Assembly (NCBI GenBank): GCA_016193395.1 | Contig: JACPSH010000006.1 | Span: 1 to 44,380, forward strand | From: Gammaproteobacteria bacterium | Lineage (GTDB): Bacteria > Pseudomonadota > Gammaproteobacteria > Eutrophobiales > Eutrophobiaceae | DNA length: 44,380 bases | Reading direction: 5' to 3' | The notes under the pieces: generated by a model | What the model was told of the DNA's origin: nothing | Database searches by the model: none | The model's input: only the letters and a program-made list of their open reading frames with translations | Translations under genes and position numbers: made by a program | Shown: positions 1 through 44,380 of the stretch, piece after piece | Numbering within the stretch: position 1 is the first letter of the stretch | How the letters are laid out: each line of letters starts with the position of its first letter

Positions 1-70
1 CTGCGCGCGGAGCAGAGGTACCCGATGCCACCCGTCCGTTCAGCGCCGCCGCATGAATCCAGCCGACCCG
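1..70. repeat. Partial inverted copy of the accB-accC intergenic element
   Basis: This stretch, read on the plus strand, resembles the minus-strand reading of about 1621-1694. It shares the opening CTGCGCGCGGAGCAG, then a near match around CCCGAtGCCACCCG, and further on a CATGAAT followed by a degenerate CCGG-rich end. It seems to be one half of the same element and runs off the left edge of the window. accC therefore lies between two oppositely oriented copies. Confidence 0.55.
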
Positions 71-103
71 CCCCGCGGTACTCATGCGCAGCCGAGCCGC
101 CGG

Positions 104-199
104 TCCGGTAGTGCCGCGGCGGACCGTGGGAGGCCAGGGATGGCCGAACGCGAGCTTACAGGGATGTATACACGGCGTGTCCGCAGCGGCACTACCGGA
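104..199. repeat. Inverted-repeat intergenic element downstream of accC
   Basis: A 21-base arm at 104-124 (TCCGGTAGTGCCGC then GGCGGAC) is repeated in inverted form at 179-199 with a single mismatch. The arms enclose about 54 bases that hold a smaller hairpin, GGCCAGGGATGGCC. The element could fold into one long hairpin beyond the accC stop. It looks like a small non-coding palindromic mobile repeat and may also act as a 3' end structure. No gene is convincing anywhere in 1-275. Confidence 0.6.
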
Positions 200-275
200 T
201 GGGCGGCCTTACGATGTGCTGGAAGCGGAACGAGCACCCGGCGATCCGCCCTGAACCGGGTGATGGCGCATGCGA

Positions 276-1619
276 TCACCGCAGGCCCAGCTTGTTCTCC
301 AGGTAATGGATATCCGTGCCGCCCGCGGCGAAGGCGGCGTCATGGATCAGCCTTTGGTGCAGCGGGATGTTGGTTTTGATGCCGTCGATCACGATCTCGG
401 ATAGAGCCGTCGCCATGCGCGCGATCGCCAGTTCGCGGTTTTCTGCATGCGCTATCAGCTTGCCGATCAGGGAATCGTAATGGGGAGGGACGCGGTAGCC
501 GTCGTAGACGTGGGTGTCCACCCGTATCCCCGGCCCGCCCGGCTGGTGCAGATGCTCGACAACGCCGGGGCAGGGCATGAAAGTATCGGGATCTTCGGCA
601 TTGATGCGGCATTCGATCGCGTGCCCGCGGAACTGGATGTCGTCCTGGCGGTAGCTGAGCGGATCGCCGTTCGCGATGCGGAGCTGTTCCTTGACGATGT
701 CCACACCGGTGATCATTTCCGTGATGGGGTGTTCCACCTGTATGCGCGTATTCATCTCAATGAAATAGAACTGGCCGTCTTGGTAGAGAAATTCCATCGT
801 GCCCGCCCCGCGGTAGCCGATGTCCTTGCATGCGTCCACGCAGCGCTCGCCGATGCGCCGCCGCATCTTGGGGTCGATGCCGGGCGCCGGGGCCTCTTCC
901 AGAACCTTCTGATGCCGGCGCTGCATGGAACAGTCGCGCTCGCCCAGGTGGATGATGTTTTCGCGCTCATCCGCGAGGATCTGCAGCTCGATGTGACGCG
1001 GTCGCTCCAGGAATTTTTCCATGTAGATGGTGTCATCACCGAACGCCGCGGAGCTTTCGGCGCGGGTCACCGCCACGGCATTGCGCAGGGCGGCCTCGCT
1101 GTTGACGACGCGCATGCCGCGTCCGCCGCCGCCCGCGGCAGCCTTGATGATCACCGGATAGCCGATTCGCCGGGCCACGCGTACGGACTCGTCCAGGTCC
1201 CCGCCCAGTGGTCCGTCGGATCCCGGCACGCACTGCACGCCCGCCTTGCGCATGACGTTGCGCGCCGAGATCTTGCTGCCCATGAGTCGTATCGTCTCGG
1301 CGCGCGGCCCGATGAAGGTGAAACCGCTCTTCTCCACCCGCTCGGCGAAATCCGCGTTCTCGGCGAGAAACCCGTAGCCCGGATGGATGGCCACGGCATC
1401 GGTGACTTCCGCGGCGCTGATGACGGACGGAATGTTGAGATAGCTGTCGGCAGACAGCGCCGGCCCGATGCAGACCGACTCGTCCGCCAACAGCACGTGT
1501 TTCTGCTCGCGGTCCTGTTCCGAGAACACGGCCACTGTCTTGATTCCCAGCTCGCGGCAAGCGCGCAGGATGCGCAGGGCGATTTCGCCGCGGTTGGCGA
1601 TCAGCACCTTCTCAAGCAT
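276..1619 (-). CDS. accC: Biotin carboxylase subunit of acetyl-CoA carboxylase
   Basis: This gene encodes the ATP-dependent biotin carboxylase that adds carboxyl to the biotin on AccB, the first half-reaction of acetyl-CoA carboxylase in fatty acid synthesis. The 447-residue protein starts [18 protein letters not shown] and has the normal family length. The ATP-grasp glycine loop [10 protein letters not shown] and the active-site stretch [20 protein letters not shown] are both visible, as is the catalytic [14 protein letters not shown] region. The ATG at 1619 is chosen over an upstream in-frame codon because it matches the family N-terminus. It lies downstream of aroQ and accB on the same strand, but about 190 bases of repeat DNA separate it from accB, an unusually wide gap for this operon. 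Confidence 0.97.
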
Positions 1620-1620
1620 A

Positions 1621-1786
1621 CCCGCCCGGATCATTCATGAAGGGCGACGCGCGAAACGGCCGGGTGGCGTCGGGCATACCTGCTCCGCGCGCAGCGGAGG
1701 GGACCGGAGCGAGCACGGACGGGTGTGCCTGATGACAGGACCCGGCCGGCTCATCGCACAAATGCTCATGAATAATCCGGGCCGGG
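1621..1786. repeat. MITE-like element between accB and accC
   Basis: The two ends form an imperfect terminal inverted repeat. The left end (1621-1640) reads CCCGCCCGGATCATTCATGA. The complement of the right end (1766-1786) reads CCCGGCCCGGAT and then TATTCATGA, so there is one gap and one mismatch over about 20 bases. Inside is a small hairpin, CTCCGC-GCGCA-GCGGAG. There is no coding capacity. Part of the same element recurs inverted at 1-70. It fills nearly the whole accB-accC gap, so it is probably an insertion into the operon leader of accC. Confidence 0.6.
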
Positions 1787-1808
1787 ACCGAAACCGCAGG
1801 GCTCAAAG

Positions 1809-2270
1809 TCACGCCTCGCGGATGATGAACAGCGGCTGGCCGTATTCCACGGGCTCGCCGTTTCGGACGAGGATCCTGCTCACCGTGCCGGCTACGTCGG
1901 CTTCGATCTGGTTCATGATCTTCATGGCTTCGATGACACACAACACGTCGCCGGCGCGCACGCTTTTTCCGAGCTCGACAAACGGGGCCCTGCCAGGCGC
2001 CGGCGATTCGTAGAATATGCCCACCATAGGCGCCCGAATGACGTGTCCCTCCGGCAATTCTTCCCGGGCGGCGGTCGCAGCCGCGCGCGCCTGGGTTTCC
2101 GGGCCGGCCGGCGCCACGGACGGACCCCCCGGCGCGGCCTGCACCACGGCGTGGGCCGCGGAACCGTGCCGGCTGACGCGCACGGATTCCTCGCCTTCGT
2201 GTATTTCGATTTCCGCAATCCCCGATTCTTCCAGCAGCTCGATGAGCTTCTTGACCTTGCGTATATCCAT
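1809..2270 (-). CDS. accB: Biotin carboxyl carrier protein of acetyl-CoA carboxylase
   Basis: The gene product carries the covalently bound biotin that moves carboxyl from AccC to the AccAD carboxyltransferase. The 153-residue protein has the usual three parts: an N-terminal helical region beginning [16 protein letters not shown], an Ala/Pro-rich linker at about residues 38-72, and a C-terminal biotinyl domain. The biotinylation motif [13 protein letters not shown] places the modified lysine at residue 117. A GGGGAG ribosome-binding sequence sits nine bases before the ATG. It follows aroQ by 20 bases on the same strand, the common aroQ-accB-accC order. Confidence 0.97.
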
Positions 2271-2290
2271 GTCGCGGCGCTCCCCGGCGC

Positions 2291-2743
2291 CTATTTTTTC
2301 TTTGCCGACTTCAGCAGGTGATCGGCCGCGCGCAGAGCCAGCCCGTATCCCTGCACGCCGAGCCCGCTGATGACGCCGACCGCCCGGTCGGAAAGGTAGG
2401 ACTGCCGGCGGAACTCCTCGCGCGCGAAGATGTTGGAGATATGTACTTCGATGAAAGGGATCTCGGCGGCGATCAGGGCATCGCGCAGGGCAATGCTGGT
2501 GTGCGTGAGGGCGCCCGGGTTGATGAGGATGAAGTCCAGCCGCTCTTCCCGGGCCTGATGGAGGCGCCCGATCAGTTCGTGTTCGGCATTGCTCTGGTAG
2601 CAGTCCACCCGGTGGCCGAGCTCGCTGGCCAGCGAAGATAGCGACGCGTTGATTTCCTCCAGCGTCGTGCTGCCGTAGACTTCCGGCTCCCGCCTGCCTA
2701 ACAGGTTAAGGTTGGGACCGTGGATAACCAGTATGGTTGTCAT
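2291..2743 (-). CDS. aroQ: Type II 3-dehydroquinate dehydratase
   Basis: This enzyme dehydrates 3-dehydroquinate to 3-dehydroshikimate in the shikimate pathway. The 150-residue protein is the right size for the small dodecameric type II enzyme. It shows the N-terminal PNLNLLG motif, the catalytic tyrosine in EVYGSTTL (residue 23), the substrate-binding [16 protein letters not shown] segment and the catalytic histidine in EVHISN (residue 101). The ATG at 2743 is preferred over an upstream in-frame codon at 2791 because it gives the conserved [11 protein letters not shown] start. It leads a likely aroQ-accB-accC transcription unit. The AT-rich stretch at 2744-2851 is the likely promoter region. 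Confidence 0.96.
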
Positions 2744-2851
2744 AGTAATTCCGATGTTCGATGCAGTTCGCGTCTTTTCGACGCTTTTCAATTATTTTAG
2801 CAGAATATCTTACTCTACATAAGAGAGGCATTTCCCTGGCAAAACAGAGCC

Positions 2852-3409
2852 CTACAGGAGCGGCAGGATGACCTCCTCTGCCTGGGCGCCGGGCAGCGGT
2901 CCCACGCGCACGAAGACGATCTTCCCCGCGCGATCCACGATCACGGTATAGGGCAGGACGCCGACCGCATTGCCGTAGCTCTCCGCAAGCCGGACGACGC
3001 TTATCTCGCCGGCCAGCACCGGGTAATTCATGCCGGTTTCGCGGATGAAATCCCCGAGTTCTTCGGGGCGCTGCAACGCTATGCCCACGAACTGAAGCCC
3101 GCGATCGCCGAGCCTGTCCTGCAGGGCCACGAACTCCGGGATTTCCTTGCGACAGGGCGGACACCATGTAGCCCAGAAGTTGAGCACCAGCACCTTCCCG
3201 TCCCACTCGCTCACGCTCCGCTCCACGCCCATAGTGTCAGGGAGACTGAAGTCGGGCCGCGGTTGGCCAAGCATCTGCGCCTGCCCCGGCAGGGACGGCG
3301 GGGGCGGCGCCCCGGCGTCCGGCACACGGTGGCGGGCAAGCATGAACCCGCCGAAAGCCGCGGCGGCAACAAGGAAAGAGAATCCCGCGAAACGCGCGAG
3401 ACGATTCAC
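2852..3409 (-). CDS. TlpA/ResA-like membrane-anchored thioredoxin-fold protein
   Basis: The 185-residue protein has an N-terminal hydrophobic anchor (residues 7-24), a short Pro-rich linker and a thioredoxin-like domain with WATWCPPCRKE, which places the redox cysteines at 83 and 86. The cis-proline region GVLPYTVIVD follows. Such proteins reduce disulfides in the periplasm, often for cytochrome c maturation or in partnership with DsbD. The GTG start overlaps the dsbD stop as GTGA, which suggests translational coupling; DsbD is therefore the likely electron donor. The precise client is not shown by the sequence. Confidence 0.88.
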   Translation of the reverse strand: MNRLARFAGFSFLVAAAAFGGFMLARHRVPDAGAPPPPSLPGQAQMLGQPRPDFSLPDTMGVERSVSEWDGKVLVLNFWATWCPPCRKEIPEFVALQDRLGDRGLQFVGIALQRPEELGDFIRETGMNYPVLAGEISVVRLAESYGNAVGVLPYTVIVDRAGKIVFVRVGPLPGAQAEEVILPLL

Positions 3410-5262
3410 GAACTCAATGCCGAACGCAGATGGACCAGGAATTCATCCGCCGGCAGGAACCCGATGACGCGGTGCAGGCGGAGTTCGCGCGCCTGCGAAT
3501 CAAAGAACAGGATTGCAGGCGGCCCGAAAAGATCGTATGTCCGGAGCAATTCCTGCGCCGGGCCGTCATTTGCCGTGACATCCGCCTGCAGCAACACCAC
3601 GCCGTCCAGCAGGGCGCGTACACGTGGATCGGGGAAAGTCTCCTGCTCCATTTCCTTGCAGGTGACGCACCAGTCGGCATAGAAATCGAGCATGACCGGC
3701 CTGCCCTCGAGGTTCGCCCTGGCGAGCTGTTCGCGCAATTCGCCGACATTTGCTACCGGGCGGAATGGCAGCGCCGTCCCTTCCGCCGCCCCAGACCCGA
3801 TCTGCGCCAGGCGCTGCAGGGGCTGGAACACATCATTGCTGCCGCTGGCAGCGCCAATGATCAGCACGGCGCCGTAGACGAGCATCGCCAGTCCCAGCGC
3901 CTTCCACAACCGCCGCCAACGAGCCGTTCGATCCAGCGTATCGAGCGCGCCCATGAAAATTGCCGAGGACATCAGGAGCAGTGCCCACAGGATCAAGGTC
4001 GCCGGTCCCGGCAATACGCGGCCGAGAAACCAGATCGCGACAGCGAGCATGACGACACCCATTACCTGCTTCAGGGTCTCCATCCAGTAGCCGGCACGCG
4101 GCAGGAGCGTGCCCGCGGAGGCGCCCAGGGCCAGCAGCGGAACGCCCATGCCAACGCCCATGGAAAACAGCGTTGCGCCGCCAAGCCACGCGTTGCCGGT
4201 CTGACTGACGTACAGAAGCGCACCGGCCAGGGGCGGAGCGACGCAGGGACCGACGACGACCGCCGACAACAACCCCATGACCGCCGCGCCGCGCAGCGTC
4301 CCCGGCGGCTGGCGTTCGCTCCATCGGTGCAGGCTCTCCTGCATGCCAGCGGGCATCTGCAGCTGGAACACGCCGATCATCGAGAGGCCCAGAAGAACGA
4401 AGATGGCGCTGAAGAGGACGATCACCCACGGCGCCTGGGCGGCTGCCTGCAGGTTGATTTGAAACGATCCGGCGAGCACGCCGAACCCCGCATAACCCGC
4501 GGCCATTGCCACCACGTAGGCCACCGACAGCGCGAAGCCCTTTCCGGCAACTCCCCTCCGCTGAGCGCCGATGATGATGCCCGACAGGATGGGCACCATG
4601 GGGAAAATGCACGGCGTCAGGGACAACAGCACGCCGAACACGAAGAACGCCACCAGATTTCCCGCGAGGCCCGCGCCGCGCAGGCGCTGAACAATCGCGT
4701 CCTCCGCCGACAGCTCCGCGTTTCCGGCCGCGGCGGATCCCGGCGCATCGGTCAACGCGGGAAGCACAAGCGCCACGTCGCGCGCGATCGGCGGATAGCA
4801 CACGGATTTGTTCTTGCAGCCCTGCCAGGAGACCGACAGGGTCACCGGTAATTCGGGGCCGGGCCCGCGCAGGAGGATCAAGTCGACTTCAGCCTGGTCC
4901 GTGATCACCTCGACGCGGCCGAAGACTTCGTCCTCCTCGTATTCGCCGGTGGGCAGATGAACAGAGGCGGGATCCAGTTTCGCCTCGCCGCCCTTCAGCG
5001 CGAAGAGAAACTTGTCGCGGTACAGGTAATAGCCCTCCGCGATGTCCCAGTGCAGCGTGACGCGTTGCGGCCCGGCTGCCTCGGCGCTGAACCGGAATGC
5101 ATTGGCCGGATCGAGAATTTCGCTGTCGCCGGATGCGGAGGGCCCGCCGAACAGATCCTGCAGGCGCTGGCCGATGGTGTCAGCCCGCGCCGCGACAGAA
5201 AGCAGCGCGAGAATTCCGGCCGCGGCGAGCGCGCGCACGGGCTTCAGGACGAACGGGTGCAA
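3406..5262 (-). CDS. dsbD: Thiol:disulfide interchange protein DsbD
   Basis: DsbD carries electrons from cytoplasmic thioredoxin across the inner membrane to periplasmic thiol reductases. All three expected parts are present. The N-terminal periplasmic domain follows a signal peptide and has a Cys pair at 149 and 155 (GCKNKSVCYPP). The polytopic membrane domain contains LTPCIFPMVPILSG and VVGPCVAPPLAG. The C-terminal thioredoxin domain contains DWCVTCKEME. Length is 618 residues from a TTG codon at 5262, which lies inside the end of cutA; a GTG at 5238 would start directly at the signal peptide and is equally possible. The next gene, a TlpA-like thioredoxin, overlaps by four bases. Confidence 0.95.
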   Translation of the reverse strand: MHPFVLKPVRALAAAGILALLSVAARADTIGQRLQDLFGGPSASGDSEILDPANAFRFSAEAAGPQRVTLHWDIAEGYYLYRDKFLFALKGGEAKLDPASVHLPTGEYEEDEVFGRVEVITDQAEVDLILLRGPGPELPVTLSVSWQGCKNKSVCYPPIARDVALVLPALTDAPGSAAAGNAELSAEDAIVQRLRGAGLAGNLVAFFVFGVLLSLTPCIFPMVPILSGIIIGAQRRGVAGKGFALSVAYVVAMAAGYAGFGVLAGSFQINLQAAAQAPWVIVLFSAIFVLLGLSMIGVFQLQMPAGMQESLHRWSERQPPGTLRGAAVMGLLSAVVVGPCVAPPLAGALLYVSQTGNAWLGGATLFSMGVGMGVPLLALGASAGTLLPRAGYWMETLKQVMGVVMLAVAIWFLGRVLPGPATLILWALLLMSSAIFMGALDTLDRTARWRRLWKALGLAMLVYGAVLIIGAASGSNDVFQPLQRLAQIGSGAAEGTALPFRPVANVGELREQLARANLEGRPVMLDFYADWCVTCKEMEQETFPDPRVRALLDGVVLLQADVTANDGPAQELLRTYDLFGPPAILFFDSQARELRLHRVIGFLPADEFLVHLRSALSS

Positions 5263-5576
5263 TCGTCGATCCAGCTCAGATAGGCGGACAGGCCGTCGCT
5301 GAACGGGATGGCCACGATCTCGGGTATCTCATACGGGTGCAGAGCGGTAATGCGGCCTTCGAGTTCCCGGTAACGTTCGGCCGTGGTCTTGATGAGCAGC
5401 AGGTGCTCCTCCTTGTTGTCCACTTTGCCTACCCACCGGAAAAAAGACTGCACGCCCGCGACGATCTGCACGCAGGCCGCGAGCTGGCTGGAAATCAACT
5501 CATTGGCGATGTTCTTCGCGGTGATCGATCCGGGACAGGTGGTCAGGACCAGCAGGTATTTGGGTTTACTCGGCAT
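5244..5576 (-). CDS. cutA: CutA-family divalent-cation tolerance protein
   Basis: The 110-residue protein matches the small trimeric CutA1 fold: an N-terminal strand YLLVLTTCPGS, the helix ITAKNIANELISSQLAACVQI, and the conserved core SFFRWVGKVDNKEEHLLLIKTT and HPYEIPEIVAIPF. CutA was linked to copper tolerance in Escherichia coli, but its molecular role remains uncertain. The ATG at 5576 is chosen because an upstream in-frame extension to 5663 is not family-like. It opens the minus-strand cutA-dsbD-tlpA group, and its 3' end overlaps the dsbD start codon. Confidence 0.93.
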   Translation of the reverse strand: MPSKPKYLLVLTTCPGSITAKNIANELISSQLAACVQIVAGVQSFFRWVGKVDNKEEHLLLIKTTAERYRELEGRITALHPYEIPEIVAIPFSDGLSAYLSWIDDCTRSS

Positions 5577-5685
5577 ATCCCGGCAAAGACAGGCAGGTAA
5601 GCTGAATGCAGTATTGTGCCAATACGTTGAAAAATTAGCCAACGGCGTCTCTAATGACCCCATGATTGCGCGGGCGGGGGAAACT

Positions 5686-6519
5686 GTGCCTCGAAAGCAT
5701 GGGCGGCGCGGCGCGCGCGCAAAACCGCTCCCGAGCCTGGCCAGCCGCGCCGACCGGCACCGGCTTTACGAAAGGGCCGTGCAGTGCGCGGAAGCGGAGA
5801 TCGATTTCGTCGATCAGGCCTTCACCACGCTGCGCAAACGCAGGGCGCGCACTCTGCGCGAGGATTTCTGCGGCACCGCGGGCGTCGCCTGCGAGTGGGC
5901 CCGGCGCCGCCCGCAGAACGTCGCGTGGGGCATCGATCTCGACGCTGCCGTTCTCGCGTGGGGCCACGCGCACAACGTGGCGAAGCTGAGCCCGGGGCAG
6001 GCGCAGCGCGTGCAACTGATCCAGGGCAACGTCCTCGAATCACCCTGTAGGCCAGTGGACATGGTTCTGGCGATGAATTTCAGTTACTGGATTTTCAAGA
6101 CGCGGGCGGGCATGCGCGACTATTTCCGCCGCGTGCATTCGGGGCTCGTGAAGGACGGCATTTTCTTCCTCGATGCGTTCGGCGGTTTCGAAGCCTTCCG
6201 CGAGATGGAGGAGACTAGGGCGACCCGGGGCTTCACCTACGTATGGGATCAGGTCAGTTACAACCCGATCAGCGGCGACATCGCCTGCCATATCCATTTC
6301 AGGTTCCCCGACGGATCGAGGTTGCGGCGCGCCTTCACCTACGACTGGCGTCTCTGGACGCTCCCCGAGCTTCGCGAGATCCTGGGGGAAGCCGGCTTCC
6401 GCGCGACGGTCTACTGGGAGGGGACGGATCGGAACGGTGAAGGCGACGGCGTGTTCACGCCCGCCACAAAAGGCGACGCGGACGCGGGCTGGATCGCCTA
6501 CATCGTCGCCGAAAAATAG
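5686..6519 (+). CDS. Class I SAM-dependent methyltransferase
   Basis: The protein is about 277 residues long. Its features are a conserved LYERAVQCAEAEIDFVDQAF leader region, a methyltransferase motif I variant LREDFCGTAGVACEWA, an acidic motif II region WGIDLDAAVLAW, and a later motif MVLAMNFSYWIFKTR. These fit the Rossmann-fold methyltransferases annotated only by family; the substrate is unknown. GTG at 5686 follows a GGGGGAA ribosome-binding sequence. An in-frame ATG at 5662 is an alternative. It is transcribed divergently from cutA and converges on sixA with a three-base gap. Confidence 0.8.
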   Translation: MPRKHGRRGARAKPLPSLASRADRHRLYERAVQCAEAEIDFVDQAFTTLRKRRARTLREDFCGTAGVACEWARRRPQNVAWGIDLDAAVLAWGHAHNVAKLSPGQAQRVQLIQGNVLESPCRPVDMVLAMNFSYWIFKTRAGMRDYFRRVHSGLVKDGIFFLDAFGGFEAFREMEETRATRGFTYVWDQVSYNPISGDIACHIHFRFPDGSRLRRAFTYDWRLWTLPELREILGEAGFRATVYWEGTDRNGEGDGVFTPATKGDADAGWIAYIVAEK

Positions 6520-6522
6520 GCC

Positions 6523-7053
6523 TCAACCACCCTCGATAGCCCGTGGCCGGGTCAACTCCTCCAGTTCCGCGCAGCCGCGATCCAGTCCCCTGCCAGGATC
6601 GAGGGTGAGAACGGCGATTGCGCCCGTCGTCAGTAGCTTGCCTTCCTCGTCCAGCGGCAGGGGCCCCGTGCAAAGGTGCGCCAGCAGATCATCCAGCCCG
6701 GGGTTATGCCCGACCAGCAGCGAAGTCCCTGCAACCGGCGCGTGCGATTCAATGACGGCGAGCAGGGCGGGGACGGATCCATTGTAGATACGCTCGTCCC
6801 AAATGATTTTCTTCTCCGGGAATCGCAGTTGCCCTGCTGTCAGCAGGGTCGTTTCGCGCGCGCGTTGCGCGGGAGAACTGATCACCACGTCCGGGACGAG
6901 CTTGTGCTTCCTCAGCCACTTGCCCATCCGTGGCGCGGTTTTCCTGCCGCGCGGGTTGAGCGGGCGATCGAAATCGTTCTGCGAGACATCCGACCGATCG
7001 GACTTGGCATGACGCATCAGCATGAGCACGCGTCTCTGCACTGGCTTGTTCAT
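6523..7053 (-). CDS. sixA: Phosphohistidine phosphatase SixA-like
   Basis: This is a histidine-phosphatase-superfamily protein of 176 residues. It has the RHA catalytic motif at residues 14-16 (LMRHAKSD), the DRPLNPRGRKTA segment, the VISSPAQRARET arginine motif and the second catalytic histidine in VGHNPGLDD. In E. coli SixA removes phosphate from histidine of phosphotransfer proteins such as ArcB or NPr; the target here is unknown. It is transcribed divergently from ppx with only 35 bases between the starts, a pairing seen in other Proteobacteria that fits a link to phosphate or polyphosphate physiology. Confidence 0.9.
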   Translation of the reverse strand: MNKPVQRRVLMLMRHAKSDRSDVSQNDFDRPLNPRGRKTAPRMGKWLRKHKLVPDVVISSPAQRARETTLLTAGQLRFPEKKIIWDERIYNGSVPALLAVIESHAPVAGTSLLVGHNPGLDDLLAHLCTGPLPLDEEGKLLTTGAIAVLTLDPGRGLDRGCAELEELTRPRAIEGG

Positions 7054-7088
7054 ATCCCGTATTATAGCGCCGCGCCCTTGTCCCTATT

Positions 7089-8585
7089 ATGAGTTATACC
7101 CCACAGGAACCTTTCGCCGCCGTCGATCTGGGTTCGAACAGCTTTCACATGATCGTCGCGAATTACGGCGACGGCAGGCTGCAGGTCATCGACCGCATGA
7201 AGGAGATGGTGCGGCTGGCCTCCGGCCTGGACGGCAAGCGCAACCTCAGCCACGAATCCATGGACGCCGCCGTGCAGTCCCTGGAGCGGTTCGGACAGCG
7301 CATCCACGATCTTCCCCACGCCAATGTCCGCGCGGTCGGCACCAACACACTGCGCCAGGCGCGCAATGGCAAGGCGTTCCTGACGCGGGCGCGGCAGGCG
7401 CTCGGCCATCCCATTGAAGTCATCGCCGGCCGGGAAGAAGCGCGGCTTATCTTCCTCGGCGTCGTGCACAGCGTGTATAACGAATCGGATCGGCGTCTCG
7501 TCGTGGACATCGGCGGCGGCAGCACGGAGGTGATCATCGGCCGCGGCTTCGATGCCACGCACATGGAAAGTCTGTACATGGGCTGCGTCGGCACCAGCGA
7601 GCGTTTTTTCGCCAACGGGGAAATCAGCGCGAAGCGCATGCGCCGGGCGATGCTGTTCGCCCATCAGGAACTGGAGAGCATCCGTGCGACCTACCGCAAG
7701 GTCGGTTGGGATTCGGCGCTCGGGGCGTCCGGCACCATCCTGGCCATCGAGGAGGCCATGCGGCACAAGGGCTGGAGCGACGCCGGCATCACGGCGGAGG
7801 CGCTGGCAAGGCTGCGCGATCACTTGATCGAGGCCAGCAACGTGCACGATCTGCAGCTGGAAGGCATTTCCGATCAGCGCAAGCCGGTGTTCGCGGGCGG
7901 CGTGGCCATCCTGAGCGCGGTATTCGAAGCGCTTTCGATCAACCGCATGACGGTGGCGGACGGGGCGCTGCGCGAAGGGCTGCTCCATGACCTGATCGGC
8001 CGCGTTCACGACCAAGACGTGCGCGACAAGACCGTTATGGATCTCGCCCAGCGCTACGGTGCCGATCCGGAGCAGGCAAAACGCGTCAGCGCGACCGCGG
8101 ATAATCTGTTCGCGCAGGTTCGGCCGGCGTGGTCGCTGGACAGGCGTCCAGACCAGAAGCTGCTGGACTGGGCCGCGCAGGTGCACGAGATCGGGCTGTC
8201 GATCGCGCATGCCCAGTACCACCACCATGGCGCGTACGTACTCGCGAATTCCGACATGCCGGGGTTCTCGCGCGAGGAGCAGCTGAATCTCGCCATGCTG
8301 GTGCGCCTGCACCGGCGCAAGTTCGCCACCGATGAGCTGCTGCAGGTCGCCGAGGATTCGCGCGCGCGGGTCGCCCGCCTTTGCATCCTGCTGCGTCTCG
8401 CGGTGCTGCTCAACCGCAGCCGCTCGACCTCCGGGTTACCGGAAATCCACGCTCGCGCCGGAGACAGCGAATTGGACCTGCAATTCCCCGAAGGCTGGAT
8501 CGGCGACCACCCGCTGACGCAAACTGATCTGGACGCCGAGCGCGAACTGCTGGATGCCGCCGGTATTAACCTCAAATACACCTGA
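7089..8585 (+). CDS. ppx: Exopolyphosphatase / Ppx-GppA phosphatase
   Basis: Ppx releases phosphate from the ends of polyphosphate; the related GppA hydrolyses pppGpp. The 498-residue protein begins with the ASKHA-type phosphate loop AAVDLGSNSFHMIV, has the catalytic glutamate in AGREEARLIFLGV and the second phosphate-binding loop VVDIGGGSTEVIIG, and continues into a C-terminal HD-like helical domain (WAAQVHEIGLSIAHAQYHHHGAYV). The full length supports an exopolyphosphatase. It converges on ppk1, the polyphosphate-making enzyme, with a strong hairpin filling the gap. Confidence 0.93.
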   Translation: MSYTPQEPFAAVDLGSNSFHMIVANYGDGRLQVIDRMKEMVRLASGLDGKRNLSHESMDAAVQSLERFGQRIHDLPHANVRAVGTNTLRQARNGKAFLTRARQALGHPIEVIAGREEARLIFLGVVHSVYNESDRRLVVDIGGGSTEVIIGRGFDATHMESLYMGCVGTSERFFANGEISAKRMRRAMLFAHQELESIRATYRKVGWDSALGASGTILAIEEAMRHKGWSDAGITAEALARLRDHLIEASNVHDLQLEGISDQRKPVFAGGVAILSAVFEALSINRMTVADGALREGLLHDLIGRVHDQDVRDKTVMDLAQRYGADPEQAKRVSATADNLFAQVRPAWSLDRRPDQKLLDWAAQVHEIGLSIAHAQYHHHGAYVLANSDMPGFSREEQLNLAMLVRLHRRKFATDELLQVAEDSRARVARLCILLRLAVLLNRSRSTSGLPEIHARAGDSELDLQFPEGWIGDHPLTQTDLDAERELLDAAGINLKYT

Positions 8586-8586
8586 T

Positions 8587-8644
8587 GGGGTCAGGCTTGC
8601 AAAATTGCGCTACGCCCGTAACGCAATTTTGCAAGCCTGACCCC
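8587..8644. repeat. Long perfect hairpin between ppx and ppk1 (REP-like, possible terminator)
   Basis: A 23-base arm (GGGGTCAGGCTTGCAAAA then TTGCG) is followed by a short centre and its exact reverse complement, so 58 bases form one near-perfect hairpin. It begins one base after the ppx stop codon and ends one base before the ppk1 stop codon, so it may terminate both convergent genes. The GGGGTCAGG...TTGCAA ends are reminiscent of palindromes associated with REP-type (Y1) transposases, but no transposase is in the window; that link rests on memory of the motif only. Confidence 0.75.
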
Positions 8645-8645
8645 C

Positions 8646-10721
8646 TTAGGCCGGGTGGAGGTGGTGGTCGAGCAGGGCGCGCTGCGCACAGCGCGGCTTG
8701 TGCGCGCCGGGCTTCGCGCGCCGGTAGCTGCCGTCGCTCTGCAGTATCCAGGCCTGCGTGTTGTCGGCGAGGTAGTTCTGCAGACCGAGCTCGATGATTT
8801 GCTCGCGCGGGCGCTTCTCGTCGATCGGGAAACAGGCCTCGACGCGGTGATGCAGGTTGCGCGGCATCCAGTCGGCGCTCGAGCAGTAAAGCAGGTTCTC
8901 GCCGCCGTGGTGGAAGTAAAAGACGCGCGTGTGCTCCAGGAAACGGCCGACGATGGAGCGCACCTGGATATTCTCGGATACGCCCTTGATCCCGGGCCGC
9001 AGGCAGCAGATCCCACGGATAATCAGGTCGATCTTCACGCCGGCCTGTGACGCCCGGTAGAGCGCCTGGATGATGTCCGGATCCACGATCGCGTTCATCT
9101 TCGCGATGATCCGCGCCTCCTTGCCCGCCTTGGCCGCCTCGATCTCGAATTCGATGAAGGAAAGTATTGCCTTGGAGAGTGTGAACGGGGATTGCAGCAG
9201 CTTCTTCAGCTTTCCCGCGCGTCCCAACCCGGTCATCTGGTGGAACAGCTTGTTGACGTCGTCGACGACGGCCTGATCCGCGGTAAGCAGGCTGTAGTCC
9301 GTGTACAGTCGCGCCGTGCGTGTGTGGTAATTGCCGGTGCCGAGATGCGCGTAACGTCGCAGAGAGCGCCCTTCGCGGCGCACGACCAGGATCATCTTGG
9401 CGTGGGTCTTGTAGCCGACGACCCCGTACACGACGTGCGCCCCGACCTCCTGCAGCTCGTTCGCGAGCTCGATGTTCGCCTCTTCGTCAAAACGCGCGCG
9501 CAACTCCACCACGACCGTGACCTCCTTGCCAGAGCGCGCTGCGTCCTTGAGCGCATCCACGATCACCCAGTCGTCCCCGGTGCGATAGAGCGTCTGCTTG
9601 ATGGACAGCACGTTCGGATCCGCCGCCGCCTGGCGCAGGAAGTCGACCACCGGCACGAAGGACTGAAATGGATGATGCAGCAGGATGTCGCCGCTACGCA
9701 GTACCTCGAAGAGGTCCTTCGTCTTCTGCAGGCGTAGCGGCACTTCCGGCGTGAAGCCGGGATAGATGAGATCCGGCCGATCGACCAGGTCGCAGATGGC
9801 GAACATGCGGCTCAGGTTGACCGGCCCCTTCACCTTATACAGATCGCTTTCGCTCAGCTGGAACTGTTCGAGCAGCAATCTGCTCAATTCGTCGGGACAG
9901 TCATCCGCCACCTCCAACCGCACGGCGTCACTGAATCGCCGGGACGGCAGCTCGCCTTCCAGCGCGCGCATCAGGTCGTCCACTTCCTCGTCATCCACGA
10001 ACAGATCGCTGTCACGGGTGACCTTGAACTGATAGCAGCCTGTCGCCTTCATGCCGGGGAAAAGGTCATCCACGTGCGCCTGGATGATCCACGACAACAG
10101 TACGAAATCATGGGGACCGGATCCGTGCTCGGTCGGAATATGGACTACGCGGGGGAGCGATCGCGGCGCCTGTACGATGGCGAGCCGCGTCTCGCGGCCA
10201 AAAGCGTCTTTGCCCTCGAGCGTCACCATGAAATACAGGTTTTTATTGAGCACGCGCGGGAAGGGGTGCGCGGGGTCGAGACCGATGGGACTCAGGACCG
10301 GCAGGACGTTGTCCTCGAAATAGCGCTTCACCCAGCGCGCCGTCTGCGACTGCCACTCGGGACCGCCCGGGACGCGGATACGCTCATTGTCCAGCGCCGG
10401 CATGATGATTTCGTTCAGCACCCGGTACTGCTCGTCGACGAGGCTGTGCGCGACCTCGCTGATCCGGTTCAGGACTTCATGCGGGGTGAGGTTGTCGGGT
10501 CCGCTCTGCGTGGCGCCGTAGCGTACCTGCTGCTTGATCCCGGCGACACGGATCTCGAAATACTCGTCCAGATTGGACCCGGCGATGCACAGGAAGCGCA
10601 GCCGCTCGAGCAGGGGCGCGTCTTCGTCCTTCGCCTGATCGATGACGCGGCGATTGAACTCGAGAAGACTGAGCTCCCGGTTGATGTAGAGTTCGGGATT
10701 TTTAAGATTCAGGACGTCCAC
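8646..10721 (-). CDS. ppk1: Polyphosphate kinase 1
   Basis: PPK1 reversibly builds polyphosphate from ATP at the inner face of the membrane. The 691-residue length is typical. The N-terminal domain starts YINRELSLLEFNRRVIDQA. The catalytic core contains YAHLGTGNYHTRTARLYTDY, with the phosphorylated-histidine region, KTHAKMILVVRREG and the late CSSADWMPRNLHHRVE motif. The start is a GTG at 10721. It is the only gene of the phosphate block cut off from phoU by a composite repeat element; ppx faces it at the 3' end. Co-location with pst-phoU-phoRB suggests phosphate control of polyphosphate synthesis, which is an inference. Confidence 0.96.
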   Translation of the reverse strand: MDVLNLKNPELYINRELSLLEFNRRVIDQAKDEDAPLLERLRFLCIAGSNLDEYFEIRVAGIKQQVRYGATQSGPDNLTPHEVLNRISEVAHSLVDEQYRVLNEIIMPALDNERIRVPGGPEWQSQTARWVKRYFEDNVLPVLSPIGLDPAHPFPRVLNKNLYFMVTLEGKDAFGRETRLAIVQAPRSLPRVVHIPTEHGSGPHDFVLLSWIIQAHVDDLFPGMKATGCYQFKVTRDSDLFVDDEEVDDLMRALEGELPSRRFSDAVRLEVADDCPDELSRLLLEQFQLSESDLYKVKGPVNLSRMFAICDLVDRPDLIYPGFTPEVPLRLQKTKDLFEVLRSGDILLHHPFQSFVPVVDFLRQAAADPNVLSIKQTLYRTGDDWVIVDALKDAARSGKEVTVVVELRARFDEEANIELANELQEVGAHVVYGVVGYKTHAKMILVVRREGRSLRRYAHLGTGNYHTRTARLYTDYSLLTADQAVVDDVNKLFHQMTGLGRAGKLKKLLQSPFTLSKAILSFIEFEIEAAKAGKEARIIAKMNAIVDPDIIQALYRASQAGVKIDLIIRGICCLRPGIKGVSENIQVRSIVGRFLEHTRVFYFHHGGENLLYCSSADWMPRNLHHRVEACFPIDEKRPREQIIELGLQNYLADNTQAWILQSDGSYRRAKPGAHKPRCAQRALLDHHLHPA

Positions 10722-10839
10722 GGCTCGCTCACTTCCAGTTCACGGCCAACTGCTCTGGAATGATTGAATACCAAAAACCGGCGCATATCAAGGGATTACA
10801 CGCGAAACCGGTAACGGCCCGCAGGAATCGGGCGGGCTG

Positions 10840-11053
10840 CGGTCAGCAGGCTGATGCAAAACCCGGTTTTGCATCAGCCGGGGCGCCCCAAGGCAGATTT
10901 CCTGCTCCTGCGAAATCTGCACTTCCGCCATCCCTGGCGGTCGGATGGGACGCATCATTTATCAAGCACGCAAGTACTTGATATATGGAGCGAGGCCGAA
11001 GCTCCGCTTTGCTTGACGCGAGGTGCAAAAGTCCACGGATGGACTTTTGCATC
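10840..11053 (-). repeat. Composite hairpin element, copy 1 (phoU-ppk1 gap)
   Basis: This is about 214 bases of modular inverted repeats, almost identical in order to the inverted copy at 28775-29041. Read on the minus strand it has an outer hairpin GATGCAAAAGTCC...GGACTTTTGCA, a GAGC...GCTC hairpin, a TATCAAG...CTTGATA hairpin, a CCGCCAGGGATGGCGG hairpin, a GCAGATTT...AAATCTGC hairpin, and a last hairpin GATGCAAAACC-GGTTTTGCATC. The minus strand keeps a 69-codon reading frame (MQKSIRGLLHLASSK...) that is also open in the other copy. The element begins six bases after the phoU stop. The remaining DNA at 10722-10839 is the ppk1 leader, with no clear gene. Confidence 0.85.
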
Positions 11054-11059
11054 CATCTG

Positions 11060-11779
11060 TCACGAAGGAGGATTCACCTCGCGCTCCATCTCCTCGATGC
11101 TGATGTGGCGGACGTCCTTGCCCTCGACGAAATAAATGACGTTTTCGCAGATGTTGCGCGCGTGGTCGCCGATGCGCTCCATCGCCCGGGCCACCCAGAT
11201 GGCGTCCAGCGAGCTGCCGATGCTGCGTGGGTCTTCCATCATATAGGTGATGAGCTGGCGCAGCAGCGCGATGTACTGGTCGTCGGACTCCGGCTCCCCT
11301 TTCGCCACCTCCAGCGCGGCTTTGGAGTCCATGCGCGCGAAGGCATCCAGGGCGCCGTTCACCATCCGGCGCACGTGGTTGCCCATCGCGTTGATGCCGA
11401 TGTAGTACGACCTCGGGCCCTGTTTGCCGGCGAGGTCGATCGCCATCTTGGCGATCTTCTCGGATTCATCACCGATCCGCTCGAGGTCCGTGATGGTCTT
11501 GGCGACGGCCATGACGAGGCGCAAGTCACCGGCGGCGGGCTGCCGCCGCGCCAGGATGCGCGTGCACTCCTCGTCGATGGTGACCTCGAGCGTGTTGACC
11601 TTCACCTCGTTTGAGATGACTTTCTCGCCCAGTTCGGGGTTCGCCTCGGTGAGCGCGCGCAGCGCGGTGGCGAGCTGCTGCTCGACGAGACCGCCCATCC
11701 CGAGGACGCGCGTGCGGATATTTTCCAGGTCATTATCGAATTGCCTGGAGATATGCTGCGGGATTGAACTGCTGCTCAT
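11060..11779 (-). CDS. phoU: Phosphate transport regulator PhoU
   Basis: PhoU connects the PstSCAB transporter to the PhoR kinase and represses the Pho regulon when phosphate is plentiful. The 239-residue protein is two repeated three-helix PhoU domains; metal-binding-type clusters E-x3-D are visible as DLERIGDESEKIAKMA in the first and AMERIGDHARNICENVIY in the second. The N-terminus is SSSIPQHISRQFDNDLENIRTRVLGMGG. It lies 25 bases downstream of pstB in the pst operon, and a composite repeat starts directly after its stop. Confidence 0.96.
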   Translation of the reverse strand: MSSSSIPQHISRQFDNDLENIRTRVLGMGGLVEQQLATALRALTEANPELGEKVISNEVKVNTLEVTIDEECTRILARRQPAAGDLRLVMAVAKTITDLERIGDESEKIAKMAIDLAGKQGPRSYYIGINAMGNHVRRMVNGALDAFARMDSKAALEVAKGEPESDDQYIALLRQLITYMMEDPRSIGSSLDAIWVARAMERIGDHARNICENVIYFVEGKDVRHISIEEMEREVNPPS

Positions 11780-11804
11780 GATGGATACCTCTCCTGCCGG
11801 GCGA

Positions 11805-12716
11805 TCAGCCGTAACGCCCGGTGATGTAATCTTCGGTCATCTTCTGCTTCGGGTTCGTGAACAACGTGCTGGTGTCGTTCAGCTCAATGAGCTCACCCAG
11901 GTACATGTACGCGGTGTAATCCGACACGCGCGCCGCCTGTTGCATGTTGTGGGTGACGATAACAATCGTGTAGTCCTCCTTGAGTTCGTAGATCAATTCC
12001 TCGATTTTCAGCGTGGAGATCGGGTCCAGGGCGGAGCAGGGTTCGTCGAGCAGCACGACTTCGGGCTCGATCGCGATAGCGCGGGCGATCACCAGGCGCT
12101 GCGCCTGGCCGCCCGACAGACCGAGGGCATTGTCGTCGAGCCGATCCTTCACCTCGTCCCACAATGCCGCGCGCCGAAGCGAATTCTCGACCACCTGGTC
12201 GAGCGTCGCACGCGCGTTGATTCCCTGGATGCGGAGGCCGTAGGCCACGTTTTCGTAGATCGACTTGGGGAACGGGTTGGGCTTCTGGAACACCATGCCA
12301 ATGCGGCGCCTGAGTTCCGCGACATTCACCGCCCGATCGTAGATGTTCTGATCGTGGAGCGTGATCTCTCCGTCGATGCAGACGCTGTCAATCAGGTCGT
12401 TCATGCGGTTGAAGCAGCGCAGCAGCGTCGATTTGCCGCAGCCGCTGGGGCCGATAAAGGCCGTAACCCGCTTCTCCGGGATCACCATGTTGATCTGCTT
12501 GAGCGCCTGATTGTTGGCGTAGTGCAGATTGAAATCCCTGACTCCGATGCACAGCGATTCGTCAGCCAGGGTCAGGCGCGTGCTGGATTGCGTGAGGGCG
12601 CCCAGGTCGACGGCGTGCGTGCGCAACTCCTGGTCCGCAGCGGCCCGGTTTTCCGCTGGTCGCTGGATTTCCTCGTTCATGCCATCGGGCGCCTGGTCAA
12701 TTCTGTTCAGCTGCAC
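11805..12716 (-). CDS. pstB: Phosphate ABC transporter ATP-binding protein PstB
   Basis: This is the ATPase subunit of the high-affinity phosphate importer. It has a Walker A motif GPSGCGKST at residues 89-97, the Q-loop in [10 protein letters not shown], the ABC signature LSGGQ at 200-204 and Walker B VVLLDEP at 220-226. The GTG at 12716 has a strong AAGGGAG ribosome-binding sequence and overlaps the pstA stop by 20 bases. An internal ATG at 12680 has no good binding site. The N-terminal 50 residues before the ABC core are longer than in E. coli PstB, a common feature of related bacteria. Confidence 0.96.
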
Positions 12717-14367
12717 GATATTTCTCCCTTAGCCTATTACGAATCTGTATCGCTGTCAGGTTCAGGATGACAATGATGATGACCAGCAAAAGCGAAGTGG
12801 CGTACACCAGAGGACGCGCCGCTTCGACATTCGGGCTCTGGAAACCGACGTCATAGATGTGGAACCCGAGGTGCATGAATTTCCGCTCGAGATGCAGGAA
12901 CGGAAAGTTCATGTCCAGCGGCAGCGACGGGGCGAGCTTGACCACGCCGACCAGCATCAGCGGCGCCACTTCCCCCGCTGCGCGGGCAATCGCCAGGATC
13001 ATCCCGGTCATGATCGCGGAGGCGGTCATCGGCAGCACGGTGCGCCACAGGGTCTCCGCCTTGGTGGCGCCGAGCGCGAGGCTGCCTTCGCGAATCTCGC
13101 GTGGCACGCGGGCCAGGCCTTCTTCCGTCGCCACGATAACCACCGGCACGGTCAGCAACGCGAGCGTCAGGGAAGCCCAGATCAGCCCGGGGGTGCCGAA
13201 GGTCGGGTTCGGCAGCGCCTCCGGGAAAAACAGCTGATCGATCGATCCGCCGATGAAATACACGAAGAAGCCGAGGCCGAAAACGCCGTAGACGATCGAC
13301 GGCACCCCCGCCAGGTTGTTCACCGCGATCCGGATGAGGCGCGTCAGCAGCCCCTGCTTCGCGTACTCGCGCAGGTAAAGCGCCGCGATGACCCCGAAGG
13401 GCGTGACGATCACGGCCATGATCATCACCATCAGGACCGTGCCGAAGATGGCGGGGAAAATGCCGCCCTCGGTATTGGCCTCGCGCGGCTCGTCGGAAAC
13501 GAATTCCCACAGCTTGCGCACGTAGAAGGCGGCCTTGCGCAGGAACCCCATGTCGTTCGGCCGGTAAGCGCGCACGATTTTCCCGATCGGCATTTCCACC
13601 TGCGCCCCGTCGGCAGTGCGCATCAGGAATACGGAGCGGTTCAGACCCGCGTACAGGTCCGGCAGCCGCGCCGTCAGTCCGTCATACTGACGCTGCAGTT
13701 CCTTCTCCTGTTCCCTGATCGCCGCCAGAATATCCGGGTCATTCGTACCCTCGATCTCCAGGCGCCGTTCGTCGAGCCTCAGGCGCTCGATTTTATAGTT
13801 GATGGCGCCGATCAGATCCTTCTCGATGCGCCTGATCTCGAGGGAAGTCGCGTTCGCGTATTCGATTTCCGCCTGGAACCGTCCCCATAAATCGCCGCTA
13901 TCCGACGACACGCCTTCGGTTCCCTTGACGCCATCCAGATAGCCGTAGAAATTGCCCCACTCCCTGCGCTCGATGGCGATCGCATCCACTGGATATTCCA
14001 TGGCGCTCATGGCCGGCATGAGCACCCAGCGGAAATCGCTGCCGGTCAGATCGCGATTGCCGGTCTTGACCAGGTAGCGCTTGATGACCGGGCCGGCCGC
14101 GTCCAGCCGGGAATCGTTTTCAGGGAGGATGGCTCTCGCGACGACCTCCTCGTCGTTGATCTCACCCAGCAGGCGGCCGGACGCGCCGTCCGATTCCGTG
14201 TAGGAGAAATCGGCGAGATTGCCGGGCCAGAAATGGCCCAGTCCCTCCACCGCGATCAGCGCCAGGAGCCCCACGACCATGATCATGGAAAGCGCGACGG
14301 CGCCGGCGTTGAGCCAGATGAAGGGCGATCCGCTCGCCAGCCATTGTTTAAAAGTGGGCTGCATCAC
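12697..14367 (-). CDS. pstA: Phosphate ABC transporter permease PstA, enlarged form
   Basis: This is the membrane-channel subunit of the phosphate importer. The protein is 556 residues, about twice the E. coli length. After a first membrane helix (about 19-43) comes a soluble insert of roughly 260 residues, rich in charged helices ([23 protein letters not shown]). The permease core then starts near [21 protein letters not shown] and contains the cytoplasmic loop [19 protein letters not shown]. The start is a GTG/ATG pair at 14367/14364 overlapping the pstC stop. Enlarged PstA and PstC proteins occur together in many Gammaproteobacteria; the function of the insert is not known from sequence. 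Confidence 0.94.
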
Positions 14368-16646
14368 AGGGTGCTGTACTTGACTCTAAGACGCTGGCGG
14401 ACGACTTCAGCCACAGTGTTGAACACAAAGGTGGCGATGAACAGCACCAGCCCGGCCAGGAACAGAACCCGGTAATGCGTGCTGCCCACTTCCGATTCCG
14501 GCATTTCCACCGCGATGTTGGCGGAGAGCGCGCGGAATCCCTGGAAGATGCTGAGATCCATGACCGCCGTATTGCCGGTCGCCATCACCACGATCATGGT
14601 TTCGCCGACCGCCCGGCCGAGCCCGATCATGACAGCGGAAAAAATCCCTGGACTGGCGGTCAGCAGCACCACGCGCACCATCGTCTGCCACGGCGTGGCG
14701 CCGAGCGCCAGCGAACCAGTCGTGAGGTGCTTGGGCACACCGAAAATGGCGTCCTCGCTGATGGAGAAAATCGTCGGGATCACGGCGAAGCCGATGGCGA
14801 TCCCCACCACCAGCGAATTGCGCTGATCGAAGGTAATCCCCAGTTCGCGTGTCAGCCAAAGGGGCATGCTGCCGTCGAAGAACATCACTTCCACCGGCTG
14901 GCTCAGCGCCACCGCGACCAAGAGGGTCAATATCATGATCGGCACCAGCAAGGTGGCCTCGGTTCCCTCCGGCATCCTCTGGCGCAGGTGCAGCGGCAGC
15001 CGCGACCAGGTCCAGGACGCGCCGAGGACCACGGCCGGCAGCAGGACGATGAGCAGGAAAATACTGGGCAGGTGCTTTTCGAGAAACGGCGCAAACCACA
15101 ACCCGGCCAGGAAGCCGAGGATGACGCTCGGCAGCGCCGCCATGATCTCCACCGAGGGTTTGACGATGTTGCGCATCCCGGCTGACATGAAATAGGCGGT
15201 GTATATCGCTCCCATGATCGCGAGCGGCACGGCGAACAGCAGCGCGTAAAGCGCCGCCTTCAGGGTGCCGAAGGCGAGCGGCGTGAGGCTGAACTTGGGC
15301 TCGAAGTCGGAACTCGCCGAGGACGACTGCCAGATGAACTCGGGCTGCTGGCGGCTCTCGTACCAGACCTTGCCCCACAGCGACTGCCAGGACACCTCCG
15401 GATGCCGGTTGCGGACGTCCCAGACTTCCAGGGTGCCCTGGCCGGATTCGATCAGCATCCCGTCGGCGCGCGGGGCGATCGCCATCGGTCCGCCGCCTTC
15501 CGCCTCGATCTTCACGAGTTTGACCGTCCGTCCCGCCGTGGCGTGGTACAGACCCAGGGTGCCGTCATCATCGATGGCCAGGAAACCCTTGCGGTAGTAT
15601 TCAGGCCGGATCACCGCGATCGCCGAACTCTGGGAACGGAACGAGCGGATCTTGTCCAGCGTGTAATTGTTCTCCTGGTCGCGCACCGGGAACCACTGCG
15701 CGATCTCGCCGCGGGAATCGCCCACCAATAGCGAGATGCCGCCGCTTAGGAATTCCAGGCTCGTGATGTCCACGCCGTCCGGCACCGCCGTGACGCGCTG
15801 GATGAGCCTGGGTTCCTCCTTGCGGCTGATGTCGTAGTAGTAGATGAAGCCGTCGTGATCGGTGAAGTACAGTTCCCGCTGATCCACGTCGAGCGCCAGG
15901 TGCGTCACTGGGCCCGGAATCGGGATCTCGGTATCCGTGCGTTTGATCTCCGGCGTTTCGCCGAACAGCGTCTTCTCCATGCTGAGATTGACCAGCAGCA
16001 GCCGGAGTTCGGAGGTCACCGCCACGACGGTCAACTGATCCCCGTCGAATTGCGCCGCGATTTTCTCCAGGGCTCGGTGGGCGGGATCGATCCACTGGGG
16101 CGCCCCGCCGATCGGGAAAATCACGTCCGGCGTGATTCTGCGCACTTCATCGACGAAGGAGGTTGAGTAGTGATGCTTCGCGATCACGGCTGTGCCGTCG
16201 CTCATGCCCAGCGCGAACGTGTATTGCGCCGGATCCCCGGCGCCGAAGGAGACGACCTGCGCCGTGGTCTCGGCAGTGAGGTTCCGAGTCACCAGCTCGC
16301 TGCCGTCGCGGGCGCGGAAGAATACGGCACGGCCGTCCGCGGTGATGCGAAGGCCGATCTCGCGCTGTTCCTCGACGGCGTAGTAGAGGCTTGCCGCGCC
16401 CGTCCCGCCCGGCGGAGCGAACTCGCGTACTTTGTCGACGCGCGCCGGATAGAACAACGGCAGCACCACGTAGATCAGGTAGAAGGCGATGAGCACGATG
16501 GCGACGATGACGGAAATCCCGCCGACCGCCATGACATAACGGGTCGCCGCGTCCCGAACCTGACGGACACGCCTGTATTGCAGCGCGGCAGGCGACTGGA
16601 AATTGGTGAGCAGCGATTCGCGGGTGGCGACGTCAGTGGCGGACAT
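14364..16646 (-). CDS. pstC: Phosphate ABC transporter permease PstC, enlarged form
   Basis: This is the second channel subunit of the importer, about 760 residues long. It has one N-terminal membrane helix (about 38-66), then a soluble domain of nearly 400 residues with repeated beta-strand blocks (YYAVEEQREIGLRITADG, ELYFTDHDGFIYYYDISR, GFLAIDDDGTLGLYH) that look like propeller blades. The permease core follows from about FGTLKAALYALLFAVPLAI, with [19 protein letters not shown] as the ATPase-contact loop. ATG at 16646 is preferred to a GTG at 16655. It overlaps pstA by four bases, and a terminator-like hairpin separates it from pstS. Confidence 0.94.
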   Translation of the reverse strand: MSATDVATRESLLTNFQSPAALQYRRVRQVRDAATRYVMAVGGISVIVAIVLIAFYLIYVVLPLFYPARVDKVREFAPPGGTGAASLYYAVEEQREIGLRITADGRAVFFRARDGSELVTRNLTAETTAQVVSFGAGDPAQYTFALGMSDGTAVIAKHHYSTSFVDEVRRITPDVIFPIGGAPQWIDPAHRALEKIAAQFDGDQLTVVAVTSELRLLLVNLSMEKTLFGETPEIKRTDTEIPIPGPVTHLALDVDQRELYFTDHDGFIYYYDISRKEEPRLIQRVTAVPDGVDITSLEFLSGGISLLVGDSRGEIAQWFPVRDQENNYTLDKIRSFRSQSSAIAVIRPEYYRKGFLAIDDDGTLGLYHATAGRTVKLVKIEAEGGGPMAIAPRADGMLIESGQGTLEVWDVRNRHPEVSWQSLWGKVWYESRQQPEFIWQSSSASSDFEPKFSLTPLAFGTLKAALYALLFAVPLAIMGAIYTAYFMSAGMRNIVKPSVEIMAALPSVILGFLAGLWFAPFLEKHLPSIFLLIVLLPAVVLGASWTWSRLPLHLRQRMPEGTEATLLVPIMILTLLVAVALSQPVEVMFFDGSMPLWLTRELGITFDQRNSLVVGIAIGFAVIPTIFSISEDAIFGVPKHLTTGSLALGATPWQTMVRVVLLTASPGIFSAVMIGLGRAVGETMIVVMATGNTAVMDLSIFQGFRALSANIAVEMPESEVGSTHYRVLFLAGLVLFIATFVFNTVAEVVRQRLRVKYSTL

Positions 16647-16716
16647 CCGCCGCACTGTACGGTTGGAATATGACAGCTATGTTAACGGCCAGAAGGGGCG
16701 TTCAGGCCGGGAAAAT

Positions 16717-16742
16717 GAACGCCCCGCAAGCGGGGCGTCCCC
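16717..16742 (-). terminator. Hairpin between pstS and pstC
   Basis: On the minus strand, GACGCCCCGC-TT-GCGGGGCGTT forms a stem of about ten G/C-rich pairs just beyond the pstS stop, followed by TCATTTTCC. It resembles a leaky intrinsic terminator or mRNA-stabilising hairpin. In pst operons such a structure would keep expression of the binding protein above that of the permeases. Confidence 0.65.
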
Positions 16743-16763
16743 GAAAAAATGCAATCTTCCCGC

Positions 16764-17762
16764 TCAGTTGCCGGCGCCAGCGCCGGCGCCGCCGGTCTTG
16801 GCCAACTGATCCGCGGCCACCTTGGCCGGCAGCGGAATATAGCCGTCTTTCACCACGACGGCCTGGCCAGTCTTCGACAGGACCATCCGGACGAATTCCT
16901 GCTCGAGCGGCGACAGGGGCTTGCTGGGGTTCTTATTAACGTAGACATACAGGAAACGCGCCAGGGGGTAGTGGCCGGAAACCGCGTTTTCCGAGTTCGC
17001 CGCCACGCATTCTCCTCCCTCGGTCTTGCTCAGCCCGAGCGGCCTGACCCCGGAGGTTCTGTAACCAATGCCCGAGTATCCGATGCCGTTGACGGACTTG
17101 GTCACGCTCTGTACGACGGAGGCGGAGCCGGGCTGTTCGTTGACACGATCCTTGAAGTCCCCTTTGCACAGCGCGTTTTCCTTGAAGAAACCGTAAGTGC
17201 CGGAAACGGAATTGCGGCCGTAGATCTGGATCGGCTGGGTCCGCAGGCTGCCGGTCGCGCCGACCTGGCCCCAGGTGACGATGTCTTCCCCGTGTCCGCA
17301 TTTCCGGGTCGCCGAGAACATGGAGTCCAGCTGCGGCAGAGACAGGCACTGCACCGGATTGTCCTTGTGCACGTACACCGCGAGCGCGTCGATGGCGATC
17401 CCGATCGCGGTCGGCTTGTAGCCGTACTTGGATTCGAACGCGGCGATTTCCTCGGCCTTCATCTCGCGGCTCATGGGTCCGAAATTCGAGGTCCCCTCCG
17501 TCAGCGCGGGAGGCGCGGTCGAAGATCCGGCCGCCTGGATCTGCACGTTGACGTTGGGATAGAGCTTCTTGAATTCCTCCGCCCACAGCGTCATGAGATT
17601 GGCGAGCGTGTCGGAGCCGACACTGTTGATGTTGCCGGACACGCCGCTGACCTTGCTGTAGTCAGGCAGGGCGGGGTCGACTGCGTCCTCGGCCATTGCC
17701 GGGACGAAAATAAGCAAAGCAAGGGCAAGCCCGGCTGCCGTCAGAAATCGCTTACTGTTCAC
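16764..17762 (-). CDS. pstS: Periplasmic phosphate-binding protein PstS
   Basis: PstS captures phosphate in the periplasm and delivers it to PstCA. The 332-residue precursor has a signal peptide ending near FVPAMA. Its phosphate-binding pocket is indicated by [19 protein letters not shown] and [21 protein letters not shown]. Other family features are [19 protein letters not shown] and the closing [20 protein letters not shown]. The GTG at 17762 is supported by an AAGGAG sequence nine bases upstream, and a longer in-frame opening to 17864 is rejected. The protein ends in an Ala/Gly tail. Pho-box-like repeats lie 64-112 bases upstream of the start. Confidence 0.95.
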
Positions 17763-17825
17763 TGGTTCTTCTCCTTGGGTTCCGCTGAATGTCGAATTGC
17801 GGTTCGAAACCTTAAACGGGGCGCG

Positions 17826-17874
17826 TGACACCGGGGTTAAGGGAATGTGACAGTACCGCGACATTGCCTGACAG
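17826..17874 (-). promoter_or_regulatory. Candidate PhoB-binding repeats upstream of pstS
   Basis: TGACA occurs at 17826, 17848 and 17869 on the plus strand, spaced 22 and 21 bases apart, so on the minus strand CTGTCA-type half-sites repeat at twice the 11-base Pho-box period. A weaker TGTCG half-site falls midway between the second and third. The block lies upstream of pstS, the expected target of PhoB. Confidence 0.6.
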
Positions 17875-17912
17875 TCCGCATGTCGATATGCGCGGACGGC
17901 GTGATGCGGCGG

Positions 17913-19238
17913 TTACGCGGACGCCGGATGGGTGGTCGAAGATTCGCGCGCCGAAACGACGCGTTCCGGCGGGAAGTGGCAAGTAAAAGTGCTGCCCCTG
18001 CCCGGCTCGCTGCGGATCTCGAGGGTGCCGTCGTGTCGGGCAAGCACATGCTTGACGATCGCCAGTCCGAGCCCCGTGCCTCCCTTGGCGCGCGAGCGGC
18101 TCTTATCCGCGCGGTAAAAGCGCTCCGTCAGGCGCGAGAGATGCTCGGGGGCGATGCCCTCGCCGTTATCCGACACTTCCAGACGCGCACCCTCGCGGTC
18201 GCCAAACCAGCGAATATCGATGCGGCCGCCGGCCGGCGTGTACTGCACGGCGTTGAAAATAATATTCGAGAAAGCACTGTACAGCTCCGCCTGGCTGCCC
18301 CACAGGGCGAGTTCCGGATCGGCCTTCGTCTCCATCGTCTGCCGGCCGTAGCCCTCCAGCGATGCGGCTTCACGGACGATGGCGGCCAGCATGTCGGCGA
18401 CCCGCACTTGCTCGGTGACGTCCGGCTCCGCCGTGCTTTCCAGGCTGGAGAGCTTCAGCAGGTCCTCGATCAGGCGCTGCATCCTTCCCGCCTGGTTGCG
18501 CATCTCCGTGATGCGCGAAGTCCATTCCTCCGGACAATGTTCGCGATCGCCCTCGAATGCCTCCAGGTAGCCCGAGATCACGGTGAGCGGCGTGCGCAAC
18601 TCGTGCGACGCGTTGGCGATGAAGTCCGAGCGCATCTTGTTCAGCCGCTGCAGCTCGGTAATGTCGCGCGCGACCAGCAGGGCGTGATCGCGGCCATAGA
18701 CCGTGAGCCGCAGTTCGAGCCTGCGGTGCTCATCCTCGGGCGAAACAAGTTCCATGACGCCGGATGTCAGATGCCGCTGGCGCTGGCGCAGAAAATCGCT
18801 GAGGTCGGGATGGCGAATCAGGTTCGCCAGGCGCTGGCCGCCGTCCTGCGGCCAGTTGATGCCCAGGTACTCGGAGGCCTTCCGGTTCGCCCATTCGATC
18901 CGGTCCGGGCGGTTGAGCACGACCACGGCGTCCGGCAGGGCGGATGCGGCGTCCTGGAAGCGCGTCAAAAAACCGGACAGCTTCTCCTCGCGCTGGCGGT
19001 AATTGGACCGCAGGATATGAAACTCGCGCACGAGATCGTTGACGATCCCGGACAGGTCTGGGAGCGCGTCATCGGCGTTGTGACGGATGTAATTTAGGAA
19101 CCCGGACAACGCCCTGGAATACCAGGCCACGAACAGCAGCAGACAGGCGCTCAACAGCAGAAACGGCCGGCCGACGATGAGGCCGATGACCAGCGCAGTG
19201 GCGATGCAGGCGATCAGACGCCAGAGATCGTGGCGCAT
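17913..19238 (-). CDS. phoR: Phosphate regulon sensor histidine kinase PhoR
   Basis: PhoR phosphorylates PhoB when phosphate is scarce. The 441-residue protein starts with two closely spaced membrane helices (about 7-40), then a linker helix, a PAS domain (about 95-195, LPDAVVVLNRPDRIEWANRKA) and the kinase core. The phosphorylated histidine is residue 212 in NASHELRTPLTVISGY. The ATP-binding N box (SNIIFNAVQYTP), G1 (VSDNGEGIAPEH) and G2 (KGGTGLGLAIVKHV) boxes are complete. There is no large periplasmic sensor domain, as usual for PhoR, which is thought to read PstSCAB/PhoU status. It lies 21 bases after phoB. Confidence 0.95.
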   Translation of the reverse strand: MRHDLWRLIACIATALVIGLIVGRPFLLLSACLLLFVAWYSRALSGFLNYIRHNADDALPDLSGIVNDLVREFHILRSNYRQREEKLSGFLTRFQDAASALPDAVVVLNRPDRIEWANRKASEYLGINWPQDGGQRLANLIRHPDLSDFLRQRQRHLTSGVMELVSPEDEHRRLELRLTVYGRDHALLVARDITELQRLNKMRSDFIANASHELRTPLTVISGYLEAFEGDREHCPEEWTSRITEMRNQAGRMQRLIEDLLKLSSLESTAEPDVTEQVRVADMLAAIVREAASLEGYGRQTMETKADPELALWGSQAELYSAFSNIIFNAVQYTPAGGRIDIRWFGDREGARLEVSDNGEGIAPEHLSRLTERFYRADKSRSRAKGGTGLGLAIVKHVLARHDGTLEIRSEPGRGSTFTCHFPPERVVSARESSTTHPASA

Positions 19239-19259
19239 CCTGGTTTTGCCCCGCCGGGC

Positions 19260-19946
19260 TTACTGGCTGGAGAACCGGTAGCCGACACTTCGTACCGTCT
19301 GGATGAAGCGGTCGAAGCCGAACTGCTCGAGCGCCTTGCGCAGGCGCCTGATATGCACGTCCACCGTCCTCTCCTCGACGTAGACATTCTGGCCCCATAC
19401 CTGGTCCAGCAGCTGCGAGCGACTGTAGACGCGCTCCGGATGGGTGATGAAGAAGTGCAGCAGGCGGAATTCCGTGGGGCTGATCTCGACGTTCGCGCCG
19501 TCCGCCGTCACGCGGAAGGTTTCCGGGTCGAGCGACAACCCGCCCGCGGACACGGTGCCCTGGGGCCGATCCTGCGCGCTGCGACGCATGACGGCCCGGA
19601 TGCGGGCCAGCAGCTCTTTGGAAGAGAACGGCTTGGTGATGTAATCGTCCGCGCCGGTATCAAGCCCGCGGACCTTATCCGTTTCCTCGCCGCGGGCGGT
19701 CAGGATGATGATGGGGATGTCGCGCGTTTCCGGGTCGTTGCGCACCCGCCGCGCGTAATCGACGCCGCTCATGCCGGGCAGCATCCAGTCGAGCAGGATC
19801 AGGTCGGGCTTCTGCCGCTCGATCAGGGGCCGGGCCTGATCGACGTCGGCGGCTTCCTGGAATTCGAAGCCCTCCTTCATGAGCGTATAGCCCAGCATTT
19901 CGCGAATCGCCGCTTCATCCTCGATGATGAGGATTCTTCCCTTCAT
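19260..19946 (-). CDS. phoB: Phosphate regulon response regulator PhoB
   Basis: PhoB is the DNA-binding activator of phosphate-starvation genes. The 228-residue protein has an N-terminal receiver domain ([11 protein letters not shown]; phosphorylated Asp53 in [10 protein letters not shown]; the conserved lysine in [16 protein letters not shown]) and a C-terminal winged-helix domain (LSPTEFRLL-like segment [20 protein letters not shown] and [16 protein letters not shown]). The ATG at 19946 gives the usual family start; in-frame codons at 19973 and 19997 are alternatives because no start has a clear ribosome-binding site. It forms an operon with phoR and is divergent from the phosphate-porin-like gene. 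Confidence 0.95.
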
Positions 19947-20106
19947 CGAGTCAGTGGTCGGAGCCGTAAACATGGTGGACCATTGGACAGGGTGCATATT
20001 ACAAGGTCATGACGGCATTCGTAAGTGTAATCCCGGCCGGCGCCTGCACGCACTTCCAGCGCCGGTCATCAGTACCCGTCACGCGGCCGTAACAATCTCT
20101 TAACCA

Positions 20107-20130
20107 CGCCGTCACTGAGCAGTCATGGCG
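20107..20130 (+). promoter_or_regulatory. Candidate Pho box before the porin gene
   Basis: CCGTCACTGAGCAGTCATGG contains two GTCA-type half-sites 11 bases apart, as in Pho boxes, about 120 bases before the porin GTG. A weak -10-like TCTAAG lies about 20 bases further on. The rest of the 303-base gap between phoB and the porin holds no gene that I can see. The match is weaker than at pstS. Confidence 0.35.
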
Positions 20131-20249
20131 CCTTAATGGGCAGCCTCTAAGTTCCCGCACTGCATGAATGTGCAGAGCCTCACCAAGGGGAGGAGTAGCA
20201 TCCTTGAAAATCCACACGAATTCGCGAGAGACGCTTAAGGAGAACTGCC

Positions 20250-21568
20250 GTGTATAGCACGACGACACTTCGGACGCTGTTTGGGGGTTTGGTTTTGGCC
20301 TGGGCCGCCGCGCTGTCCGCGCCGGCCTTTGCCGTCAATGATGCGATGATGGACCTGCTCAAAATCCTGCGCGACAAGGGTAGTCTCACCGCGGAGGAAT
20401 ACGAGCTGCTCGTCGCCGCCTCCAAGGCCGATGCCGAGCACGTCACTGGACTCTGATCGGCCGCGTGATGGCGGACTACATCTTCACGAATGCGGACGAA
20501 ACCGAGCTGGAAAGCGGCGGTGAGCTGCGCCGCGCGCGCCTCGGCGTCGAAGCCCGGCTCTGGGAACACTGGGTGGGCAAGCTCGAAGTGGACCACGACG
20601 AGGACGAGCTCAGCGTCAAGGGCGCTTACGTGGGGTATGAAAGCAAGTGGAGCGGGGGCAAGTGGTGGCTCCGGTGGGGACAGCATCACGTGCCCTTCGG
20701 GTTCGCGACCCTTTCCAGCTCGAAGCACATGACCTTCATGAACCGCCCGATCTATTCGGATAACGAGATCGAGCCGGCCCGCCAGATGGGCGTCGCCGGA
20801 TTCATGAACGGGGAGCGCTGGACGGCGCACGTCGGCGCGTTCACCTCCAACCTCGATGAACCCGAGGACTGCTTCTTCGGCGCCGAGAATGACAGCGCAG
20901 GGGAATGCGACCAGGAATTTGCATTCGGCGCCAGGGTCACCGGAACACCGTTCATGCGGGACAAGACGCACCTCATGCATGTCGGCGCCGGCATTCTCTA
21001 CAAGAACCCCAATGGCGGGACGATAGACATGGATCAGCGCGACGCCGTCATCCACATCATCGACAGCAAGAACCTGAACGCGGACTTCAAGGGCACCGCT
21101 GACGATGCCTTCGCGTACAACCTGGAACTCGGCGGCGTCTGGGGACCCGCCCATGCGTTGGCGCAATACGTCAACATGGACGTCAGCCGCGAGGATCCGG
21201 CGCTGGACGACGTCACGCTGCAGGCCTGGTCCGTCGACGTGGGGTACTTCCTCACGGGTGAAGCCAAGAATTACGACGCAGGCAAGGCCCAGTGGGGCAG
21301 CATCAAGCCCAAGGGCATCGTCGGCAAGGGCGGCGTCGGCGCCTGGGAAGTTGCGGTCCGCTACGAGGAGGCCGATTACAACGACTTCGACGAGGCCTTC
21401 ATCGGCGGCGAGATGCACCTCCTGACCGTGGGTCTCAACTGGTACGTCAACAACACCATGCGTTTCATGGCGAATTACGTCGATACGCTCGATTACAACG
21501 AGCCCGGCAGCGGCGACGACGGCGACGAGCCGAGCGCGTTCATGATGCGCGGCCAGATCTACTGGTAA
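20250..21568 (+). pseudogene. OprP/OprO-type porin gene, broken by a one-base frameshift
   Basis: The first frame (20250-20456) starts at GTG with a TAAGGAG ribosome-binding site and encodes a signal peptide ending SAPAFA plus a short helical linker with EEYELLVAASKADAEHV. It then hits a stop. The second frame carries the rest: an entry reading WTLIGRVMADYIF, alternating beta-strand segments (GGELRRARLGVEARLWEHW, WWLRWGQHHVPFGF, YFLTGEAKNYDAGKAQWG), and the C-terminal aromatic GQIYW of outer-membrane barrels. The frames join if one base is missing near 20441-20450. The family (OprP/OprO phosphate or polyphosphate porins) fits the neighbouring phoB. The shift may be a real mutation or a sequencing error, since the barrel is otherwise intact. 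Confidence 0.8.
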
Positions 21569-21625
21569 TTCCTCCGGATCGGCAGCGCCCGGATCCCCCC
21601 GGGCGCACCGCTTCCTCCCCTCACC

Positions 21626-21651
21626 AGCCCCACCTATGGCGGGGCTTTTTT
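21626..21651 (+). terminator. Rho-independent terminator after the porin gene
   Basis: AGCCCC and GGGGCT pair around a short centre, followed by a run of six T residues, 58 bases after the porin stop. The CC/GG bases inside may extend the stem. Confidence 0.8.
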
Positions 21652-21758
21652 GTCACTCTTTGCGGGTATATTCCTTCCGCGCCGGGGCGCGCGTAGTATT
21701 TCCGCGTGGCCCCGTGCCACAGGGATCTAAGGGATTCACCACTCGCTAAGGAGGCAAT

Positions 21759-22028
21759 ATGGATATCCTGAGGAAACTCGTCTTTGTTCTGCTGTTTGCT
21801 CTTCCCGGCCTGCTGTACGCGGCCCAGCCCATCAACATCAACACCGCGGACAAGGAAACGCTGATGAGCGTGAACGGCATCGGCGAGAAACGCGCGGAGG
21901 CGATCATCGCCTACCGGGAACAGCATGGTCCGTTCCAGTCCATCGAGCAGCTGCTCGAAGTTCAGGGCGTGGGGCCGGCGATTCTCGACCAGAACCGTGA
22001 AAACCTGACGGTGAAAAGCGAACAGTAG
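21759..22028 (+). CDS. ComEA-like secreted helix-hairpin-helix protein
   Basis: An 89-residue protein with a signal peptide (residues 1-21, LLFALPGLLYAA) followed by a single helix-hairpin-helix unit: ININTADKETLMSVNGIGEKRAEAIIAYREQHGPF and then LLEVQGVGPAILDQNRENL. This is the C-terminal DNA-binding part of ComEA, the periplasmic receptor for DNA in natural transformation; stand-alone copies are common in Gammaproteobacteria. A strong AAGGAGG ribosome-binding sequence precedes the ATG. It stands alone between two terminators, with no competence genes beside it, so a role in DNA uptake is only inferred. Uptake ability would be relevant to the integron in the same window. Confidence 0.88.
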   Translation: MDILRKLVFVLLFALPGLLYAAQPININTADKETLMSVNGIGEKRAEAIIAYREQHGPFQSIEQLLEVQGVGPAILDQNRENLTVKSEQ

Positions 22029-22060
22029 AACGTCCCGCGACTTCCCTGAATCCCTGGGGA

Positions 22061-22094
22061 CGGGCCGCGCCGGATCGGCGCGGCCCGTTTTTTT
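22061..22094 (+). terminator. Strong rho-independent terminator after the ComEA-like gene
   Basis: CGGGCCGCGCC-GGAT-CGGCGCGGCCCG is an 11-pair GC-rich hairpin (one G/C offset) followed directly by seven T residues, 32 bases past the stop codon. Confidence 0.9.
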
Positions 22095-22110
22095 GCCCGG
22101 ACGCATCGGG

Positions 22111-24783
<2,673 letters not shown>

Positions 24784-24790
24784 AAGGAAG

Positions 24791-24817
24791 AATTTAGAAT
24801 ATTCCATATTCTAAATT
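24791..24817. repeat. AT-rich perfect hairpin between leuS and lptE
   Basis: AATTTAGAATA and its exact reverse complement TATTCTAAATT flank a five-base loop, eight bases after the leuS stop. It contrasts sharply with the GC-rich genes on both sides. A related hairpin sits between holA and proA. It may be a processing or attenuation site, or the remnant of a small repeat. Confidence 0.6.
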
Positions 24818-24844
24818 CTATCTGCTACCGGTATTCTGCCCCCC

Positions 24845-25351
24845 ATGTCTCAACGCGCCTTCCTCGCACTCCTTGTCTGCCTGGCACTCTCCGCCTGCGG
24901 TTTCCACCTGCGCGATGCGCGCTCCGGCGCCGCGGAGATCGGGGCTGACACGATTTACGTGGAGGAAGACGGCGCCGACAATCTCGCCGAGGCGGTCCGA
25001 TTACGGCTGCGGAACGCGGGCGTGAGCACCACAGCATCGGCGCAGGAGGCGCAGTTCGTGATCCTGCTCTCCAGGGAAAGCTTCCGTCGCGACGTGCTCA
25101 GCGTCTCGCCCAGGACCGGGAAGGTGGAGGAATACCAGGTGACCCTGTCCGCGCGGCTGTCCTTGAGCGAAGCGGGCGGCGAAAAGCTGCTGGAGAACGA
25201 CCCCCTGTCGCTGGTGCGCGATTTCACCTTCGATCAGAACGAAGTGCTCGGCAAGTTCAGCGAGGAAGAGACATTGCGCGACGAATTGACACGTGACGCC
25301 GCGGAACAGGTGCTGCGCCGGGTCGGCGCCGTGCTGGCCCAGCACAAGTAG
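24845..25351 (+). CDS. lptE: LPS-assembly lipoprotein LptE
   Basis: LptE plugs the LptD barrel that inserts lipopolysaccharide into the outer membrane. The 168-residue precursor has a lipoprotein signal with lipobox LSAC (cysteine at residue 18), then GFHLRDARSG, the typical start of mature LptE. The rest shows the alternating strand-helix layout of the family (FVILLSRESFRRDVLSVS; VEEYQVTLSARLSL; LVRDFTFDQNEVLGKFSEEETLRDELTRDAAEQVLRRV). Its place between leuS and holA is the standard gammaproteobacterial arrangement and strengthens the call. Confidence 0.94.
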   Translation: MSQRAFLALLVCLALSACGFHLRDARSGAAEIGADTIYVEEDGADNLAEAVRLRLRNAGVSTTASAQEAQFVILLSRESFRRDVLSVSPRTGKVEEYQVTLSARLSLSEAGGEKLLENDPLSLVRDFTFDQNEVLGKFSEEETLRDELTRDAAEQVLRRVGAVLAQHK

Positions 25352-25375
25352 ACGCGCCGTCCGCAGTCCGGCGCC

Positions 25376-26371
25376 ATGCGCCTGAAACCCGAACAGCTCC
25401 ACCTCAACCTGAAGCAGGGTCGCCTCGCGCCGGTGTACTGCATCAGCGGCGACGAGCCGCTGCAGATCCTGGAAATCGCCGACGAAGTGCGCCGGCACGC
25501 GCGCCGGCTCGGCTACGAGGAGCGCGCGGTGCTGGACGTGGAACGGGACTTCGACTGGAACCGGCTGCGTCAGGCGGCCGCGGAGATGTCCCTGTTCTCC
25601 ACGCGCAAGGTCATCGATTTGCGTCTTGGCCACTACTCACCTGGCAACGAAGGGTCGGAGGTCCTGGCCGAATTCTGCGCCAGACCCAATCCCGAAAACC
25701 TGCTGCTCATCACCAGCGACCGGCTCGACAAGCAGAAGACGAATACAAAGTGGTACAAGGCCATCGACAAAGCCGGCGCGACGGTGCAGATCCGCGAGAT
25801 CAAGGCCGCTGAGCTGCCGAGCTGGATCGCGGAACGGCTGAAGCGCCACAACAAGAGTATCGTCCAGGAGGCGGCGGAGCTGCTGGCTGATCGGATCGAG
25901 GGAAACCTGCTGGCCGCCGCGCAGGAAGTGGAGAAACTGGCGCTGCTCGCGCCCGGCCCCGTCATCGGCTTGCAGGAGGTCATGCACAGCGTCGGCGACG
26001 ACGCGCGTTACGGCGCTTTCACCCTGATCGGATCGGCGCTGGAGGGCGACGCCGGCCGCGTCGCGCGCATTCTGCGCGGCATTCGCGAGGAGGGCGAAGC
26101 GGTCGTGGCCGTGCTGGGCGCAGTGACCTGGCAGCTGCGACAATTGTCCAGCATCGCCACGGACGTTGCAGCCGGCATGTCGATCGACACGGCACTGGGG
26201 CGGCACCACGTGCATCCGGACAGCCTGGCGCCGGTGGGCGCGGCACTACGGCGGATGCGCCGTCCGCATATCGCCTCCGCGTTGCGCCAGAGCGCCATGA
26301 TCGAACGCGCTGCGAAGGGCGCGCTGGCAGCAGACTCCGGGGCTCGCTACGTAAAGACAGCGGGAATATAG
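25376..26371 (+). CDS. holA: DNA polymerase III delta subunit
   Basis: HolA opens the sliding clamp as part of the clamp loader. The 331-residue protein matches the family in length and in motifs: YCISGDEPLQILEIADEVRR at the N-terminus, FSTRKVIDLRLG, NLLLITSDRLDKQKTNTKWYKAIDKAGATVQI, and AELLADRIEGNLLAAAQEVEKLALL. The C-terminal collar domain includes GDDARYGAFTLIGSALEGD and VTWQLRQLSSIA. It begins 24 bases after lptE and is probably co-transcribed with leuS and lptE. Confidence 0.95.
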   Translation: MRLKPEQLHLNLKQGRLAPVYCISGDEPLQILEIADEVRRHARRLGYEERAVLDVERDFDWNRLRQAAAEMSLFSTRKVIDLRLGHYSPGNEGSEVLAEFCARPNPENLLLITSDRLDKQKTNTKWYKAIDKAGATVQIREIKAAELPSWIAERLKRHNKSIVQEAAELLADRIEGNLLAAAQEVEKLALLAPGPVIGLQEVMHSVGDDARYGAFTLIGSALEGDAGRVARILRGIREEGEAVVAVLGAVTWQLRQLSSIATDVAAGMSIDTALGRHHVHPDSLAPVGAALRRMRRPHIASALRQSAMIERAAKGALAADSGARYVKTAGI

Positions 26372-26386
26372 AATTTATTCTATATT
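26365..26386. repeat. AT-rich perfect palindrome between holA and proA
   Basis: AATATAGAAT and its exact reverse complement ATTCTATATT are separated by TT; the first arm overlaps the holA stop codon. A further partial copy of the arm (ATATTCTGAATT) follows at once. The base composition and the TAGAATA core recall the leuS-lptE hairpin at 24791-24817. Confidence 0.6.
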
Positions 26387-26410
26387 CGATATTCTGAATT
26401 CCGGCTGCCC

Positions 26411-27667
26411 ATGAATATCAAGTCATACATGCATGACGTCGGCAAGCGCGCCCGCGGCGCGGCGCGGTTGATGGCCTGTGCCTGCACCCAGGCGAAGAAC
26501 AATGCGCTCACCGGGATCGCCGCGCTGATCGAGGCGCGACAGGGCGAGCTGCTCAAGGCAAACGCCGCGGATCTGCAATCCGGGCGCATGGACCGGCTGG
26601 ACGCGGCGCTGCTCGAACGCCTGGAGCTCACGCCGGCGCGCGTCAAGGCGATGGCGGACGGGCTGCGCGAAATCGCCGCCCTGGCCGATCCTATCGGTGA
26701 AGTGTCCGAGTTGCGCTTCCGCCCGTCCGGCATACAAGTCGGCAGGATGCGCGTGCCGCTGGGCGTGGTCGGCATCATTTACGAATCGCGCCCGAACGTC
26801 ACAGCGGATGCCGCCGGTCTCTGCCTGAAGTCGGGCAACGCCGCGATCCTGCGCGGCGGGTCCGAGGCCGTGCAGTCGAACCTCGCGATCGCGGCCTGCG
26901 TCCGCGAAGGCCTGCGCCAGGCCGGTCTGCCGCAGGACGCCGTGCAGGTGATCGAGACCGCCGACCGCGCGGCGGTCGGCGAGCTGCTCGGCATGCCCGA
27001 ATACGTGGACGTGATCGTGCCGCGCGGCGGCAAGGGACTCATAGAGCGCGTGAGCCGCGAGGCGCGCATGCCTGTGATCAAACACCTGGACGGGATATGC
27101 CACGTCTATATCGACGACCGCGCCGATCTCGACAAAGCCGTGAAGGTCGCGTTCAACGCCAAGACTCAGCGCTACGGCACCTGCAACACCATGGAGTGCC
27201 TGCTGGTCGCGGAGGACGTGGCCAGACCGGTACTGGATCGGCTTGGCCCCATGTTCGATGAGGCCGGCGTCGAGATCCGCGGCTGCGAAAAATCCTGCGC
27301 GATCCTGCCGGGCATCAAGGCCGCGACCGAGCAGGATTACCGGACCGAGTATCTTGCCCCGATCATGTCCCTGCGCATCGTGACCGGCCTGGATGAGGCC
27401 ATGGACCACATCGCGCGGTACGGATCGCAGCACACGGACGCCATCATCACGGAGGACGTCAGCCGCGCGCGGCGTTTCCTGCGCGAGGTGGATTCGAGCT
27501 CGGTCATGGTGAATGCCTCAACGCGCTTTGCCGACGGCTTCGAATACGGGCTCGGCGCGGAGGTCGGGATCAGCACGGACAAGTTCCATGCGCGCGGCCC
27601 GGTAGGGCTGGAAGGACTGACCTCACAGAAGTACATCGTCATCGGCGACGGAAACATAAGGAAGTGA
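26411..27667 (+). CDS. proA: Gamma-glutamyl phosphate reductase
   Basis: ProA reduces gamma-glutamyl phosphate to glutamate semialdehyde in proline synthesis, using NADPH. The 418-residue protein has the aldehyde-dehydrogenase fold with [29 protein letters not shown]-type segment [18 protein letters not shown], and the catalytic Cys258 in [18 protein letters not shown]. The C-terminus [19 protein letters not shown] is characteristic. ProB is not in the window. The gene follows holA by 40 bases and precedes nadD. Confidence 0.97.
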
Positions 27668-27768
27668 AAAGTCAAAAGTTAAAAGTGCAAAGAAAGATGT
27701 GGTTGTCGGCACGTCCCTTCCACTTTCACATTCCTGCTTTTCACTTTTCACTTTTCACTTTTCACTCC
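27664..27768. repeat. GTGAAAA heptad repeats forming an imperfect long hairpin (proA-nadD gap)
   Basis: Right after the proA stop, GTGAAAAGTCAAAAGTTAAA continues in a degenerate seven-base pattern. About 50 bases on, CTTTTCA is repeated four times in tandem (27738-27767), the inverted counterpart, with only a few mismatches between the arms. The transcript could fold into a long U/A-rich hairpin ahead of nadD. It is the third low-GC inverted structure in the leuS-nadD cluster. Confidence 0.65.
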
Positions 27769-27779
27769 AGATTGGACTG

Positions 27780-28424
27780 ATGTCGAGTCCTATCGGCATC
27801 CTCGGTGGCACCTTCGATCCCGTACACCACGGCCACCTCCGGCTCGCCATCGAGTGCCTGGATACGCTCGACCTGGCCGAAGTGCGGCTGATCCCCGTGG
27901 ACACGCCTCCGCACCGTGAGGCGCCCGCGGCAAGCCCGACGCAGCGCCTGAAGATGGTGCAACTGGCCGTGGAGGGGACGAATGGGTTAGTGGCCGATGA
28001 CCGCGAGGTGCGCCGCAAGGGCGTGTCCTATACGGTGGATACCGCGCGCTCGCTGCGGGGCGAATTCGGCCCCCGGCCGCTGGCGCTGGTCATGGGAATG
28101 GATGCCTTCCAGTTACTGCACACCTGGCGCCAGTGGACAGCGCTGCTCGACTATGTCCATATTATCGTCGTGAACAGGCCTGGGAGCCCGGTCGAATTCG
28201 AGAATCGCGAAGTTGCCGACCTGTTTGCCGCACGCTCCGTACCTTCCTTTGCCGGCATCGCCGCGCAGCCGTCCGGCGCGATCCTCAAGGTGGACATCCC
28301 GCTGCTCGATATCTCCGCCGCGCGCATCCGCGGACTGATCGGCACGGGCCGTGATCCCCGCTTCCTCCTGCCGCCGCCCGTGCTCGATTACATCCGCCGG
28401 GAGGGTTTATACCAAAACCAATGA
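27780..28424 (+). CDS. nadD: Nicotinate-nucleotide adenylyltransferase
   Basis: NadD makes deamido-NAD from nicotinate mononucleotide and ATP. The 214-residue protein shows the nucleotidyltransferase motif GILGGTFDPVHHGHLRLAIE with the HxGH signature, then VDTPPHREAPAASPTQRLKM, the phosphate-binding SYTVDTARSLRGEFG, and the late ISAARIRGLIGTGRDPRFLLP motif equivalent to ISSTxIR. The ATG at 27780 gives the conserved start; the longer in-frame opening comes from the repeat DNA upstream. It overlaps rsfS by four bases. Confidence 0.95.
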   Translation: MSSPIGILGGTFDPVHHGHLRLAIECLDTLDLAEVRLIPVDTPPHREAPAASPTQRLKMVQLAVEGTNGLVADDREVRRKGVSYTVDTARSLRGEFGPRPLALVMGMDAFQLLHTWRQWTALLDYVHIIVVNRPGSPVEFENREVADLFAARSVPSFAGIAAQPSGAILKVDIPLLDISAARIRGLIGTGRDPRFLLPPPVLDYIRREGLYQNQ

Positions 28425-28768
28425 CCGCGGAGGCCCTGGGCGTGGAACTGGTATCGGCCCTGGACACCATGAAGGCGATGGACATCCGCAGCCTCGATGT
28501 CCGCGGCCTGACCTCGATCACCGATTTCATGATCATCGCGAGCGGGCGCTCCGACCGGCAGGTGCGGGCGCTGGCGCAGAAGGCGCTCGAATGCGCGCGC
28601 CAGTTCAAGGTGCCGGTGCTCGGAACGGAAGGCGAGCGCGAGGGCGAGTGGGTCCTGATCGACCTCGGCGATGTCATCGTCCATCTCATGCACCCGGAGA
28701 CGCGCGCCTACTATCAGCTCGAGAAGCTCTGGTCGGTCGGCGATCGCCGGGCCTCCAAGGCCCCTTGA
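28421..28768 (+). CDS. rsfS: Ribosomal silencing factor RsfS
   Basis: RsfS binds ribosomal protein uL14 and blocks subunit joining when nutrients are short. The 115-residue protein contains the family core: ALDTMKAMDIRSLDVRGLTSITDFMIIASGRSDRQVRALA, EGEREGEWVLIDLGDVIVHLMHPETRAYYQLEKLW. The ATG overlaps the nadD stop as ATGA. rsfS is usually followed directly by rlmH; here a composite repeat of about 270 bases has come between them. Confidence 0.96.
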   Translation: MTAEALGVELVSALDTMKAMDIRSLDVRGLTSITDFMIIASGRSDRQVRALAQKALECARQFKVPVLGTEGEREGEWVLIDLGDVIVHLMHPETRAYYQLEKLWSVGDRRASKAP

Positions 28769-28774
28769 AAGGTT

Positions 28775-29041
28775 GATGCAAAAGTCCATCCATGCACTTT
28801 TGCATCTTGCGTCAAGCAAAGCAGAGCTTCGGCCTCGCTCCGTTTATCAAGCACTTGCGTGCTTGATAAACGATGCGTCCCGTCCGACCGCCAGGGATGG
28901 CGGAAGTGCAGATTTCGCAGGAGCAGCAAATCTGCCGACCGCCTGGGATGGCGGAAGTGCAGATTTCGCAGGAGCAGGAAATCTGCCGCAGGGCGCCACA
29001 GGCTGATGCGAAACGGAGTATTGCATCAGCCTGCTGCCCGC
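28775..29041 (+). repeat. Composite hairpin element, copy 2 (rsfS-rlmH gap)
   Basis: This is the inverted counterpart of 10840-11053, with the same hairpins in the same order: GATGCAAAAGT...ACTTTTGCATC (28775-28806), a perfect 12-pair TTTATCAAGCAC...GTGCTTGATAAA hairpin (28843-28870), CCGCCA-GGGA-TGGCGG, GCAGATTT...AAATCTGC, and a terminal GATGCGAAAC...TATTGCATC. A 51-base module (28886-28936) is duplicated in tandem at 28937-28987 with two mismatches. The open frame starting ATG at 28776 stays open through the duplication (to 29006) because 51 is a multiple of three. The right end lies two bases before the rlmH start. Confidence 0.85.
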
Positions 29042-29043
29042 GC

Positions 29044-29514
29044 ATGCAATTGACGCTGTTCGCCGTTGGCAGACGTGCCAGCGGCTGGCTGCGCGAAGCG
29101 ACCGCGGATTATGCAGGCAGGTTCCCCCCGGAACTCAAACTGACTATTCGTGAAATCGCGCCGGCGCGGCGCGCGGCGAGCGAGCCGAAACCGTCCGTGC
29201 TGCGCGCCGAAGCGAAAGCGATCCTGAAGGCGATCCCCGGAAACGCCCTGGTGGTTGCCCTCGATGAACGAGGCCGGCAACAAAATACGGCGGGCCTCGC
29301 ACGCGAGCTGGCGGAATGGATGGAGACGGGCCGTTCCGTAGCGTTGGTGATCGGCGGCGCCGACGGACTTGATGCTTCCGTGATCGATGGCGCCGACGCA
29401 GTCTGGTCGCTCTCCAGCCTGACCCTGCCGCACGGGCTCGTGCGGGTGCTGTTGCTCGAGCAGCTCTACCGCGCGTGGACGATCCTGAAGGGGCATCCGT
29501 ACCATCGCGAATGA
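29044..29514 (+). CDS. rlmH: 23S rRNA (pseudouridine1915-N3)-methyltransferase
   Basis: RlmH methylates pseudouridine 1915 in helix 69 of 23S rRNA. The 156-residue protein has the SPOUT-family layout: MQLTLFAVGRRASGWLREAT, ALVVALDERGRQQNTAGLARELAEW, the knot-forming VALVIGGADGLDASVI and the C-terminal SLTLPHGLVRVLLLEQLYRAW...HPYHRE. Start is the ATG at 29044, because homologous sequence begins there. The leader DNA is wholly made of the composite repeat, with no clear ribosome-binding site, so the repeat supplies the 5' untranslated region. Confidence 0.95.
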   Translation: MQLTLFAVGRRASGWLREATADYAGRFPPELKLTIREIAPARRAASEPKPSVLRAEAKAILKAIPGNALVVALDERGRQQNTAGLARELAEWMETGRSVALVIGGADGLDASVIDGADAVWSLSSLTLPHGLVRVLLLEQLYRAWTILKGHPYHRE

Positions 29515-29546
29515 CCCCGGGCCGCTTCACCGCCAATCCGGTAGTA

Positions 29547-29731
29547 CGTCATTCCGGACCGAGGACGGCGAGGCCGGGCGAGCGTCCGGAATCCAGGTAC
29601 ATGATGGTATCCGACTTCGATCACTTTCAACCTGAGCCCGGCTTGAATAATGCCTGCGCCAGCGCGGCTCATGCGGCACGAGGGCTGGATTCCAGGTCGC
29701 GGCTGCTACGCAGCCGCGACCGGAATGACGG
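29547..29731. repeat. CGTCATTCCGG repeat, copy 1 (rlmH-maf gap)
   Basis: The block begins CGTCATTCCGGACCG and ends CCGGAATGACG, with internal GTCCGGAATCCAGG and GGGCTGGATTCCAGG arms and a perfect hairpin GTCGCGGCTG-CTACG-CAGCCGCGAC (29696-29720). It fills most of the rlmH-maf gap. Related copies lie at 32809-32948 and 35722-35791. Confidence 0.75.
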
Positions 29732-29775
29732 AAGAGACACAGATCGGCGCCGTCCTGTTTTCTAGAATCTCCATC

Positions 29776-30336
29776 GTGATTGAGATCTACCTCGCATCGA
29801 AATCGCCGCGACGACGGCAACTGCTCGATCAGCTCAGGGTGAAGTATGAAGTGCTGGACGTCGAGGTGGCGGAGCATTGGGATGGAAAGGAGACGCCGAG
29901 CGATTACGTCATGCGGCTGGCGCTGGAGAAGGCGCGCGCCGGAAAGAAGGTCGCGCCGCGGCCGCTGCCGGTGCTCGGCGCGGACACCGAGGTTGTGCTC
30001 GACGATTGCGTGCTCGGCAAACCCGCCGACCGGAATGACGCCATGCGCATGCTTATGTCGCTTTCCGGTCGCACGCATCTCGTTTACTCGGCCGTTGCGT
30101 TAATCCACGAACGAGAGGAGGCGCGTGTGAATGTCAGCCACGTCACCTTCCGCCCGCTGACAGGCGAAGAGTGCGCGCGTTACTGCAACTTGGACGAACC
30201 CTACGACAAGGCCGGCGCCTATGCCGTGCAGGGCGGCGCCGCGGCATTCATCACCGGATTGGAAGGCAGCTATTCAGGCGTGATGGGCCTGCCGCTCGAC
30301 GAAACCGCGGAACTCCTGCAGGCGATCATCCGGTAA
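29776..30336 (+). CDS. Maf-family nucleoside triphosphate pyrophosphatase
   Basis: Maf proteins hydrolyse non-canonical or selected nucleoside triphosphates (dTTP/UTP or modified nucleotides) to monophosphates. The 186-residue protein has the N-terminal IEIYLASKSPRRRQLLDQL, the acidic metal site region VLGADTEVVLDDCVLGKPADRNDAMRML, SGRTHLVYSAVAL, and the signature KAGAYAVQGGAAAFITGLEGSYSGVMGLPL. The start is a GTG at 29776, chosen because the family begins at this point; the upstream opening is repeat DNA. Sequence alone does not separate the YhdE-type from the YceF-type, though the GAYAVQG region favours YhdE. Confidence 0.9.
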   Translation: MIEIYLASKSPRRRQLLDQLRVKYEVLDVEVAEHWDGKETPSDYVMRLALEKARAGKKVAPRPLPVLGADTEVVLDDCVLGKPADRNDAMRMLMSLSGRTHLVYSAVALIHEREEARVNVSHVTFRPLTGEECARYCNLDEPYDKAGAYAVQGGAAAFITGLEGSYSGVMGLPLDETAELLQAIIR

Positions 30337-30348
30337 AATGGCCGGAAC

Positions 30349-30843
30349 ATGCCGCCAGTAGAACATTCCCCCGCAAGGATCCTGGGCTGGCGCGAATGGC
30401 TCGCGCTGCCCGATCTAGGCATCCCGGCGATCAAGGCGAAGATCGACACTGGCGCCAAGACTTCCGCTCTTCACACTTTCCGCATCGAGCCTTTCCGGAA
30501 GCGCGGCGTCGACTGCGTGCGCTTCTGGATCCATCCGCTGCGCCGGCGCACCGACATCGAGATCGCCTGCGACGCGCCGGTCGTCGATCGGCGCCTCGTC
30601 AAGGACTCGGGCGGTCATGCCGAGCATCGTTATGTCATTCTCACGCAGGTGCGCGCCGGCGAAACGCAATGGCCGGCTGAAATCACACTCACCGGACGCG
30701 ACGACATGCTGTTCCGCATGCTGCTCGGCCGCACCGCGCTGATCGCGGGCGGGCTCAAGGTCGACCCCGGCACCTCCTTCCTGCTCGGCCGCGGACTGGC
30801 GCACTCGTACCGGCGCAAGAGACGTATTACCGGCGTCAAGTGA
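30349..30843 (+). CDS. RimB-like retropepsin-type protease (Zn_protease family)
   Basis: The 164-residue protein belongs to the family labelled putative ATP-dependent zinc protease (PF05618), whose Pseudomonas member RimB was reported to cut the glutamate tails that RimK adds to ribosomal protein S6. The aspartic-protease-like motif [12 protein letters not shown] is present near residue 34, and a second conserved stretch, [24 protein letters not shown], closes the fold. It starts 12 bases after maf and ends one base before rimK, so the two are almost certainly co-expressed. Function is inferred from family and context. Confidence 0.85.
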
Positions 30844-30844
30844 C

Positions 30845-31750
30845 ATGAAGATCGCGATCCTTTCGCGCAAGACGCGGCTGTATTCCACCCGGCGCCTGGT
30901 GGAGGCGGCGAAGGAGCGCGGCCACCGCGTGTACGTGCTCGACCCGCTGCGCTGTTACATGAACATCACCTCGCACCGGCCCGGCATCCACTACAGGGGC
31001 GAGGACCTGCGCGGCTTCGATGCCGTGATCCCGCGCATCGGGGCCTCGATCACTTTTTACGGCACCGCCGTGCTGCGGCAATTCGAGATGATGGGCGTCT
31101 ACCCGCTGAACGAGTCCGTGGCCATCTCCCGCGCGCGCGACAAGCTCCGCGCGCTGCAACTGCTGTCCCGAAAGGGCATCGGCCTGCCGGTCACCGGTTT
31201 CGCGAGCAAGCCGGACGACATCCAGGACCTGATCGAGATGGTCGGCGGGGCGCCGCTGGTCATCAAACTGCTGCAGGGCACGCAGGGCACCGGCGTGGTG
31301 CTGGCCGAGACGCGCAAGGCGGCGGAGAGCGTGCTCGAATCCTTCCTCGGCCTCAAGGAAAGCGTGCTCGTGCAGGAGTACATCCGGGAGGCGGCGGGCG
31401 CGGACATCCGTTGTTTCATCATCGGCGGCAAAGTCGTCGCCTCTATGAAACGCCAGGCGCGCGAGGGAGAGTTTCGTTCAAACCTGCACCGCGGCGGCAC
31501 GGCGAGCGGCATCCGCATCACGCCCGAGGAGCGCTCGGCGGCGGTGCGCGCGGCGAAGACCATGGGACTGAACGTGGCCGGCGTGGACATCCTGCGCTCC
31601 AACCACGGCGCGCTGGTAATGGAAGTCAATTCCTCGCCGGGGCTGGAGGGGATCGAGAAGGCTTCCGGCAAGGATCTCGCGACCATGATCATCCAGTTCA
31701 TCGAAGAGAACGCCAGCCAGGGCCGCATCCGCACGCGCGGCCAAGGTTGA
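30845..31750 (+). CDS. rimK: RimK-family ATP-grasp alpha-L-glutamate ligase
   Basis: RimK adds glutamate residues to the C-terminus of ribosomal protein S6 using ATP. The 301-residue protein has the family start [22 protein letters not shown], the [21 protein letters not shown] segment, the ATP-grasp motifs [19 protein letters not shown] and [28 protein letters not shown], and the metal-binding [17 protein letters not shown]. It sits between the RimB-like protease and an AstE/AspA-like hydrolase with one- and two-base gaps. Confidence 0.95.
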
Positions 31751-31752
31751 AG

Positions 31753-32799
31753 ATGCGGGAGGCGTTCACCATCGGCAATACGCGCGTCCGGCCCGGCGGG
31801 CGCGCGGCCATCGATATCAGGGTGCCGGACCTGTATACGCACACCGGCATGACGTTGCCAGTGCAGGTCGTGCACGGCAGACGCGACGGACCCCGGATGT
31901 TCCTGTCCGCCGCGCTGCATGGCGACGAGATCAACGGCGTCGAGATCATTCGCCGCATCATGCACGAGAAGGCGCTGAACCGGCTGCGCGGCACGCTGAT
32001 CGCGGTGCCGGTGGTCAACATCTACGGTTTCATCAGCAAGAGCCGCTACCTCCCCGACCGCCGCGACCTCAACCGCTCGTTTCCGGGATCGGAAGAAGGA
32101 TCCACCGCGGCGCGCATGGCGAATCTGTTTCTCACCGAGATCGCGGCCAAGTGCACGCACGGCATCGACCTGCACACCGGCGCCATCCACCGCGAGAACC
32201 TGCCGCAGGTGCGCGCCTGGCTGGACGATGCGGACACGGAGCGGATGGCGCGCGCCTTCTCCCTGCCGGTGATCCTCAATACCGGGATCGTGGACGGATC
32301 GCTGCGCCAGGCGGTGGAAAAAATGGGCCTGACGGTAATCGTCTACGAGGCCGGCGAGGCGCTGCGCTTCGACGAGGTGGCGATCCGCGCCGGCGTGAAC
32401 GGCGTGATCTCGGTGATGCGCGCGATCGGCATGTTGCCTCCGGTGAAACGCCAGCGGCGGCGGCGCAAGCCGCTGGTCGCCATTTCCAGCACCTGGGTGC
32501 GCGCGCCGCAGAGCGGCATCCTGCGCGCGAGCAAGCCCCTCGGGGCCCAGGTACGGAAGGGCGAACGCCTGGGCGTGGTGTCGGATCCGTTCGGGGACAA
32601 CGAGAAGGCGGTGAAGGCGAGCGCGGAGGGGATCATCATCGGGCGGACGACGATTCCGCTCGTAAACGAGGGCGAGGCGCTGTTCCACATCGCGCGCTTC
32701 GAGAGCCCGGAGACCGTGGCGGGCCACGTCGAGGAGATCCAGCAGGAGCTGAACCCGGCCACCGATGAGCTGCCGCCGGCGGAACCGCCGATCGTCTGA
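31753..32799 (+). CDS. Succinylglutamate desuccinylase/aspartoacylase-family hydrolase
   Basis: A 348-residue zinc-dependent amide hydrolase of the AstE/AspA family. The metal ligands are visible: His56 and Glu59 in ALHGDEINGVEII and His141 in GIDLHTGAIHRENLPQ; DRRDLNRSFPG carries the substrate-binding arginines. A C-terminal beta-barrel domain (about 250-330, VRAPQSGILRASKPLGAQVRKGERLGVVSDPFGDNEKAVKA) follows. The ATG lies three bases after the rimK stop. The tight linkage to rimK suggests action on glutamylated or acylated products, not arginine breakdown, but the substrate is unknown. Confidence 0.88.
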   Translation: MREAFTIGNTRVRPGGRAAIDIRVPDLYTHTGMTLPVQVVHGRRDGPRMFLSAALHGDEINGVEIIRRIMHEKALNRLRGTLIAVPVVNIYGFISKSRYLPDRRDLNRSFPGSEEGSTAARMANLFLTEIAAKCTHGIDLHTGAIHRENLPQVRAWLDDADTERMARAFSLPVILNTGIVDGSLRQAVEKMGLTVIVYEAGEALRFDEVAIRAGVNGVISVMRAIGMLPPVKRQRRRRKPLVAISSTWVRAPQSGILRASKPLGAQVRKGERLGVVSDPFGDNEKAVKASAEGIIIGRTTIPLVNEGEALFHIARFESPETVAGHVEEIQQELNPATDELPPAEPPIV

Positions 32800-32808
32800 T
32801 TTTCGCCC

Positions 32809-32948
32809 CGTCATTCCGGACCGACCCCGGCGCATGCCGGGGGGAGCGTCCGGAATCCAGGGACGACGCACAATGCCGGCGCTGTCACGGTTGCAGTCCC
32901 ATCAGGGCTGGATTCCGGAAGCGGCCTGTGGCCGTTCCGGAATGACGG
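32809..32948. repeat. CGTCATTCCGG repeat, copy 2 (between convergent genes)
   Basis: The ends are CGTCATTCCGGACCG and GGCCGTTCCGGAATGACGG. Internally there is a CCCCGGC-GCAT-GCCGGGG hairpin, the GCGTCCGGAATCCAGG arm and its partner GGGCTGGATTCCGG. The block fills the gap between the AstE-like gene and the P-type ATPase gene and could end both transcripts. Confidence 0.8.
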
Positions 32949-32955
32949 AAAAGCA

Positions 32956-35655
32956 CTAAAGCCGCGACAGAAGTTTCTTTTCCGCCTCGACGGCAATGAA
33001 TACGAACAGGCCCGCTGCGAATATCCGAGCCCAGGCATCGATACCGATGGCGCGGGTATGGAACAGGCCCTGCATCCAAGGCGTATAAGTAAACAACATC
33101 TGCAGCACGAGGACGAGCCCGATGCCGATGAGCACGAAACGGTTGCCGAACAGGCCGGCGCGGGTCAGCGCCGAGGCATAGAGAAAGCGCGTGTTCACCA
33201 GGTAGGCGGCCTGCGTGACGACCAGCGTGTTGACCGCGACCGTGCGCGCGGCTTCGAGCTCCGCGCCGCCTGACATCTCGTAGACGAACAGCCCGAAGGC
33301 GCACGACACCATCAGCACGGAAACGAGCAGCACGCGCCAGATCATGAAACCGGACAGGATCGGCGCCTGCGGATCGCGGGGCCGCCGCCGCATGATCATC
33401 GGTTCAGGCGGCTCGAAGGCGAGCGCGACGGACAACGTCACCTCGGTAACCATGTTGATCCAGAGGATGTGCGCCGGCGTGATCGGCAGCACCAGGCCGA
33501 AGGCGATGGCGAGCAGAATGGTGAAGGACTCGCCGCCATTGGTCGGCAATATGTAGAGAATCGCCTTGCGGATGTTGTCGAATACCGTGCGGCCCTCCGC
33601 CACGGCGCGCACGATGGACGCGAAATTGTCATCGGCCAGCACCATCTGCGAGGCCTCCTTGGCCACTTCCGTGCCCTTGATGCCCATGGCCACGCCGACG
33701 TCGGCGCGTTTGAGCGCCGGGGCGTCGTTGACGCCATCGCCGGTCATCGCCACCACGTGGCCGCGCGACTGCAGCGCCTCGACGAGGCGTAGCTTGTGCT
33801 CCGGGCTGGTCCGGGCAAACACCGTGGCCCGCTCCACCGCATCCGCAAGCTGCGCGTCGTCCAGGAGATCCAGGTCCGCGCCGCTCAATGGGCGCGCGCT
33901 TTCGTCGAGGCCGATCTGGCGCGCGACGGCCCCGGCGGTGCCGGCATGATCGCCGGTGACCATCTTGACCTGCACGCCCGCCGAGCGGCACTGGCGCACC
34001 GAATCCATCGCCTCCTCGCGCGGCGGATCGATGATACCGACAACGCCGAGCAGGGTGAGGTCCCGCACGTCAGGGAATGACAGCGAATCCGGCGCGCCGA
34101 TCGCGCAGCGGCGCGCGGCGATGGCGATCGTGCGCTGCGCATCCGCGCCGAACCGCTCCACCTGCGCATGCCACCATCCCGAATCGAGCGGTTCTTCGCC
34201 GGATTTCCCATGTTGCCGGGCGCAGAGCTTCAGCACCGCCTCCGGCGCGCCCTTGACGAATATCCAGCGCGCGCCGTCCAGGTCCTGCCGCAGCGTGGCC
34301 ATGAAGCGGTGCCCGGACTCGAACGGGATTGCATCGATCTCGGCATAGAGCGCGGCCAGCGCCTGTTGCCCCAGCCCCGCCTTCATGCCGAGGGCGAGCA
34401 GCGCGCCGTCGGTCGGATCCCCGCTCAGCACCCAGCCCTCGGGCGTTTCATGGATCGCGGATTCGTTGCACAGCATGGCGGCGCGGCACAGTTCCAGCAG
34501 CGCCGGGAACTTCGCTGGATCCATATTGCGCCCTTCCATGTGGAAGTCGCCGACGGGCTGGTAGCCGCTGCCCGTGACCTCGATCGGCGGCAGGCCCGCC
34601 ATCGCCACGCTGTGCACGCTCATCTCATTGCGTGTCAATGTGCCGGTCTTGTCGGAACAGATCACGGTGACCGAGCCCAGCGTCTCCACGGCCGGCAACC
34701 GGCGGATGATGGCCTTGCACGCCGCCATGCGCCTCACGCCGACTGCGAGCGTGATGGTGATGATCGCGGGCAGCGCCTCGGGGATGGCGGAAACCGCGAG
34801 CCCGACCATGGCGAGGAACATCTGTTGATGCGGATAGGTGCGCACGTACACGCCGAAGAGGTAAATGACCGCTACGGCGACGAGGATCACGATGGTGAGC
34901 GCGCGGCCGAAATCGGAAAGCTGGCGCAGCAGCGGCGTGGTGAGCTGCTCCACCCCGGCGAGCATCGCGCTGATGCGGCCGATTTCGGTGCGCAGACCGG
35001 TGGCGGTCACGACCGCGCTGGCCCGGCCGAGCGTCACCATCGTGCCGCTGTAGACCACGCAGCGGCGATCCGCGATCTGCGCGCCCTCCGCCACCGGGCG
35101 CGGGTCCTTCTCGACCGGCTCGGATTCGCCGGTCAGCGCGGCCTCGTCCATGCGCAATTCGCGCAGTTCGAGCAGCCGCGCGTCCGCCGGGACACGATCG
35201 CCGCTCTGAAGGAGGATCACGTCTCCCGGTACGAGTTCCTGCGCGGGCAGGACCAGGCGCCGACCGCCACGCAATACCATGGCCTGCGGCGACAGCAGGC
35301 GGCGCACGGCGGTGATCGCTTCTTCCGCTCGTCCCTCCTGGATGAAGCCGATGACGGCGTTGATGATCACCACGCCGAAGATCACGCCGCAGTCGACCCA
35401 CTGTTGCAGCAGCGCGGTGATCGTGCCTGCCGCGAGCAGCACGTAGATGACCGCGTTGTTGAACTGGGACAGGAAGCGTTCGACGGGACCGCGCGTATGC
35501 GGCGGCGGGAGGACGTTGGGGCCGAAGCGGGCGCGGCGCGCGGCGGCTTCCTCCGTGGTCAACCCCTCCGCGCGGGAGTCGAGCTGCGCAAGGACTTCAG
35601 CCACGGAAAGGGCGTGAAAGGGAACCGGGGAAGCGGGCTTCGCGGGCTGGTCCAT
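32956..35655 (-). CDS. P-type (P2-like) cation-transporting ATPase
   Basis: An 899-residue ion pump with all P-type landmarks: the N-terminal cation-ATPase domain (HALSVAEVLAQLDSRAEGL), the actuator motif ALTGESEPVEKD, the M4 ion site AIPEALPAIITI, the phosphorylated aspartate in ICSDKTGTLTRNEM, the nucleotide-binding FVKGAPEAVL and the hinge MTGDGVNDAPALKRADVG. About ten membrane helices are expected. PEALP in M4 and NGGES...NMVTE in M5-M6 place it in the P2 group of Ca2+-, Na+- or K+-type pumps, but the ion cannot be fixed. The ATG at 35655 is preferred; a TTG nine bases upstream is also open. Confidence 0.93.
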   Translation of the reverse strand: MDQPAKPASPVPFHALSVAEVLAQLDSRAEGLTTEEAAARRARFGPNVLPPPHTRGPVERFLSQFNNAVIYVLLAAGTITALLQQWVDCGVIFGVVIINAVIGFIQEGRAEEAITAVRRLLSPQAMVLRGGRRLVLPAQELVPGDVILLQSGDRVPADARLLELRELRMDEAALTGESEPVEKDPRPVAEGAQIADRRCVVYSGTMVTLGRASAVVTATGLRTEIGRISAMLAGVEQLTTPLLRQLSDFGRALTIVILVAVAVIYLFGVYVRTYPHQQMFLAMVGLAVSAIPEALPAIITITLAVGVRRMAACKAIIRRLPAVETLGSVTVICSDKTGTLTRNEMSVHSVAMAGLPPIEVTGSGYQPVGDFHMEGRNMDPAKFPALLELCRAAMLCNESAIHETPEGWVLSGDPTDGALLALGMKAGLGQQALAALYAEIDAIPFESGHRFMATLRQDLDGARWIFVKGAPEAVLKLCARQHGKSGEEPLDSGWWHAQVERFGADAQRTIAIAARRCAIGAPDSLSFPDVRDLTLLGVVGIIDPPREEAMDSVRQCRSAGVQVKMVTGDHAGTAGAVARQIGLDESARPLSGADLDLLDDAQLADAVERATVFARTSPEHKLRLVEALQSRGHVVAMTGDGVNDAPALKRADVGVAMGIKGTEVAKEASQMVLADDNFASIVRAVAEGRTVFDNIRKAILYILPTNGGESFTILLAIAFGLVLPITPAHILWINMVTEVTLSVALAFEPPEPMIMRRRPRDPQAPILSGFMIWRVLLVSVLMVSCAFGLFVYEMSGGAELEAARTVAVNTLVVTQAAYLVNTRFLYASALTRAGLFGNRFVLIGIGLVLVLQMLFTYTPWMQGLFHTRAIGIDAWARIFAAGLFVFIAVEAEKKLLSRL

Positions 35656-35721
35656 CAGCACCAAATTCTACGCCGACGATCCAGGCGGGCGTTGACCCGG
35701 ATCAGGATGGAATCGCCACAA

Positions 35722-35791
35722 CCCTGGATTCCGGACATCGCCCCGGCGGAAGGCCGGGGCTAAAGGCTCACACGCCGAGTCCGGAATGACG
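35722..35791. repeat. CGTCATTCCGG repeat, copy 3 (shortened)
   Basis: CCCTGGATTCCGG at the left and GTCCGGAATGACG at the right enclose a GCCCCGG...CCGGGGC hairpin. It is about half the length of the other two copies and ends one base from the hppA stop codon (complement at 35793-35795), so it is probably a 3'-end hairpin for hppA. Confidence 0.7.
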
Positions 35792-35792
35792 A

Positions 35793-37838
35793 TCAGAGCA
35801 GCGGGACGATCAGCAACGCAACGATGTTGATGATCTTGATGAGCGGGTTCACGGCCGGGCCGGCCGTGTCCTTGTAGGGATCGCCGACCGTGTCGCCGGT
35901 GACCGCGGCCTTGTGCGCATCCGAGCCCTTGCCTCCGAACTTGCCATCCTCGATGTATTTCTTGGCGTTGTCCCACGCGCCTCCGCCGGCCGTCATCGAG
36001 ATCGCAACAAAGATGCCGGTCACGATGGTGCCGAGCAGCACGCCACCCAGCGCCCGCGATCCCGCGCCCTCGCCCATCAGCCACTCCATGCCGAAGGCGA
36101 CCGCGATCGGGATCAGCACCGGCAGCAAAGACGGCACGATCATCTCCCTGATGGCCGCGCGGGTCAGCATGTCCACGGCACGCGAGTAGTCGGGCTTGGC
36201 CGTGCCTTCCATGATGCCGGCGATCTCCTTGAACTGGCGCCGCACTTCGACCACCACCGCGCCCGCGGCGCGGCCGACCGCTTCCATCGCCATCGCGCCG
36301 AACAGGTACGGCACCAGGCCGCCGATGAAGAGACCGATGATCACCGCCGGATCGGAGAGATCGAACACCGCCGACCGCCCGGCGTGCTCGAGGCTGTGCG
36401 TGTAATCCGCGAAGAGCACCAGCGCGGCGAGGCCGGCCGAGCCGATCGCATAACCCTTGGTTACCGCCTTGGTGGTGTTGCCGACCGCATCCAGCGGATC
36501 GGTGATGGCGCGAATCTCCTTCGGCAGGTGAGCCATCTCGGCGATGCCGCCGGCGTTGTCCGTGATCGGCCCGTAGGCGTCCAACGCGACGATGATGCCG
36601 GTCATGGACAGCATGGACGTGGCCGCGATGGCAATGCCGTAGAGACCGGAGAGTTCATAGGAACCGAAAATGGCGGCGCAGACGAACAGCACCGGCCAGG
36701 CCGTGGCCTTCATGGAGATGGCGAGACCGGCGATGATGTTGGTCGCATGGCCGGTAGTGGAGGCCTGCGCGATGTGCTGCACCGGCGCGAACTGCGTGCC
36801 GGTGTAGTATTCCGTGATCCAGACGAGGCCTGCGGTCAGCGCAAGACCGATCAGCGCACAACCATAGAGCGCGTTCACGCTGACGCCCTCCACGCCCTTC
36901 ATCAGCCAGTCCGTGATCGGGTAGTAGGCGATCGCCGCGAGCACGCCCGCCACGATCAGACCGCGATAGAGCGCGCCCATGATGCGGCCGCCTTCGGCCG
37001 CCTTCACGAAAAAGGTGCCGATGACGGAAGCAATAATCGATGCGCCGCCGAGCACGAGCGGATACAGCAGCACGTTGCCGCTGGTGTCGTTCAGCAGCAG
37101 GCTGCCGAGCAGCATAGTCGCGATCACGGTGACGGCATAAGTTTCGAACAGGTCCGCCGCCATGCCGGCGCAATCGCCAACGTTGTCACCGACGTTGTCC
37201 GCGATCACCGCCGGGTTGCGCGGGTCATCCTCGGGAATGCCCGCCTCGACCTTGCCGACGAGATCGGCGCCCACGTCCGCGCCCTTGGTGAAGATGCCGC
37301 CGCCGAGACGCGCGAAGATCGAGATTAGCGAACCGCCGAATCCCAGGCCAACCAATGGGGCGAGATCGACCGGCTGGCCTTCGCCCGCGAGCCAGCCGAG
37401 GAACGCGTAATAGCCGGCAACGCCGAGCAACCCCAAGCCCACCACCAGCATCCCGGTGATCGAGCCGCCGCGGAATGCCACGGTGAGCGCGGCATTCAGG
37501 CCATGTTTTGCCGCTTCCGCGGTGCGGAGGTTGGCGCGCACCGAGATGTTCATGCCGATGTAACCGGTGGCCCCGGACAGCAGCGCACCGATGAGAAACC
37601 CGACCGCCGTCTTCCAGCCAAGCGCGATGAACAGGACTACGAACAGGGCAACGCCAACCATGCCGATGGCCGTGTACTGGCGGTTGAGGTATGCGGAGGC
37701 GCCTTGTTGCACGGCGGCCGCGATCTCCTTCATGCGCTCCGAGCCCTGCGGTTGCGCGAGCACCCAGCGCACGCCCCAGGCCCCGTAGAGGATGGCAAAT
37801 ACCGCGCAGGACAAGCTGAAAATCAATGCTGTCGACAT
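35793..37838 (-). CDS. hppA: Membrane-bound proton-pumping pyrophosphatase, K+-independent type
   Basis: HppA couples hydrolysis of pyrophosphate to proton export across the membrane. The 681-residue, multi-helix protein carries the substrate-binding stretch [20 protein letters not shown] and [28 protein letters not shown] (residues 185-231), and the second acidic cluster [19 protein letters not shown]. In [10 protein letters not shown] the lysine at 457 occupies the position known to mark K+-independent enzymes; K+-dependent ones carry alanine. GGGGAG precedes the ATG. The 3' end abuts a repeat hairpin. Its role in recovering energy from pyrophosphate suits an organism with extensive phosphate metabolism. 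Confidence 0.96.
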
Positions 37839-37997
37839 GGTGAAATCTCCCCAAATAGAAAGGTCTGTATCACTGCCGCCGGCGGGATGCCCCGTCGGCA
37901 GGGGAACTTGGATGGCCGGGCCGGCCGCAATGCGGCGCTCATCTTATATATATACGGAGCCGGGGCAAAGCCCGCGGCGGCCCGGTCGAACGAAGTG

Positions 37998-38210
37998 TTA
38001 TGCAGCGACGTCGATGAACTCGATGCTGGAGGACGGTGGGGGAATTGGCTCGCCTTCCTCTCGCAGGCCCTCAATGTGAAACTCAATGGCCTCCTGTATG
38101 AGCTTCACGACTTCTTCGCGTGTATCGCCAGTGGCGATACATCCCGGCAGGTCAGGGACATACGCCCCGTAGTTCGTTTCGCCCTTCTCGATAACTACCG
38201 CGTATCTCAC
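37998..38210 (-). CDS. hicB: HicB-type antitoxin
   Basis: A 70-residue protein with the HicB partial RNase-H-like fold: MRYAVVIEKGETNYGAYVPDLPGCIATGDTREEVVKLIQEAIEFHI. Such antitoxins bind and neutralise HicA. The GTG start lies 11 bases after the hicA stop. It is short, ending soon after the HicB core (EPIPPPSSSIEFIDVAA), with no obvious C-terminal DNA-binding domain, so autoregulation may depend on a different partner or be absent. The 159 bases between it and hppA hold the hppA leader only. Confidence 0.88.
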   Translation of the reverse strand: MRYAVVIEKGETNYGAYVPDLPGCIATGDTREEVVKLIQEAIEFHIEGLREEGEPIPPPSSSIEFIDVAA

Positions 38211-38220
38211 GGACCTTCCC

Positions 38221-38409
38221 TCATTTCTTAAGCCTGGCCTGTTTCAGTATGGCACTTAGCGTGCCCGGCGGCACGTCTCCGCTGGGTTTTCCTGCCACTG
38301 TCACTGCGCCAGGCCGTCCAGAATGCCTGTACTGGCGGTGGCTTCCGCGAGTCCTGGCAAGGTACCACCCTTCCGCCTCCAGCAGTCTGATCAGATCCCG
38401 GACTTTCAT
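38221..38409 (-). CDS. hicA: HicA-type mRNA interferase toxin
   Basis: A 62-residue dsRBD-like protein: MKVRDLIRLLEAEGWYLARTRGSHRQYRH, with the catalytic histidine at residue 24 in GSHRQY, then a Pro/Gly segment and the closing helix PPGTLSAILKQARLKK. HicA cleaves mRNA during translation. The ATG at 38409 has an AAGGA ribosome-binding sequence; a longer in-frame start at 38436 is less family-like. Gene order is the usual toxin first, antitoxin second. The pair lies between hppA and the integron integrase and has no attC site of its own, so it is not a cassette. Confidence 0.88.
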   Translation of the reverse strand: MKVRDLIRLLEAEGWYLARTRGSHRQYRHSGRPGAVTVAGKPSGDVPPGTLSAILKQARLKK

Positions 38410-38444
38410 TCGTCCTTGCTTCAGACTGAATCCCAATTCGGAAC

Positions 38445-39416
38445 TTAGCCCCGCAACCGATCCAGCGGGCTGCGCACCGCGTTCGCGCCCTTGTCTAGCA
38501 CATGGGTGTAAATCTGCGTCGTGCGGATGTCGCGGTGGCCCATCAGTTCCTGGACCGTGCGGATGTCATAACCCGCCTCAAGCAGATGGGTGGCGAAGGA
38601 ATGCCGGAAGGTATGGGAAGTGGCCGGCTTCGGAAACCCGGACTTTAGCACCGCGGCGCGCACCGTCTTCTGCAGGACGCTGTGATGCAGATGATGGCGG
38701 CGCTCCTTGCCTGAACGCGGGTCGATCGAGCGTTGCGTGGTAGGAAACACGAATTGCCACCCCCACTCAAAACCGGCGCGCGGATATTTGGTCGACAATG
38801 CGTACGGCAAAGAGACTTCACCATATCCGTCGCGCAGATCCCGTTCGTGCATCACCTTTGCCTTTCGCAGTTGCATCCGCAGACTGTCGATCACGGATGC
38901 CGGCAGAATGGTGACGCGATCCTTTCCGCCCTTGCCGTCCCTGACCACAATCTGCCGGCGGTGAAATTCAACGTCCTTGACGCGCAGCCTGACGCACTCC
39001 ATCAAGCGCAAACCTGAGCCGTACAGCAACTGCACCGGCAGGACGTAGTCCGGCTGCAGCGCCGCGATGACCTGCCGGGCCTCCTCCTCCGTGAACACGA
39101 TCGGGATGCGGCGGGAGGTCTTGGCCCGAACCATATCACCCAAAAAGGGGATATCGATTACCAGCACTTCCTTGTACAAGAAGAGCAGTGCGGATAACGC
39201 CTGGTTTTGCGTCTTGGCCGCGACGTGCCGGTCCACGGCCAGGTGGGTCAGAAACTGCTCGATGTGGCCGGCGTTGAGGTCGCGCGGATGGCGTTTTTGG
39301 TGAAAATGGATGTACCGCCGGGTCCATTCGACGTACGTCTTCTCGGTACGGTAACTATAATGTTTGAGACGGATTTTGTGCCGGACCTGGTCCAGCAGGC
39401 GGGGACGATCGACCAT
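38445..39416 (-). CDS. intI: Integron integrase, IntI family tyrosine recombinase
   Basis: IntI inserts and excises gene cassettes by recombining attI and attC sites. The 323-residue protein is complete. Catalytic residues of tyrosine recombinases are all present: Arg137 ([19 protein letters not shown]), Lys in GKGGKDRVT, His268-x-x-Arg271 ([23 protein letters not shown]), His294 (GHRDIRTTQ) and Tyr303 (IYTHV). The extra segment unique to integron integrases is clear at about 203-245: [18 protein letters not shown] and [27 protein letters not shown] ribosome-binding sequence lies nine bases before the ATG. It is transcribed away from the cassettes, as in typical integrons. I found no LexA-box match upstream. 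Confidence 0.97.
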
Positions 39417-39510
39417 AATCCGTACACCTCCCTGTGTTGAACGGAACTAGGCCGCAATGGTTACAGCAAAAGTCGAGCGGATCAATACGTTGCAAAAAGA
39501 GGCTGCGCGC

Positions 39511-39567
39511 TATACCGCAACTTGCGGTGTTATAACAACGCAACATGCGTTCCAATTATAGTTAGGT
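39511..39567 (+). other. Candidate attI recombination site
   Basis: The first cassette joins at GTTAGGT (39561-39567), a perfect GTTRRRY core. The 50 bases before it hold further GTT/AAC-type half-sites (GTTATAACAACGCAAC) that may be integrase-binding boxes. The intergenic DNA from 39417 is the usual place for attI and the cassette promoter. A weak promoter-like TTGCAA (39490) and TATACC (39511) are present but 15 bases apart, so I do not claim them. Confidence 0.75.
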
Positions 39568-39573
39568 GTCCAA

Positions 39574-40458
39574 GTGAACATGGCCGCTAGGCGGAAGTCT
39601 GGAAGGCCGCTCGAGCGTGTAGTAAGCGCTATCGAGCGCGTGCTGCGGGACAAGGATGTAGTTAAAGTTGAGTCTCCGAAGCGTCTCCCCGACCGAACAA
39701 CCGGAAAGCTGCGTGAGCACGATGTCATCCTTACCATGACAACCGGACATCATACTTTGCGGGTCGCGATCGAGTGTCGCGACCGTTCCCGGCCGGTAGG
39801 TGTACCCGAAGTGGAGGCCTTTTGGGCCAAGTGCCAAGATACCGGCGTCCAGCAGGGGATAATTGTTTCACCGCGGGGATTCCGGGCATCTGGCCAGAAA
39901 AAAGCCAAGCACTATGGAATCCGTTGTCTCAGCCTTGAGGAAGCTGAATCATTTAACTGGTTGCTCGCGCCTGGCTTCCAGTACATTACGTGCAAGCTGC
40001 TTGGCCAGGAATGGCGTTTTGTCCCAGAGACGGACGGCCTGGTGTCCCGAGAACATATGGAAGTTCTGGGTCCTGACGGCACCAAAATCGATCCCGCTGT
40101 TCTTTCAGCGAATGCGCAGCGCTTTCTCAATGACTTTGTTCCGCGGGAGCACGGACCGTGTGACCTGGAGGAACTTAGACTTCGTGTGCCGACGAATGGA
40201 TTTACCTTGCGGGATTCCGAAACCGGCGCGACGACGCCTACACACTTTGCATATTTGAAACTGACATACTCCATTACACACGAGTTGATACCGTTACGGT
40301 TGTCACAATATAAAGACAAAGACGGTGGCGAGCACATTACGGATGTTGCTGTTGCCGACTTTCGTATCGGCGACAAGACGGCGAGCCTGATGATCGTCAT
40401 GAAGCCAAACGAGGGAGGCCAGGTTGTTTTTGTTCCGCATCCGAGCAAGGACACCTAA
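39574..40458 (+). CDS. Cassette 1: Mrr-like restriction-endonuclease-fold protein
   Basis: The 294-residue protein (GTG start; ATG two codons later is an alternative) has a PD-(D/E)xK-type core at about residues 12-125: an N-terminal helix RPLERVVSAIERVL, then Asp50 (KLREHDVILTM), the strand RVAIECRDRSRP with E67-C-R69 in place of E-x-K, VPEVEAFWAKCQD, and GIIVSPRGFRASGQKKAKHYGIRCLSLEEA. This order is typical of Mrr/RecB-like nuclease domains. The remaining 170 residues are not recognised. No methyltransferase partner is in the cassette. Arg replacing Lys may weaken catalysis. The stop codon TAA lies inside the attC core ACCTAAC. A defence role is possible but unproven. Confidence 0.75.
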   Translation: MNMAARRKSGRPLERVVSAIERVLRDKDVVKVESPKRLPDRTTGKLREHDVILTMTTGHHTLRVAIECRDRSRPVGVPEVEAFWAKCQDTGVQQGIIVSPRGFRASGQKKAKHYGIRCLSLEEAESFNWLLAPGFQYITCKLLGQEWRFVPETDGLVSREHMEVLGPDGTKIDPAVLSANAQRFLNDFVPREHGPCDLEELRLRVPTNGFTLRDSETGATTPTHFAYLKLTYSITHELIPLRLSQYKDKDGGEHITDVAVADFRIGDKTASLMIVMKPNEGGQVVFVPHPSKDT

Positions 40459-40542
40459 CCACCGGCTCCAGGCGGACGCGGTGACCGCGCGTCGTTTTTC
40501 TTACGGGTCGGTGGCCCGCGCCGCTGAGCCGGGTCGTTGTGC
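40453..40542 (+). other. attC site of cassette 1
   Basis: Opens with ACCTAAC, the exact reverse complement of the cassette's own first core GTTAGGT (39561), and closes with GTTGTGC, where cassette 2 begins. Inner complementary arms CCGGCTC and GAGCCGG lie next to the cores. Cassette 1 spans 39561-40535. Confidence 0.9.
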
Positions 40543-40574
40543 GTCACAATAGTTAACTTTAACCGGGGAGGATT

Positions 40575-40808
40575 ATGAGAACGCACTTCGAAACCAAGAA
40601 GCTTTCGCTCAAGCAGAGCCCTCTTGTTATACACATCGCGCGAGAGAATGGTCGCGGGAAACTCGGCAGGGCTGTTATTCGTGAAGGGTCCCTAACGTGG
40701 TACTCGAGTTGGGCGCAGAAAGGACGTCGTATCACCTGGAGTAAGCTCGATGAACTGCTGCAGGGCAAAGTGCCCAAGCGTAAACGGCGCAAGGTAAGTG
40801 GCATCTAG
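40575..40808 (+). CDS. Cassette 2: small basic protein of unknown function
   Basis: A 77-residue protein rich in lysine and arginine, ending KVPKRKRRKVSGI. Its middle reads GRAVIREGSLTWYSSWAQKGRRITWSKLDELLQG. I do not recognise the family. A GGGGAGG ribosome-binding sequence lies before the ATG. The basic charge would allow nucleic-acid binding, but that is only a guess. It is the only reading frame of its cassette and runs in the direction set by the attC sites, which supports its being real. Confidence 0.7.
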   Translation: MRTHFETKKLSLKQSPLVIHIARENGRGKLGRAVIREGSLTWYSSWAQKGRRITWSKLDELLQGKVPKRKRRKVSGI

Positions 40809-40818
40809 GCGCAGTGCC

Positions 40819-40932
40819 GCACAACAACGCGCTCCAGGTGACGCCCATGTCGTCGCTACGCTCCTCCATGGGTTCCCTCGCTTCGGCGCGAAGCGCACCT
40901 TCGCTCAGCGCACCTGAGCGCGGGCGTTGGGC
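40819..40932 (+). other. attC site of cassette 2
   Basis: Opens with GCACAAC, the reverse complement of GTTGTGC at 40536, and closes with GTTGGGC. It is a longer attC of about 114 bases, with inner pairs such as CGCGCTC...GAGCGCG and a variable hairpin loop between. Cassette 2 spans 40536-40925. Confidence 0.9.
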
Positions 40933-40935
40933 GTC

Positions 40936-41394
40936 ATGAGAACAAAGAAACGCAAGAAGGAGGTGCGCATCGAGGGTCATGAGATTGCGGAGCATGTAGG
41001 TAAGAGACTTAAGAAATACAAAAAACTCAATTTCCTAGAGCAATTCGCACTGTTCATGGGACAAGTACAGATTTTGGAATTCGGCCTAAAGCGCCTGCTG
41101 GCCCGACGATACAAATATGACGTTGACCACATGGAGAAGTGGACGTTAGGGAGAACAACCAAAGAACTAAAGCGGAGTGGACTGCGACCAGATTTTATTG
41201 TTCTCCTTGAAAGTGTAGTTGAGTATCGAAACTATATCGCCCACGAACTCCTGGCGAATGAATTCATGATGCGAAGCCTGCTGGGCGGAGATGGTGGTAG
41301 GTTTGAACTTCGCCGTATGCAGAAAGGGATCTATGAACTGGAGCAGATTATGTTCCTGTATGACTGGTGCGAAGAACACAATGGGTGGGAATAG
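40936..41394 (+). CDS. Cassette 3: HEPN-like protein
   Basis: A 152-residue, mostly helical protein. The segment LESVVEYRNYIAHELLAN contains R98-N-Y-I-A-H103, the R-x4-H arrangement of HEPN-domain RNases, which are common in toxin-antitoxin and phage-defence proteins. A helix with GQVQILEFGLKRLLARRYKYD lies earlier, as in other HEPN-like four-helix proteins. The ATG at 40936 is four bases beyond the attC core; an in-frame TTG lies inside that core. No antitoxin is in the cassette. The assignment rests on one motif plus helical character and could be wrong. Confidence 0.68.
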   Translation: MRTKKRKKEVRIEGHEIAEHVGKRLKKYKKLNFLEQFALFMGQVQILEFGLKRLLARRYKYDVDHMEKWTLGRTTKELKRSGLRPDFIVLLESVVEYRNYIAHELLANEFMMRSLLGGDGGRFELRRMQKGIYELEQIMFLYDWCEEHNGWE

Positions 41395-41401
41395 GCATGC
41401 C

Positions 41402-41490
41402 GCCCAACAAATCACTTGAGCCGACGCGGTGAAAGCTGGTTCCTCAAATTTTGCATCCTGGGCCCGCGCGGCTCAGTTCAATCGTTGGAC
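41402..41490 (+). other. attC site of cassette 3
   Basis: Opens with GCCCAAC, the reverse complement of GTTGGGC at 40926, and closes with GTTGGAC. Inner arms GAGCCG...CGGCTC pair near the ends. Cassette 3 spans 40926-41483. Confidence 0.9.
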
Positions 41491-41511
41491 GACATGCGGA
41501 GGTCAGAATCC

Positions 41512-41859
41512 ATGACGTTTAGAACGTTCTTCGGAGTTCTGCTGCTTTGCATCTCGTACCCTCTCCCTGTCGCAGCACAGGATCAGCCGGTGCCACTGCA
41601 CGGCTTCGAAGATATGTCATGTGGCGCTTGGGCTAAATCGGAGAGCAATATTGCAGTCCGCGCGCAATATCTCTATTGGTTTAGAGGGTTCGTATCAGGT
41701 TTCAATCATGGAAGCAAAGCTAAACAGGTTTCGCTGGAAGCCATGCCGAACCAAGAAACGCTTGCCCTGTACGTAGGTAAGTACTGTCGAGAAAAACCGT
41801 TGAATCTTTTTGTGGGCGCAGCATTCGATCTCGTAAGGGACATCGCAGTAAAAAAGTAA
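41512..41859 (+). CDS. Cassette 4: small secreted protein with a cysteine pair
   Basis: A 115-residue precursor with a signal peptide (FFGVLLLCISYPLPVAAQ, cleavage after AAQ or just before). The mature part has two cysteines, one in EDMSCGAWAKSE and one in VGKYCREKPLNL, and a central YWFRGFVSGFNHGSK. This resembles a widespread group of small periplasmic proteins with a CGxW...GYxSG.N...YC..xPL pattern, whose function is unknown; some similar small proteins are immunity factors. GGAGGTCAG precedes the ATG at 41512; an in-frame ATG at 41494 is an alternative. Confidence 0.72.
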   Translation: MTFRTFFGVLLLCISYPLPVAAQDQPVPLHGFEDMSCGAWAKSESNIAVRAQYLYWFRGFVSGFNHGSKAKQVSLEAMPNQETLALYVGKYCREKPLNLFVGAAFDLVRDIAVKK

Positions 41860-41872
41860 TGGCCTGCATGTC

Positions 41873-41944
41873 GTCCAACAAGCGGTTCCACGCGACCGTC
41901 CTCGCCCAGCGGGCTCGGCCCGCGCGTGAACCGAGACGTTAGAG
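41873..41944 (+). other. attC site of cassette 4
   Basis: Opens with GTCCAAC, the reverse complement of GTTGGAC at 41484, and closes with GTTAGAG. Inner arms CGGTTC and GAACCG pair, as do GCGCGT/ACGCG bases. At 72 bases it is the shortest complete attC here. Cassette 4 spans 41484-41937. Confidence 0.9.
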
Positions 41945-41969
41945 CGCAAGGGGAGCACCGAGGCAGGCG

Positions 41970-42347
41970 ATGCGTTTGCAATGGAGGAGATTCGAAAGTT
42001 TTGTCGAAGCCCGCCGTTCCTTCTCGAATAAGTCGTGCATCTACGTTCAGACCGATCGCAGCGGCACACCCATTCGAATAGGAAAAGCCTCAAAGGGCCT
42101 CATGGCCCGGTATCGTGGTGGCACTGGATATGCGTTGGAAGCCGCAATGCACGACTCCGGCAATCTGATATTCGTAGCCTTTGTCCCGGCAGCGAAGTGC
42201 GCGGCTGCCGAGGCGGAGTTAATCTGGAGAGGTCGGAGCGTGCTACGCTTCAACAATCAGGGCAAGAGGCTGACGCCACCTCGCCGATGTCACGTTGTTC
42301 ACTCCGGGAAGGTGCCGCGGTTCCAAGATTTCGAGGCAGGGTCATGA
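41970..42347 (+). CDS. Cassette 5: GIY-YIG-nuclease-like protein
   Basis: A 125-residue protein whose centre fits a GIY-YIG domain: CIYVQTDRSGTPIRIGKASKGLMARYRGG, with CIYV at 23-26 in the GIY position and RIGKA at 36-40 in the YIG position. Arg47, a later Glu in AAEAELIWRG and Asn in LRFNNQGK fall where catalytic or structural residues are expected. The first glycine and the second tyrosine are changed, so activity is uncertain. The N-terminal 20 residues are extra. It is the only gene of its cassette. Confidence 0.68.
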   Translation: MRLQWRRFESFVEARRSFSNKSCIYVQTDRSGTPIRIGKASKGLMARYRGGTGYALEAAMHDSGNLIFVAFVPAAKCAAAEAELIWRGRSVLRFNNQGKRLTPPRRCHVVHSGKVPRFQDFEAGS

Positions 42348-42351
42348 TGCG

Positions 42352-42441
42352 CTCTAACAACGCAATCGAGGCCGACGCGGTGAAGCTGCGTCGGCCAAGG
42401 GTAAGGGCCGCGCCCCGCGCGGCTCATTGCGGACGTTAGCC
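42352..42441 (+). other. attC site of cassette 5
   Basis: Opens with CTCTAAC, the reverse complement of GTTAGAG at 41938, and closes with GTTAGCC. Inner arms CGCAATCGAGGCCG and GCGGCTCATTGCG pair with one unpaired base, the usual attC pattern. Cassette 5 spans 41938-42434. Confidence 0.92.
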
Positions 42442-43128
42442 ATGAGTGCCGTTAAGGGACAGGTCATGTTTAGGAAGTACACGATCGCCGGCGAAAGCAA
42501 CCCGGTGTGGCAGCTTGTCGAGCCCGCGATACTCAAGTTATGGGCAACGGGAATGCTGAAAGCCTCCTATCCCTCCCTTTACCTCGTGCACGTCATGGCG
42601 CTGCTCGTCGCTTCGGTCACCTTCGCCCTGTCGTTTTGCTTTCGCCTCCTGCTGCTTGCCGTCATATTCGTAGTCGCTTACGTCGCGTTCGAAGACGCAC
42701 TGACACAAGTGCTCGCCACGGTACTTGCCCTACCTGAAACGGGCGGTGCCCCGGCCACGATGCCGCCGTCCAGCACGCTGTGGATGTATCAGTTGGCTGG
42801 ATATGTGGTCGTTATAGCAGCCGTGGTGCTTCTTCTGCTTGTTCTAGGCAAACATTTCATGGAATGGGCGCGCGATGTCGTCTTCTACCTACTGCTCATG
42901 ATCACGTTGATGGTTCCGTTGAAGTGGATCGCTCGCGGACTGCTCCGCGAGAATTATTTCGCACAGCTGATCGCGAAGTCGTCCTTCATGGGCGCTCACA
43001 TCGCTGGCACGATTGCTGCCGCTCCACCGGAGATTACCCGGCAGTACGATCGTCTTATTGGCCTTTACCAGGGCTCAAACGACGAGAAGACCCGCAAAGA
43101 GTTGGAACAGTTGTGCGCGCAGGTCTGA
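42442..43128 (+). CDS. Cassette 6: integral membrane protein of unknown function
   Basis: A 228-residue protein with about four membrane segments: LYLVHVMALLVASVTFALSF, a second directly after it (LLLAVIFVVAYVAF), AGYVVVIAAVVLLLLVLG and VVFYLLLMITLMVPL. A soluble tail follows (ITRQYDRLIGLYQGSNDEKTRKELEQLCAQV). I do not recognise the family. The ATG at 42442 directly follows the attC core GTTAGCC, so there is no room for a ribosome-binding site of its own after the recombination point; an internal ATG at 42466 is an alternative start. Confidence 0.72.
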   Translation: MSAVKGQVMFRKYTIAGESNPVWQLVEPAILKLWATGMLKASYPSLYLVHVMALLVASVTFALSFCFRLLLLAVIFVVAYVAFEDALTQVLATVLALPETGGAPATMPPSSTLWMYQLAGYVVVIAAVVLLLLVLGKHFMEWARDVVFYLLLMITLMVPLKWIARGLLRENYFAQLIAKSSFMGAHIAGTIAAAPPEITRQYDRLIGLYQGSNDEKTRKELEQLCAQV

Positions 43129-43150
43129 CTCTATGTTCAACGCAGATCAT

Positions 43151-43246
43151 GGCTAACCACGCGCTCCACTCGGACGCCCCAGCGCTGCGCGCTGGGGTTC
43201 CCTCGCTCGCAAGCTCGCTCGGCGCCGGTGAGCGCGGGCGTTAGCT
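43151..43246 (+). other. attC site of cassette 6
   Basis: Opens with GGCTAAC, the reverse complement of GTTAGCC at 42435, and closes with GTTAGCT. Inner arms CGCGCTC and GAGCGCG pair, and CCCCAGCGCTGCGCGCTGGGG forms an extra hairpin in the middle. Cassette 6 spans 42435-43239. Confidence 0.92.
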
Positions 43247-43263
43247 GGCATGGAGGACCGTCA

Positions 43264-43668
43264 ATGAGGAAATCACTCCTGGAGATCTACGGGCTGGCTG
43301 TCTGCTTTCTGGCAGTTATGGGATTTGCAATCTTTCTAGGCTTGCTTGTCTGGAACCTTATATCCCTCGCCAGTCCAGAATTTGGCCTTGACACATATAC
43401 ATGGGAGCGCCACCAGACAGACGAGGCTTACCGCAAAGCCCTCATAGACGAACACCCGTATCAGGAAGGGCAGCCGTATGCTCCTCCTGAAGGTGAAGCT
43501 CTTTCGCAGCAGAGACAACGCAGTTACAGCAACGCTCTGCAAGTGCAGGAGCGAGAAGCCGCCCGAGGTATTGTTAAAGATCTTATCCTGCTATTTATCC
43601 ACGGAGCACTTTTCTTTAGCCACTGGAAAATTGCTGCGCAGGCTAGGCGGAGCCAGGATGCCAGCTAA
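43264..43668 (+). CDS. Cassette 7: small membrane protein of unknown function
   Basis: A 134-residue protein with an N-terminal membrane helix (about residues 7-33, AVCFLAVMGFAIFLGLLVW), a polar middle rich in Glu, Gln and Tyr (HQTDEAYRKALIDEHPYQEG), and a second hydrophobic stretch near the C-terminus (KDLILLFIHGALFFSHW). No family is recognised. GGAGGA lies before the ATG at 43264; an upstream in-frame codon at 43228 would fall inside the attC of cassette 6. The stop TAA is part of the next attC core AGCTAAC. Confidence 0.7.
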   Translation: MRKSLLEIYGLAVCFLAVMGFAIFLGLLVWNLISLASPEFGLDTYTWERHQTDEAYRKALIDEHPYQEGQPYAPPEGEALSQQRQRSYSNALQVQEREAARGIVKDLILLFIHGALFFSHWKIAAQARRSQDAS

Positions 43669-43752
43669 CCATGCCCTCGACCGGACGCCGGGGATCGAGC
43701 GGCGCTCCGTATTGAGCTTCATGGCCGGCGCCGGTCACGGCAATCGTTATGC
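43663..43752 (+). other. attC site of cassette 7
   Basis: Opens with AGCTAAC, the reverse complement of GTTAGCT at 43240, and closes with GTTATGC. Inner arms CCGGACGCCGGGG and CCGGCGCCGG are partly complementary. Cassette 7 spans 43240-43745. Confidence 0.9.
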
Positions 43753-43760
43753 GTCACTCT

Positions 43761-43776
43761 AGTTATCCGGATAACT
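43761..43776. promoter_or_regulatory. Perfect 16-base palindrome before the cassette 8 gene pair
   Basis: AGTTATCCGGATAACT reads the same on both strands and lies eight bases before the GTG start of the first gene in cassette 8. Its position and symmetry fit an operator for an autoregulated toxin-antitoxin pair. It is not part of the attC. Confidence 0.5.
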
Positions 43777-43784
43777 GAGCTGCA

Positions 43785-44108
43785 GTGAGCGAGCTTCTTG
43801 CGACCATTCGGAAGCTCGTTGCCTCTCGGGACGTGCGTATTTCCGAGCATGGCTTCGATGAACTTTCTGACGACGGAATTTCGGTCCGTGATGCCGTTCG
43901 AGGCATTCATGGCGCTGTAGAAGTTGAGGAATACCCAGCATCTGGAAGAGGCCCTGCGGTGCTGGTGCTAGAATATGACCGAGACGGTCAACCCATTCAT
44001 GTCGTGTGGGGCATTCCGAAAGGGCATCAGGCTCCGGCAGTTCTGATAACGGCATATCGTCCAGATCCAGCGCAATGGGATGATGGTTTTAGGAGGAGAC
44101 GTAAATGA
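43785..44108 (+). CDS. Cassette 8: DUF4258-like putative toxin
   Basis: A 107-residue protein (GTG start) with the DUF4258 pattern: ISEHGFDELSDDGISVRDAVRGIHGAVEVEEYP, then GPAVLVLEYDRDGQPIHVVWGIP and a final strand AVLITAYRPDPAQWDD. The fold is thought to resemble RelE-type RNase toxins, and the HxxE-type start and late HVVWG strand are typical. It overlaps the next gene by four bases (ATGA), so the two are coupled. A perfect palindrome lies just upstream. The toxin role is inferred from family and pairing. Confidence 0.75.
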   Translation: MSELLATIRKLVASRDVRISEHGFDELSDDGISVRDAVRGIHGAVEVEEYPASGRGPAVLVLEYDRDGQPIHVVWGIPKGHQAPAVLITAYRPDPAQWDDGFRRRRK

Positions 44109-44326
44109 GCACGCGAAACCGCGTTAAGTACATCCACGAGGGGAAATTCGTTGCCGAAGTTGCTGTCGAACTTATAGAGGATGAATCTGCGTGGTCTCCG
44201 TATTTGTCATTGGACGATGCGGAGAAGCTTGAGGATGTTCGTGCGGCATTGGCCCGCGGCGATGTGGGAACTGCGTCTAAGCAGGCGCGCGTGTATACCC
44301 TCCAACCCGTCGCCGCTTCTAGGTGA
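44105..44326 (+). CDS. Cassette 8: small partner protein, possible antitoxin
   Basis: A 73-residue protein: RVKYIHEGKFVAEVAVELIEDE, SAWSPYLSLDDAEKLEDVRAALARGD and GTASKQARVYTL. Similar small proteins are found next to DUF4258 genes in other bacteria, which suggests a toxin-antitoxin pair, though no DNA-binding motif is obvious. It is strongly acidic in the middle, as many antitoxins are. The start overlaps the upstream stop codon. Confidence 0.7.
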   Translation: MSTRNRVKYIHEGKFVAEVAVELIEDESAWSPYLSLDDAEKLEDVRAALARGDVGTASKQARVYTLQPVAASR

Positions 44327-44327
44327 C

Positions 44328-44380
44328 GCATAACAACCGCTTCGAAGCGACGCGTGACCGCGCGCTTCAAGCGGGACGTT
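44328..44380 (+). other. attC site of cassette 8 (cut by the window edge)
   Basis: Opens with GCATAAC, the reverse complement of GTTATGC at 43746. Inner arms CGCTTCGAAGCG and CGCGCTTCAAGCG pair, and the window ends on GTT, the start of the next core. Cassette 8 spans 43746-44377 and the array continues to the right. Confidence 0.88.

Follow-up and report, generated by a model that had tools for sequence, protein, structure and literature searches.

Two copies of the element in the window

If a repeat folds into a row of hairpins, holds an open frame and recurs in inverted orientation at two distant sites, what kind of element is it? The question is raised by two loci in the window, by which we mean the whole stretch of 44,380 nucleotides analysed, part of a gammaproteobacterial genome (G000). 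DNA alignment confirms the predicted pair of inverted copies: copy 1 (10840-11053) matches 28775-28936 at 93% identity (query 53-214) and 28991-29040 at 86% identity (query 1-49). The element is real, but its outer ends lie a few bases further out than had been proposed, beyond GATGCAAAA. With the borders set by the flanking target duplications and the core running CAGG...CCTG, the two copies comprise the following parts.

Copy 1 and its neighbour
11060-11779, - strand: PhoU gene; its stop TGA (11060-11062) lies within the left target position of copy 1
11060-11063, - strand: decayed left target duplication, GTGA
10847-11059, - strand: core, A type with a single module; the phoU stop is at its H6 end
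11022-11053, - strand: hairpin H6, terminal inverted repeat and partner arm
10987-11005, - strand: hairpin H5
10956-10987, - strand: hairpin H4
10892-10942, - strand: single 51-bp two-hairpin module, within the H3 loop
10847-10881, - strand: hairpin H1, the other terminal inverted repeat
10843-10846, - strand: decayed right target duplication, CTGA

Copy 2 and its neighbours
28421-28768, + strand: rsfS, identified from a C-terminal motif conserved in relatives
28765-28768, + strand: left target-site position, TTGA, of which TGA (28766-28768) is the rsfS stop
28769-29033, + strand: core, A type, two tandem modules, between rsfS and rlmH
28775-28806, + strand: hairpin H6
28841-28872, + strand: hairpin H4
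28875-28881 and 28991-28996, + strand: 5' arm (GCGTCCC) and 3' arm of hairpin H3, with the modules in its loop
28886-28936, + strand: module 1, 51 bp
28937-28987, + strand: module 2, the 51-bp tandem duplicate
28999-29033, + strand: hairpin H1
29034-29037, + strand: decayed right target-site position, CTGC
29044-29514, + strand: rlmH

Six hairpins had originally been counted. The hairpins and their order agree with that count, but the plan is one of five hairpins plus zero to two two-hairpin modules. The 51-base module was placed exactly: it is in tandem in copy 2 and single in copy 1. Folded as RNA and compared with dinucleotide shuffles, copy 1 reaches -112.6 kcal/mol (z -9.5) and copy 2 reaches -128.5 kcal/mol (z -7.7); no shuffle folded as well as either.

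A dispersed family with sibling types

Are there further copies? A search of the whole genome returned 30 dispersed DNA matches at least about 100 bp long, plus shorter pieces, so the window copies are not the only ones. With up to three mismatches, the end motif TARCAGGYTGATGCAAAA has 159 matches in this genome and its reversed control 2. A sibling end, TARCAGGMTGTTGAAAAAC, has 81 against 1 in the control, and these partly overlap the first set. The element is short, is without a transposase gene and lies dispersed in many copies, as is characteristic of a MITE. Three sibling types are distinguished by their ends.

Type A: GATGCAAAA ends, 168-169 bp without the module
Type B: GTTGAAAAACGA ends, 168 bp
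Type C: GTTGAAAAAGTCC ends, 157-158 bp

In all three the hairpins stand at the same five places, in the order H6-H5-H4-H3-H1. The original prediction knew of no named family for the element, and this agrees with Rfam, where nothing matched at the gathering score, and with the literature, in which we found neither a paper giving the element's end sequence nor one on IS5 MITEs with hairpins. A plant miRNA match in L012 was sub-threshold, lay outside the element and is put down to chance.

The genome also contains solo hairpins, 38-50 bp long, that have the element's ends. For a DDE transposase they would be very small substrates, and they may have arisen from full elements by deletion through 9-bp direct repeats in both end hairpins. 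YTAR flanks accompany such solo sites, including G000:C19:12509-12549. On the reverse strand of L050 (about 1249-1540), directly next to an A-type solo hairpin, there is a fourth composite element; it has GGAACCTCTGAAC ends, YTAR flanks, the same hairpin order and modules in two loops. At L090 (G000:C48:32940-33137) a C-type element lies within the arm of an A-type solo hairpin.

Ends and target duplication

What do the ends tell us about how the element moved? The terminal inverted repeats are 15 bp long (CAGGYTGWTGMAAAA). Target duplications, a check proposed at the outset, are present: among 38 full elements whose TA ends are intact, 26 carry one and the same 4-mer beside CAGG and beside CCTG, against a shuffled mean of 11.4 and maximum of 20. 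These 4-mers are mostly CTAA, TTAA or TTAG, that is, a 4-bp YTAR duplication, and its columns 1 and 4 match in 39/49 and 36/49 cases (24.1 and 21.7 when shuffled). Neighbouring elements have one CTAA in common. At window copies 1 and 2 both duplications have decayed. YTAR is the target of the IS5 family.

The exact end motif was found in at least 116 stretches of named genomes, from many phyla. Four among the matches listed have the motif at either end of 1.3-1.5 kb and enclose a transposase frame.

L205, Zoogloeaceae: GATGCAAAA type of end, flanks CTAA/CTAA
L210, Sphingopyxis: flanks CTAA/CTAA
L197, Bradyrhizobium: flanks CTAG/CTAG, transposase gene apparently interrupted
L215, Methylophaga: flanks TTAG/CTAG

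The transposases of L205, L210 and L215 have DUF772 and DDE_Tnp_1 and score above the cut-off of the NCBIfam IS5 profile (NF033581). With the IS5-family insertion sequences the element thus shares its terminal repeats and its YTAR duplication; it differs from them in being without a transposase gene and in having an interior made of hairpins. A profile of these transposases had no match in G000 (an assembly 97% complete in 60 contigs, from which repeats may be missing), and we therefore infer mobilisation in trans. Among 29 other genomes the same profile matched in G031 only and in none of the remaining 28. Class-wide, the exact end motif is carried by 43 of 369 genomes and its reversed control by 0.

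We conclude, with a probability of roughly 0.87, that the family consists of small non-autonomous mobile elements whose termini and insertion behaviour are those of the IS5 family and which insert beside genes, often exactly in the stop codon.

Insertion sites

How do the elements sit with respect to genes? They are intergenic. Of the 43 adjacent gene 3' ends in gene calls based on codon usage, 23 have the stop codon at the first three bases of the element. Counted more crudely, 49 of the 87 long frames that enter an element are in this frame, where 29 are expected (p 9e-6). At both window copies the stop codon, TGA of phoU and TGA of rsfS, stands in the target position. The simplest reason for this over-representation is that YTA|R, completed by the R of the element itself, yields TAA or TAG and leaves the protein unchanged. 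An early count had suggested that the H6 end prefers gene 3' ends; it was dropped, the numbers being 24 versus 19 with the codon-usage gene calls.

The rsfS-rlmH junction that holds copy 2 is 275 bp long here and 0-5 bp long in most relatives examined; in the remainder some gaps are a little longer and one is 132 bp. In G003, which belongs to another genus of the family, the junction has no element. The proposed search for empty sites is answered by this one insertion site at the level of gene distances, the flanking intergenic bases not being alignable base by base across genera.

A conserved row of hairpins

Is the hairpin row itself conserved? Five hairpins of fixed order and length (157-170 bp) are common to the three sibling types and to elements elsewhere. 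In the A copies 97.3% of cells pair, a figure that falls to 45% or less when the partner is slid by 1-3 columns, and two-sided changes occur in 10 of 29 consensus pairs (shuffle maximum 6). Nine representatives, including L252, L345, L347, L348 and L354 from other gammaproteobacterial families and L224 from a deltaproteobacterium, show 44-88% pairwise identity and 44-62% identity to the A type at nearly the same length. Each folds to about five hairpins in much the same row, although L347 pairs differently in its minimum-energy fold; the evidence for this row is the individual folds, since H4, misplaced by the sequence alignment, is missing from the RNAalifold consensus of the nine.

A single long hairpin is the fold of other MITEs that share these ends, so the row of hairpins belongs to this group and not to the ends. 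MITEs 138-149 bp long, with the same or similar IS5-type ends and one long imperfect hairpin, are seen in several families, at L336-L342 and L349-L353; they probably form a further group of MITEs belonging to the same transposons.

Could the five-hairpin plan be a selected, transferable interior, acquired separately by the IS5-type ends A, B, C and GGAACCTCTGAAC and growing by hairpin units in its loops? We consider this a tentative idea and on the whole an unlikely one. If true, it would mean mobile DNA conserved by shape, not by sequence, across classes of Proteobacteria.

Alternative explanations

Might the element instead be a short protein-coding repeat, comparable to the Rickettsia palindromic elements? 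The frame beginning MQKSI is open on the same strand as predicted, and the duplication keeps it: most A and B copies are open throughout, and modules of 51 bp and 48 bp alike preserve the frame. However, codon positions 1, 2 and 3 vary at 8.4, 9.8 and 7.5% in 42 A copies from two genera, and the distinct changes among these copies include 34 that are synonymous (37 expected) and 3 stops (4.6 expected). All five C copies have TGA in frame, Pfam has no match for the frame, and the elements are intergenic. The comparison of synonymous and non-synonymous change thus goes against a peptide: since there is neither a codon-position bias nor a synonymous excess, the frame is not maintained as protein, and a coding repeat is improbable in the extreme. 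Left unrecognised, the repeat would pass in annotation for small hypothetical genes next to ordinary operons. Two other kinds of mobile DNA can be weighed against the IS5-type ends. Every intact end shows TA and neighbours share TA, and a TA duplication of the IS630 or Tc1-mariner type was our first reading. It gave way to YTAR because four columns match; adjacent elements share CTAA, and the enzymes of the complete transposons bounded by these ends are of the IS5 family, so that a TA-duplicating MITE is now very improbable. The elements had also been likened to a mosaic of REP/BIME or MITE modules. The MITE half of that likeness holds, given the IS5-type termini and the YTAR duplication; the REP/BIME half is unsupported. 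It would have palindromes moved by a RAYT transposase through single-strand hairpin mobilisation, and the element does share with REP/BIME its hairpins, its dispersed intergenic sites, its composite, mosaic look and a genome with one RAYT gene. Yet the locus of this single RAYT (Y1_Tnp) gene, L040 (G000:C22:55953-56282), is without these repeats around it and carries neither the element's ends nor its modules. Moreover, IS200/IS605-like single-strand transposition leaves no target duplication, whereas these elements duplicate a 4-bp target and their ends match IS5-family transposons. There is very little likelihood of a REP/BIME origin.

Is the element a structured RNA that the host uses, as a 3'-UTR stabiliser, an attenuator or a processing site, and that is kept by selection on transcripts? 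Strong folds, two-sided changes and a frequent location just after a stop codon would be expected of such an RNA, and so would the position of copy 2, which separates rsfS from rlmH, two genes that in relatives usually adjoin. On the other hand, the H6-first strand shows no preference for G-U pairs (10 versus 23 A-C cells; 8 versus 14 distinct), so they do not demonstrate selection on that RNA; there is no clear orientation preference relative to genes (24 versus 19 tails); and palindrome correction predicts the same two-sided changes with no function at all. We judge a host-used RNA unlikely, though by no means negligible.

Proposed explanation

The element is thus very probably a non-autonomous, modular MITE with the ends and target choice of the IS5 family. 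An IS5-family transposase, now absent or unassembled, would have moved it in trans, presumably by binding the outer arms of the end hairpins, and insertions in stop codons would spare the upstream protein. How might the hairpins stay perfect while their sequence drifts? Most simply, we propose, by palindrome correction, in which the template switches between the arms of one hairpin; selection for structures that transcripts tolerate possibly helps to keep them. We regard this putative correction as the simplest cause of the two-sided changes, one that needs no selection. Replication errors of this kind would likewise add modules to the loops or duplicate them there.

Modules and known composite repeats

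Which described repeats resemble this one? ERIC, Correia/NEMIS and RUP have TA duplications, and end sequences of their own, unlike the element's. Together with other bacterial MITEs they are, like the element, non-autonomous, short, intergenic and palindromic, with terminal repeats and a target duplication (review PMC10969869); none was found among them with the element's termini or five-hairpin order. Of the systems described so far, BOX, from Streptococcus pneumoniae and S. suis, comes closest: it is a modular MITE with a variable number of inner modules, stem-loops, inverted repeats like those of a resident IS and open frames without evident protein homologues, which often supplies the stop codon of a gene (36 of 58 overlapping CDSs; PMC3049150). 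Our element works like BOX, a likeness of description and not of membership: it too has a variable inner module, IS-like ends, stop codons at its border and open frames. It differs in phylum and sequence, in having IS5-type ends with YTAR, in carrying its modules inside hairpin loops, with nesting, and in its three sibling types, whose stems are rewritten while the order of the hairpins stays.

In types A and B the module is 50-51 bp long, consists of two hairpins (CCGCC..GGCGG and GCAGATTTC..GAAATCTGC) and lies within the H3 loop; type A has none, one or two of them there, type B none or one. A related unit stands within the H6 loop at L010, L014 and L016. In G003 a unit is nested in the loop of another (L166, L169-L172, L176), and at L170 a small hairpin edge is repeated several times. 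Target duplications are exact in 9 of 27 module-bearing copies and in 19 of 30 module-free copies (p 0.03); the greater decay in the former fits module gain in situ after insertion, although this is only suggestive. Dozens of copies per genome, in which modules are absent, single, double or nested and which include three sibling types with rewritten stems, form a natural data set that bears on how arm complementarity is kept up, by template-switch repair or by RNA selection, and on how composite repeats such as BOX grow.

In S. suis, the same inner modules of BOX occur between different outer modules (PMC3049150). Here, too, the module is found inside elements with other ends: at L032 (G019, about 1300-1750) a module of the same kind lies in an element whose ends are quite different (GCAGTCCGATCTCACGGTGGC). 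At L120 (G000:C55:81555-81850) module variants with repeated GTCATCCCTGGCG edges form a tandem array outside elements with known ends.
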